Below the pieces are notes generated by a model. It was not told where the DNA came from. It made no database searches and was given only the letters and a program-made list of their open reading frames with translations. A stretch of 64,000 bases of DNA, from positions 2,108,001 to 2,172,000 of the forward strand of contig CM073201.1 of assembly GCA_037042915.1 (NCBI GenBank), written 5' to 3'. This document shows, piece by piece, positions 1 to 64,000 of this stretch. The stretch comes from Auricularia sp. M13. Taxonomy: Eukaryota > Basidiomycota > Agaricomycetes > Auriculariales > Auriculariaceae. How positions within the stretch are numbered: the first letter of the stretch is position 1; the number at the start of each line of letters is the position of its first letter. A program made the position numbers and the translations under genes.

Positions 1-3000
1 AAGAGTTGACACCCGCAGGGACACTTTATTTATGCATACCGGTCGATGATGCGGATAACCTTGGACGGGGGCACATCCGTCGCGAATAGTTGTGCGTGCC
101 TCGGATTCGCCCCGCCGTTTCCGGCCAGAAACACTGCGAAATCGTTTATCGTAGTCCAAAGCATGGCTGACGTGGCTTACAGTTCCACCCCTTGTCAGTG
201 GCAATAAGACCTGTATAGGTTCATGATTAATAATGTATGCATATCTAGTCAATGCCGAGAGCTACCAAAATCTTTATTCTGGGCTTCTGCGCATTCGCGA
301 ATGCAGCCGCTCACGCCACCCTTGAGTTTATGCGGTGCTCGAATGCCCTTGTATCTTTCTTCGAGGGCAATTGCCACTGCGAGGCATGCTAAGTACGAAA
401 CATCGAATCAAATGAATGGACACTGACTGCCAACGGAGTCGCCAATGCCATAGCGGCACCAGGTTGTACCGACGCAGCTTTTAACGGTCCGCAAGGACTT
501 GCCTAGAGCAATATATATTAGCATGGGCTCGCTTAAGTGTAATGAACCAACCATAGGCATGGCCGCTTTCGAACCCAGCGTTGATGAGTATCTCCCAGAT
601 GTCCGGCAAGTCAGCTTTCTGAGCGCCAAATAGATCCACACGTTGCCTAGCATCGCTGAGTACAGCTACAGATACGCGATGAGCGCCTTACGCGCCGGTG
701 ATCTTGGTATAGAGCCCATCTATGGCGTACTTTAGTCGAGGAAGGGAGGAAGAGCGGGTTTGCGGACATTTCTTAGCGACTTGCCCAAGGACAATGAGCT
801 TCTCCGGGGTGATTTCACCGGCTGCAACTCGCGGGATCACTGAAAATGTTCCATTGCGCTACCCGCTGTCAGAGTAGCTAAATCATTCACAGCGGCCGTA
901 CCTGAATGTTCGCCATGAACCTATCGTTCGTATCCTGGTTCTGATGGTGGACCGGCGCCATGACATGCTCGTTGAAGAGGGATGAAAGGATGCTTCCTAT
1001 CGCAGGTTTGCAGATTTCGCAGCCCAGAGAATCTTTGTTCACGCCTGCCGCTTCCATAATTGCTGTGAAGGCCCTAAGCTGCTTGACCCTATGGATGACA
1101 GTGAGCACCGCACAAAATAGGTGTCATCGTCACCTACTGGACGACGCCGAACAGCTCAGCGCGAGACATGTGGAAATGTGGGCACAGGTGGTTGTTCACT
1201 ACATGGCCCGCTTTCGCCATCTCGGCCTACATTCAATCAGGTCTCGTTGATTACTATGGATAAGAGGTTAGAAACGCACCTTGAAGATATTTGTGACGAG
1301 CGGCATACAACCACCGCAGCCGGTGCCTGCCTTAGTTTTGGCCTTCAGATCGGCAATATTATCCACGCCGGCCTTGACTTGTTGTGCAATCTGGCCTTTC
1401 AGTACATTCTACGAGACACTCAGAGACCACGGATCCGCACAAGAGAGATGTGGGCGTACATGGCAGCTGCAGATCTGCGTGTCGTCGTCGAGGTCGGCAC
1501 CCGACTGGTCCGGATTCCCTCCAACACCGAGAATAAATTGACTGGGTGGAACATCCAGGGCTTTCTACAGGATATATTGCCGGTAAGTACGCGCTATGCC
1601 AATGAAAAGACCAGCATCTGACCTTCTTCTTTACCAGTGCCACGAGTTTGACGTAGTCGCTGGTGTCTCCGACCATCATTCCACCGAGCAGATACTTGCC
1701 ATCTGCACTGAATATGTATCTTGATGGAGACCAGGATTAGCGACAGTATCGTGAAGACCGTTCGGTGCTTACTTCTTGTACACGCCCGCGAATGGGTCGC
1801 GGTAAGTCAAGGTTTCGATCGGTCCCTCTGTAGCAGCTGCAGCACTGTGGCGTTTGCGTGGGGAAGACGCATCTCGAGGCGATGGGATGGGCAGTGTAAC
1901 CGTAAGCGATGCACCCTGTGTACCCGCTGGTGCAATGCTCGCTTCGAAAGGTGCAGGGCGATTCGCGCTGGTCTGATCGTGAGCGAGGGGGGCGGACGTT
2001 GCAGCGCTGGGCTTCTGCACACGGACAGACGTCGAGCGGGTCGACGCTTTCTTGTCGAGCTCCCGCTTCTCGCGAAAGAAATCGCCGAACGATGCAACCT
2101 GGGCGGATCAATTTTGATGAAGGTGCGACTGAGTAAAGCTGAATACTCACATCGACACTCATCAGCTTCAGTTTGGTGGAAAGGTCCGGGTTGTTCTGAA
2201 CAGACTTGAGTTATAAGTTGCGGAGTATCGAATACGCACCATTTGTCGAGGTTTGAATCCTCCATAAGCCGTGTGCAACTGTGTGAGGTTGAATGAGAGG
2301 ATGTCCGCCATTTCGACTGCAAACAAAGCAGTTAATCCACAGTTCTCTATGTAAGACGCAAAACGCACTTCCAGGGGCAATGAGACCATACGTGTTGTGA
2401 TTCCAACTTGCACACTCGCCAATGGCGTAGACGTCCTTTGCACTCGTCTCGAGAAGATCATTCACGGCGATACCCCCGCGCTCTTCGCAGGCGATCCCAG
2501 CTTTACGAGCTAAGTCATCGCGAGGGGTAATGCCGATAGCAAATACCACCATTTGTGCTTCGAGCACATCGCCATTCGTGAGTTCCAGTCCCCCAAGAAC
2601 TCCATCGTTTTCGGGCGCAGGATGAAGGGCGCGTGCGGAAGTGCTGGTGTGAACTTGAACTCCCATTGCCTCGATGCGTCGCAGGATGATCTCGCCACCT
2701 TGTGCATCAAGCTGGCGTGAAAGCGGGAATGCTTGTCGATTGACGATGGCCACTTGTTTGATCTCCTCGAGGTCATGTACGGCTTTAGCAGCTTCGAGGC
2801 CAAGCAAGCCTCCGCCGATGATGACCGCCTGCGCCGACGATTGCTTCAGCAGGGATACATTCGTCGCTGTCGACTTAAACGAACCTTGCCACCTTTGACC
2901 CCAGGTTTCTGTGAGTAACTCAGAATTTTGTCGATGTCCGAGATGTTGCGGTAAACAAAGACTCCCTGCAGGTCACTCCTCGCGTATACAGGGAGTGTAG

Positions 3001-3529
3001 CTTCGGACCCTGTTGCCTATCCAGAATGCTGGTGTTGAGCGTCGCCTACGATTCAGAGGCATAACTATTTCACTGACAATGACACAGTAATCGTATTTGA
3101 TGCTGCGGTCTTTATCCGTCGTGACAGTATGCGCCTCGGTGTCAATGGCTGTGACTGCCTCGCCGACATGGAACAGAAAGCGGTCTGGGGACTGCTCCGC
3201 GTACCAGGATGCTGACAGCAAAGTCAGCTCGACTACACGTGGGTCAGATAAGCGCATATACGTTGGTTTAGGTACAATTTTTCGATAGACCGATGTTGAA
3301 AGTATTCCGTTAATGCCACACGGTTGTAAGCCACTTCGCAAGAATGAGACAATAAGCTAGGCGACAGTGCGCACGACGTACGATGCATTTCTTCGCCGCA
3401 CGTTACGACTCGATACTGCCTTTGCTCGTCGAGGTTTAGCAGCTTCTCGATGAACGCGATGCCGACCATGCCGAGCCCGACGACGAAGACAGTTTTGAGT
3501 CCATCGGCGGTGGTAGCTGCCTCACTCAT
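1..3529 (-). CDS. niiA: Nitrite reductase [NAD(P)H], 3' end beyond window
   Basis: Assimilatory nitrite reductase, reducing nitrite to ammonium with NAD(P)H, FAD, Fe-S and siroheme in the cytosol. Reading the minus strand through about 20 short GT-AG introns gives one uninterrupted protein. The N-terminus starts at 3529 and has the FAD motif VVGLGMVG and a conserved [15 protein letters not shown] block. An NAD-binding [14 protein letters not shown] segment follows near 2800. A bacterioferritin-like [2Fe-2S] domain lies near 1320-1460 (ICSCH ... GTGCGGC). The siroheme/4Fe-4S half carries CVGTTWC (about 465) and GCIREC (about 300). The last readable exon ends near residues DR at about 40, at a GT donor, so only the extreme C-terminus is missing. 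I see no stop or frameshift. It points the same way as the nitrate reductase and transporter genes at 27-33 kb, so it belongs to the same pathway although it is now far from them. A GATAG motif sits about 35 bp upstream of the ATG. Confidence 0.95.
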
Positions 3530-3561
3530 GACTGGAAACGAGATGGGGGCAGAGCAATGGC

Positions 3562-3831
3562 AGATAGGGCAATAGCAGCAGCACAGGACGACCAGGGGCC
3601 GTTCAGCAATTCCATTGAGATCAGCGGGTCATATAGGCTACAAGCCACTGCCTGGACAGGTGCGGGTGTGCTCCGCCATTCGATGCTCCCACGAGAACCG
3701 CTGGACTTGTCATGCTGCCGATGGCACGGCTGGGATCAGTTGACGGAGCGCGTCGGCGGCAAGTGTCAATTGAGTGTCACACCGCAGGCAAAGGTCATGA
3801 TAGTACTGGTGCATACTATCACTGTGATAGT
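3562..3831. promoter_or_regulatory. Nitrite reductase upstream region with GATA motifs
   Basis: Upstream of the nitrite reductase ATG (3529, minus) the sequence holds AGATAG at 3562-3567, TGATAG near 3798, and a 17-base near-palindrome ACTATCACTGTGATAGT at 3815-3831 that presents two GATA cores back to back. Fungal nitrogen catabolite control uses GATA zinc-finger activators (AreA/Nit2 family) that bind HGATAR, often as paired sites. The motifs are seen directly; binding and function are inferred. The palindrome lies inside a repeated segment, so it may have been brought by a mobile element. Confidence 0.4.
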
Positions 3832-4303
3832 TTTGATCTGCCTGTTTTTCTTTGTGCCACCCGATGAGAGTCTCCATTGTTCTGATGCACCGCGCAGTCA
3901 CTCTCACGGGTGCTTCCTTTGTACTTCGGGCCTTCGGGGAGGTGTATCGGAAGACCACCGAGTAGACCAACGTGGCAAGAGATAGATGCAAAGGGGAGGT
4001 AGCAAGTATTCAACAAGTGTTGAGAGACATCCCACCAGCGTCTACAACAACATGTTGACAGCAATGCAACTCTTTCCCCACCGAAAACTCATGAAAAACC
4101 GATTGCTCCTTGGTTGAAATGGGAAGGTCGGCTGTTTACCAGAGTGTTCCGGTGGCTGCACTTAGCCAGTCGTCTGACGTCGGCCGTGGAATACGGGTGG
4201 CACCACGCCCGAGAGGTTTCCACCCACTATTACAGTGATAGGATGGGTCCGTACTATCATGGCTTTTGCCCGCGGTGTCAAGACCGTGACGCCAACGGCA
4301 TCA
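3755..4303. repeat. Imperfect inverted repeat pair, candidate MITE remnant
   Basis: About 110 bp near 3755-3865 recurs in inverted orientation near 4193-4303. Shared blocks include GGCAAA(A)G(G/C)CATGATAGTAC, CTATCACTGT(G/A)ATAG and GTGCCACCCG, with roughly 70-75 percent identity by eye. The spacer of about 330 bp has no recognisable gene. The pattern fits an old non-autonomous transposon or a decayed palindromic insertion. The ends could not be fixed because no clear target duplication was found. The whole stretch 3530-4584 contains no convincing coding region. Confidence 0.5.
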
Positions 4304-4584
4304 CGAAATCCGGCCGGATCTGGTACAGCGTTGCGGAGTTGATAAGATTCCGCAAAGGCTTGTGCCACCTTGCAGCGCATTGCCAGCCGTCGCAAGATCT
4401 TCGTGAGAGTTCGGACGGTCTTGAAAGGCAGATAATCCTTGTATGTACCTTGCACTGCATGATAATAATATGAGAAGAATTGTCCTGCATTACAGTCTCT
4501 TTATGATGCTTACATTTGCATTGTCGTCGCTCTTTTGCACGCACAGACGTCCTGAAACGCGTGTAATGGCTACTGAAAAAAAGT

Positions 4585-7500
4585 TCATACAAAGAAATCT
4601 AGGTCATATAGATCGTCTTCCATGGCCATGTCGTCCTCCTCCGACTCAATATCCGAGTCGTTGTCTTCGTCCGATGCCTCTGTCCCACGAGAGGGCTCGT
4701 CCATATCCTCGTCCGGTGCTTCTTCGTTAGCGGTTGGATCCTCAGGCTGCTGTTCTGTCAGTGGAAGCACGTTGTCCGCCGGATCATTGACCGCCAACTC
4801 GTCCGCGACGGCGGTCCTGCGTACAGTACTCGCCACCTGAACATGAGCTCCTGTGAGTGATGTGTGTCCAATGCCGCCGCCTCTATATCGCATAAAGAGG
4901 TCGCGATCGGACCAGCTGCAGGACTGCTCAGCGGAAGAGAGCTCAAGTAGTGGCCCACATACCGCATCACGTAGTACCATTTCCAGTTCTCTGGCTGCTT
5001 TCCAAGACTGACGGACAAGCGGCGCGTCTCATGGGCGAATGCGGGCACTATGTGGCAGGCCCTGAGGATGTGACGAGGGTCGACAAAGCCATACTCGTTC
5101 TCGCTGTCCCAGCCGAGACGTGTTAGGCGAGGGGGACCATTACGTTCGCAGGCGCTGAGATCTCGACCAAACCAGTGCACGTGAAGAAACACAAGCCGTT
5201 GAGGTGCTGCTGGCGAGCCTCGAATCGTGTGGTACGCTTTGACATGGTATATGCCAAGTACCCGAGCGTACCAGTAAGGGTGCCCGTCCTGGGAGTCTTC
5301 CTCGTGCGACCGAAGCATAATATCGCACCGGTCGGTATGGCTGCGAATGAAGTCCTCGCCTTGCCGTACATCGTACGTTGTGTACTTGACGTGCAGGTCG
5401 TGATGTTCGTACATCCGCCGATCCACGATCACGACTTGTGCGCGCTCCTGATCTGAATATGCTGTCTCGTCGCCGTTATATTCGGCGTTGAGTAGCCTTC
5501 CGAGCAGGTGATTCCGCAACTTGGTTGTAAATCCCTGCCCGGCATAAGTTACGGAACAACATCCTCAATCGCCAGCGCACCTCAACTGCTCGTTGACCGG
5601 CGCGCTTCTTGACCCAATCACCGATAATTTCGAACTCTTTCTCCCGGAGAGATACGCTGTACGATAGCCCCCCCTCTTCGGAGTCGGGTAGGGGAACTGA
5701 ATCGGCCTTGGGTAGTGGTGCCAGGCTGCGTTCGCGCGAGCAACAATCCTTGCGGTGTTTGACTGAATGCGCTCCATCTCACCCATCTGCGAGGTCGCGT
5801 CGCGCTTATTGCTGCGCCGGTAACGCTCCTTTAACTCCGGGTGAGTATTCTCAGTCTATTAATCCATACAGAGAGCAATAAGTAGCGTCCGAACAGCAAG
5901 TCAAGTACACACCAATAACGTCGAGTATGATTCCGTTGTACCATACTCCTCGATCGTAGGTGCGTAGTCGCCGAGTGCATGCATCTTGTATGTATTCATG
6001 TTGAATGTTTTCTCTTTGGGTCCTTTGGAAGCGGCCGGCGGTGCACCTTGCGCTGACGCTGACTCGCGCGCTTCCCGGCGATTTCGCGACGCCTTTTCTC
6101 GTGGTAGCTCTGTGGTTTTGAACGCGCTGCAAGTCTCGGATACAAAGAAGCGAAGCTGAGCACCGAGGTCGCGAGTCGCATCACGCAAAGCTTGGAGCGT
6201 GTCTTCGGTGTGCAGCCGCAGCTTTGCCAGCGCGTGCCATTCGGCCAGGATGTACAGCAGCGTTAGCACGATTGTGTTGTGCGGCTCGGGGAGTAAACCC
6301 TCGAAAGCAGGGATTGCACACTGTAAAGATTGTAAGCACAGTTTGAAGATCCTGCCAGCTATCCGAACCTGAAGGATGTCTTCAAAGTTATGCGCTGCAA
6401 GCTGTTTTAATTCAGATACGTTATTCTTGAAGCGCCGTATTGAGAATCGCGCAAACACTGGAATTTGACGAAATCTGCGGCCCATGCACGTCAGAAAGTG
6501 CAACAGCTACCCCACAGACTGTGCACTTACCTCCGATCCAATTCCTCGAGTAAGCGAGGGTCTTGGGCCTGAAGCAGGCGAAGCAAGTGCATCAACAGCG
6601 ATTTCCATACACCAAGCTCGACTTCATGCAGAAGATCGACGGTGAATAGGTTGAAGATCGAAAATGAAGGATGAATGGACTTCAATGTAGAAAATGCGTT
6701 CTTGCAGGCGATTAGATGTGAAAGTATGCACAAATCTGTCCAAACTTACCTTGGTGGCAACGTAGGACATCGGCTTGAGAAGGTTCTCCACGGCGGTGCT
6801 CTTCAGACCGCAGATCCCTCGACGAATCCAGCCAACGACCTTGTTTACGCAGTTTGTCCAGACGGTATTGTGCTCGCGCTTACTGGCCACGCGCAGCTCG
6901 TCGTCAGAAGCGGTGCCAACACTTTGAATATCGGCTTTCTTCACCGTGCAGCGGGGACAAGGGCAGTCCCCATTATCACGAAGCGTAGCCAACAGCATTC
7001 TTCGGAAGGTAAGACAACTGAGATATGAGAAGAAATACCTGCGACTTACTTCTCCGGATAATCCGCGATGTAGGAAAAGAATCGTGGGTAGAAACGGCGA
7101 GTGATGCCGTCCTGGCATTGAACGAGGAACCCATGCACATAGGCGTCCTTGAACTCGTCATCGAGAATGTATTGCCAGCAGCCCTGCATCAAATCGCGCC
7201 TGAGATGCGCGAGAAGGTTGCGTTTTGCTGACTTCGGGATCTCCATCTTATTGATCTCGTCGTTTATAGAGTCAGGCAACTGTAGAGCCGCTCAGTGATC
7301 GAGACGTCGGCACACAAACAAACATACCTTAGGAAATGAAGCAAAGTGATGCATGGCATGAGCGCTCTTCTCCAGAGACGGGTGTTCTTGCTCTGGTTGC
7401 CGCACCCAGTGTATCCAGGCCAACCGCTTGCCGTGCCAAACTGCGCAAGGTGCGTACCATCCGATCCCTGCATCAGGAGCAGCACACAGCGCTCTACGTT

Positions 7501-8663
7501 GTCGCTAGGGTCGCGGGAAGCTTCTGGACTTCGTCGTGCAGTTTCTGAGCGCGGTGAATGATATGCCTCGCCTGCGGTACGGACATCGCGGCCGTCGGCA
7601 GTATGATGCATCAGTTTCGACGGGACCCAGGTCCAATTCTTTGCGTCTGGGTTGTTCTCTATTTCGTTCTTCCAGAGCGGAACAAGGGGCCGGCGCTGAA
7701 AGCCATCGACGGGAACAGTGACCGGCTGTTTGCCCTTGCCACCTGGAATGGTGACGTTGACAGTATGTGATAGCCAGCCGTCTCCGAAGCCGCCCAGATC
7801 ACCGGCGACCTCCTTGTCAACTTGCTTCCAGTTAATGTCCCGGAGATCATCAAGCACGAAGTTCGAGTCCAAGATCAGGTCAAGCAGGGTCTTCCGGCTA
7901 TCGCGAGTTTTCACTGAGCCGTCATTCCAGAACCAATGGTTGAACAGAGCGGCACTGCGATTAGGATAGGGATACCATGACACAGGCTCGCCGTTGGTGG
8001 AACTGGACAACCGGGAGCTGGCTGTCTGGTCTGGATCGTGCTCAGGTTGGCGTCGAAAGATGCGAAAAAGTCCAAATGCGTTAACGGCGGTGCGGAACGG
8101 CTGAGCCACATGCAGAAAAACACGACTGATGGTAGACGGAGCAGGCTGCGCTGGCGCCAGAGGCTCGGGCTCAAGGTCGCGAAATTTGCGCGGCACACGG
8201 TGCTGTGTACGACGACGGGGTGCTGGATCTTCGGGAACCGGATCGACGGTCGCGGCAGCAGTAGAAGGCACAGGCGCGCTGTCGGGCAGGGGGCCGCATT
8301 CCGAGACTGGCGTGTGCTGTTGTATATCCAGGTCGAGCGCGCCTATCTGTGATCGGTTAGATGCTGCATAGTACGTACAAATGCTTAACGTCTAAACGAT
8401 GCACTCACAGAATCAATGTCCATGGCTGCATCATCCGAGGCTGGGACGGAGAGGCCAGCAGCCACAGTATTAGCAGTAGACGAGGTTGCGCTTGCGGTCT
8501 GGGTAAAGCGCGCACGCTTTGCAGCACGCGCAGAATACGCTGCTGTTTGCGCAGCGCGCTTGTCCAGAAGCCGCTGGCGGTCTGCCTTGTGCTCATCGCA
8601 CACCTTCTGGTGTGCCTTCAAGTGCGCTGCGTCTGTGGACTTGCCACAAACGCATTGTGGCAT
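4585..8663 (-). CDS. Plavaka-type transposase (CACTA-like superfamily)
   Basis: Multi-exon transposase of the basidiomycete Plavaka family. The N-terminus (8663) begins PQCVCGKSTDAAHLKAHQ, a C2H2-like C-x-C ... H-x3-C finger. A P/R-rich linker follows, then a block with WFWNDGSVK and an HWRQV-type segment near 7850-7950. A central segment near 6650 reads FNLFTVDLLHEVELGVWKS, which I recognise as a hallmark of these transposases. The C-terminal third (5519-4985) carries the conserved WFGRD ... GFVDP ... AFAHE region, and the last exon has DRDLFMRYRGGG followed by a very acidic tail ending at 4585. Introns are short. The exon chain looks mostly open, but I did not verify every junction. It faces away from the DUF6698-like gene across about 270 bp, as if the two were a unit. 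Confidence 0.8.
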
Positions 8664-8859
8664 GCTGCTGGACTAGAACGCGCGGACGGCAGATATGAGA
8701 CGCGGTCACCGGAATATCCCGAAAGCGCGTCGTCGCGTCACCCTCGCTCTGGTGCTCACGCCATGCGCCTGGCGAGTGCTGGATCATGCCGGTGTTTTGC
8801 TAGTGCGTCCCTCACGTGAATTATCCCGGCATTTGCCTCAAACTCAGCTCCCGGAAGGG

Positions 8860-8866
8860 TATAAAA
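8860..8866 (+). promoter_or_regulatory. TATA box of the DUF6698-like gene
   Basis: TATAAAA lies 69 bp upstream of the ATG at 8935, in the 271-bp divergent spacer shared with the transposase gene (8663, minus). Confidence 0.6.
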
Positions 8867-8934
8867 GGCCGGTTTCGTGAGCCAGGCGACGACCCATCGC
8901 CCCACTAGCCAGCACAATCGAACTACATAGCTCA

Positions 8935-10364
8935 ATGTCGTCCTCTGCTCCAACCCCCGCTCCAACCGCCACATCGGGGACTCAGACCAATGCCGCCAGC
9001 ACGCGTAAGCGCGCCGCACCCGAGTTGTCACGCAGTGGCAAGAAGAAGAAAGCGTACGTGCAGCGACGCGTCTTTACGCGTTTTTACGCGTCCTTACTTA
9101 CTACTCGTGTATGTAGATGTGAAGTTAGCATTTGGGTCGACTACGGTCGCATCTTTGGACGTGCATACAACTTTCTGGACCCCACGGGCCTCATTCTCGA
9201 TCTCGGCCTCGAAATCGCCATAGATCGTGCCGCTGCAGAGGAGGCTTGTGAAGACTATGAAGTGGAAGAGTGGTCAGTATGTTTTAACACTGTATTTGGG
9301 TCGATCTAATTTGCTTTACAGTGATCGCCGCATCGAAGTTGCCTTCCTCGCACTCGAGAAAGAGCTCAGTGCTAAAGCACCTGAAGCGCTCAAGGACATG
9401 GACTTGGCGGCCAAAATTACCGGGCAGGTACGTCATACCGTCTTCATGTTGTCTGCATCTGAGAATGTTGTCTGTTCAGATTGACTTTGGTATCACCAAG
9501 GCCAAGTCCGATGACACCCGCTCGCTCAAGTTGGCGGTTGTCGACTGGCTCCCCGAGGTGCCTGGCGAAGCCAAACTACACAGAACCAACAAGTCTGGTC
9601 GCGGGTTTAATCACGCCGCGACAGGTCGTTTACTTATCCCAGTGGGCGCCGTCTGGAGCACAGAGTACGTAGTGTTTGGCTATCCATTTGCATCGCGTTT
9701 CTTACGCAGTCTCAGGCTCCAGAAGAAGATCCAGGACGGGGAGATGTCTTTCACAGGCGATGAATGGCCCTGTCTCATGTACAAGGACGAGAAATACAAC
9801 CCAGAAGACCCTTGGGATGGATTCGGTAAGAACGAGTACGCTGTAAAGGTATGTTACGACTTCCTTCATATCTCAGTAGTTGACATGCGAATTTAGACTT
9901 TCAAGCACTTCTTCACGAGCCCGTCATCTGCTGAGAAGGAGAACGACGGGGACAGCGGAACATCGCGCAAAGGCATCGCAGCACTTCACGGCTACGATTC
10001 CGTCACAGTAGGCGCTCTGTGCTATGTTCACTCTCATGTGAGTCTTTTCCGTTGTCTCATTCACTTTCCTATCGTGACTGATGGACATTGGCAGCTGAAG
10101 TTCGCGGTCTCCTCCGCTTCTACCTTCTCAAAGACGGATTCAGTCAAGAACGGCGACCTCGAAGGATTCTATGGATCCCTTTACGAGCTTTTGACTGACC
10201 CCGAGGAGGAAAAGAACGTCGACGAGCTCCTGAAGTGGTGGAACAAGCGGATATTCCCTTCGGCGCGCCGCACGCGCGATCGCTCCGCCAAGAGCACCCG
10301 CGAGCAGTTCCGCCGCGTGCGTGAGGCCCGCGCAGCCGCTCAAGAGGCAGATGAATCTTCTTGA
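8935..10364 (+). CDS. DUF6698-like protein, function unknown
   Basis: Multi-exon gene. The N-terminus is low-complexity and basic (SSSAPTPAPTATSGTQ ... KRAAPELSRSGKKKKAY). After introns near 9055-9120, 9275-9320, 9425-9478, 9665-9710, 9849-9896 and 10037-10094 it reads as a globular protein with the blocks GRGFNHAATGRLLIP, GEMSFTGDEWPCLMYKDEKY, EDPWDGFGKNEYAVKTFKHFFTSPSSAEKE and ALCYVHSHLKFAVSSASTFSK, ending in a basic R/E-rich tail. These blocks match my recollection of the DUF6698 family, which is expanded in agaricomycetes; the biochemical role is unknown. It sits head to head with the Plavaka transposase and inside the candidate Plavaka ends. An accessory or passenger role in the element is therefore possible but unproven. 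Confidence 0.65.
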
Positions 10365-11635
10365 TTTTTCCTTCATAACTAGAATTTTCCCTCTCGCCTG
10401 CATTGTGTTCTGAAACTTGTTCGTACAATATCTCAAATATTATCGCAACGGAACCTCCGGACATGGCCATACTTCTCCATAAAATGCATTTACCATTGAG
10501 AAAACCATCCCGATAAGTGCCTTTGCTTGCGTTTGGATCCCTGGCAAGGCTGTCCTATGTGAGACTGTCTAAGCGGTGTTCAGGAACACGCCGGAATCAA
10601 TCCGCTCCGCAGCGGTTGGGTCGGACCTTGAACCGACGCTCACCTGCGCTCCTCTCCCCCCGCCTTCCCAGCGGCCCAGTCAAGAGCTGCCGGCCATCGT
10701 GGCTTACCCCTGCTGGGCTCGTGCTTTTGGGGCTAGATTTTCCGCTCGTGGTGTCCCTGCTGGCGCGTTTCGCTTCGTCTGCACCGTCTGGGCTCCCGTA
10801 TTGGCAACGGTGCACTTGCTCTCGTTTATCGGTCTTGTCTTGGGCAGTCTGGCTGGCATGGCTATCACTCGGACTTCTTGGGCTAGCTCTGGGTCTACAG
10901 CTAGTTGGGCGCTGCTCGAGGCTTTGACCGCTGGCTGGGCGATGCTTTTGATCACTCACTTGCTTTGCTACAGAACCTCCCATCGTCAGCAAGGCATCTC
11001 GCGGCGCCCGCATGCTGTGTGCACACATTACAGGTATGCCCTCTTGCGCTTGGATTTCACCCCGCTAACTTCAGCCTCGATAGAATCTTCGCCTGCGCTC
11101 ACAAGTCGCATGTTGCTGGCCACCCGAACTCGCGCATCCCCCATGTACGTCCACCCGCGCCTTTCCGGATCAGCCAACGAACTGACAAAACAGCATATTC
11201 CCTGGCCGTGGCGCGGTCTGCGGCGGCCAGCACGCCATGCATTTGTGAGTGACACTGAACCGCTCCCTAGAGCCCCGGCTGACAATTTTAGTTCTGCAAC
11301 TTCATCTTATTCGCCGTGACCGCCCTCTGCATGGTCCGGCAGTGCATGGGCGACCGCGAAGTCGCGCAGATCGGCCGCCTGCCTATAGCTACAGTATCAC
11401 GCTAATAGACTACCTTTTTTGTTGTCTTGTTTATGCTTGCCTCAATGAGCTGTACCGTGATGATAGCGACGATTTGGTCGCTTCTGCAGGCAGAACCTCC
11501 AGCCCGATGAGTGCATTTACAAGGCCTTAGAAGGCGCCAGAACAATTGTGAGCCTTGCCAAGGCTCAAAACGATTGTGCCACTCGGCAAGGCATCACAAG
11601 CCAGGTGGGGCTTTGGCAATCCTAACCAGGCGTCA
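10365..11635. other. Gene-poor stretch without a firm coding call
   Basis: A hydrophobic open frame on the plus strand (about 10576-11319, with a segment such as TVHLLSFIGLVLGSLAGMAI) is interrupted only late. However, it has no family I recognise, its composition is unlike the neighbouring genes, and overlapping frames on the other strand are similar in length. It could be a decayed membrane protein gene or chance. It lies between the DUF6698-like gene and the TA-flanked MITE. Confidence 0.3.
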
Positions 11636-11955
11636 TACAGCCCTTGTCATAAGATTCTGGACAGCCAGAAAAAAATACAAAGTCGGATTCGGCCGTGCCG
11701 ACCGACTCCGACCAGTTCCGGATGCGCCAGGGCACCCCCGAATTGCGCTTTGACAATGTAGAATTTATTGTCAAAGTCAAGGAGAGCCAGAATGCCGCCT
11801 GAAGTCATGACTGGCGGCCTGGTCGAGTGGGAGGGGTGGCGACGGCATCGACGGTGCGGCGGCGCCGCATCGGAACCGGTCGGCATCGGTCGGCACGGCC
11901 GAATCCGACTTTGTATTTTTTTCTGGCTGTCCAGAATCTTATGACAAGGGCTGTA
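11636..11955. mobile_element. TA-flanked MITE with long inverted repeats (Tc1/mariner-like)
   Basis: A 316-bp element at 11638-11953 starts CAGCCCTTGTCATAAG and ends with the exact complement. The terminal inverted repeat is perfect for about 67 bp and then continues with mismatches. A TA dinucleotide flanks both ends (11636-11637 and 11954-11955), the target duplication of the Tc1/mariner superfamily. A second small stem, CTTTGACAAT paired with ATTGTCAAAG, lies in the middle (11748-11757 and 11767-11776). No coding capacity. The near-perfect arms imply recent insertion or strong recent mobility. Confidence 0.85.
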
Positions 11956-12309
11956 ATGCATCACAAGATCTGCCACAAGACTTGTGGCCCTTATAATGAA
12001 TGTGAGCCTTACAATTTGTGATAACATGTTGTACGACCCGGCCGGATTTCGTGATGGGCGCCTGCCGACTCCGAAAGCTCTTCCTCTTCGTCGCGCTTGA
12101 TAGAGCGCTCCAGTGTAACGTGGCTCCTACGCGTCGCGCGCGCTATGACTAGTCATGAAGCTGGCTCTGGCGCGCCCGCCCTATCCTAAACTACAGCTCT
12201 TCAAATCGATTTCACCGAAACATGGGCGTCCGGACTCTGGCAACGCACTGGCGCTGGATGGTTACCCATATTTTGATGCATTTCATCCCTTGATATGATT
12301 CTGTCGTGC

Positions 12310-13100
12310 TTAGAGCCCGTTTGGGGTCACCACTCCGACGGTAGTGGTAGCGGTGCCGGAGCCCGTACCGGCTGTTCCGAGCTGATGCCGAGCTGCCGGC
12401 AGGACGCTCTGCTCGTCGTTGCGCTCGTTCTCGAGCCAATTCAGCTCTCCTTGCCCCCCAAACATCTGGATCTGACTAGAATACCTGAATATATGATTTA
12501 TTGAATAAAATCTTGCTGTAATATGCCCAATAGAACATGCTCTGCAACAAGTGCTCAGCGACGCAGTTTGCTCTGTGGCTCCCGCTACCCGCATGAATAG
12601 CGCTCTTCAAATCTAGCTTATGATGTGTTATTACTTCTAAATTTTCATTTGGTACGAAATCCAGACGGAAAACTGCCTGGGCAGACACCGGCTGGCTTAC
12701 TCATCGTCGAGGGCTACAGAATCCCTCCGTCCCGCATAGCTAACGCCGTAAAGCCGTCATTCAGTCGAGGAAAATATTCAACTAACGTTCGCATGCCTTA
12801 TATGCCTTGTTTTTGTGTTGGATATGCTCAGAGTCGCCGCCGTAAGGTCCCAAAAGTACAAATGCTAGCACATGCTACATTGCTCCTTTTTTCGTCGTTA
12901 TTATGAGCATTTTATCATTATAAGCTCTTATATAAGCTATATAAGACATATGAGGACAGGGCGAGCTGAATTGGCTCGAGAACGAGCGCAACGACGAGCA
13001 GAGCGTCCTGCCGGCAGCTCGGCATCAGCTCGGAACAGCCGGTACGGGCTCCGGCACCGCTACCACTACCGTCGGAGTGGTGACCCCAAACGGGCTCTTA
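12310..13100. mobile_element. PIF/Harbinger-like MITE, 785 bp, with 135-bp perfect TIRs
   Basis: The element spans 12313-13097. The first 135 bases (12313-12447) are the exact reverse complement of the last 135 (12963-13097). The ends read GAGCCCGTTTGGGGTCACC, close to the GGGCC/GAGCC-GTTTGG type ends of Tourist/PIF-Harbinger elements, and TTA flanks both sides (12310-12312 and 13098-13100), the usual 3-bp duplication of that superfamily. The 515-bp core has no recognisable gene, so it is non-autonomous. Its right end was later hit by the RecQ/DUF6589 element. Confidence 0.85.
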
Positions 13101-13101
13101 G

Positions 13102-13199
13102 CATACTCCTTCCCATGTGATAATACCCCGCGCTGGGTTGTTTGTCGTTGTGTGCACAAGGAACCGCCCGAAGGCGTATTATACACTGGTGACAAATGT
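13102..13199 (+). repeat. Left terminal inverted repeat of RecQ-DUF6589 element
   Basis: Pairs with 19252-19351 in inverted orientation. The outer 13 bases are identical and the repeat ends inward at GACAAATGT, 165 bp before the helicase ATG. The block TTGTGTGCACAA is nearly palindromic. Confidence 0.85.
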
Positions 13200-13363
13200 T
13201 ATTGCAACCGAGTGCATCCGCTCCGTGGGCTGAGTCAGCGAGCGAGCATGTGATGACCGGCTGCGCAGCACTCTGCTTTCTGCGTCGCGCGTTCATCGCG
13301 CTGACCAGCCCGCCCGCCGCGCCGCCCGTATACCCTCCCTAATCACTTTATCTCGTCCTAATC

Positions 13364-16120
13364 ATGACGCTACCCAACGTTCCGCGCGGAAACGCGCTCG
13401 ATAATCATGCTGCGCCCGAGACTGTTGCTGCTGCGCAGGACGCGCCGCTGCCAGCATCCACTGTTCGTGAACGCGCCCAGGACGCGCTGCTCGTGTCGCA
13501 ACCCAATCCAATCGATTACGAGGCCACACGAACGCGCTTTTTGGGTATGACTGGTATCGAGCTGTGCTCGTGGCAGGCTCTCGTTACGTTCCATTGCAAC
13601 CGCGGCGACAAGCACGTCTTTATGCTGGCACCCTGTGGCTCTGGCAAGACTATGGCTTTTCTGGCGACGCTGCTCTTTAACACACGCGATATCATTATCA
13701 TTGTCTCTCCGCTTCTGTCCCTTGGCCAGCAACATGTTCAGAACTTGCAGAAACTCGGAATCAGCGCCGTTGAGCTCTCTTCGAAGACAATATGCAACGA
13801 TCTGATCAGTGTACGTTTTCTACAGCCCACTGGATGCTCATCTTATATTTCATCAGCAAATCTCGGGCTGCTGTTACCGTGCTATCGTTGCGCCCCCAGA
13901 GATCGTCAACGGCGACGCTCGTGTCCGCAACCTGCTCAAAGTTCCTGCTTTCGCGCGAAATTTCAAGAGGCTGGTGCTAGATGAGATTCACTGCTTCATT
14001 GAATGGTCCGACTTTCGCCCGGAATACAAGAATTTCGACCTCTTCCTGTTCATGATGCCGCCGCATGCCAAGCTTCTCTGCGCCTCCGCTACGGTCACCG
14101 ACTCGCAACGCCTGCAGATAATGTCTAAATTACGCCTGAAATCTGACGACACCGAGCTGATCCGACTAAATAACGACTGCCCTAACCTGACGCTCGTTGT
14201 GACTGCTATGCCCGGAACGCCGTCTGATTTTCGTCCTCTCATCAATCTTCTGCCAGAGGATCCGGATCTCCTTGCGCCTGTCTGTGCTCCCCCGCCGAAA
14301 TTCATGGTCTTTTGCAATAGCAAGATGGACTGTGTGCTCGCTTGTCTCTTTCTGATGAACCAGCTGCCTCTCAACCACTGCGACAAGATCTGTTGGTTCT
14401 TTTCCGACATGAGCGACGGTTTCAAAACGCAAGCTCTCCAGGACCTCAAGGATGGGAAACTGTGGGGTATATTCTGTACTGATTCGGCTGGAATGGTGCG
14501 CTTTCCGACGATTATATGCGTTGACTCCAATTCTGTTTAGGGAATCGACGTTCCCGATATCCGCATCGTCGTACAGTGGGGTATCAAAAACCTCACTTTC
14601 AACACTCTTTACCAGCGTTTCGGACGTGGCGGCCGCGATCGAAGCCTCCAGGCGCTCTGCATATTATATGTCGAGACGGCGTACTGGCCCAAGGACGAAG
14701 AATCGACCGCGGTGAAGCGCGAAGCAGAGGATCAACACGACGGGGCGGCCAAACGGGTAAAGCGCGAAGAAGAGGAGGTAAGCCTACATGTCGAGCGGCT
14801 TATCAGACACTTACTAGGCAGATTGTCGAGTTACCCCCGCCGGCAGCGCCGTCAGCGACCGCCAGCCAGGCCACCTCTGCTACAGTCCCTGCGCAGCCGC
14901 CGCCATCTCGTATTCCCAAAAAGAAGGCACCGCGCGGTAAGGAGGTGGTCATTGACCCCGTCGTAATGTCCTTCGTGCGCTCTCCACCAACGGGCGATCC
15001 ACCTCAAACGCGCTGCCGCCGAACAACGCCCAGGAAGCACTTTGACAGCTGTAATGTGCTTGCCCCGGACCCCGAGTCGCCGGACTGCATGCGCTGTGTC
15101 GTGCACCAGCCGACGCTGTGCTGCGATCTGGATCTATATGACGAAGACGGCTCTCTTCCCGACGCAGTTCCTCAGTTCATCCGCCGCTTTCTCCTCGACA
15201 TTTTCCCGCCCAAGTCGACCGCTACACGCAAGACTGTGCCGCTGCGCAGTTATAAGCATGGGGCCAAGGAAGATAAACTCAAGTTAGCTCTGTATGCCTG
15301 GCGCAGGCGGCGATGGCAGGAACTCTACCCGGGCTCGAGTCTCGGTGCTACTGGTCTCGTTTCAGATGCTATTATTGCCCGTATTGCTCACGTTGCGCAC
15401 CGACTCATCTTTACGACCTCCGAACGGCTGGCTTTTGAAACTGACTGGGCTCTTGCACCAAAATTCGGGTCAGAAGTACTGGACATCATCGAGCTCCATT
15501 TTCCGCTCCGTCCATCGACACCCCCTCCCGTTCTAGAAGATATCTCTAACTCCACGCCAAACTCGCCTGTCAGGAAGGCGAAGGCAGCGCCAACCTGTAG
15601 TCTGTGTGTCAGTCACGGCGACACCGAGAATGCGGCTGGGCACCGCAAGGGTGCGATCCGTTGTCCCTACAAGGCCGAGTATGATGCTCAGAGGATGGCT
15701 ATGAAGACGGAGAGCCGGCCGGTGGAGATCCCACAGCCTTTGGCCGGTGCTGCTGTCGTCGTTGTGCCGTCGTCTCCGATTGCGGGCCCGAGTACACAGC
15801 CCATGCTTGCTTCGCCGCCTCGTACTTCTTACTACCGCGATGCAGGGAGCGCTCAGGCTGTGTCCACGCAACAGAGCTACTACCGCTCTGCTCCTAGTGA
15901 TGCGATTGCCGCTGCAGTCGCTGCAGGCTCACGGCTTCCGATTGCTGGACCATCGCGCAGTTCTGTTTTGCGGAGTGCTGTAGCGGGTCCATCTCAACAG
16001 CCCGCAGTCCCTCATGGTCTGCCTCCTGTACCCTATCATAGTATCTTTTCTTTACCTCGTGCTGCTCCTCTGGCTAACGCTCACGTTCCCCCATTCAAGA
16101 AGAAACGTTCTGTTACTTAA
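13364..16120 (+). CDS. RecQ-family DEAH-type DNA helicase, element-encoded
   Basis: ATP-dependent helicase of 873 aa from four exons (13364-13810, 13857-14495, 14541-14777, 14822-16120); all three introns are phase 0. The core has Walker A APCGSGKT (about residue 90), a DEIH box in LDEIHCFIEWSDFRPEYK (typical RecQ spacing), the SAT motif in CASATVT, a second RecA-like domain with FCNSK and GIDVPDIRIVVQWGI, and motif VI QRFGRGGRD. After the core comes a basic linker and a C-terminal region with paired cysteines (DCMRCVVH, LCCDLD) instead of a recognisable RQC/HRDC pair, then a Pro/Ser-rich tail ending in the basic FKKKRSVT. Related helicases are expanded in agaricomycetes. Here the gene lies inside an element with its own inverted ends, so it probably acts in mobilisation or repair of the element. 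Confidence 0.9.
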
Positions 16121-16135
16121 TTCTAGATACACTGG

Positions 16136-19100
16136 CTAATCCAATTCGAAGTCATCCATATCTACCTCAATCTCATGCTCGATCTCGGGCTGCCCAACAT
16201 CTAGCTGACCTGATTTACCGGTCATAAACATATTCAGGCCGACCGACATGGCGTCGGGGACCTGGTACTTGGCAGAGCGGCCAGGGACAAATTCCAACGC
16301 CTTGTCGGTGCGTATCTGCCGTCGAAGTCGATCCAAAGTCTCCGTCATATCTGCGGGAGCGTGTTTGGTGGTGCGGCCGACGAGATGGTAGTTGAGAACA
16401 AAATTGTTGAACGTCGTCTTGTAGAGCTTGATCAGCGGAGATACTTTGATCATCTGCTCTATTCCAAAATTCGACGAGGAGCCGCTGTGAATGACCTGAA
16501 ACCCAGAGTTTGAGAGGGAAAATGCGGCGAAGAAAGACATTACCTTGATGTAAAGGTTGAAGAGCTCGACAAGCCAGTCAACGCCGCGACCTCCAAGCCG
16601 CTTTCCTGACGGGTTGATGATCCAGCTCGTCAAGAAAGCCTCTCTTAGCTTGTCTGGCCAAACAACGGCCAGGTTGTAGAGAACGCGTGTCATGTGTGAA
16701 GCGTACTTATTTTTCCCCGCAGCGGCAAAGACGAAGAGAAGGTGGAAAATAGCAAGAGAAACGCGCCCGACGTCCTGCAGCTTGATTGAGTGGTAGAGGT
16801 CGGTGTGGATGAGCGTATGGGAGAGGAACAGGCGCCAGTTCTCGTTAATACAGTCACGTTCGTCGTCGGGCTTCTTGCGGCTCTCGTCGAAGTCTTTTCC
16901 GGCTACGTACTTGTCGGCGATGCTGTATGACATGGTCTTAATGACCTTCCATGCGTCCTCTGGCGTTCCGACACGTAGAAGGTGGGCGGCGAAGGCGTCA
17001 AGCGTTGTGCAGGTCGAGTCGAGATCGGTGGCCTCGCGTAGCCAACACTCGAGCAACAGACCGTTCATAATATTGGTGAACGAGTCGTGAGCTCTGCGGA
17101 ACGTCGGACCAGGCGACGAAGACTTGAACTTATTGTGGTCGACAGGTTTCGGTAAGAGAAGCTCTAGGTATTTGTAAACACTGGAGCTGTTGTCGTCGTG
17201 ACGCGCAGCGGACGGCAGCACATGGAGTCGAAAAATAGCGTCCTCACTGGCCATGGCTGTATGAAAGAGGCCTGGGACATCAACGACGCCCTTAAAGCGC
17301 GCCAGTGCAGTCGGTTCGATGCTGCGGAAAAGCTGCGCAGAGAGGATGCGCTCGGATCCACCAAGGTCGCCGTGGATGAAGGTGACATATTCCTCGGCGA
17401 TCTCATCGGTGATGCCGGTCTGCGCAAGCATACGCTCAACAGCTTCGATGGTCTCGCCAACCGTAGACTGGTTGAGGTCCATAGCGCGGAGGGGGTCCCA
17501 TTCGGTCTTGTGAGGAGGGATGACGCGCACCTCATCGGGATCGCCAAGAAACTTCGAGTAGCGAGCGAACTTTTTCTGCTGCTGCACGAGAACACGGCGA
17601 ATATAGTACGCATATGTCTCGGCGAGATGAGAGCGCGCATTTGGGTCTCTAGGGCGCGGATCGAGTCGGTCGGGGAAAGTCAAGAGTTCTTCGAAAGGCG
17701 GGTGCGATGGCTTGAGCTGACCATGTTGCCTGCGAATCTTGATTGCCGAGTTGGTCTGCCAGGTCAGGTTCGCAAAACGGAAGTGGTCGGGTGTGAGCGA
17801 GGGATGCGAGGAGATGTTGAGCGCTGAAATGGCGGAGCGGAAGATGCTGTCGCGTCCCGCGGTGGGCACCGCGACTTTCTCCATGAAGTTGAAATTATCA
17901 AAAGCCTTTTGAGAAGTCAGTGTGCGCCCCTGCAGAAGCAGTCGCTTCTCCTCCGCGCTGCTGAGAGACGTGACAACGCGATCGATGGATTTGTTGCTGA
18001 CCACGATACCCGCGTGATTGAGGATGTTAACGACGGCGTCGGAAACTTGCAGCATGCGGAAGAGAATGCCGTAGTTGACCTGTAATGCATTGCATTTCTG
18101 ATTTGTCCCTTGCTGCCCTTGTGAGAATATCTGGACGATCTTCTGTTGGATGTAAGTGAGGGTTCAATAAAACGAGCGGATTATGCACACACAATTGTTC
18201 TCAGTGCACTGATGCGGGCCTGAGCTTTCGAAGGGCCCTTCGCGCGCGCAGAGGGTGCAAGGCCCGCCGGCGGAGGTGCAGGGGCGTCGATGTCCATCGC
18301 ATCGACACCCGCATCAGCCGCAACGGCCTGCCCGGGTACCGCATCCTCATCGTCAAGCTCGTCGTCGAGTTCGTCGGCCTCGACCTGGTCGTCCGCAATA
18401 GCAATGAGGTCGAAGTGAGCGCCGACATCCTGAGAACCGACAATCCATTCGTCGAGTGCAGGAGCACCGGCAGACCGAGGGCGAGCGCGCCTAATGCTCC
18501 CTCTGGCATCCGTAATGCTCTCGAAGAGCTCCCAGAGATTTGGCGCCATCTGACGCAGCTTTGTAGCAAGATCGTCGATGTTGAAGGCGTCGAACTGCTC
18601 GGGCTGTGCGTGCAACGCGTTGGCATGGAATCCTGCGCTCTTGTGCGTGATACGAAGCATTTCCGCGGTATAGAACTGCCTGGCATATTGTAGTGCCCAG
18701 GCAGTGACGGCAGATTCGTTACGATGGGAAAGCAGGGGCAGAATTGATGGAACAGCAGCAGAGAGCGTCGCGGAAAGGTCAGGGCGCGAGCAGTCAAACA
18801 GTTCGAGCGCGAATTTGTCGGGGGAGACGCCTTGAAGGTCGAGAAACGCGAGGGTACGGTCGAACGGGGTGCGCGCGTCCCGCAGTAGCAAATTAAGCAG
18901 CAGCACGGCGTTGTCCCTCAGGCCTTGCCTAGCCGGTGCACAGCGCGCGTCATTCGAGCGCAGGAGGTCGACAAAGAGCTTCTGAGGCGTGTACTGTATT
19001 GCCTCGAGTGTATCAAGAGCAATGTAGGCCAGCGGCGGCGGTGGGTTGCACAGAAGCAACTGCACAATATTCCGACTTTGCAAGCGCAGAGCGTCGCGTT

Positions 19101-19209
19101 CCGACGCAATTAAATCGGCATTTGACTGCAAAATATCGCATATAAGGGTGGCGGGTGTGTATTCTAGAGCCTGCAGCGCGTCGAGCGCGTCGCGGACGCG
19201 TTGGGTCAT
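16136..19209 (-). CDS. DUF6589 protein, candidate transposase of the element
   Basis: A two-exon gene of 1007 aa. Exon 1 is 19209-18193, a 50-bp GT-AG intron is 18192-18143, and exon 2 is 18142-16136. Joining the exons keeps the frame (RTI then KIVQIFSQ). The N-terminal third is helical and rich in Leu/Ala, with an acidic patch and a Pro/Ala linker. The C-terminal two thirds match the DUF6589 pattern as I recall it, including the core FIHGDLGGSERIL, a following GLFHTAMASEDAIFRL segment, NIMNGLLLECWLREAT, and a C-terminal VDWLVELFNLYIKV block. The tail is acidic (EVDMDDFELD). Its stop is 15 bp from the convergent helicase stop. The family has no established function. Placement inside an element with TIRs and a target duplication makes it the best transposase candidate; HGD could supply a catalytic Asp. 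That last point is inference. Confidence 0.85.
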
Positions 19210-19251
19210 GACGGTAAGCAGATGAGTCAGCGCGTCTATTTTAGGTCCGGC

Positions 19252-19351
19252 ACATTTGTCGCCAGTGGTCTATACGCCCTGAAGGGGGTTTCCTTGTGTA
19301 CACAACGACAAACAACCCCGGCGCGTACTAGACCACAAGGGAAGGAGTATG
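19252..19351 (-). repeat. Right terminal inverted repeat of RecQ-DUF6589 element
   Basis: Inverted partner of 13102-13199. It contains the perfect 12-bp palindrome TTGTGTACACAA. The DUF6589 start codon lies 42 bp inward, so the TIR probably also acts as its promoter region. Confidence 0.85.
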
Positions 19352-19479
19352 GGCTCTTAGTGGCCTTGGACTATCGGTTGAGATACACTCGGCGGCGAAA
19401 GCAATTCTCCACAACATGCTGGCCTGTACAGCGCGCGCAAGATATTCTGCTTTGCTGTGTTTTCTGAGTTCTATCCTCA

Positions 19480-20707
19480 ACAGAGCTTCTCAAACTAATC
19501 GCCGAGGGACTCCATGGCGAAGCAGGTCGAACAGGTCGTTACGGAGTTCTCATAAAGCCATGGGAGGGGAAGGTTTATGATGGAACCAACATCAGCATGC
19601 CGGTCAACCAGGTGCTCCTCGTCGCAACCTTGAACTTGACCATTGACGGGTGGTTTTTTTGTTGTGGTGTGTACTTTTCATTTATCCCAGTAAATGTATC
19701 TTATAGCTTAACCTAGGTTCCCGACAAACCTTATAAGGATGACGCCTTCTGCTCGGATATGATGCACATGCTCGATCCATGGAAGGAGCCACCTCATCAG
19801 GCATTTTCCTCGATCGTGTTCGGTTAACTGGGAACCCGAGGATCACTTATTCCACCCGCCCTGGCTGGGCCTGCGCCAGCAAGAAGAATCCGAACGATCT
19901 CTGTCCGGGCTCAGCACCATCTGGCAGCATCCGGACGACCCCTTCAACTTGGCACCCCGACCGTTGCCTCGGCCTCCAAACTGGTACCCAGCGCATTGCA
20001 ATTTCCCTCCCGCAATCTTCGTCAACAACACTATTGCCTCCCGCGCCATCAAGAACAATAGCAGCTACGTTGTAGATGGCTTTGCCTCCTGCATGCCGAG
20101 AGGCGTGGACTATGGCTTTTACATTGCTCACGAGCTGCGCAAAAGCTCAGCCGTGGTGAAGCGGCAGAAAGCGCACAGCACGTCCAGCAGCATTCCTCAT
20201 GGAGGGAAACAAGATAGCATCAGCTCCGGCAATGATCCTGATGCAGACGTTGGGCAGCACAGCAAGTCAGAGGAGGATAGGCCTGACGAAGACGACGCGC
20301 CCTCACCGAAGAAGCCCAAATTGGACAGCGGCCCGCAAGAGGACAGTCTTGCTGTGCTGTCACTTGCACTATTGTCACTCGCAGTTACGTACGCGGAGGT
20401 CAACGATGATGGCGACGACGAAAGTGACTCTTCCGAGGACGAACGCGAATTGGAATCCTTCCAATTCGACGAAGAATGCCATCCAAGCCATTGGTCGTCC
20501 CATCTCGACCAGGACAATTCCGACAATTTCGTGGTCGACAACATTGAGCCCACAGTCTGGCTTATTTCCCCCACTGACGACAGTGTCATCCGTGTCAGTG
20601 TCGATGAGGGGGTCCATTCCAATGTCGGGTGGCCTGGACCAAAGCGCTCTGCCGATGAGCAGTCAGTGATTGAAGGTTCTGTCTGCAAGCGGTCTCGAGA
20701 TGAGTAG
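19480..20707 (+). pseudogene. Uncharacterised gene or decayed gene next to the element
   Basis: Coding-like segments on the plus strand include YGVLIKPWEGKVYDGTNISM near 19550, a segment VPDKPYKDDAFCSDMMHMLD near 19720, and a long frame 19949-20707 with SYVVDGFASCMPRGVDYGFY and a very acidic, Ser-rich C-terminus (SDSSEDERELE ... KRSRDE). The segments do not join cleanly: an apparent one-base shift occurs near 19826 and one splice junction could not be resolved. I recognise no family. It starts just downstream of the transposon (19360), so the insertion may have cut off its 5' part. It could also be a real gene with misread exons. Confidence 0.4.
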
Positions 20708-20798
20708 TTCGTCAGTCTCTCTGCATTTCATCTCGCTGCTGCAGTCCCCGTATTTACACGATACGAATAGGATGCATTTGCATTACTAAGGGCGCGGA

Positions 20799-22646
20799 CT
20801 ATACAATGGGACCGAGCGTCACAGCCGTATCCTCACGCTTGAAACCAGCGAAGTATTTTTCTCGGAAGCCTTTATGAGCAGGCACATGGGCGTCGATAGC
20901 GTCTGCTTGCGTATCTACGGCGACATCAGGAAGTGGAAACGCGGGCCGCTCAGCTTCTTCTATCATAGTCTTTTTCATTGTGACCAACTAGAGGCGATTT
21001 GTTCAATCCCACGGACAGCAAACAGAGAGGAGTGAGCTCACTCGGCGGCCCCAGTTCCCAAAGTCCTGACAGCTATTGGCGATGATTTCCATTCCATCCA
21101 CAGCAGGAACGTCAACTTCCGCATACTCATCTGTGATAGTCGGCAGGAAGAAGACGAGTCGACCGCCAGGCTTCAGCATCCACCGAGCAAACTTCACAAG
21201 ATCGAGCGCAAGATCAGCGAGCTCATATGGCCGTGTCGGCGGGATGTAGTCGGACTTGGCGTGTGAGTATATGCCATCTGTCAGGAGGACAGGCTCGTCG
21301 CGCTGTTTTGAAAGATCTTTCCGGCCCTGCGTTGGCGATGAGCGCACGGGAATCCAATGATGTGAAACGTACAAGTCGTTTTGCACCCGCGCGCACGCCA
21401 TCTACAAGGACATCATGCCGCTGCCCAAACTCTTTGGATAGTCAATGAGAACGTACAAGGTGGGTCAGTTATGATGGCGTCAAACAGCCCGCCACACCGC
21501 CATGGATTGCGCGTGACGTCGAATGTAGCGCAGTCGACGAGTTTGTTCAGGATGTCGTATTGCTGAGCTGCACGATGTATGCCTGGCTCTGACTCTGAAT
21601 AGCATTCAGAAGTAACACGCCATACTGCTGTCGCATGGCTCACGCTTGCCACGCATCTGACGCCCATCGATGTCCGAGCCGAAAACCATCGCGCCAAAGT
21701 GGGCCACGGTATACAGCATGCTCCCAGTCCCCACGAATGGGTCGTAGATGAATTTCCCAGGCGCAGACTAGAACGGAGCTCAATAGTGAGAATGATGGCA
21801 GTGAAGTAACGACATACCAGCGTCTGATTAGCCATTAGCAAGGAAACTTCGGCCTCCATGCTTGTGTTGCCATAATACGACCGCTTCTTCACGTCGAACT
21901 TGTGGATCAGCGAGCGTGCACTACCCTCTTCAATCTGCGACTTGATTAGCGGCATGTGTACCGATCCACAAGCTTTACAACGCACATGTCGACCAAGGAA
22001 AATCTGCCGCAGCACGCCCTTGTCTTCCCCTCTGGGCCTCCCGCTCAATTCTCCGGGTTCGTCATCTAGCTGCTTCAGCACCGCAAATTAGCCCTCAATG
22101 CGAACACAAACGCACATTCCTCCCACCACTCCATAACGAGGTCCGGGCTCTTAAGGTCAATTTTCCCTTTGAAGTCCATCCACGAGAGCCCTTCTATCCT
22201 TTCCAATTGCTCCCGCTTGCTGAGGGTCTGATTATATCCGCCAACGACGAATTTGAAGGACGTGTTCTCGGTGTAGACAGACCACGTTGAGCTACATGCT
22301 CTCAGGTCGTCGTGCAGCTCGGCGACGGTCTGTCCAGTGGCCCAAAATTCGGAGAAGGATCTGAAATAGGACTGAGAGTTTGTGCCGGAGGAAAAGAATA
22401 ACATTACTTGACGGAAATGCAGCGTTGCGCGAGGAGGTGGGCATGCAGCTCCGACTCCAGATCGAGAATCATGAAAGGTCGCTTCGGGTCCGCATCGAGG
22501 GGGATATGAAGCGGGATGTTACGGAGCTCTATGAACGCAGCGTCAGCTGCATCGTGAGTTCGACGATGCCTCGTACCGGCGACGGATTGCAGCTCAGGGA
22601 TGCGGAATTCTGGCAATATCTGCGCGAACCGGAAGAGGTACTTCAT
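20799..22646 (-). CDS. TRM11: tRNA (guanine-10-N2)-methyltransferase catalytic subunit
   Basis: Trm11 methylates G10 of tRNAs with Trm112 as partner. The start at 22646 gives MKYLFRFAQILPEFRIPELQSV, the conserved opening. A second N-terminal block, ESELHAHLLAQRCISVK, is followed by SFKFVVGGYNQTLSKREQLERIEGLSW, typical of the THUMP-like domain. The methyltransferase domain has the SAM-binding FIYDPFVGTGSML (near 21750), the IITDPP catalytic motif (about 21480) and a C-terminal LALDLVKFARWMLKPGGRLVFFLP strand. The protein ends near HKGFREKYFAGFKRED. About four introns. The start codon lies only 2 nt after the stop of the upstream gene on the same strand, so the two may share a transcript. Confidence 0.92.
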
Positions 22647-22648
22647 TG

Positions 22649-23380
22649 TCACGTCGTAGTAGAGGCCGGGGTGGTGTTCGCAGCGATGGCAAGGAAATCT
22701 TCAAGAGTTACGGGGCGTTCTTGGGCCTTGCCCAATCGCTCAGCAAGCCGCACAGCTAGAATATGCTTGCACTAAGAATGCTGCGCGTCAGCCCGCATAA
22801 AGATGGAAGATCGATTGGCGTACGAGTGTATGGGTCCTAGATATGAGCACACCGTACGAAAAGGCTGGACAAGAGCAGTATGCGGGGTCGGCGTGGACGG
22901 CGTATTGTTCAGTCGAACCAGTCACGCGATACAGCGTGCGGCCCCAAGGAGAACGGAACTTGATCACTATACACGTTCATATCAGCACAGTAGCTCTATA
23001 AGCGTAGAGAAGCGATGCCCACCACAACCGCGGTCAATAAGATCGAATGCGGCGACGATGAGCGAGTCTGGGAAGAAATGCCTTAGGGCTCGAACGCGCT
23101 CCTCAGTCACTTCGGCTTGCGTCAGCCTAGCGCATTGGCCATCGTATACGCGTACCAGAGTTGGGATTGGAAGCAAACGTGTCAATTGCAGCCTGGGCGA
23201 GGCGCGGTATGTGGTCGTCGTCCAGGTTAGGAGATAAGATTGCGTGCGTCGGAGATCGCGCCGGATGCCCTCGCTCTTGAGTGTCTGTTCATGGACGTGG
23301 CATACAGCAAAAACTACATAAGTAACATCTGGTACATATCCTACGAACTCTAAGCAATGTCGTATGCGAGCGGGCGACAT
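22649..23380 (-). CDS. SWIM-domain protein, Shu2/SWS1-like
   Basis: Shu2/SWS1 proteins act with Rad51 paralogues to promote homologous recombination. The readable exons give ERVRALRHFFPDSLIVAAFDLIDR, then RSPWGRTLYRVTGSTEQYAV, YCSCPAFSYGVL, and after a further intron CKHILAVRLAERLG, ending PASTTT at 22649. The C-x-C ... C-x-H arrangement (CSC ... CKH) is the SWIM zinc motif, and the FPDSLIVAA-DLIDR block is typical of the Shu2/SWS1 branch. The first in-frame ATG is at 23380, but the N-terminal exons are not fully resolved. It is the middle of three tandem minus-strand genes: 39 bp from the previous stop and 2 nt from the next start. Confidence 0.75.
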
Positions 23381-23419
23381 ACTAATAACGCAAATGTCCA
23401 CGACCAAAGATGAGCACGA

Positions 23420-25904
23420 TTACTTCTGCTCCTTCCCCAGCCGCCACTCCAAGAAATCTGCAAACTCATCGACCCGCTTGCACATCGCCTTGACCTCGGC
23501 CATCGTCGGCTTAGGGCCGTAATACTCCAGCATCTGCTGCCTGACGCTGGCGTCGGCATCGTCCATCAACTCGTTCTCATCATCCTCGTCGTCACTGCCA
23601 TCGGCAGACAATGCAGATAAAGGCGAGCTCGGCGCTATGGGATCGCGTGCCCCGACGGCTTTGCGATACTCCTCGTTGGCAGCAAGGGCCATAAGCCACT
23701 TGCTCAGGGCTCTGATCTCTTCGGGAGAGTTCAGGCCCCACCAGCGCTCCTCTTCCTCGTCCCAGTCTTCGCCCTTGGCCGTCCCGTAACACGCGACGAA
23801 CCAGGCCCAGTGCTTGAAGTTCTCGCGTTCGTCGTAGCTGGGTGCCTTCTTGACCTTCTGGCTCGAGAGAAGGTAGTAGGTACGGCCTTCATAATCGCGC
23901 CCGAGCGCACGAAAACGTTGCGTGTATGCGTGCTCGCGTTCGTAATGCGCCTGCTCGATATCGGCGACGGCTTTGCGGTGGTTGATCTCTTCTTCCCTAT
24001 ACTATATATCCACGAGTCACTAAATGTGCAGCGGCTTGTTGAATAATTTGCGGGCGCACCTTCGTCTTCCATGCCATCAGGTCCGTCCCTGGCGCAGTCT
24101 TCAATTCGGAAAAGAATTTCTTCCTCTCTATCCACGCGTCGTTCAGCTCCTTCAGAGGACCATATAGAGCGTCGCGATTGAATTGAGGACGATCTTTCTC
24201 CTGATCTTCGATGTCGGCGCGTATGGAGGGCCCGCGAAGCACCTGCTCGCACAACGAAAGGAGGATCGGTAGGAGCTGAGCGCCTTGCGCAACAACAACG
24301 CCGCGTCGCGTGTTGTATGTGCCCGTGCCGTCGGAAGGGTCTGCTGGGTCGGGATAATCCAGCAGACCTTCGTCGCGCAGACGTTCAAGAACGGCCCAGA
24401 TCTTGGTAGGGCTGTGGGCGGCGCGGACCTCCTTCACTTTCGCTGTGAGAGCCTACACGCAAAGTGTTAGTCATATCAGAAAGGCGAGCGCGATACATTG
24501 GTCTGACCTTGCGACGAGAGCCGTCCGCCTCGATAGCCATGAGGTCGAGCAATGCGACAACAAGTGCTTTCACAGTCGCATCCGGGAGTGTTTCGAAGTC
24601 GTCCAAAATGTCCAAATGGACTTTCGCAACGCCCAATAAAGGGGCAAAGCGCAAGATGAACTCGCGAAGCTGCAGCAAATTCAGGGTCAGCCAACGCTTG
24701 TACCATGGACAGTTCAACGCACGTAGATTCTATCTTCAACCTCTTCGCGCGTCAGGTCTGTAGGGATCGGCTCCCATTGAGGGGCTCGTGGGATCTTAGG
24801 TGGGCCAGCTGGACGGCGCGCCACTTCCGCCCGCATCGGCACGGGAGGGTAAGGTATGTTGTAGGGCACGATGCCGTGAGGTGGCGGCCCATAGTGCAGT
24901 TGGGGGTACGACGATGCTCCAGGAAAGGGACCATTTGACACATGTATCATATCTTTGACCTGGGCACGAGCACGCGTCAGGAGAGTGCAGGACGCGTCGA
25001 CGGCACGCACGGTTGCGTTTGGGTTCTTCTCCAGGACATCACGAGCCGACGCGCCGTTAGGGACGGTGATTTTGCTGGATGCGACGTGGAAGCAAACGAC
25101 AAGGTGTGAGTGTAAGGCAAAGAAGCGCGCATCAATTGGAGTTCGGCTGACCCCGTAGCTTGCAGCCCCGCGGCCTTCCTGCACACACTACAGTTGCAAA
25201 GTCCCGCACAGCGCGGGCACTCGTAGAGATAACCGGGCGCGTCTGATACGTGTTTGCGGCGTTCCTCATCGCTCATGTTGCTGTCAGTACCGGCTGCCTT
25301 GAGCGCGTCGATGTTTTCGCCATAGCTGTGACCGGCATTTGAGACAGCGTTCGCACCACGACGCAATAGACGCACCGGCTCTTCATACACTTTGCACAAT
25401 AATTGAGCCTGCATTGCTTGTCGCCTTTACGCCTGCTGGAGCACTGGATCGTATCTTGAAGTTTCGTCAGAGCGCGTAATGAGCGGGATGCCTGGCACTA
25501 ACCCGACAATAGTGCCAATCTCCCGCACTGGTGACAGCGGCAAGAGTCTTCATCGCCAGCCTGGAGGTCAAAGACGCGTGAGCGACGCGTCAAGACGAGC
25601 CTGGTTTGCGAACACGCACCTTGAGCTTCTTGGTGGCTGCTGTGGGTTGCGCTGCCGTCTCTGCTTTGCGTTTCATCGCGGCGCCAGGGCCAGTGTTGGA
25701 CGCGTCCTTGGACTTTTCCTTAAGGATGGTGTCGGCGCTGGCCTTGGTGGGGTGACCCACAACGGTGTCTGACTTCGTTGCCGTTGTGCCAGGCAGGGGC
25801 CGATTTTCCTTGCTGGTGACGGTGCCCAGCGACCAACGCGGTGAGAGTCGCGGCAGCTCAACATATACTTCGCTGAAGCGGCGCGTGGGAGGTGGGGGCG
25901 CCAT
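23420..25904 (-). CDS. CDCA7/R1-type 4CXXC zinc-finger protein
   Basis: Nuclear protein with the zf-4CXXC_R1 domain found in CDCA7-like chromatin proteins. The start at 25904 (MAPPPPTRRFSEVYVELP) leads to a basic linker. The zinc finger is split by introns: CRCHQC (about 25535), CSSRRKGDKQCRLNYCAKCMKSR (25445-25380), and CPRCAGLCNCSVCRKAAG (25222-25160). The region after about 24770 (DRIYLREFILRFAPLLGVAK ... VKALVVALLDLM) is a helical DDT/WHIM-like module seen in fungal members. A coiled, charged C-terminus contains an acidic patch (DGSDDEDDENE) and ends FLEWRLGKEQK at 23420. It shares a 134-bp divergent promoter with TIM17 that contains a palindromic TGACGCGTCA, so G1/S control is plausible. 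Confidence 0.8.
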
Positions 25905-25986
25905 GGGTGGGCAGGAGCACGAAGCACAGAGTGGTTGGAGGACAAGGACGAAGCTGTGGGAATTGCCGGCTTTTATTGGAGTTCCG

Positions 25987-26000
25987 CACGTGACGCGTCA
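25987..26000. promoter_or_regulatory. E-box plus MCB-like palindrome in shared promoter
   Basis: CACGTG (25987-25992) overlaps TGACGCGTCA (25991-26000), a perfect 10-bp palindrome with the MluI cell-cycle box core ACGCGT. It lies in the 134-bp spacer between the zinc-finger gene (25904, minus) and TIM17 (26039, plus). MCB sites bind MBF-type G1/S factors in fungi; activity here is inferred. Confidence 0.45.
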
Positions 26001-26038
26001 GTCCGCTCCAGCCTATTTTCTTCTGTAAAAACACAGTC

Positions 26039-26650
26039 ATGGCCAGAGCTGCTCAGGGCGACCACACGAGAGACCCTTGGCGAGTCGCTGCCATCTCTGC
26101 CTCAGTCACGGCCCCTTCTAACGCCTTGATACAGCCCGTGGGTCATTCTCAATGATTTTGGTGGTGCTTTCAGTATGGGCGCCGTCGGCGGCGCCATCTG
26201 GCACGGAGTCAAGGGTGCCCGCAACTCGCCCAGGGTGTGTTTTGTTGTACGCATTGACATCCAGCATTGACCGAGTCTGCAGGGCGATCGTTTGGCTGGC
26301 GCCTTGTCTGTCGTAAAAGCCCGTGCCCCAGTCACTGGCGGCAACTTCGGCGTCTGGGGTGGCATGTTCTCGACATTCGACTGCGCGGTTAAGGGCTATC
26401 GACAAAAGGAGGATGCATGGAATGCGATAATATCAGGATTCATGACCGGTGGCTGTCTCGCTGCCCGGAGTAAGCCACTTTTTTCAACGCCTTTCGGATC
26501 ATCTTAACCATCCTTGCAGGTGGTCCAAAGTCCGCATTCGGGTCTGCAGTGGCCTGTGGCATATTGCTGGGTGTGTTCGAGGGCATTGGAGTGTTGCTCA
26601 ATCGCGTTTTGAGCGAGGGCAACCGACCACAACTACCGCCCAGTACGTGA
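26039..26650 (+). CDS. TIM17: Mitochondrial inner membrane translocase subunit Tim17
   Basis: Component of the TIM23 presequence translocase. Four exons (26039-26079, 26135-26234, 26283-26469, 26520-26650) give 152 aa, the usual Tim17 length. The N-terminus reads [20 protein letters not shown], followed by four hydrophobic segments with Gly-rich packing motifs ([72 protein letters not shown]). The DP-C-PW and R-x-KED-x-WN motifs are diagnostic. Intron 1 (26080-26134) starts GCGAGT, a GC-AG intron; it is required to keep the frame. Convergent with nitrate reductase across 378 bp that hold nothing else I can identify. Confidence 0.93.
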
Positions 26651-27028
26651 CCCGTCTTTGCCCAAAGAAACATTCACTCAGACCTGCACTCCAGTCCCAG
26701 ATCTGCCCGCGCAGCCAGCACCAGCGCATTAGACCAATCGCATCGTCCTTGTTTATATCACTGCAATCCCACACCTCTCGCATCTCAGATCTCACACCTC
26801 ATACCTCACGTTGCGCAAGATCGCATCTCTTTCGGCGCTTTGGATCATCGTATATATATTTGGTTATAAGTTTCCATCCTCTTTTGTATCCCTTTGCGTT
26901 GATGTTTGCAGACTATGAGTGCTCCATGAGGGTTTCACGAGAACCGCTGACAGCGGAACGCGGTCTCCGTGTATAACCTAACATTTTCTTGCGCACGAAT
27001 GATACTGATGCTACCACTCTCTGTGCCG

Positions 27029-30000
27029 TCAGAACACAACCAACTGGCGCTCGATATCCCATCCACGACTCTGGAGTCCTGGTCGAATTATCTCATTCAG
27101 CATTGCGTTTGGCCCGCACGCAAGAACCAACCCCTGCTCGGATGGCGCGGGCAGATTATCGCGAAGCATGGCGTCAGACACGCGCCCACATCCGTACGCC
27201 CATCCCAGCGGCACCGCGTCGCTGAGCGTATGAAAGAGGGCGAAACGATGTTGTCCGTGCAGCGCATGCAGAGCGTCCAGCTCCTCGCGCAGCAAGATGT
27301 CCGCCTCGGTCCTATTCGCACAGACCAACCAGATGCGCGTAGTCCTGTCCTCCTCGTCGTGCAGGATGGCACGGAGTACTTGTACGATCGGCGTGATACC
27401 TAAAGTATATCGGTGATCAGAACATGCGTTTTCGCGGCTGCTGAACGTACCGCTTCCTGCGCAGATCATGCCGATTTCCTCGTATCGTATCGCGATGCCA
27501 TGATACAGCGCCGTCCCGCGGCCTTGCCAAATGAACGAGCCCAATGGCCCCTTCAACTCGATTTCATCTCCAAGCGCCAGCTGATCCAGGCCAATGCTCA
27601 TCTTTCCGCCGTTGAAATATTTTCCTTTGGGCATATACAGTCTAATAGGTGGGGTGTATCGTTAGTTCATGTTGTCAACGGTGCACTCGTACTGACTTGA
27701 TCAGGAACTCGATGAACCCCGCAGCGTTTTGCCTCGACACCGGGGTGTATGCGCGCTGCACCAATTCAGCTGTGTCTTTCCTCCGAAGCCGCATGAAGAC
27801 GTGTTGGCCCGCAGAGAGGCCCAGCATCTGGTCCTTGCGTCCCAGCACAAATCGGAATAGGCGCGAGTCGTGGTTCACGGGCGTCACAGCCTGTAACGTC
27901 GCCCGCTTCCAGCTCTTGGGATCGAGGAAAGGTGTGTCAGCACTGGCATTCTCTATCCTAGCTGCTTCGCTTTGCACTACGCCTCCAGCGAGCGTGCCGA
28001 TGTGGTACTGCGGGCTGGGTCAGCCGTCCGATTGCGTTTCAAGATTAGAAAAAGCACCTGTGCAAGTTTTGCTCGGGCGTCCGCAGAGTGGATGGCGACA
28101 AAGTCTTCGGTCGCGTCTTCGCCCGCGACCAGCAGTATTGAATCACCCCCGCCCGGGTGTTCTTTCAAAAATCCCGTCCCATCGTATACCTCGCCGTTCA
28201 CGACGAACCACGGCCGCGCCTTGTCGTGCGCTGCGAGCTCTCCGTTCGTTATCCGCCGCGTCACGTTGTAGTTGATCGTCGACTTTTCTCGGATATTGTA
28301 GGCTCAGGACGGGTTTCCAGACGAGACTCTACGGCGTCGCTGAAATGCGGGCGCGCAAGGTCCATGCCAGTTGGTTTGAGGCGCTGCATAACCAAGTGGT
28401 CAACCAAATTCATGCTTGCTGACGGTGCGCACCTCCATCCAACCTCCAGGAGCATTTCCTGCCACCGTAGGGTGCTCAAATGTGAGCCTTACCCCTTCCT
28501 GCGTCGCAGACGCTAATACTGCCACCCGAAACAAGCAGTTGTTCAGCATCGACGTCGCATTCAGATACCTGGGAGGGGCCTGTTCACAGCGGGTGCTTAG
28601 AGAGGTGGTATGGCACTCACATGTCCCGCGGTTGTATGTTCATTGCCTCGTCGACGGCGCAGACTTCGATCACCTTGGCCTGCGCGAGATGCTCAAAGGC
28701 GACGTCCAGCGACCAGAAGCTCCAGCAGCTTCCCGCGCGGCTTTCAGTGAGTTCATTCATAATCCCAGTGCCCCCGGCTTACAATGAGGTATCGCGTTCC
28801 GTTAGGTCCAACCTGCCGTACACTTCATCGTTATAGGCCATCGCTCGGTACCGATCCTCAGGATGTTCTCTAGCCATAGGTGAGCAATGGAAACATCTTC
28901 GGACGATCCACTCACAAGTCACATAGGTGCCACGATCGTCCTTCATCCAACGATACTTCCACCCGATTAATTTGCCGTCCGCCACCGCTGTACGCATAAC
29001 CTCGCAGCGTATAAATCCTATCATGTTTTGCCCGCGTCATATGGAGCTCTTCGAGATGGGCCGGCGACGAAATAACGCTATTGACATTGAGCTCCCTGTG
29101 AGTATGGGTGTGTGTCAAATCAATTGCAGCCGGTTTATGCTTGCTGACGCACGTTATCAGATAGTTCTTGTCGTACCACCAATGGGACTCTTCGCGTGCT
29201 GCGTCAGGGCTTAGATGGCGCGGGAGAAATTTGTTGTCCTGCGAGTTGCAGGCGGATGGTCAGCCCCGCCGTTCATGCAATCACGGTGATCCTGGCACAC
29301 CCAGAAATGCAGCTATCATTTCATTGACCATTTTCATGGTAAATAATCTTCTTTGATTCTTATATGTCGTGATGGTGCTCACATGATGCTGTGATTCAGT
29401 AGCGGAGATTTCAATCTTCTTCAGCCACTGCAGGCAGTCAGACTGGTTCTCTGAAGTCCCAAACTTCTGTTCAGACCTTTACCGAACGCCCGCCTATTTG
29501 TCCCGGAATGATTATACGGATAGGAAATCCATGGTCTGGCTCAAGCGGGAGGCCGTTCATTGCCCATGCTGCCCCTCGATGAGTAATAGGTCGTTTGTGC
29601 GCGAGCGGGCTGCTTACCTACAAGCATTCCTTTCTCCTTATCGGCTGCCCAGGATAGTCGCTGCGACGTCCCATACGGCCCATGCGGCAAAGAGTCTCCA
29701 CCTTCGAAAACGACATGCTTTGCCTTGCCTCGGATGGGTTGAACATAGTCGAGGATATCCGCAAGATAAATGCCGGTCCACAGCGCCGTGCTCACTGGAT
29801 TCAGTCATGAGATGGCTTCATAGTCATGTGCGTTTTAGACGGACCTCCGGCTGCTCCCCAGTTGAATCCTGTGGAGTCAAAGCTCGTCAACAACTATTGA
29901 TTTGTTTCCGAAACCCACTTACCCAGACTTTTCCGGACCATGTTCTGTTCTTTCCGCCTATTCCCGGCGCACACAAGTGTCACTGGTAGAGTTACCATTT

Positions 30001-30638
30001 GGAACCTGTCCTTCAGATCTTTGATGGTGAAAGTCATGTCTCGTTCGACGAGTCCAGTGATGTGGACCCTCCACGATTTCGCCGCATCCGGAGCAACCTT
30101 GGGGACAGCGCCATGATTGCGAACGAAATGAAGATGCGCTGGTGTGAGAAACCCCTTTGCATTGATGTCAGCATGTTGGAGAGCTTGCTATAGGGAGCAC
30201 CATGGCGTACCGCAGACATCAAGCCCGGAAATGGCGCCTCGACATTGAAAGGATGCTTTCCTGTCAGTCTGACCAGCGCGGGATTCTGAGATCATAGTTC
30301 TAATGAATTTATCCCTCTGTATTCACTCAGAGACCACACACCCTATTGATCCAGTTGTCCGGTGTTTGGGCATCCTACAATACGCGTTATAGACGGGATA
30401 GTGGCGCCCGACAATCCGATCGCACCTCATCGGCCACAGTCGCAGGCGTCTCGTTATGAGGGAGAGAGGGGAACACTAGCGGAAGCGGCGGGCAGGATCG
30501 AGAGGCTGAGCAAGTCGCTCCTAACGGTGCGAGCCGATCCCGCAACAACGTTGGCGACGAGAGACACGACGACGGGGGGCTTGACGCCGAATGATCGCTT
30601 CCTGAGCTATTGTCCGAGATGATTTGGGTGGAGGACAT
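27029..30638 (-). CDS. niaD: Nitrate reductase [NAD(P)H], possible frameshift in hinge
   Basis: Assimilatory nitrate reductase (molybdopterin, cytochrome b5, FAD). The start at 30638 opens with a Ser-rich leader; after introns the Moco domain reads [52 protein letters not shown] (with the ligand Cys), FNWGAAGVSTALW, and [19 protein letters not shown]. The dimerisation part has [13 protein letters not shown] and AGNAPGGWM. The cytochrome b5 domain near 28250-28060 has [22 protein letters not shown] with the heme HPGG. The FAD/NAD part ends with [21 protein letters not shown] and [12 protein letters not shown], stop at 27029. About 15 introns. Between the Moco and b5 domains the frame shifts by one near the A run at 28284-28287 (minus) with no acceptable intron. 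Everything else is open. Confidence 0.92.
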
Positions 30639-31163
30639 AGGTACTGAGACGCTGTCTGCCTAGCTCAACGGTCCAGGTTAACAAGGCGTCGCGAGATCCG
30701 TACGGCACAGTCGACGGCTTTGCCGGTCGGAGACGGAGACGCCTGAATTTCTGGCAAATGAAATAACAAGATACGTTGCCTCTAACCAGTAAGTCAGACG
30801 GCTCGATCCGAGAGCACAGCGGTCTGTGTCACTCACTGTTGCACTGTTAGTACAATGTATTGCATGCGATTGCAAACACACAGTACACTCCCTGAATCTC
30901 CGGGGCCCGGCCTTGCCAATCAGGAAGGTAATTCATTTATGATTTCACTTTCGAAGCCAAAGGGTGAGAAATTCTAAGCGTTCAGATGATTGTATAGCCG
31001 TCCAGCCAGCACTGGCGAGGGCGAGTGGCGGATATGGACAGTGGACAGCGTCTAACTCAGGTAGATTAATCTTCCTATGTAAATTCAACGTCAAGTTGCC
31101 AAAGCCGTTGCAATCGTAACGCCGGAAGCGACTCTGCAAGGTCGGCTTTTGAACCACGGAGGT
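30639..31163. other. Nitrate reductase-transporter intergenic region
   Basis: About 525 bp between the nitrate transporter stop and the nitrate reductase start, both genes on the minus strand, so it should hold the terminator of the first and the promoter of the second. I find no open frame of substance and no clear HGATAR site in it, unlike the regions upstream of the other two cluster genes. Confidence 0.5.
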
Positions 31164-33499
31164 TCACCACGACGGCACAGGAATAATCGCCAGCAGTACT
31201 GGGATGCCCTGCGAAAGACGCGTAAGCTGAGCTACGCGTGGTGGGAGCATATACGCAGGCATACGACGGATATAACGCCTGATATCCAAAACGTGCGGCC
31301 GGTGGGTTTTGGTTCGAATCGAAAAATGACTGCGAAGATAATGCCTCCCACGTTTCCAGCTGCTCCGACGATGCCGCTCTAAGTGATAATAGAACTATGA
31401 GGTTGGCTTAGGAAGATGATACGCCAAACGCTCACCATGAACCCGTTATAGTCTACATTTGGAGGCGAATGAGGCAGTGGGACCGTCAGACTTATGATAA
31501 GTTGTTCGAGGCAACATCGACGTAGAGTACTGACCCGGGTTACAGTGAGGCACCAAAGCAAAGTTGGCACCATTGCCAGCTGTGTACGACATCAGTCAAA
31601 TCCTAGAATTTGGGCAAAATGTCCATGGCGTACCTTCATTCCATAGTGCGATGATAACCAATAATGCAATCACTGCCGCAACTGCGGACGATTAGGTCAA
31701 TAGGACGAGGAAGCAGGTACATACGGGATGTTTCTGAGCCACTATCGAGAAAGAGGCCAAGCGCAATGCACAGGATGCCTTGTACGAAAGCGCATAACAG
31801 TGTAAAGTACTTCTTTCCGCGGACCTGCACTTTTCGTGAGCTGCGGTTGAGATTTGACAGTTGGATGCGCTTACACCAAAGCGTCTGTAGAGAAGGTCGC
31901 TAACATACCCTCCGAGCGGGCGGGTGAACACGTTGAGGAGGCCAAAAATGGAAGCGACCTGCCCGCCGGAGGGAGGGTCAGCGGAAGGACGAAAAGAATC
32001 TGACTCACATAGCCTGCCCTTTTCTGGCCAAACGCGGGGCTCTTGTAACGGTCATACAATATGTTGGCAAGGTACGCATCGATCGCGAGCTCGAATCCGA
32101 ATGTAACGGCATATGCAATGGTGGGTAGCCAAGTCAGCGGTTTGCCAAAAAGCCGGATCGCGGCTCGAGGTGTCAGAGTGCGATTGACTGCAACATCTAA
32201 TGCAGACACGGGATGGCCCTTTTCTCCCGTTATTACCGGAGAGGCAACTTCGACGACTTCCGGGCCTTCCTTCTCTGGCGAAGATTTGCTTTGCGGCTGC
32301 TTTGCATCACCCGCGGCGTCTCCACGTGCTCCTAGATGCGGAGTCCCGCTGACAAGCTGTCCTGGCGACTGGGGGGATTGGGCCTGAACGGCAGGCAAGT
32401 TATGCCTCTCAGACCAGCGGCCAGCAGGGTGATCGGTGCCAAACAGCATAACAAGCAGCGCAGTCAGAAACAGAATCGGTACGGGGACGATAGCGAAGGA
32501 CGCGCGCCACGCAGCATGTCTCGAGAGGCCATCAAGGACGAGGCGCTCATAGAGGGCAACCATGATGATGAAAGTACAGCCGCCTATGTATGCATCGGGA
32601 ATGCAGAAAAGTCACGAGTGTGAATGAGCTCGTCGATAACTGCGATCGGACGAACCTCCAGCATTTCCCCATCCAGCAGCAAGGGCATTGGCCGTTCCCA
32701 CGACTTTCTTGTCGAAGAAGGCAGTAGTCCAGGCCTGACATGGTACAAAGGTGGCGCCTAGAATGCCTTGCGGGGGGTAAGGCTTCTATCATCGGTGGAG
32801 ATGGCGATTGTCACCAATGAAGAACCGAACTGCATATAGCCCGCGTGCAGAAGTGACCAAACCCGCCATTCCCGAGGGTATGGCACCTATTACAAGCAAT
32901 GCCGCCATCACCTTACGAGGTCCGTACCCTGCGGTGGCGGCACGTGAGCAACTAGACTAATGAACCCAAAGCTCATGGTAGTCACGCTCACGATCTACGA
33001 GTGGCCCGACGATGACGCGAACTATCAAGGTGGCGCACAAGGCGCAAATATTGGAATTGCCTGGGAATGCTGAGTGAAGATGGAGACCGAATCGAGTCAG
33101 TACTACTGACCAATCTCTTGAGGTGTCAACTTGAGGTCTTCTTTTACAGCTTCCGGAATGAGGGGCGCGAAGGCGAACCATGCCAAGCTATGGACAAGGT
33201 CAATAACGCCGCTGACTGCGCCTCAAACGTACAAAGCAACCCAGAAAGCTAGCCATGACCTGAAGAGCGATTAGAACTCAGGCGGCTCGAACACGGCACA
33301 CAGGATGTACTCACAGGTGGAAGTTGCGTGAATACTGGTTTTGTAGCGACAATATTGGAAGTGTCTCGCATTTGAGATTGAGAGGGTTGATACGAGTTGT
33401 GGTCAAATACTCCCATGCGTTGTTCGTGCCGTGTCGACGTGGAGGAGAGACCTCAGAGCCATCAAGGCTTATTCGTCGACTAGGCTGAGACGTGGACAT
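31164..33499 (-). CDS. nrt2: High-affinity nitrate transporter, NRT2/NNP family
   Basis: Plasma-membrane nitrate/H+ symporter of the major facilitator superfamily. The start at 33499 ([14 protein letters not shown]) precedes [20 protein letters not shown] and [15 protein letters not shown]. Transmembrane segments follow with [19 protein letters not shown] (the MFS D-R-x-GPR-K loop motif), [16 protein letters not shown] and the nitrate signature [11 protein letters not shown] long hydrophilic central loop (about 32440-32200) contains [12 protein letters not shown]. The second half has [50 protein letters not shown] and the second nitrate signature [11 protein letters not shown], ending IPVPSW at 31164. 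About 12 introns; no break. It is upstream of and parallel to nitrate reductase, completing transport plus reduction. Confidence 0.95.
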
Positions 33500-33543
33500 G
33501 GCGTGCACGACAGCGTAAGTCGGACGCGAAGTATGATGGTGCG

Positions 33544-33555
33544 TATATAATATAT
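33544..33555 (-). promoter_or_regulatory. TATA-like element of nitrate transporter
   Basis: TATATAATATAT is centred about 50 bp upstream of the transporter ATG (33499, minus). Confidence 0.5.
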
Positions 33556-33675
33556 GGTCGTCCGGTGTGGCTCGGAACAGTAGTCAGTCCAAGGACAAGC
33601 CGGCAGGACCAGTCTTCGTGTTTTCCCAATGGTTCATGCGATCACGCTGGTGAGCGTGATGAAAGAGGAGTAACG

Positions 33676-33707
33676 CTTATCTCTGCGCGGGTGAATCCGC
33701 CGATAAG
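33676..33707. promoter_or_regulatory. Paired GATA sites upstream of nitrate transporter
   Basis: CTTATCT (33676-33682, AGATAAG on the minus strand) and CGATAAG (33701-33707) lie 18 bp apart in opposite orientation, about 180-210 bp upstream of the transporter ATG. Closely spaced divergent HGATAR sites are a usual binding arrangement for AreA/Nit2-type activators in nitrate clusters. The rest of 33500-34116 shows no gene. Confidence 0.5.
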
Positions 33708-34116
33708 GCCCTGTGGTCGAAGAGTGGGGAAATCGTGGCCGGATGGAGCGCGAATCCTTGCCACCTGTGTTGTCACGTGACATAACAGGATGGCGGATAC
33801 AGCTTACAACTGGCGGATATCCAACGCTGTATAGACTAAAGTTAGAGGCGCACCAATAACAGACTACTAAAGACATACGCTAAGTCCCATGTTGTTGTCG
33901 AGGATGTATGGGCCTCGCGCGCCCTCGGAGATGGGGTCATGGTGACTGGACAGAATGGGTCACGGCGCTAAGGTCGTCGCGGTAACTTGTGCGCGGGGCA
34001 TTTGCGATTTTCTTCAAGCGACGTGAATGTAAGAAGGCCTGCAAACACAAGGCTGGAACGCGGGCGTTGAATTCATCTATGTCAAAAGTCCATGAGCAAC
34101 CCAAAAGTCGGAGAGT

Positions 34117-34636
34117 TCACATGCCGGGGATCACGATCTCATAAACGAGCATGTTGGCGTTCTCTGTGTCGATTATCAAAGAACCCATGGGCAGATCGAA
34201 AGGACGTATGAGCAAGTATGAGAAACGCGTGCTTGACAAGCACATCAGGAAAACGTGTAAATCGCTCAGGCCGATAATTGAGTAGCAGTATGTCGGGACG
34301 CCATGGCTTGTGCGCAGCGGCATGGGGCATCACGAGGAGTGAATTCATCGTTCGGAGCTCGTAGGCGGACGGAGGAGAGTCGAGGACAGGTGACGTCTTG
34401 GAAAACTTGACGAAGTTGGCATCGTTGCAATAGACCAAAGGCCAGGCTTCATGGGGCAGCGCGGCGTCGACCACGTCTTGGTGAGCGTTGGTGAACCAGT
34501 GGCGTATGTTTGCCACCAGTTCTTGGAATGGCGGGACTGGGACAGGCGGAGATGCTGGAGTAGAGACAGAGGCAGGGCTTGAAGGTTCACCAGTGGATGA
34601 AAGTTGTCGCTTTCGCGACTGCAGGACTACGGGCAA
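34117..34636 (-). CDS. Hypothetical protein
   Basis: The open frame starts at 34636 with a basic opening (MPVVLQSRKRQ) and a Ser/Pro-rich stretch, then reads as a globular segment (FQELVANIRHWFTNAHQDVV ... LPHEAWPLVYCNDANFVKF ... MPHAAAHKPWRPDILLLN). It can end at 34139. Alternatively, a short splice or frame change near 34220 leads to RPFDLPMGSLIIDTENANML and a stop at 34117. I recognise no family. The opposite strand has no competing long frame with better composition. Confidence 0.45.
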
Positions 34637-34995
34637 GGCTTTGCGGACGGAAGCACGTAGTGCGTTACAGCCTGTTCGGAAAACGTTGACTGCGCCAACT
34701 TTTTCTGATTCGATCTGCCGTCGACAGCGTCGCCCTCACTTTTATATAATTATAGATCTGAACGTGGGGGAAGAGCCAGCTCGGGGAGTAAAGCGAACGT
34801 TTGTAATCTTCGATCTGAAAGAGACAAACGGAGCCATTTGATGATTTGTTATATTCTGAACCATTGCGAGCATGAAAACATGTTCTGGAGCACATTGCGT
34901 CCAAATGGGGAAACCGTCGAAACTCACCGTTGTAGGTCGGGCGATTGTAGATCTGAGCAAGTAACGATCAAAGTTTTAAGTACTCAGTGTTCTGG

Positions 34996-35054
34996 AGAGA
35001 CCATCACATTGAGCACGGACCAAAGTCAAAGAGACCATCACATTAGCACGGACC
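34996..35054. repeat. Short direct repeat in intergenic spacer
   Basis: AGAGACCATCACATTGAGCA (with CGGACC following) at 34996-35021 recurs with a one-base deletion at 35030-35054. It lies in the 550-bp spacer 34637-35186, which otherwise holds nothing I can identify. Confidence 0.6.
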
Positions 35055-35186
35055 GCAACAGAGCACAAGTAGCAAGAGATTCAAACACCGGAAAAGTACA
35101 AAATATACAAGATGCGCAAACCACAGCGACAGCAACACGCAAAAGTCCCCCAAACCCGAGAAAAGCAGGACTCACACACACACACC

Positions 35187-37284
35187 TCACGCAGCAGCAG
35201 CAGCGGCAGCGGCAGCAGCGCCGTTCCGGTCGGCCGCGACAACGGCGGCCTCGCGTCGTGCGCGTCCGGCGCTGGATGTTGTGTTCTTGTTGCCCTGGCC
35301 GAACTTTTCCTGGAACGCGATGAGGTCCGTCATGAGGTCGCTCATCAGCCGCTCCGTCGTCGGGCTGCGCTCCTCCGGGCCGATGGGCGCATCCCAGAGG
35401 GCCGCATCGTCGTCGGGAGGCTGCGGCGGCTGCCCGTCCTCCTGCACATCCATGGCGTCGTCGTCGACCACGACCGGCCCGCTGTCTTTGTCTTTGTCTT
35501 TGTCCTTGTCCTTGTCGTTGACGCGGCTCAGACTCGCCGCAGTCAGCCCCGCGGCCCGGTTCGCCGCGCGCGCAGCAACGAGCGCATCGACGCGCCGCCG
35601 GCGCTGCTCGGCCGCGGCCTGCTCGCGCGCGACGTACTCGACGATGTTGCGCACGCGCTTGTTCATGTCGCCGATCGTCATGCGCTTGCCGGGCCACTTG
35701 ACCTTGACGCCGCGCTCCTGCTCGACGCCGTCGCCTTCGCGCACGTCGATCGGCTGCGGCGTCTCCGTCGGCAGAATGTGGGCGAGGTGCTGCAGGTAGT
35801 CCGGCAGCGCCCATGACACGCTCTGCGGCGCGGGCGACCGTGCCGAGTCCTTGTCCGCCTTGTTGCCGCGTCCCTCGCCCGCGGCGGCTTTCCGGCGCGC
35901 AGCGGCAGTCGGTTGGTAGCCCGCATCGCCCTTCTCGGCGCGACGGCGTTCCATCTCGAGCTGCTTTCGGTATGTATACTGATTTGGGTGCTTTTTGCCG
36001 CCTGGTCCTAGGCATCGGCATCAGAGCGGGAAGACGCGCAGGCAAGGGCAGGGACGGACCTGTCGAATCGCCGTTGGCGTCCAACGACTGTTCCTTTTCC
36101 ATGTTCTTCTTTGGCCCATTGCGCTTCTTGGGACGAGCTGGTGCTGGAGGTGGGGGAGGCGGCGGGGGTCCTTGGGCAACGACACGTTCTTTGCTTTGGC
36201 GGAGGCGCCATTGGCCGATGGGGGCGGCACTGGAGTTGGCTCCTTGGTGGCTGCGGCGATGGGCAGGTCTGACGCGCTCGACGCGGAGCGCGGCCGCTTC
36301 ACGGTGGCTGGACCGCTGCAGCGGAATGTCAGCAGACGGCAGACGGCAGGCGGGAGAAATGCCCGTACGGTTCGCCCTCCCCGCCCGCGCTGGAGCGCTT
36401 CCTCTTTCGTCTGCCGCCGATGACGACTTCCTCAATGATGATCTCAGGCTCTGGGTTCTCCAAAGCGAGTAAACGCTTCAGGTCTTCGTCGTAGGCGGCG
36501 TCGCGCGAGTTCATCGTGTTGCGACGCTTGGGCGACTTGGGCTTTGTGCTGGCGGTGGGTGAGTGCGAGCGAGGGGAGCGTGTGCCGGAGGGGCGGAGAT
36601 GGGCGGGGGCATGGCGGAGGTGTGCCGGGCGCGCTTGTTGCGCTTGAGCTCCGACAGACTGGGCACGGGGGTTAAGCGGGCAGCAGCGGACTGGGCTGGG
36701 AGCAGACGCACCAGGGTATGTCGCTGTGGAGGTCTGGGCGGCACTCTTCGCAGTAGTAGTTCTCGGGCACGTTGTCCTCCTGGACGCCCATGCACAGGCC
36801 GTGCTGCCAGACCTTGCACATCTCGCACATGATCATGAATCCGAGCTCCTCGCTGTCGGCGGCTGCGCGGGCTCGCTGTCAGCGGGCAAATCGATGGCGA
36901 GCGGGCGGGCAGCGCACCGATGCGGCCGCACGGGCAGCGCGTGACGCCGCTCTCCTCGTCGTCCTCGTCGGGCACGGGCTCGGGCTCGTCGACGGGGCTC
37001 TTCTCCTTGTCCTTGTCCTTTGCCTTGCCCTTGCCGCCGCGCTTGCCGGTGCGCGGCGGCGGGTCGGCGTCGCCGTTGAGCGAGTCGTTGGGCTCCTCCT
37101 TGACGCGCCGCGGCTTTCCCGCGCCCTTGCCACCCTTGGCCGCGGGCGTCGTCGTCGCCGGCGGCGGCGGTGGGTCGGGCGAGTCGCGGTCCTCGGCCTG
37201 CGGCGAGTGCGAGCTCTTGGAGTTGGACGCCGAGGCGTTGTGGGCGTGGGTCGGGCGGCGCGCGGATCTCCGCGAGGGCGCCAT
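35187..37284 (-). CDS. PHD-finger protein, Cti6-like (Rpd3L complex)
   Basis: Nuclear PHD-finger protein related to Cti6, a subunit of the Rpd3L histone deacetylase complex. The start at 37284 (MAPSRRSARRPTHAHN) opens a basic, disordered region with an acidic stretch EPVPDEDDEES. The PHD finger is split by an intron: TRCPCGR then FMIMCEMCKVWQHGLCMGV and NYYCEECRPDLHSD (about 36950-36720), with the Cys4-His-Cys3 order complete. After it come RS/SP-rich segments including KPKSPKRRNTMNSRDAAYDEDL (36545-36460) and a conserved C-terminal block DYLQHLAHILPTETPQPI and VKVKWPGKRMTIGDMNKRVR (35805-35645). A KD-repeat tract and a terminal Ala run end at 35187. Some junctions in the low-complexity middle are not resolved. 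Very GC-rich. Confidence 0.8.
35484..35516. repeat. Six-base microsatellite encoding a Lys-Asp tract
   Basis: (GTCTTT/GTCCTT)n on the plus strand encodes alternating Lys and Asp residues in the Cti6-like protein on the minus strand. Short and coding, likely length-variable. Confidence 0.7.
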
Positions 37285-37467
37285 GGCTGGGGCTGGCTGC
37301 TGGTTGCTGGGTGCGGGCGCGGGGCTGGTGGTGGGCGGGGGTCAAGATGCTAGGTTCGCACGCGCTTTGCTTCCGCCCTTTCGGCTTTCGTCCGGCCAGA
37401 TTCACCATTGTCGTGCCAAATCGTATCTATAGTCGTACATGTCCGTGTACTGGCAGAGCCCTCGTGA

Positions 37468-38532
37468 TCAGCAGCCACAGCCGCCCCCGCCGCCCTGCCC
37501 GTCGTCGCGGTCCAGCGATATGCCGCCGGGCATCGTCTGGTTCTGCGCCTGGCCGCCAGCAGCGGCAGCGGCCCCAACGCGCGCACCGCCGCCGGTCTGC
37601 CACAGCTCGGGCGTGTCCAGGATCTAAGCGCAGGTCAGCACCGGGGAAGGCGCAAATGAGCGCAAGCCGCACGCGCTCGACCATCTCGACAAAGGCCTCC
37701 TTGACGCCCGTCGCCGTCTTCGCGCTCGACTCGACGAACAGGCATCCCATCCGGTCCGCAAACTTCTGGCCCTCTTCTCGGGAGACCGTCCGGGAGAATT
37801 CCTGTCGTCGCATATGAGCTGCCGCGTGCCCGCACCCCAGAACCCGATGCGGACCTTGTCCAGCTTGTTGCCTGCGTCCACGCCTTAGTAAGTACGGGCT
37901 GGGCTGCTGGCGGAGGACGCACCGACGAGGATCTTGACGACGGAGCTGCTGACGTACGTCTCCAGCTCCGAGAACCAGCGCGGGAGCGCGTCAAAGCTCT
38001 CGCGGTTCGACACATCGTATACTGTAGCAGCAGCAGGTTCAGCTGAGCGCCCAGGAATGAGGCCAATGTATGCGTGCGTACCGAGGAAAATGCCCTGCGC
38101 CCCGCGGTAATACGAGCTCGTGATCGTCCGGAAGCGCTCCTGGCCCGCCGTGTCCTGACACGAGCCCGTCAGCGAGCGTAGCATAGACCGTAGCAATAGC
38201 AGCGCACCCAAATGCTCAGCTTGACCTTCTTGCCCTTGACCTCCATCTTGCATACCTGCAACAACGGCGTGAGCGATTGCACAGCGTAGCGCGACGACGA
38301 CGCAACGCACGCGAAAGTCGACGCCGATGGTCGCGCTGCTCTCGTCCTCGGGCAGCCACTGCTCGTCCGTGAACCGCAGCAAGAGCGACGACTTGCCCAC
38401 GCTGCTGTTGCCTGCGCACCCGTCAGACCGCCGTGTGGCGCCGAGCCACCAGACGCACAACGCACCGATTATGAGCAGCTTGCAGTTTATTGGCGGCGCT
38501 GCGGGCTGTTGCGCGGTCTGGGTGGGTGCCAT
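37468..38532 (-). CDS. Rab GTPase, Rab18-like
   Basis: Small GTPase of the Rab18 branch (endoplasmic reticulum and lipid droplet trafficking). The start at 38532 gives MAPTQTAQQPAAPPINCKLL; the phosphate loop reads GNSSVGKSSLLLRF across an intron. The effector region SSATIGVDFRV, the switch II WDTAGQERFRTITSSYYRGAQ and VYDVSNRESFDALPRWFSEL follow. The guanine-specificity motif is GNKLDK (Leu for the usual Val) and ESSAK is intact. The C-terminus is Gly-rich and ends GGGGCGC, a CXC-type geranylgeranylation signal, at 37468. About seven introns. Nothing looks broken. Confidence 0.92.
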
Positions 38533-38867
38533 GGTGGGAAGGAGAGGATGTGTGCGGCGTGGCTCGTGCGTGCGGCGGGCTCCAGTGCGTAATCGAATGA
38601 CACCCTCAGCGCGGCCACTGTGTCACCGGGAGCAAGTTGCGAAAAAAGACTCCGCTGCCGGCGCCTGGTCTTGCTCATTGTCCTTTTCGACAGGCTCGCT
38701 GTTCTTTCAGGCCTTCAGGCTCTTGGTCTGCTGCAATGCAACCCAGTACCGGGATCTGAGCTCGAGCGCTATTCTGAACCGATAAATATTTGCCTGAGCT
38801 TGACGTCCAACCAAACGCTCGTCAGGGGCCAAAGATTGGCTGCAGCTCTGCTATCCTTGCGAAGCAT

Positions 38868-39275
38868 GCTATTCAGCACCGCAGACAAGAACGCGGCCCT
38901 CCAAATCATCTCGTCCGTGGTGTTCTGGCTTGGCTACCTCGCGACGCGCTATGTCGGCCCATCTGAATCGACCAGCACCGCGACACATCCACCCCGCCGC
39001 CCCATATCCGACGCGACGCGACGTGCTGTAACTTTCTGGTGCCTGCTTGCGTTGCTTATCAACGTTTCCTGTGCGTCGCGATCGTCTGGCATTCAAACGC
39101 CCATTCTCCCAACTAACATTACGATCGCACTCTAGATTTCTCAGTAGCCATCACCACAAGGAAAACGCCCGCCGACGTATCCGTCAGGCTGTGGTTCTGC
39201 GCGACACAGCTGTTCAGCGCGTCCGTACGTGCAGCTCATCTTCATCATCATGTCACGGTTTGGTCTGAAACTTGA
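38868..39275 (+). CDS. Small predicted membrane protein, unknown
   Basis: A candidate two-exon gene of about 110 aa: ATG at 38868 (MLFSTADKNAALQIISSVVF), a first hydrophobic segment, a P-rich polar loop (HPPRRPISDATRR), a second hydrophobic segment (AVTFWCLLALLIN), and after a GTGCGT...TAG intron a tail with FSVAITTRKTPADVSV ending in a His-rich stretch. A longer reading starts at 38620. No family recognised. It starts 335 bp from the Rab18-like gene, divergently. The 700 bp downstream (39276-39977) holds nothing I can identify. Confidence 0.4.
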
Positions 39276-39977
39276 ACAGTACAACATCTACCAAGAATTA
39301 CGCGACGCCAGCTCAGAACCTATAGGCATCAGCGCGCAAGCTATCCGCCACATGAACGACGGGGCTTTCCTCCCGACTCTTTGCATGGCGGCGGACTTTA
39401 TCGCGCGAAGGGGCGTGGGGACGAGTCCAAGCTTGCGCGAGGTTGCGTACTATGCGCAGGCCCCGCTCTGGGTTGGTTTCCACGCGTTTGTGACCGACTA
39501 GGACGTCCAGCCTGCGTGAAACCGTAGTGATACGCCGGCCGCATAGCATCCAGGACGAGATGAAGATATTCCAATCACACCGAATCGCAGTCGATCCGAT
39601 TTCCAGACTCGCCTGTCGCCTGGATATCGGTTCGTCCATAAAAGCGCTCCCGATCGTTTTGCAACGAATCCCATGCCCAAATTCAGTGCGCAAGATAAAT
39701 CGTGCATGATGCGTAATCCCCGATCGCATGATCATGAGCACGGGGCTGTGCAGCGTGCAAACTGTCTGTTGTCATGGGTCCGTTGCCGCGCCGCGCCCCT
39801 AATACAGACTGTCTGCGTGATGACACTGATGTCTCCGCCGTCCTCCTTCGACTTGCGTCCGTTCACCTTCTCCTGCTCGCGCGCGCTTTGGCGCCCTCTT
39901 CAAAGTTCGATTGCCCCTTTTTCATACATACCATTTTGCTCCTGCTGCTTGAGTCTTCTGCGTCACCCCCCAACACC

Positions 39978-41266
39978 ATGCGCCGGGGAGCGGCAGTCCT
40001 CCTGGCCCTGGGATTCCTCGCCCTGGCAAGGGCCGGGCGGAACGTCAGCCTGGACGACACGTTCTCGCAGTGGACGTACGACCCGCCCGTCTGCGCGAAG
40101 GCGTGCGACGGCGCGCAGGAGGGCGTCCCACGCGGATGGTGCGTCGCTTACTCTGGCTCGGTGATCTGATTCTCATGCATCGTGCGCGCACAGGTGGCAA
40201 TTGGCCAACTTGCGCGACCCGGCCCTGCTAGGCGAATTTTTCGGCTCGACACAGACGGCGACCAACCTGGTAGGAGCGTCTGCGACTCTCCTATTCTCTG
40301 GCACGTTCCTTTTGCCAACATCCCTCCTTTGCTGACGCGCCGTGTGTACTGTAGGAACCCATGTCTATTACTACGGATCGTTATCGCCGTACGGCGGGTC
40401 ATGAACATCACGCTGGACGACAAGGTGTCGACGATCACCACGAAGCTCGACAAGCCGGACGCGCCGACGACGCGCCAGGCGTTGCTCTGGTCCGCGGCGG
40501 ATCTGGATCCGCACCTGCAGCACACGCTCGTTGTCACGATGGCCGGCGGAAACATCATCGACGTCGACCGCGTCGACATCACGCTCGTCGACAACACCGA
40601 CGCGCCCAACCCGACCATTCCGCACCCAGATGATGGCGGCGATAACGACGACGGCGAGGGGGGCGGAGGCAAGGCCAAGACGTGGCTGATGTGCGTTCCC
40701 TCCTTCCACGGAGCATGCACACGGGCATTTCACTGATACGCTGCAACAGCCTCGCCATCGTCGGCGGGTGCATCGGGAGCCTGCTCTTGCTGTGCCTCGT
40801 CATGTTCCTCTGCGTCCGGCGGCGACAGCGCGCGGCGACGGCCAGCAGGATGTCAGACATACCCGGGCCCGTCATGCGCCTGCACTCCGAGGAGCAGATG
40901 CGGCCCATCGACCTCGCGCCCTCGTTGATTTCGCCGCTCCCGCCCGTCCCGCCGCACAGCTCTGATCCATTGCGGATGGAATTCCCTCTCACCCCGCCGC
41001 CAGCTGCACAAGAACAACTACAGCAGCAGCAGCGATCGTTGCCGTTGCCAGAACCCCCAGCGGCAGCAGCAACAGCACCGCAGAGACCGCAGAGCGATCC
41101 GATGCCTGAACCCGCGCCACATTTCGTGATGGTGCGCACGCCGTCGATGAAGCCCAAGACGGTGCTCGTATCCACCTGGGAACCCGACCCGCTCGCCACG
41201 CCGCCGTCATCGCCCACGGAGAGCGATATCCAGTTCACGCCGCACAGGACCAGCAGTTCATTCTGA
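39978..41266 (+). CDS. Type I membrane protein, agaricomycete-style, frame breaks
   Basis: Begins with a clear signal peptide (MRRGAAVLLALGFLALARAG) and NVSLDDTFSQWTYDPP. The ectodomain contains GTHVYYYGSLSPYGG, MNITLDDKVSTITTKLD and HTLVVTMAGGNIIDVDRVDI, a beta-rich pattern common in uncharacterised agaricomycete wall/membrane proteins. A single transmembrane helix (AIVGGCIGSLLLLCLVMFLCV, 40753-40815) is followed by RRRQR and a Pro-rich cytoplasmic tail ending TPHRTSSSF. The three ectodomain pieces lie in different frames near 40356 and 40400: a G run at 40396-40398 appears one base short. Either splice sites are unusual, or the assembly or gene has small indels. Function unknown; cell-surface role is inferred from topology. 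Confidence 0.65.
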
Positions 41267-41657
41267 GTCTGTCCCTTTCCTCGGAGTTCTCTTCTGGTCA
41301 CGGTGCGCGGGAGTCTCCCGGCTTGCTCTGCTTCATTTCCGTTCTGGCTGGCAATTGTACTAGTACTACCTTCATCAATGTGGAATGCTTGGGATACGCA
41401 TGGGTACCAATATCGCGTCGGTGTGTGCTTTCCTGAGGATCTCGACTGTTCTGACTGTGGGCCCTGACGTCGGTGGTCCGATGACGTCTTCGGTCTGAGC
41501 GACATCTCGCGCGTGGCTCAGACGCCTCGCAGCCTCGCGCACTATACGCTCCACATGTCCGGGTTTAGCAGAACTGAGTGGAGACTCATCATGCTTGGCT
41601 GTGCAGCGTGCCCTGGGAGCGAGTGACGCATCGCAGTTGGGTGGTGCGGCGGGGGGC

Positions 41658-41664
41658 TATATAT
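41658..41664 (+). promoter_or_regulatory. TATA box of small coiled-coil protein gene
   Basis: TATATAT about 95 bp upstream of the ATG at 41757, followed by a CT-rich leader (CTCACACTCTCACACCCTCG), the typical layout of a strongly expressed fungal gene. Confidence 0.55.
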
Positions 41665-41756
41665 GGGCGCGACGTGAACGCACAGACCCCACCCAAGTCC
41701 TTCTCACACTCTCACACCCTCGCTCTCGCTCTCAACACCAAACACTAGTACTCATC

Positions 41757-42312
41757 ATGTTCAAGTCGCACAAGAACACCGCCCCGGCTGAGCAGCCCGC
41801 CAACCCGCCCCGCCGCGGAGGCTCCCTCTTCCGCCGCCACAACAGCCCGAGCCCCGTCCGCGACGACAGCCGCAAGGGCGGCATCTTTGGTGGACGCCGC
41901 AGCTCTTCGTCCTCGGATGAGCGCCGCACCACGAACTCGAGCTCGTCGCGCTCCGGCACGGGCCTCTTCAACTTCAACACCAACAACGACCCCGTCATCC
42001 GGGAGGCTCGCGCGAAGGTCTCCGAGGTAAGCTTGAGCTCTCATGCGTCGCCAGCTCGAGTGTTGACGCTGTCGCAGGCTGAGGGCAAGGAGAGGGCCGC
42101 CGACCAGGCTCTCATCGCCGCGCGCCAGGCGGTCGCTGAGGCCAAGCAGCACGTCAAGGACCTCGTTTCCAACGCCGAGAAGGAGTGAGTGCAACTGCGA
42201 GACCCTACAGGACAACGTCTGACACAATTTCAGGGCTCGTGCCGCGAAGGCCAGGCATGTCGAGGCCAAGGCCGTCCGCAAGGATGCTGGCCACCTCGGC
42301 AAGTTCAACTGA
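41757..42312 (+). CDS. Small basic coiled-coil protein, conserved hypothetical
   Basis: Three exons (introns about 42027-42077 and 42186-42233). The N-terminal half is disordered and basic (MFKSHKNTAPAEQPANPPRR ... SLFRRHNSPSPVRDDSRKGG ... GGRRSSSSSDERR). The C-terminal half is one Ala/Lys-rich helix (EARAKVSEAEGKERAADQAL ... KQHVKDLVSNAEKEARAAK) ending GHLGKFN. I recognise the type from agaricomycete genomes but know no function. Strong TATA box and CT-rich leader suggest abundant expression, perhaps under stress. Confidence 0.7.
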
Positions 42313-42784
42313 GGACGATCATCTCCGAGGAGATCATCGGCTTCCATGCACCCCTGCCATTTTCTAACGACCCTCACGATTCTGTTTTCTATCCCTTCGG
42401 ATATCGGACACTTCTGTACGCCTTCTGCGACCTGTAAAACGTAGCCTACATACCATTGGCACCTGATAATACACTCTCACACAATGTACCAGATTTACGA
42501 GAATTGCTTGATAAGTCGGAACCTTACCTGAGAATCCCGACTCGGACTTGTAGCAATAGCCGTGCAAGCCCGAAGTCTGTCATTTCATGCAAGCGCCCAC
42601 CCCTCTCACCGTGCGACCTCGCGCTCAAACGCCGTCTTGGGCTGACGAAGCGTTCTCGAAGCGTCCCCGACCCGCTCCGCCGGCGCTGACTACACCAACT
42701 CGTCCTCGAGGCATATAAGAGTTGTTGTTGCCCATTGAGGCATCATAGTAGCAGAACAAGCCAATTCACTCATCTACAGCTACG

Positions 42785-43818
42785 ATGTCTTCTCAACGCC
42801 GCATCGTTTACCTCGGGGTGCGTCGCAGTTCAAGTTCAAGTTGTCAGTTTACTGTCGATCGTCTCTGATCTTCTATCAGGCCAATGGCCCATTCGGAACG
42901 ACCATGCTCCAGGAGCTCCTCAAGGCGGGCTGGCACGTCGTTATCCTGGCGCGGACGCCTTCGAACGTGGAGCCGCGTCCGAACACGACCGTTGTCCAAT
43001 TCACTCCAGATGATCCCGCGAAGCTTATCGAGGTCATGCGCGGGGCTGAGGTCGTCCTCTGCACCGCCAACGCGGGTGGGACGGACGCTTACGAGCTGCA
43101 AAAGCCCTTGATTGACGCAGCTATCGCGGCGGGCGTCAGACGCTATATACCCACCGAATATGCTGCCGACATGGCCCACCCAAAGTCGCTCGCCTCTCCC
43201 GTCTATGAGGCCAGGCGCAAGGTCATCAACTATCTCAAGGAGAAAGCTGCCGAAGGCAAGATTGAGTATACCATCTTTCACACGGGAGGATTGTTCGAGT
43301 GGGGTGAGTGTTTTCGACCTCGTACTACATCTGCGCGGCTGAGAAATTGTGCAGGCCTGAAGAACGGTTTCCTCAAATTCGACGTGAAGAACCGCGTAGC
43401 TCATATCCAGGACGGCGGAGACGACGAGGCCGTCGTGTCCACGAACCTCACGTGCGCGCGAGCGACCGTGCAAGCACTGTCTCCCGAGCACTTCAAGGAG
43501 ACTGCCAACCGTATCTTGCGCGTGGGAGACGCATCGATCACCCAGAATCAGCTCCTCGGCTTCCTGGAGAAGGCGACTTCGTCGAAGTGGCAGGTGGTGC
43601 ACGAACGCTCTGAGGACAACCTTAAACGCGGAATGGATTCCCTGCAGCGTGGAGAGGTGAACCTCGATGTCCTGAGGGATATCATCGTCTCTGGCGTCTT
43701 GACCAAGGATGGCTCCGCCTCTTGGGGAGAAGGGGATAACAAGTGGCTGGGATTGCAGACGCTTGATCTCCAGAAGGTCGTTGACGAGGTTGTCAAGGAG
43801 GTGGACGCCACGAAGTGA
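42785..43818 (+). CDS. NmrA-like NAD(P)-binding reductase
   Basis: Rossmann-fold protein of the NmrA/isoflavone reductase-like family. MSSQRRIVYLG joins, after an intron at about 42818-42880, to ANGPFGTTMLQELLKAGWHV, giving the nucleotide-binding GANGPFG loop followed by ILARTP. Further marks are FTPDDPAKLIEVMRGAEVVL, ARRYIPTEYAADM-type strand (GVRRYIPTEYAADMAHPKSL) and IFHTGGLFEWG before a second intron. The C-terminal half handles substrate specificity and ends EVDATK at 43818. About 300 aa, normal for the family. A TATAAGA motif lies near 42714. Possible roles are redox-sensing or reduction of a small aromatic substrate; not distinguishable here. Confidence 0.85.
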
Positions 43819-44065
43819 TACTTCTTTCCCTCGCCACCAGACTTGCCATGTCACATACAGTATATCCGCTGCAACCGCGAAAATTCTTCGATTCGGCTAG
43901 ATTGTGATTGCCGCGATCCTCACAAAGCTGTGCATAGCGTGCCTGGACTTCGGATGATGATCCGGCTATCTCGTCGGACATCTCGCGCGCTATCTCCGTG
44001 TCCAAACCTTGACCACTAAAAAATCCGTGCACGCGGAGTCTGGTGCTTCCCTCTGCTGCTACACC

Positions 44066-45933
44066 ATGGTCGCAGCTGCCAAGACGCTCTCTGACGCTGA
44101 GCGCGATGCCATGCGCCCGCCCATAGTCTACTCGTCGCCCGTAGCGTTTGCCAGCTCGAGCTGGCGGCGCTTCGCGAGTATATGGACGAAGCGGTTCACG
44201 CTCGCGCTTTTGGTGCGCTGCCCGCCTTCTATGGGCCCGCCCCCAACAAAGCGCCCTGCTCATGCCGCACTTCGTTCGATAGGCAGGCCAGCTTGTCAGC
44301 TTGTGCATCACCTGCACCAGTGTCACCACGACCGAGCTCGTCAATCGCGGGTTCAACTTGCCGACGACGCAGAGTTTCTTCCTGTGAGTCCGCGATAACG
44401 TTTCGCCCGCCCTGTACCTGACCCAGGCCTCAGATACCTCGCGCTAAACCTGACCTATACGCCTTACACCATGTACCGCTGTCTGTTAACAATGCCCTGT
44501 GTGGCGTGGGATTCTCGCTCATTCCGGTTTCATGCACAGACGGCGTTAAAGGATGGGGACAAATGGTCTTCCGCGACGGCTGGAAGTGTGCGTGCCTATG
44601 GCAAATGAGCGCTCGATTGCTGAAGCATGCACAGACTTCCTTCTCGCGGCCTGCGACGTCGAGGGCAACTTTCTGGTCGTACTTGCGTACGAGTACACCA
44701 ACTTACTCTCATGCATGCTGCTTGATGCGTATGTATGCTCCCTCAGAGCCTTGAGTCGTGCTGATCGACCTTCCAGGTGGGCTATCCCCGTGTGTATGGG
44801 CCTGGCCTGGATCTATATGCGCACCAAGTACCACTGGACCCAAATGCTTGTGCGCAGTTTCGCCGCACCTCTAAGTTCCACAGTTCACCGTTAAAAACAC
44901 AGGGTGCACTGATTTGCATAGGCGGTCTAGGAATGCTCGTCGCAGCCGATCGTATTACCGCAAAAGATTGGGATGCAGCGGATATGGTCAAGGGCGATAT
45001 CTTCATGCTCCTGGGAGCATCTCTCTACGGCATCAGTAGGCCTCTATCTATGGACCCACTTTGGGAAGCTGACGATCATGTCAGCTAATGCTACAGAGGA
45101 ATTCTTCGTGCGCAAAAGTCCCTTGTATGAGGTGAGCGCACCCTAGTCAGTGCAGAAAAGCACGCATGGACTCCAAACTGCAGGTTATAGGACAACTTGG
45201 CTTCTGGGGCACCATCATAGGCGGTATGCAAGTCAGTAAGGTCTCTGTATACAATTACATGCATCTGACCCATCAATAAGGCGGGAGCGAAGGAACATGC
45301 TGGCATGCGAGACGCAAACTGGAGCGGCTCTGTCGGTATGCAACCTATATCTCAAGGAGTCACATGGTCCTGACAACTCTGTGCAGTTGGTCTCATCTTC
45401 GCCTACACAGCAGGTTAGCCTATCGAAACTCAGGACACATTCTTTGCTGACCCGATGTGCTCGTAGCAATGTACATCCTGTACACTGTTTCCCCGCTGCG
45501 TGCGTTTCAGCTCTTCCACGCTCTCAGCGGTATCTAACTGCGATTCATAGTTTACCGCATGGCGTCTTCAGCATACTACAACTTGAGCTTGCTCTCGAGT
45601 GACTTCTTTGGCCTTCTGTTCGGCTTGTTCCTCTACCATTACGAGCCTTACTGGCTTTATTTCGTTGCTTTTGCCGTCGTGATCATGGGCCTGATCACAT
45701 ACTTCTGGCACTCCACACGTGCGTGCTTTTCCGCATGCAGCTTCTCCACCTTTTCTAACGCTGGGCACTCAGCCGAGGAGCAAGGCAAATTAGACCCACA
45801 AGCTCCCGCGTACATCAATAAGCGCGCATCCCCACGAGACGAGGAGGCACAAGTTAGCGACGTCGACACGAGCAGTATCACCAAGGTTCCGGACGGAAAG
45901 CCTCAGGTGGAAACGGTTGGAGGAGATAGATGA
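44066..45933 (+). CDS. Solute carrier 35 family F-type transporter
   Basis: Ten-helix membrane protein of the SLC35F1/F2 (DUF914) family of the drug/metabolite transporter superfamily. Exons give MVAAAKTLSDAERDAMRPP, a first helix WTKRFTLALLAGQLVSLCIT, TTELVNRGFNLPTTQSFFLY, FLLAACDVEGNFLVVLAYEY, AWAIPVCMGLAWIYMRTKYH, GALICIGGLGMLVAADR, KGDIFMLLGASLYGISNATE, GQLGFWGTIIGGMQ, and MASSAYYNLSLLSSDFFGLL. The D-x-EGN and SLYGISNATEEF blocks are characteristic. The cytoplasmic tail is polar and ends TVGGDR at 45933. About ten introns. Substrate unknown; Golgi, endosomal or plasma membrane possible. Confidence 0.87.
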
Positions 45934-46040
45934 TGTTGACCAGTTGATACGCATGCACTTAGTGGGCAGGGCCACTCTTCAACACTTGACGTCGACACGA
46001 CAGATATGAATGGTTACACTGGATTGTATTGCACTGTGCA

Positions 46041-48471
46041 TTATTTTCTGCGCCCGCGCTGGTGCCAAATCTTTTTACGGTCTTCTAGTTTTTTACGGTC
46101 TTCAAGCTTTTTACGGTCTTGATAGTTTCCCAGCGTAGCTGGTTCGCTGCGAGAGGAAGCCGGAGATGTCCTGCCCGAACCTAAAGGTCGTGAGCCATAC
46201 CTAGACGGCGCAATCGTTGGCTTCGGTCCGCTGCTGTATGCGTATGGGAAGGAGCGCTGTTGAAATGAACCGCGTGGGGCTGAAGGCAGCGGTTCCTTGC
46301 GAAGGAGCATCGGTGCATCCTTGTCGTCTGGCCGCGAACTGACAGACGCATAAGGGAAGGACGGGCGAGGGTACTGACGGTATGACGCCTGGGAAGCCGA
46401 AGGCTGTAAGGCAGAGTGAGGGCGAACGCGGGCCTGGTCCGATTTGCTGGTGGATGTCACCAATGCTTCGCTGGATTCCGGCTCCAATCGCCGGGTATAA
46501 GGGAAGGACGGAAGAGGGAACTGAGGGGATAGCTTTCGCGAAGCCGAAGGCTGTGAGTTGTAGTGAGGGCCCATGTTCGCCTGCTCCGATTCGCTGGTGG
46601 ATGTCACCAGTGCCTCGCTGGATTCCGGCTCGGATGGTTGGGCAGGAGGGACGGACGGGAGAGGGTACTGAGGGGATAGCGTTTGCAAAGCCGAAGGCTG
46701 TAAGTCATGCTGAGTGTCCGGGTTCGCCTGGTTCGGTTCGCTGGTGGGCGGGAAGCGGCATTGTTCGGTGGACTCAGACTCGGCGGGGGTTAAAGGCTGC
46801 GGTCCAGAGATGGTCGACCGCGACGAAACCTGCTCATCCGGCAGCGGTGAAGAGGCAGATGAGGGCAACGTATATGATCCCTGCGTAGCCGAATCATAAC
46901 GCGGTTGTGGGTCCAGTCCGTCCGTGGATGCGAAGGGCGAAGGGCGCAGTTCGTCTGACGCAGGTGACGCTGAAGGCTGCGGTGCATAGCTAGATAATCG
47001 CGACGACACCTGTTTTTCTGACGGGCTGGAAGAGGCTTCCGCGAAAGAGGGCCGAAGATATGGGCCGCGTGTATATGAAGACTGGGACACGGAGCTCCTC
47101 GGCGCATTCGCCTGGCTCAATCCGCTAGAAGGCGCGTGTGGAGGATGCAGTTCGTATGCGGCGGATGTCGCTGACGGCTGTGGTGCATGACTAGATGGCT
47201 GCGAAAAACCCAGCCCGGCTGGCCGGCTAGCAGATGCATATGGGAAGGAGGGCCGAGGATACGGTGCAGTCATCTGGTTCGGCCCGCTAGAAGACGCGAA
47301 AGGGGAACGTTGATCTGCTGCAGGTGGGCCGAAAGACTGCTGGCCGCCAGTCGGTGAGATAGCTCCATCGGTGGATTCGTACGAGAGAGAGCGCTTTCGA
47401 TGCGGCTCAGGCCAAGGTGAAAGGAAAGATGTGTCTATGGAGCGCTTTCGATGCGGCTCAGGCCAAGGTGAAAGGAAAGATGTGTCTATGGAACGTTCCG
47501 GTGCAATTGTATCGCTAGGTTTGCTGGCGGATGCATCCAGGAAGTTCGTCACAGGGTTTCGCCGTCGAACCTAACGCAGGACTTGAGCTACAAGCTGCTG
47601 TGCCTCTAATATGATGGCGTACCTCCTGGTGCTGACGCTGCGAGTCGGGTTCCTCCATGTCGCGCCGGCGTGCGGCTTTATGTGCCTTCCGGTTAAGTCG
47701 GGTGTCGGTTGCAGCATCCATGCTCTCTTCTTCAGGAGACAGCAGGCCCCTTTTGAGCGCGATGTAGAAGCCATACTCGTCTTGCCTCATTAAATAGGGC
47801 CTATTGTGCACGTCGTCCAGTTGCTCTTCATCAAGGTGATCGTGTTCGCCGTCCAATTCACCAGTGATTGCGCGTACATCCTCGCCGGAGAACAAAAGGG
47901 TTTTTGCGCGACCAGTGAGCTCCCAGACCCATTCAGAGACCGTGCTCGGGATGACGCTGGTGGGTTGCTCGCCGGCGGCAAGCTTGCGTTTGTTGCGGCG
48001 CTCGATTTTTGCAACTGTTTTTACGAATTCACGTAGTTCATCCTCGTTGGGTGGTCGTGTATAGTAGGTTTGCTTGATCAGGCCACGTTCTTCGAGATCG
48101 GCTAGTATGACACGCTTCAGGTAGCTATCCTGAGCATCAGCAGCAGACACCAGCGCGAAGAAACTGCGGGCATACGAGGTGCTCCGAATGGGATGAAATG
48201 GATGCGTCGGTGGAGGAGTTCTTCCTGGAATTGTGGGCGCCTCTGTGGCAGTCCTTGGGTCGACCTCGGCGGCCGGAGGGATGAACTGTGGGGGCACCCG
48301 CGCATTGATCTTTATGCACTCGGCAAAAATGCGTTGCATGGGCAGGCTCGCGCTGAGGCCATGCGCGCGAAAGACATCGAGAACGACGCGGCGTGCCTGG
48401 GGAGTAGCATGCCGTACCCAGTGTTTGGTGCGAATGAGGTCGAACGAAGGCTTCCACCTCGCAGAGGACAT
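46041..48471 (-). CDS. Uncharacterised protein with S/P-rich repeat C-terminus
   Basis: Two long frames join through one 51-bp GT-AG intron near 47578-47628 (EPDSQRQHQE then VRRRNPVTNFLDASASKPSD). The N-terminal 280 residues are folded and charged (MSSARWKPSFDLIRTKHWVR ... SYARSFFALVSAADAQDSYL ... YLMRQDEYGFYIALKRGLLS). The C-terminal 500 residues are Ser/Pro/Gln-rich with several imperfect units of about 47 aa built on SSEALVTSTS ... QPSAS ... SPQ(Y/F)PLPS. A perfect 51-bp tandem duplication gives two copies of SIDTSFLSPWPEPHRKR, and the extreme C-terminus repeats KKLEDR three times. I recognise no family. The low-complexity half suggests a scaffold or phase-separating role; that is speculation. 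Confidence 0.65.
47391..47492. repeat. Perfect 51-bp tandem duplication within a coding exon
   Basis: Two identical head-to-tail copies, 47391-47441 and 47442-47492, each starting GCGCTTTCGATGCGGCTCAG. Length is a multiple of three, so the frame is kept. Zero divergence points to a very recent event. Confidence 0.9.
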
Positions 48472-48688
48472 GAAAAACTACACGCGGAGACTGAAAACGT
48501 GTTTATCCCGCCGCGACCAGTCCCGGACTGAGTCCGTCCCTCATTGGTATTATACTGTACATAAGGTGATATCTATGCAACAGTGTCCCAGCAATGCTGC
48601 ACGTGGCATGCGTTGCCAGTACTTATTACGGAGCCTACGGCTTGCTGTCTTCTATCCAGTGTCCATCATGCTTGGCCCGCGAGGCGTC

Positions 48689-49513
48689 TCAGTCTTTGCC
48701 GGCTGTCCCGTTATGCATCTTGATACCCGGCTCGCCGTATACCGCGACATATGCTGCATCTGCGCTCACCAGCTCCTCGTCCGTGAGCCTCGGCCCGAAC
48801 CCATACCACGTGCGGATGTCCTCCGCAGGAATCGGCGCGCCATCGTTCTGCGATACGAGCACTCGTAGGATGGACACCGCGTCCGCCATGTCCTTCCCGA
48901 ACTGCAGATGCTCTGGGGCCTGTCCCCGCTCGTGGGCCGCGCAATCTTTCCGACAAGTTGGAATCTCCAGTCGGCGGCCAGTACGCGCAAAACATCTGAC
49001 TGGTAAAGGACGGTGTTTTGCGCAACAGACTCGTCGTACAGCTTGTCGCACGCCGGATTGTCAACGATGTAAGACACCATCTGCGCCGAGAGCCAGTTCG
49101 TGTGATACGCCCGCATGTCGTTGGATGCCGACCGCTTCGCCGCGAGGACCTCTCGCAGCTCTTCCGCGGTATGTGCAAAGAAGTCGATGTCGAACGTGCT
49201 GGACCTTTGCAGACTAAGGTACGCCCGTGTCCCATAATTCTCACCAACGCACCGATTCCGCAAGAATAATACCGAGCATGTACCACCCGATACGACGATG
49301 GTGAGAGGCGAGCCGATAAGCTTGGGGTTATTGACTCGAAGGTACTTGGACAGATATTTAAATCCTGGGGGGCGCGTGAGAGCATGCTCTTCTCTCTTGG
49401 ACTGAAAAGGACTGACCTCTGAGGATATCTGCAGTATCTAGCTCCTGCTTGGGAGTGGTGGGTTTGTCGGGTAAATCCTTGAGGTTGAGTTTCGACTTGA
49501 GCCGCTGCAGCAT
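48689..49513 (-). CDS. Nucleotidyltransferase-like protein, uncharacterised
   Basis: The start at 49513 gives MLQRLKSKLNLKDLPDKP; introns near 49420-49370 and about 49262-49225 join GFKYLSKYLRVNNPKLIGSP, LTIVVSGGTCSVLFLRNR and STFDIDFFAHTAEELREVL. The GG-T-C-S followed about 18 residues later by D-I-D resembles the GG[ST]...DxD active site of the nucleotidyltransferase superfamily. The remainder is helical (LSAQMVSYIVDNPACDKLYD), then DMADAVSILRVLVSQNDGAP and LTDEELVSADAAYVAVYGEP, ending NGTAGKD at 48689. Substrate and role unknown. One junction near 48960 is uncertain. The region 49514-50009 upstream has no gene I can support. Confidence 0.55.
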
Positions 49514-49919
49514 GGAGTCTTCAGCAACACAATCCTACGTGTTCGCACGCCGCTGGTGCGGAAATTTTGCGGGGACAGGAAGGTGGCGTGCGCGAGGCTC
49601 TCGGAGATGCCCGCGCGTGAGTATTTGTTCACATCGCAAATGACTGACACCGCCATCGAATCGGAAGAATGTTGGTATGCCATCTCGCAAGGATCAAGAT
49701 CGGCAACACATGTGAGTCAAAGGGCAAGTTTTACCTCTGTCTTAATCAAATGCTGCCTGTCCATCTTTCCCCAGGACCTCTCGCATTGGGCAGTCTCATG
49801 CCGTCTAGGACGGTATCCACGGGCATTCTTAGTCTCTTTACTGCGGATGGATCCCCCTTGGATTCTCCACTTGGCTCCCTGTGCCTAGTCTATTTTTCTT
49901 GCACGTGTCCCCCGGTCTG

Positions 49920-51040
49920 ATGCCGTGGTCAACATCAGGTTCTGTCTTTCCGGGCACCCGTACCTTCGTACAACCCTCGCACCATGTCTGCTAGCGCAAG
50001 CACAACTCGTTGGCAGCGCTCAAAGGCTTTCTATTACCGCCATTTTCATATACACTGGGTATCAGCAACGCATTCATTATACCGGCTCTCCGCGTGCGTC
50101 GAGCTCGAGTCTTTCTGCCGCGGGATCCAGTGGTAACACTCCTGTCCTATAGCTCCCCGCGACCTTGCAAAGATTGTCTCGCTCTCATTTGGCCATTTCC
50201 CTGGAGATATGCCGTGCCCTCTCAACGGACACCTTTGGAGCTGGCTCTGTGCGACTGCAAGTCGCAGTGGCGCGCCAACTACTCGGTGCTGCGCGGGCTC
50301 CGCCTCTTTCAGCTCCGGGATACCCCGCTCAGATCTTTGTACAGGCTGTACGAAACGGTTTGCCTGGGGCTGGAGAACGAGATGATGGAGGAGTCCCAGT
50401 ATTGGTTTCATTGCCAAATCGGGTGGCGTCTTCGGGATATCCCAGATCCGCGGGACCCTGATCGCGCCCGGTGTGCGGTGCTGGCGTCCCTGGTCGAATG
50501 CATGGTCCTCGCCTTCAACCACAAGATTGCAAATGGCCTACGACGGGGTATAACTATGGAGAGGCCGGACCTCATTCTGGGTTTCAAGAGCGACTCCCAT
50601 CCACCGTTCGAGTCCGCCCCGGAGTGGGTCGATCGTGTCCTCCTCTGCAGGATGTTCTCGTCCTGAGCGGGATGAAGGTTCGAGATCCAAACGATCCCTT
50701 TGCACGAAGGAACATCAGAGCGGACGTTAACCAGCTATGGAACTATTGACATCAGCACCGGCTCCGTGCTGTGGCTAACAGAGCGCGCCGCCCATGGAAC
50801 AATCCTTTCGTGTTCCTCAGTCCAGTCTTCATTTCATTATGTTTCTAATGTAAATACACTAAGTGAGTGTACCGTTGATGCTTGATTCAAGTTACTGGTT
50901 CAATACAGATTCTCATTGTCTCCGTCAGTGACTTTGATGTCGTTGCAAGAGCGGTGCATAATTGTGGTAATTGTTGTTGCCGCAGCCTGCAGCAAACAAG
51001 CAGCATGAGTTGAACACGTCGACCCTCGCAAATGCTCGAC
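49920..51040. repeat. Segmental duplication, copy A
   Basis: About 50140-51040 matches 54590-55510 in the same orientation over several long blocks, for example around GAGATGATGGAG (50380 and 54808), CCAGATCCGCGG (50445 and 54870), GAATGCATGGT (50497 and 54892), GAAGGAACRTCAGAGCGG (50706 and 55104) and GCAAACAAGCAGC / AAAACAAACAGTC (50990 and 55465). The upstream part 49920-50110 also matches 51140-51440 (see the partial copy). Identity is moderate, with indels, so the event is old. Confidence 0.75.
50010..50666 (+). CDS. Hypothetical open frame in duplicated segment
   Basis: A 218-codon frame with balanced composition (LRLFQLRDTPLRSLYRLYET, ENEMMEESQYWFHCQIGWRL, LASLVECMVLAFNHKIANGL). No family recognised. 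The corresponding part of the second copy (about 54590-55075) has lost the frame, so this is either the surviving gene or a chance frame in a duplicated non-coding segment. The downstream 50667-51699 holds repeat-derived sequence and no supported gene. Confidence 0.35.
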   Translation: MAALKGFLLPPFSYTLGISNAFIIPALRVRRARVFLPRDPVVTLLSYSSPRPCKDCLALIWPFPWRYAVPSQRTPLELALCDCKSQWRANYSVLRGLRLFQLRDTPLRSLYRLYETVCLGLENEMMEESQYWFHCQIGWRLRDIPDPRDPDRARCAVLASLVECMVLAFNHKIANGLRRGITMERPDLILGFKSDSHPPFESAPEWVDRVLLCRMFSS

Positions 51041-51139
51041 GATGGAGAGCGCTGTGCCCAACATTGCAGCGGTATTGGTCGGAATTGTTTCCTCCTTATA
51101 TCCTGCCATTGACCGCGGCTTGGCTCAGGCTAAGGTGTG

Positions 51140-51560
51140 GCTATATAGTCAACATCAAGTTGGGTTACTCTGGGTCAAAAAGCATGATCGAGAGCACTTT
51201 GGAACGATTATCTTCCATCGTAAAGTCTGCAAAAAGGAGACTAGATCGATATCACTCGTATCTTCGCACAAATCCTTGCGGTGTCTGCTGCTCTGAACAT
51301 ACTTCGTTAACAACGCTCCAGCAAAGCACTACCGCAAATTTCATTTATACTGGATATCAGTACCGCAGCCATCGCGCCGGCTAGTACATGCATGCGGTCA
51401 GTCTTTCAAATTCCTTCGCGGGATTCGAGCTTACTTGGCATGTCACCGTGCGCCACTCTCTAGGCCTCAGGAAGATTATCCTCACCCATTCATAACCAAT
51501 TGCCGCAGTCTACACGGTGTGTGCACCGGAAAGACTGCAAGGAAATGGAAAGCAAATGGC
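51140..51560. repeat. Segmental duplication, partial third copy
   Basis: Blocks such as GTCAACATCAAGTT (compare GTCAACATCAGGTT near 49928) and TTTATACTGGATATCAGTACCG (51350; compare 50047, TATACACTGGGTATCAGCAACG) show a truncated tandem copy of the 5' part of copy A. Confidence 0.6.
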
Positions 51561-51699
51561 ACCAGATGCGACCGTTGAATTCCCCTGTACCATTCCTTGC
51601 TGAGGACCAACTGCCTCGCGTTTGATGCCGCGGCGCGCATGTCTGACGGCGAGGTTCCGCGATTCTCTTCCTCCTCCCGTCATTCCTTCCTACTTATCC

Positions 51700-52958
51700 A
51701 TGGCGGCGTTTACGCCGCTCGACCTGGGTTACATCGCAGCGATATGGGTAGAGACTGCGCTGTACGGCGCGTATCTCGTCCTCTACGGCCTGTGCGTCTA
51801 CACGCTCGTCGTGCGCCGACGACGAGCGGGCAGGACGGGTGCTCTACCCACTCCCGTGCTCGGCTCCATCACCGCGATGGTGCTTTTCAGCTCGATACAC
51901 GTCGCCATCGGTCTTGCGCGACTGCTGAGAGGGTTCAAAGAGTTCGCGGAGGGTGTTGCGTTCCCCGGCACGCTCGCCGTCTACATGGGAGATGAGACGT
52001 GGGTCAACATCCTCAAGGAAGCTACTTACACATGTAACGTGCGTCACATCGTACCAGCGTCGCACGGGACGCTTACGCTTGGCTGAGCTAGACGGTCGCT
52101 GCAGATGGCTTGCTGGTGCGTAGCAGAGCATGCGATCACTGCGCAATCGGGCTAACCAGGCCATTCTTCGTAGATATGGCGCCTGTGGACAATCTGGGGA
52201 CGTGACCTACGCATAGTGTTATTACCCGTGTTACTCCTATGCTGTACAGCAGGTATGCTCACCTAACGCGCAATTCCCCGAGACTGATCGCGCCAACCGT
52301 GCAGCATGTGGCTTCGGCTCGACAGTGTCCTTCGCGATCGCAGGACCCGTGGGCAGCCTGCGGCAGACGCTATTCATCAAGACGATAAACGCGTGGGTGC
52401 TCGCGTTTTTCGTGTTCACACTGGCGACGAACGTTTTCTCGACGTGCGCGATCGCGTACCGCATCCTCAAGTTCATGCCGGAGCACATACCCGGGCGCAC
52501 CGTCGAGCGCCGCGCGTACCTCCAGATGATCGCCGTCGTGCTCGAGAGCGGGCTGCTATACTCCGCGACGATGCTCTCGCTGCTGATCATGTGGCTCGCG
52601 GGCTCGTCCGCGCAGTATCTCGCCGTAGACGCCACAATGCCGATTGCTGTGCGTACTTCCCGCCCATCCTATTGCGTGCGACACAACTGATTCAGAGCGG
52701 CAGTGCATCGTCCCGACGCTGATAGTCATCCGCGTCGGCCTGGGCCTGCAATGGCAGAAGGCCAAGCTCGCGCCGCCGGAGGGCACAGTTCAGAGCGTCG
52801 GCATCGATTTCAACTTCCTCACCGCGCCGTCGTTCCGTGACGCACAGACGCAGACAGCGCCGCGTGGCTACGATCTGGCGGCTGAGGTATGCTCCGTGCT
52901 TTCGTACGAGCATGATAGCGACTCGGCGCGCTCTCGCTGTCGAGATGATTATTATTGA
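51700..52958 (+). CDS. Seven-transmembrane protein, basidiomycete family
   Basis: A start at 51700 (MAAFTPLDLGYIAAIWVETA) gives a first helix, then LYGAYLVLYGLCVYTLVV with a basic loop, LGSITAMVLFSSIHVAIGLA, a micro-exon coding DGLL, IWRLWTIWGRDLRIVLLPVL, a helix starting SVSFAIAGPVGSLRQ, NAWVLAFFVFTLATNVFSTC, and RAYLQMIAVVLESGLLYSAT. The DGLLIWRLWTIWGRD motif is typical of a large uncharacterised heptahelical family in agaricomycetes. After the last helix (IVPTLIVIRVGLGLQWQ) the tail is polar. About five introns; the acceptor near 52698 must be CAGAG rather than the first CAG to keep the frame. A receptor-like role is suspected but not established. Confidence 0.75.
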
Positions 52959-53088
52959 TGTGTCCCTTTTCGATCAACGGTCCCCACTGAGTATGTTAAC
53001 ATGTTCAATTTATTTGGAAACAGTTTCGAAGAAAGCGGTGTGATAAGTTTACAACGTACAGGCATAAGGATACATCGCGCTTGGTCGT

Positions 53089-53963
53089 CTAGAATCGTAC
53101 ACTGGCGGAGTCGGAGCAGAGCAGACGTTCGAGCTCGGAAGCGGTGTCTGGCGTGACGGTCGAGCAGGAGCGCGCGTCGTGGTCCATGTCGTATAAAAAA
53201 TTCGGGCCGTCGAACAGTGGCTCGTGCCAGCCGTGTTCGGCGTATACGCTGCGTACCGGCACCTCGAGCTGCAGCGCGGGCACTGACAACGAGCTCAGTC
53301 GCGACGACAGGCACGTGAAGAGTGCACGTACCGACTGGAATATGGATCACGTCGCGGGAGCGACGGCCGCATGCTACGGGCTGTAGGTCTCCGGCTAGCA
53401 CGAAGCCCGCATCTTGAGTCAGTGTGGCGTCTACAACATCCTGAATTACGCGTCACTCGTGGCGCGAAGGAGTCCGCTCGTCGGCGTACGTCTTTGAGAA
53501 AGAATGGGAGTGAAATCGAACTGCGTCGGCTGGGCGTTTCGGACTCGCCGTCAGCGTCCTGCGGCGTGAAGTCAGCATAGCGAGAAGAGCTTAGATAGTG
53601 CTGAGAGAACGCACAATCTTGACAAAGGAGAACGCCCGTGTGCTAGTGGGACTTTCGCACAGCTGCTCAGCGAACTTGGGCGTCAGGTCGACATCGAGGA
53701 GCGTTTCGTCGGCATCGCCGTCCTCCGTCACTGCGAACCCAAACTCGTCCTGGCGGTAATGCAGTCAGCAACGAATAGTGCAGGGCCGCGTGAGCACAAA
53801 CAGGATCATCCGCGAGTGCCTCGCTATCTTCGTCGTCTGCTCCGCGTCTGCGTCTGCGTCTATGTCGCAACGAGACGAAACGGCCCAGCGATTTGAAGAG
53901 GCCGCGAAGCCGAACGAGGCGGGCTTGACGAACACGCCCGTCCTCTTCCTCGTCGTCTGCCAT
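53089..53963 (-). CDS. Acidic Ser-rich protein(s), hypothetical
   Basis: Coding-like exons on the minus strand. From 53963: MADDEEEDGRVRQARLVRLR, a basic run, DEDSEALADDP, then after an intron DEFGFAVTEDGDADETLLDV and DLTPKFAEQLCESPTS with a stop at 53591. A second set, starting near 53580, reads YADFTPQDADGESETPSRRS, DVVDATLTQDAGFVLAGDLQ, PALQLEVPVRSVYAEHGWHE and DTASELERLLCSDSASVRF with a stop at 53089. They may be one gene with an unresolved junction near 53590, or two. No family recognised. The following 53964-54587 holds nothing I can support. Confidence 0.45.
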
Positions 53964-54587
53964 GCTGGGTCAGCTGTGGGGTGGCTGCGCGAGCTAGTCG
54001 GGTTGAGACGAACAAGAACCATACGGGAGCGACTGCGAGTTTAGATCAGCTCGCGGGCCCTGGCGACCCAGAATGGCCAGTGCGCACCTCCTGCTCAGCT
54101 AAACGGTCGTCGTCCATACTGGAAGCGCGGCTGGCCATCGACTGTAAGCTAGTCAATGCGCGCATACCGTGGTGGGCTGTCCAAAGGCCGCGCACATCAT
54201 ATGACTAGCCGGTGCCGCTGCCGGGCGAGGGTGAAGGGGAAGGTGAAGGGCTACGCGCGCCGCAGACTCCGTTCGCCCTACTAGAGAAGAGTAAGGTCAG
54301 GAGAAGCATCAACGGACGAAACGGCAGATACCCCGCAATGCAAGCACAGGCAGGGTGGGCCGCGATGGGCACGCACAGGATCCGGACTCTAACGTCCACT
54401 TGGATTGGGCTGATACCTAGGAGGGCTAGCTGGTGTGCGGAGCCGCATGGTTACCGTAGGCGTGGATGGGACCGAGGGCGGTCCCAGGAGGGATGCATGG
54501 CTGGCGTTGGACAGGCACGGGCATTGTTTTGGCCAAGTTTCAAATTTGGCTTTGTTTCTCCGTAACAACCAGTGGTCCCCGACTTCG

Positions 54588-55510
54588 GTGGTAACTCTCC
54601 TTGTAGCACTTCGCAACCTTGGAGAGACTGCTGCAGTGCTCTCCTGTGAACATATTGCTGGAAATACGACGCACCAGGAGCTGGCTGCGGATGATTGCCA
54701 CGGCGTGGCGCGCCAACCGCCTGCATGAAGGCTTCGCCTCTTCCAGGCTTAGAGATCTGACATCCCAGGTCGTAGCAGAGGATGCACGATACGGTGTTAC
54801 TTGACCTGCAGGAAGAGATGATGGAGGTGTCCCTGTATATTGATTTCTGCCAGGATGGGTAGCGTCCCAGATCCGCGGGGCCTGGTTGGTCGAATGCATG
54901 GTTCTCGTCTTAAACCACAAGGTTTCCAATCGCATATGGCTATGGAGAGGCGGGAATTCATTCAAGGGTTTAACGTTTAGGAGCTAGTCCAATCCACCAG
55001 TCGACGGCCCCGGAGTGGGTCGACCGTCACGCCGTGTCCTACGCCTGCAGAACGTCCTCGCCCTGAGAAATAAAGCTTGATGGTCCAGATGACCTTTTTG
55101 CATGAAGGAACGTCAGAGCGGGGCCAATCAGCTGGACATGTGAGATTACAGTATCAACATCAGCACTGGTCGAGGATCCCGATCAATGCTGTCTGTGGCA
55201 GACAGGGAGCGCCCTCCATGAGACAGCCTGTCCTTCAGAGTCAGACTGGCGGTCAATCTAATCGTTTTCCTTTCATGACAATCTGTCTCCAATTTGTTAT
55301 CCTTTGAATTTGTGCACAGAGACCGTAGACGTACTACTGTACCGTTTACAGCTTGAGTTAGCTTGCTGCATCAATACAGAGTCCCGCTGTCGTCGTGTGA
55401 GTTTGGCATGTTGACGGGCCAAGTGTGCTGCATAGTTTCTCTGGGTTTCGTTGTCGCGGGTTGCAGAAAACAAACAGTCGGAGTTGAACGCGTCGAACCC
55501 CCACTTGAGC
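54588..55510 (+). pseudogene. Segmental duplication, copy B, decayed
   Basis: Second copy of 50140-51040. The open frame of copy A is interrupted here by stops and deletions: between GAGATGATGGAGGTG and GTCGAATGCATGG about 45 bp present in copy A are missing. It ends shortly before the histone deacetylase ATG (55567), so the duplicated block forms part of that gene's upstream region. Confidence 0.65.
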
Positions 55511-55566
55511 CACTTCCTCTCAGCTTCTCGCCGGTTGGAGGCTCGGCGCTGTGCAAATCGTCCAAC

Positions 55567-58419
55567 ATGGCAGAATTACCACTGACCGTGTCGCCCATGG
55601 ATGTGATGCCTCCGCCGCCCGCCAGCATGCATTCTGAGCTGCCGGACGGCCAACCAAATGGACATTCCAATGGTGCTTCCATTTCTGGTGGCCGTCATGG
55701 GAACACCGGCTATGTCTACGACCCCACGATGACCCAGCATAAGGAAGTTGTTCGCCCAGAGCCTGACTGGTCACCCAACCCCGAGATAGCTGAGCGTATT
55801 ATCAAAATACACGACAAGCTTCGCGAGGCCGGTGTACTGCCCTGGCGAATGCAGCAAATACACGGGCGAATGGCTACGCGTTCTGAGGTGCTGTTGGTAC
55901 ATAGCGAAGACTTGTGGGACCGTGTAGATGCGATTCAACGTGAGTGAGCGCGTTCGCGAGCGCGCCAAGTGTTGAGCTCCCTTCCAGACATGGACACAGA
56001 GATGATCATGAGCTCGCTTACCTATTACGACCACCTGTCCTTATACGTGTGCGAAGCAACAACCAAATGCGCCCTGCTCAGCTGTGGCAGCACCATCGAA
56101 GCTGCACTCGCAGTCGCCACCGGCAGAGTCCGCAACGCGTTCGCAATCGTGCGACCGCCTGGGCACCATGCCGAACCTGAAGAACATATGGGCTTCTGCT
56201 TCTTCAATAACGTCGCTGTAGCTACCCGTGTAGTCCAAGAGGAGACGGCTTGCAAGCGCATCTTAATCCTCGACTGGGATGTGCATCATGGTTCGTGGTC
56301 TTTGGGGCAAAATGGTTCACGGCTCTTATCTCAGCGCAGGCAATGGCACACAGCGAGCATTCTGGGACGATCCTACCGTGCTGTACATCTCTCTCCATCG
56401 CTATGACGGCGGCAAATTCTACCCTAGCGGCCCTTTCGGCAGCATGGAGATGGTCGGTGAAGGTGAAGGGCGGGGATAGTACGTGCGCCTGTTAGAGCCA
56501 GAAAAATATCACTGACCTTACTCAGCTGCGTGAATATTCCTTGGCCAGAGGCGGGCATGGGCGACGCAGAGTACCTCTACGCGTTTCAGACGCTGGTCAT
56601 GCCCATCGCCTACGAATTTGCACCTGACATGGTTATGAGTAATGAGCATCTGTTCTAGTCCATGCCAGACGGGCTGACGTCCAGCAGTTTCTGCTGGCTT
56701 TGACGCTGCTGCGGGGGATCCGCTGGGCGGCTGCCTGATCAGCCCTGCAGGCTACGCGCACATGACACATATGTTGTCCAGCCTTGCTGGCGGGAAAGTT
56801 TGCGTCGCGCTCGAGGTGAGCGCCCTGCAAGCTCGGTTACTGTGTATTAACCCAATCGCCAGGGCGGCTACGAGACCGAAGTCGTCGCTGATTCTGCGCT
56901 CGCTGTCGCACGGATATTGGTGGGAGAGGCACCTCCTCAACTGCCTTCGCTCGTGGCAAACGAAACGGCGACCCAAACAATCTGGCAGTGCTCGCTCGTG
57001 TTGAGCAGATTCTGGAAGAGTATCGTCCCGAAGGCACTTGAGCCCCGTGAAGGTCGGCAGTTCCGCGCTATCGACGGTTTGCATTGACTGCGTTCATCAG
57101 AGGTTGATGAGCCAACGGCCACTATGTCTGGTAGAGTCCATTCTAACACCTGCAACAACAATTGCTGACTGATTCCCATAGAAATTTTGAAGCTACATCG
57201 TTCACGACATATGTACACCAAGCACCGTATGCTCGAAGTTCCACTCAACGATGAGACGCTGCATGAACTTTATAGTGGCCAACTCTTGTGCACGTATGTC
57301 CTGCGCTACACACCTGACAGAAACCACTCATACGGCTACCAGGGCGGATATTTTATCCAATACCAGTACGATTTTGGTGTTCGTGCATGATATGTGGGAA
57401 CTTTCTATCAGCATCGTGCAAACGGGGCGATTGATGTGATGATGCAGGGGTGATTTGAGAGTCGAACTTCGCGGGCTTGGGAGCTACGATGTCAACCTGG
57501 AGCACTCTTACCTGGTCAGTAGTGCCTGTTGTGCGCAATTGCGATACTCATTCTACGCCCAGGTAGATACCAGTGACCGTGTCCTGAAGTGGGCAAAACA
57601 ACGCGAATGGGCGTTGCTTGACATCAATGTCTACCCGAAACCTACAACGGATGAGGTGAGTTCTCCACCGATGCGGCAGGCACTGGCTGGACACCGCCGC
57701 GCAACCAGAAAGAGAAGAAGCTTTCAGAAAAGAAGCTTGGCGGCGTGCTGGAGTATGTCTGGGACAATTACATCCAGTGGGTGCTATCTTGCTGGCCTCT
57801 ATGGTTCACACTGACATGGTAGCAGGTTGAGCGCGTGCAAAAACGTCGTCTTGATGTCCTACAGCATGGGTGTTACAGCCATCGCGAGCTTATTACGATC
57901 TCGAAGTCTGTTCCCGGTCCTCATCGGTCGATGTTGTGTCTAATAAGTGATGCAGACGTGAGCAATAAGGTCCGCGCGGTCGTCTACGTTCTAGGTTACG
58001 ATTCGTGGCCTTCGGTGGCTGGTTTTTCCGCAGACGTGCAGGATTGGTTCAAGACGGTGCGCTCTGCTCTCATCGTGGCTTAGTTTGGCAGCTGACTCGG
58101 CGCCTAGCATTCGCTGACATTGATGCCCAAAGACCATCCGAACGCGCAAATACGCAAGTTCATGGGTCGGCTCGGCCAGCATGCTCTCTACGGTGCGTAC
58201 GACTGCGGTTCAGCCACAGCGTCCGGTGCTGACATACCCGGTGAAGACGAGAGCAGACTAGCCAAATTGCTCGAAAGGGGCATGCCGAGCATCGATGCGT
58301 TCTTGACGAGTAAGCTCTCTCCGGGCGCAGGCGGCGCTGCGCCTGCAGGGATGACTGGGGACTCTGGGTTTGATGGCTCGCATGTGGTGAACGGTGATGT
58401 GCCCATGGCGGTCGCCTAA
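55567..58419 (+). CDS. HDA1: Class II histone deacetylase with Arb2 domain (Hda1/Clr3-like)
   Basis: Zinc-dependent lysine deacetylase of the fungal Hda1 class. A disordered N-terminus ([14 protein letters not shown]) precedes [21 protein letters not shown]-like text ([20 protein letters not shown]), [40 protein letters not shown]-type segment and the catalytic blocks [39 protein letters not shown] (joined across a 51-bp intron between HHG and NGT), [34 protein letters not shown] and CVALEGGYE. Active-site His-His and the Asp/His/Asp zinc ligands are all visible. From about 57390 an Arb2 domain follows ([56 protein letters not shown]). The stop is at 58419. More than ten introns. It is likely part of a heterochromatin or repressor complex. 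Confidence 0.92.
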
Positions 58420-58954
58420 CGCGGTCGGGTGATGTCATGTTATTCATACGCGTCGCTATGGTCGTTCTTCGTGCAATTTCCGGTGTCGAGGGTCGCCTTA
58501 CGGCTACAGGTCATGGACAAGCTGAGAGGGCCGCTAGATAGAAATATTGTACAATGTGTAATAGACCCGTGCTATAATATTAGCGCTGCCATCGGTGAGA
58601 ATGGGCTGCGCGTGGCAGCAACAAGCCGAGGGCAGTGATGGGCGGCCGGGGGCATCTGAGTTGGTATCCCCTGCGCTTCTCGCTCTCAGAGCTTGCACAG
58701 ACCTCGCTCGCCATTGCCGCAGAGACTGCAGGGCCCGCATCTACGACGCTTGGAGCTCGCTGTTAGGGGCAGGACACCTGATCGGAGTTGCTGGGCCACG
58801 ACTAATAAGCCGGAACTGTCTCTTTCTCTCCTACCCCTTCTCCTGCACTCGCCAGCCGCCCGCCGCCGCCGCCCCCGCTGCTGCCGCCGCCGCTCGCCGA
58901 CTCGCCCTGGGCGTCGACACTCGTTTCACGCGCCCGTAGCCCCGCCGTTCCACC

Positions 58955-60699
58955 ATGCTTTACCTGACGGCGGACAAGTTTGCGGTCTGTGAGTCGGCCC
59001 CTTGGCACGTCCGCATTGGCTGCTCGCTCACACGCTCTCGCCCGCAGTCATCCCGCTGGGTGTCATTGGGTGCGTACTCGTGGACAGCCAGGGCCCGCCA
59101 TGGCTGTTGCGCGGCGACGCGGCTTGGCTGACCCAGATGACGACAGGTTCTACCGCTACCTATGGTTCTCCATCCGTATGCTGGCCGCCTTCGTCTACCG
59201 CCCTATCCCAGTACCGCAAAACCCCACCTACATCGCCGCCGAGGATGTTACGATTATTGTCCCGACTATTGACGCTGGAGAGGAGTTCAAGGAGGCAGCC
59301 CACAGTTGGCTCGTCGGCAACCCCAAGGAGATTATCATCATCACAGAGGAGAAGATGCGCGGGCCTCTCCAGGACCTCGCCAACTCGGTCGATCCCTCGA
59401 AAATCCGCGTCGAGACCGTCCCGTTCGCCAACAAGCGTCTCCAGATGAGCCATGGCATCAAGTGCACGACGACCGACATCATTGTCTTTGCCGACGACGA
59501 CGCCATCTGGCCCCCGACTATGCTGCCCTGCATGCTGGCGCCATTCGAGGACCAGCAGATAGGCGGTGTTGGCACGTCCCAGGCCGTCATTCCCGTCGGC
59601 AAGCGTATGACCGTCTGGGAAGTCTTGGCTGCCTTCCGTCTCACCATTCGCAACATCGAAATCGCCTCTGCCACCCACATCGACGGCGGCGTGCCCTGCC
59701 TCTCCGGTCGCACCGCCGCCTACCGGACTATCATTCTTAAAGACCCCGCGTTCTTGCACGGCTTTACGAACGATCTGTGGCTGGACAAGTACCATCTCAA
59801 CTCGGGCGATGACAAGTTCCTCACGCGCTGGATGGTGTCGCACGGCTGGGGTACCTACATTCAGTGCTGCAAAGAGGCCGAGCTCCTGTCGACGATGAAG
59901 CCCAACTGGCGCTTCCTCAAGCAGGTCCTTCGGTGGACACGAAACACTTGGCGGTCCGATTTGCGCTCCTTGTTCATGGAGCGTTACATTTGGACATCGC
60001 ATCCCTACGTCGCCTATACGATGGTAGGCGTCCCGTACTATTATTGGAACCCGACCCGTCTAACCCGTGATCCAGGTCGACAAGCTCATCAACCCTCTCA
60101 CGCTGCTGGTCGGCCCGTGTCTCGTAATAGCTGTAATGGTCAAGAGCTTCAAGCCCGTCGAAGACGGTGGCTTCCATTTGCCATGGTGGTACGTTCCCTC
60201 CGGTTGACTACGCCGTGAGAAAACTCACGCACGTGCACCAAGGAACGTACTCGGCTCGTGGCTGGTATGGCTGACTGCAACACGTACCTTCAAACTTTTA
60301 CCGCACTTGTGGAAGCGGCCACAGGACATCATCCACGTCCCTGCCTTCATTCTATTCGGTTATTACTTTGCCATCATGAAGATTTACGCATTGTTTACGC
60401 TGCACGAGGTATGGATCCTCGCTCTGGGTCCTGTCCGCACCTGCTGACCGCTCATTCAGGTTGGCTGGGGTACCCGTGCAGGTATCGGCGATGCCACCGC
60501 TGCGACGCAAGCGATGGCCATGCAAGAGCAGAAAGGGCCTCAACACGGAGGGTACCCGATGCAAGGTACTGGCCCTCATGGTGTTGGATATGGACAGCCC
60601 CGCCAATCATACGCAGGGGATGGATTCGTACGCGAATCGCGGTACGATGATGGCAGCATGCTCCACCCTGCATACAACAACCCGGAGTACGCAAAATGA
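58955..60699 (+). CDS. Glycosyltransferase family 2 polysaccharide synthase
   Basis: Membrane-bound processive GT2 enzyme of the hyaluronan-synthase-like fungal group. A short N-terminal exon (MLYLTADKFA) leads to membrane segments IPLGVIG and YLWFSIRMLAAFVYRPIPVP. The catalytic core has VTIIVPTIDAGEEFKEAAHS, ITEEKM, ADDDAIWPPTMLPCML (DxD-type UDP-sugar site), THIDGGVPCLSGRTAAYRT, LNSGDDKFLTRWMVSHGWG (catalytic Asp) and QVLRWTRNTWRSD (the Q-x-x-RW acceptor motif). C-terminal membrane helices follow (LINPLTLLVGPCLVIAVMV, PAFILFGYYFAIMKIYALF) and a Gly/Gln/Tyr-rich tail ending YNNPEYAK at 60699. Similar fungal enzymes make capsule or wall polysaccharides; the product here is unknown. Minus-strand open frames opposite it are shadows. 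Confidence 0.88.
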
Positions 60700-61101
60700 G
60701 CGAAGGATCACGCATCTGCCCGATAGGATTCGTGCAGAAGGACGATACCACCATAGACTGCCACCCAAGCTTTTCCTCTCGCCGACCCTCGTCACTCGTT
60801 TTGTCCCGCCGTGCGCGCATGTTCTGTGTCTCGCTTTGCCATGTCCCGCTCATGTCGTTGTGTCCTTCAGCCTAGCCATCACCCCGTCCTACTTATATCC
60901 AGCCGCCACCATACGCTCTGCATTAGTCTTGTTTCGTAGCATTCTTTCTCTTTCTTCTTCCGTCTCGTCATCGCAGCATCACACACTCTCACAGCCTCGA
61001 CGTCGTCGGCTTTTCTTGTCTGATAGTTGACGGACGGGACAGCGGGAGGTGGCATAGTATATATTCCAATGCAAACTCGAATGGAATGTGATGCAAGTGA
61101 A

Positions 61102-62113
61102 TCAACGCGTAAAGCGGATAAGGAACAGCATAAGAATCCAGGAGATGAGTACAACGACGACGGAAATGAAGACCAGCCAGGTCGTGCCTCGACCAGTGAC
61201 AGCATAGTCCTTCAGCCGTTCGCGCTGCATGACCATGCTGCCCAGGTTACCCTCGAGCCGCTCCTGTGCGCCCTCAAGCACGGCTTTGTCGTCTGCGAGT
61301 TTACCGCTGAAGTGCTCGGCATTTGCGCGCAGTTGTCGCGCCATGCGCGCGAGCTCGTCGCCGAGAGCCTCTTGGGTCTGGAGAGAGGTAGAGAGGAAGG
61401 TTGGTTTGCTGGTAGGGAGCAAGCTCGTGGGAGCCGAAGGGGCTGGGGCTGCAGGGAGGAGAGCGAGAGGCTCGTCGGCGTCCTGAGGCGAGGGCAACGC
61501 CTCCTGCGACGGACTGAGCGCGGCGGACGCGTCGGAGGGGATGAGCGTGGACTCGGGCGCGGGAGCTGGGGGTGGCGTGGGGTCTCTGGGCATTGGAAGC
61601 GATGCCAGGAGCGATGGCTGCGGCTTTGCATTCGCGCGCAGGTTGGCTAGACGCTGGGCGCGGTGTCAGGCGTCCGGCACGAGTACGTCTAATGCGAGGA
61701 TGCGCACGCGTTCTACTTCGTGAACGGTGTCCTCGAGCCCGTCAATCGTCTGTGCCAATGTTGCATGTAGTCGTTGTCTGCTGCTGGCGCGGGGCGTGAG
61801 CACAGACTATGGCAATGCATGTGCAGCCTGTGCGCGAACCTGGACGAGGGCTGGGGGTTATCGAGCTCGTCCTGCTCGACTTTGCTCAGCAGTTCGCGCG
61901 CGTATGCTATTTTCTGAGAGATGAATCTGTCAGAGCGCCGCAAGTGCGACGAGGCGCGAATGGACAAACGCGGGCTACGGCGCGGGCGTGCAGCGCGGTC
62001 TTGCGCTGCGACTCGGGCGTGACGATCCAGTCCTCCTGCTTCGAAACGTCGAGCTGGATGCGGTTGACGAGCCGCTGGAGGTTGATTCTGTCGTGTGCGG
62101 GATTCGTGTTCAT
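61102..62113 (-). CDS. USE1: SNARE protein Use1
   Basis: ER-localised Qc-SNARE for retrograde Golgi-to-ER transport. The start at 62113 gives MNTNPAHDRINLQRLVNRIQ, then WIVTPESQRKTALHARAVAR, KIAYARELLSKVEQDELDNP and, after introns, a Pro/Ala/Ser-rich linker. The SNARE helix reads FLSTSLQTQEALGDELARMA and RQLRANAEHFSGKLADDKAV, followed by MVMQRERLKDY and a C-terminal membrane anchor LVFISVVVVLISWILMLFLI with the short luminal end RFTR. The order (N-terminal domain, SNARE motif with QEALGDELARMA, tail anchor) is that of Use1. Three or four introns. Confidence 0.88.
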
Positions 62114-62348
62114 GATGTCTGAAAGCAGGTGACGGAGTTTGTCCGCATGCGTCTCCTGGTCATCACACTCTTCTTTCTGAATACTACCTCTGAATCTCAA
62201 TAACAAACTTCAGCACAGCGTCCTACTATTATCCGTACAGCCAGATATTTCTCGAGAAATTTATATCACTGCATACTGTACAAAGCAGAGAAACATCTTC
62301 ATATTTGCCCAGCTCTAAGCGTCGCGTTTTGGACCGCCTACTTCGAAG

Positions 62349-63569
62349 TTACCGGACACTGTGACCTCCCTGCAAACAGGATCGGTATTCGGAACTCATA
62401 GACGACGCTTGGACTTACATCGATCAGCAAGTCTGATCCTGTCATGAACGAGCCCTCGTCGCTGAGCAGCAACACTGCAGCACCTCTGCCCGACATCAGC
62501 AACTCTGCGACCAGCGTTTGAGACGTCCCACCTAAACTCCCGAGGTCTGAAAGCCTCTTCATGATGTTGTGTGAAGGATACAACTCGCGGAGGTCGGGAT
62601 TCAGTGCGAAGAACCGTTCCACCATATCCGCCAGGATGTAACCCGGAGAAAGCGTGTTGACCCTACGAATGGATGAAAATCAGTCGGAGATGCCTATCTT
62701 CGCGATAATATGCTCTTCCACCTGATGCCATACTGCCCATTGCGAGGTTGCGGTCAAGCTGGACAACCGCTGGGAAGAGGTGAATTCCCATTTCCAAGGA
62801 AGCTAAGCTTATTACCAGCTTTGGAGGCGTTATAAGCAGAGCTGGTTACACCCTATAGTTTGCTGTCAGCCGTGAAAATGGCAAGAAAAATGACTTACTT
62901 GGTTTGCTATCGAGCCCGATACGCTCGCAATGAGGACAATACTGCCTGGTGTGCCTAACTTGACCATTTGCCTTGCGACGAGCCTGGGCGCTCATAAACA
63001 CACCGGTGATGTTGATTCCAAATATCTTCTCGACGTCCTTCTTTGCATACTCGAGAGCGCTCGCAGCGCCCGAGATGCCTGCGGCTGCAATCAGGCCGTC
63101 GATGCGTTTTCCTTCTGGACAATGTACCCGACAATGCGATGAAGCGCGTCTTGGTCGCGCGCGTCTGCCTGCGTGTACTCGAGCTGCCTTTGCTGTTCTC
63201 TCTCTGTACGGCCCGTAACGGGACGCGACCCGTTCGGAGTTAGAGGAGGGTTGCGCGAGCATGTCAAGAGCATGAACTGTGGCGGTCGTATCAATTTCGA
63301 TGTCCAACATAGTAAAGCCAAGTCATACCTCGTCCTCCGGATTCGATGATAGCTTCAGCTTGGGTAAGTCCTAGCCCTCCTGCCCCGCCAGTGATGACAA
63401 ACACTCGGGCCTTCAGGCTAAACTCTGCGAGCGACACCAACGGGGCCGCCCGACTTGTAATGAAACACCGCCGCCTGGGAACTGCGACTACCCCACGCAG
63501 CGCAGCGCGGGCTGGAAAGGACATGGTTGGTGGTGTGTAGACGGCGTCTGGAGCCGGTAAGAAACCCAT
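62349..63569 (-). CDS. Short-chain dehydrogenase/reductase, mitochondrial-looking
   Basis: Classical SDR. A start at 63569 (MGFLPAPDAVYTPPTMSFPA) or at 63524 (MSFPARAALRGVVAVPRRRC) gives an Arg-rich presequence-like N-terminus. The NAD(P)-binding VFVITGGAGGLGLTQAEAI (TGGxxGLG) follows, then VHALDMLAQP, DGLIAAAGISG (the NAG-equivalent motif), GINITGVFMSAQA, the catalytic SAYNASKAG (YxxxK) and a C-terminus MTGSDLLIDGGHSVR at 62349. Two frame changes occur: one near 63210-63230 and one at the A run near 63112, where the open segments (LEYTQADARDQDALHRIVGY) fall in another frame. They look like single-base indels, from assembly or decay. Related fungal enzymes reduce sugars such as sorbose or oxidise D-arabinitol; the substrate here is unknown. 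Confidence 0.8.
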
Positions 63570-63682
63570 CGACGGTCGCGATCGACACGGAGCAGCATCC
63601 AGCCGACAATTAAGAACGTCTTCTCCATTTCTGTCTTCTCCCAAAGAGACAGTCACGGGACGAGAGCAACATTCGCCGAGAA

Positions 63683-64000
63683 CTACGATAAGATACCCTC
63701 ATCATGTCGTTCTTCCGTCTGGGCTCTCGTGGAGAAAAGAGATGCGTCTAGCCACTCGAACCCCAGCGCTTGTCGTTGAATATCAGATTTGGTGTCAAGC
63801 GGCGCAGAAGGTCTACAGAGCCCCAAACACGATGAACTGTGCGTTGAGTACCGCTTGCCGATCCTGTTGCACATGCAACAGCTCTCGATAGGGCCGTTGA
63901 CTCGGACGTGTGGCCATTGTAAAGCACTTCCCCAGAGGGGGACAAGAAATGAGCAGCAAGTTGGACGGAAGGGCAGCGTCGCAAATACCTCCGACACTTG
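63683..64000 (-). CDS. Partial open frame at the right edge, unknown
   Basis: A minus-strand frame runs from the window edge (segment CPSVQLAAHFLSPSGEVLYN) to a stop near 63748; an overlapping frame is equally long. It could be the 3' end of a gene lying mainly outside the window. No family recognised. Confidence 0.25.
   Translation of the reverse strand, partial: QVSEVFATLPFRPTCCSFLVPLWGSALQWPHVRVNGPIESCCMCNRIGKRYSTHSSSCLGLCRPSAPLDTKSDIQRQALGFEWLDASLFSTRAQTEERHDEGILS

Follow-up and report, generated by a model that had tools for sequence, protein, structure and literature searches.

A transposon family of a probable AcademH kind pairs a RecQ-type helicase gene with a DUF6589 gene in Auricularia sp. 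M13

Do a RecQ-type helicase gene and a neighboring DUF6589 gene in Auricularia sp. M13 form the core of a DNA transposon, and if so, of which kind? In the 64,000-nucleotide stretch analysed here (the window), the first-pass annotation had claimed a mobile unit at 13102-19351 with long inverted similarity at its ends and two convergent genes, and all of these features were borne out. The unit, a transposon of 6250 bp, has inverted ends, and its 9-bp target site duplication, GGCTCTTAG, abuts the left end at 13093..13101 and the right end at 19352..19360. The two copies of the duplication agree at 9/9 bases, as compared with 2/8 in the 8-bp register and 3/10 in the 10-bp register. The left terminal inverted repeat (13102..13199, + strand) starts with CATACTCCTTCCC, the complement of which finishes at 19351, and the right terminal inverted repeat (19252..19351, - strand) ends with GGGAAGGAGTATG. 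Over about 98 bp the two repeats are 79% alike in inverted orientation, the similarity falling into blocks of 18, 35 and 27 nt. A search for these ends across the same genome, which the annotation had proposed as a check, showed that they recur elsewhere. Specifically, four further places match the left-end sequence at 76-92%, the 92% match spanning 38 bp only.

Both genes within the element could be opened as spliced reading frames. The RecQ-type SF2 helicase gene (13364..16120, + strand; introns 13811-13856, 14496-14540 and 14778-14821) encodes 873 aa, and the DUF6589 gene, which encodes the proposed DDE transposase (16136..19209, - strand; intron 18143-18192, 50 bp), encodes 1007 aa. Note that the intron borders in both models, three in the helicase gene and one in the DUF6589 gene, each intron being 44-50 bp long, were placed by eye, guided by the reading frame and the consensus of splice sites and not by transcripts. 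Introns this short, like a 52-Mb genome in 14 contigs, fit a fungal host. An earlier splice model of the helicase, of 481 aa, was replaced by the 873-aa model, which holds the frame open. Pfam detected DEAD (E=1e-18) and Helicase_C (E=5e-12) in the spliced helicase, helicase domains only, and the protein carries the GSGKT, DEIH and QRFGRGGRD motifs. A 225-aa piece of it came closest, among solved structures, to helicase Q1, RecQ and WRN; the same piece matched TIGR00614 recQ_fam at E 3e-10, under the family cut-off.

We searched the genome (52.1 Mb, 14 contigs) for both genes; the locus counts are lower bounds and include the window copy. At least 21 DUF6589 loci (36 matches merged) and at least 17 helicase-related loci (19 matches to the 225-aa piece, merged) were found. 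Fifteen of the 17 helicase loci had a DUF6589 locus no more than about 5 kb away, on the opposite strand in 15/15 (11 convergent and 4 divergent pairs), whereas random placement, repeated 20,000 times, never put more than 2 pairs side by side. No DUF6589 match was found near 2/17 helicase loci (C3:145k, and C8:1235k, a partial 27% match), and 6/21 DUF6589 loci were without a helicase match (C4:403k, C3:2422k, C10:633k, C5:166k, C5:4017k and C5:3967k). Both sets of unpaired loci count against reading the family as a transposon of the AcademH kind, which is discussed below.

Ends were read for the 11 convergent pairs, and the divergent pairs at C1:4942k, C1:3298k, C2:727k and C4:3542k were left out. 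All 11 were TIR elements of 5.7-12.9 kb, with nine perfect 9-bp duplications, one at 7/9 and one of 10 bp; this bracketing, together with the adjacency of 15/17 helicase loci to DUF6589, supports the claim that RecQ and DUF6589 are a mobile unit's core. The inverted ends span roughly 100-340 bp and are of two types. Six of the 11 pairs start with CA(T/A)(A/G)CTCCTNCCC: the window element, C2:932651-938395 (5745 bp, GGATCGAAC), C8:2894478-2907405 (12928 bp, AGTGGCAGG), C6:226021-232314 (6294 bp, CCTCCGAGC) and C9:1272714-1278647 (5934 bp, ACTCTGACC), in which the 9-bp duplication is perfect, and C7:2787295-2793209 (5915 bp), in which it matches at 7/9. The other five start with TAGNYT. Of these, C13:103605-109597 (GCGCTTGGC), C11:955181-962253 (CGTTCCTCG), C10:29050-36011 (GGGTTTCCC) and C2:975215-981533 (GTGGCTTGC) have a 9-bp duplication without mismatch; that of C3:2045704-2052749 is 10 bp long and likewise perfect (GTGCCGGAGG).

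An automatic end scan compared matched with mismatched flank pairs for 7/11 elements, the criterion being a perfect 9-mer and at least 12/14 terminal bases. The scan singled out C6, C13 and C2:975215, and did not separate C11, C3, C10 or C7 from mismatched pairs. Its outcome for C11, C3 and C10, like the 7/9 duplication of C7, weighs against the AcademH reading. The outermost bases of the C11, C3 and C10 ends pair poorly without gaps; their borders were placed by eye and rest on sister-copy comparison and duplications, and for C3 also on an empty site. C2:975215, the sole pair with ends found by the scan alone, was reproduced in 0/200 shuffles. Two candidate borders were rejected. A perfect 10-bp "duplication" of C7 from the scans is a palindrome within the inverted repeat, the true border being 7/9, and a first C11 border, GAGGGG, was without a duplication; comparison with C3 and C10 extends that element to TAGACTC/TAGATTC.

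The genome also contains eight short elements of 184-572 bp with CANNCTCCTNCCC ends, all with perfect 9-bp duplications (C8:496882, C9:1475427, C10:3212161, C11:62440, C11:2507851, C8:1143425, C2:1853523 and C6:4196965). The genes do not fit into copies of this size, which suggests that the short copies are mobilised by proteins supplied in trans. Both ends were read for 19 elements: the duplication is a perfect 9-bp one in 17, a perfect 10-bp one in one and a 7/9 match in one; a perfect 8-bp register was found in 0/19, the best being 6/8. The pattern CANNCTCCTNCCCAG had 39 matches in the genome versus 11 for a reversed control. Of these, 24 make 12 pairs, one lies in a 13th element with a differing other end, and 14 are unpaired, some of them by chance given the 11 matches of the control. 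Two single ends were rejected as elements. With up to 4 mismatches allowed, the left end at C2:215720 has 18 other-strand matches, of which 14 lie no more than about 8.8 kb downstream; when the flanks were compared by eye, none of these candidate partners had the duplication. For the end at C2:1986919, no partner was found in the 3 kb searched.

A 785-bp short transposon (12313-13097) with GAGCCCGTTTGGGG ends and a 3-bp duplication, TTA, makes up the left flank of the window element; other copies of this repeat are at C8:452k (TCA) and C1:2364k (TGA), their duplications having been read by eye. Since the window element entered the right border of the repeat, the last bases of the repeat are also found at 19352. 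The C3 element sits within another copy of the same repeat, and its flanks plus one copy of the 10-bp duplication align with the window's intact repeat over 245 bp, gapless, at 97.1%. The intact repeat beside the window element is a clean empty site for the C3 element. When the genome was searched with the joined flanks of the window element for its own full empty site, the junction was found nowhere, and the left flank was present in other copies of the repeat. The C2 and C8 element copies are 99.3% identical over 3.2 kb and the C6 inverted ends are 99.4% identical over 336 bp, indicating that movement was recent; by coordinates, the left end and the DUF6589 gene lie about 7.2 kb further apart in the C8 copy than in the C2 copy. 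Taken together, the inverted ends, the fixed-length duplications, the short copies consisting of ends only and the empty site indicate a cut-and-paste-type DNA transposon. Both the mobility of the family and its DUF6589 plus RecQ core are well supported.

Given that the helicase has helicase domains only, DUF6589 is the better transposase candidate. Pfam placed DUF6589 (PF20231) in the window protein at E=5e-75, the domain covering residues 171-601 of the 675-residue second-exon frame, to which the residue numbers below refer. We aligned 17/21 loci, omitting C8, as almost a duplicate of C2, and three loci with short or split frames (C3:2422k, C4:3537k and C5:3967k). D89 was conserved in 13/14 spanning rows, D266 in 17/17 and E533 in 9/11, and H301 was invariant (17/17). 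Judging from this conservation, D89, D266 and E533 are a plausible candidate D-D-E triad with the H in between, and D437, kept in 14/15 rows, may serve as an alternative third acid. The H between the acids is somewhat like the C/DxxH signature that a passage of PMC9587614 describes for five other superfamilies. A single-sequence structure prediction had a mean pLDDT of 36.6, and the alignment profile matched no transposase among solved structures; its 11 matches (E 1.5e-6 to 0.012) were all TAL or designed repeat proteins and sit in one short helical stretch, with no stretch passing alone; both outcomes weigh against the proposed reading. A viral-contig search found no relative. DUF6589 is presumably the DDE enzyme of the window element.

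In the mechanism that we propose, DUF6589 would bind the inverted ends, excise the element and then insert it at a target site whose strands are cut 9 bp apart (10 bp in one relative), and host repair would fill the staggered gap to give the target duplication. The RecQ helicase would take part in transposition as the second protein of the element, probably by unwinding the ends or strand-transfer intermediates, or by aiding gap repair.

The first-pass annotation had regarded neither protein family as described, to its knowledge, as the core of a DNA transposon. For RecQ helicases this is contradicted by published accounts of Academ (PMC3627910, PMC6416283), AcademH (PMC10045372) and KolobokH (PMC9587614), in the passages cited here. 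PMC3627910 speaks of "RecQ Helicase in Academ", and a passage of PMC6416283 reports that 1,568/1,938 fungal Academ copies have recognisable protein domains, e.g., PF00270 and recQ_fam. The AcademH lineage of the Academ superfamily (Kojima 2020, Mob DNA 11:15, as described by citing papers) has 9 or 10 bp duplications and a helicase, and AcademX 3-4 bp duplications and a nuclease, according to a passage of PMC10045372. Other passages place AcademH at low copy number in Basidiomycota, Ascomycota and Mucoromycota (PMC10799480), report putative non-autonomous Academ elements in Marasmius oreades (PMC8290104), and describe KolobokH as a fungal DNA transposon with a transposase and a RecQ helicase (PMC9587614). 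For DUF6589 the claim agrees with the limited set of papers searched, from which the word DUF6589 was absent. The string PF20231 turns up in four papers of that set whose titles are unrelated. The annotation's "new family" therefore stands in part: DUF6589, as a likely DDE transposase, may be what is new, and RecQ-carrying transposons with 9-10 bp duplications were already published as AcademH.

We consider it likely that the window element belongs to the AcademH kind of TIR DNA transposons and has DUF6589 as its transposase. Membership in AcademH is probable on the basis of anatomy, and DUF6589 would accordingly be homologous to the published AcademH transposase. An alternative that we regard as unlikely is that DUF6589 is a DDE transposase unrelated to Academ's and that the RecQ gene was acquired independently, as in KolobokH, which shows RecQ joining more than one fungal transposase lineage (a passage of PMC9587614). 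In its favor, neither the structure profile search nor the prediction at pLDDT 36.6 could link DUF6589 to Academ. Against it, the RecQ gene and the target duplication of 9 or 10 bp both agree with AcademH as described in the published passages, and that another superfamily should combine the two is less likely. It is similarly doubtful that the spread of both families in mushroom-forming fungi is due to a superfamily separate from Academ, with DUF6589 as its DDE transposase, its own RecQ uptake and two terminus types (CANNCTCCTNCCC and TAGNYT), and the tests run did not support new superfamily status. A Mutator-like element with its transposase lost or replaced would explain why the duplications are 9 bp long and the inverted ends roughly 100-340 bp, but is very improbable: Pfam scans of both window genes found no MULE domain in either, consistent with the annotation's claim that no known MULE transposase is present, and a broken MULE would not yield the same two genes in 11/11 elements examined. 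An ordinary syntenic gene pair, with inverted flanks and a direct repeat arising by chance, has nothing beyond its prior in its favor and is scarcely credible in view of 19 elements with paired ends and duplications, which show insertion repeated at unrelated sites, the empty site for the C3 element and the 0/200 shuffles that reproduced C2:975215.

The useful outcome of the AcademH reading is a likely job for DUF6589, a Pfam family of unknown function. If the reading is true, DUF6589 becomes a transposase family, and helicase genes that are counted as the host's in such fungi are transposon genes. Furthermore, copies that are 99.3% alike and short copies with ends only make a transposition assay feasible, and such an assay would open the question of what part a RecQ helicase plays in a cut-and-paste transposon.

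Among known systems, MULEs have about 9-bp duplications and long inverted ends, as does the window family; the window element differs in having a RecQ gene and no MULE transposase domain. Kolobok duplicates TTAA, a 4-bp target unlike the 9-10 bp duplications of varied sequence in the window family. KolobokH is nevertheless alike in being a fungal DNA transposon with a RecQ helicase, as a passage of PMC9587614 describes. The 8-bp duplication of Zisupton (KDZ; PMC12730594, cited passage) sets that group apart, since no perfect 8-bp duplication was seen in the 19 elements. The subtelomeric RecQ helicase genes of fungi, e.g., of Agaricus bisporus, as a passage of PMC7473861 presents them, are likewise multiple and helicase-core-only, whereas the window-family helicases lie inside TIR elements, are paired with DUF6589, and are mostly far from contig ends. 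AcademH shares terminal inverted repeats with the window family. The likeness to AcademH is one of anatomy: both are DNA transposons with a RecQ-type helicase, target duplications of 9 or 10 bp and a low copy number, and AcademH is described from fungi including Basidiomycota. The window family has both features by which the cited passages distinguish AcademH, including both duplication lengths.

Several arrangements of the DUF6589 and RecQ genes were found in the genome of the window (G000, with contigs C1, C2 and so on). Four DUF6589/RecQ pairs, located at 4942 kb and 3298 kb of C1, 727 kb of C2 and 3542 kb of C4, were arranged head-to-head rather than tail-to-tail. Furthermore, no nearby RecQ match was found at the DUF6589 loci at 633 kb of C10, 403 kb of C4, 166, 4017 and 3967 kb of C5, and 2422 kb of C3; these six loci may be decayed copies, or their partner gene may be another one or have diverged further. 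The window helicase had its nearest relative, judged by identity (63-68%), at C3:145460-146384; this locus had stop codons in two of its three matched pieces and no adjoining match among the DUF6589 matches across the genome.

The DUF6589+RecQ element on C8 (C8:2894478-2907405) was 12.9 kb long because, as compared with the near-identical C2 copy (C2:932651-938395), it has ~7.2 kb of extra DNA in the stretch from the left end to the DUF6589 gene. A 257-aa frame in this extra DNA (positions 87-857 of sequence piece L040) gave no match in a Pfam scan.

At the left border of the window element (13102-19351) is a short transposon of 785 bp (window 12313-13097), with GAGCCCGTTTGGGG as its inverted ends and TTA as its 3-bp duplication; the right border of this short transposon is the insertion place of the window element. 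Further copies of the short transposon were found at 452 kb of C8, at 2364 kb of C1 and on C3. A second DUF6589+RecQ element (C3:2045704-2052749; sequence pieces L098, L023 and L099) was inserted within a copy other than that of the window, ~50 bp from the position equivalent to the window insertion. We take the short transposon to be PIF/Harbinger-like.
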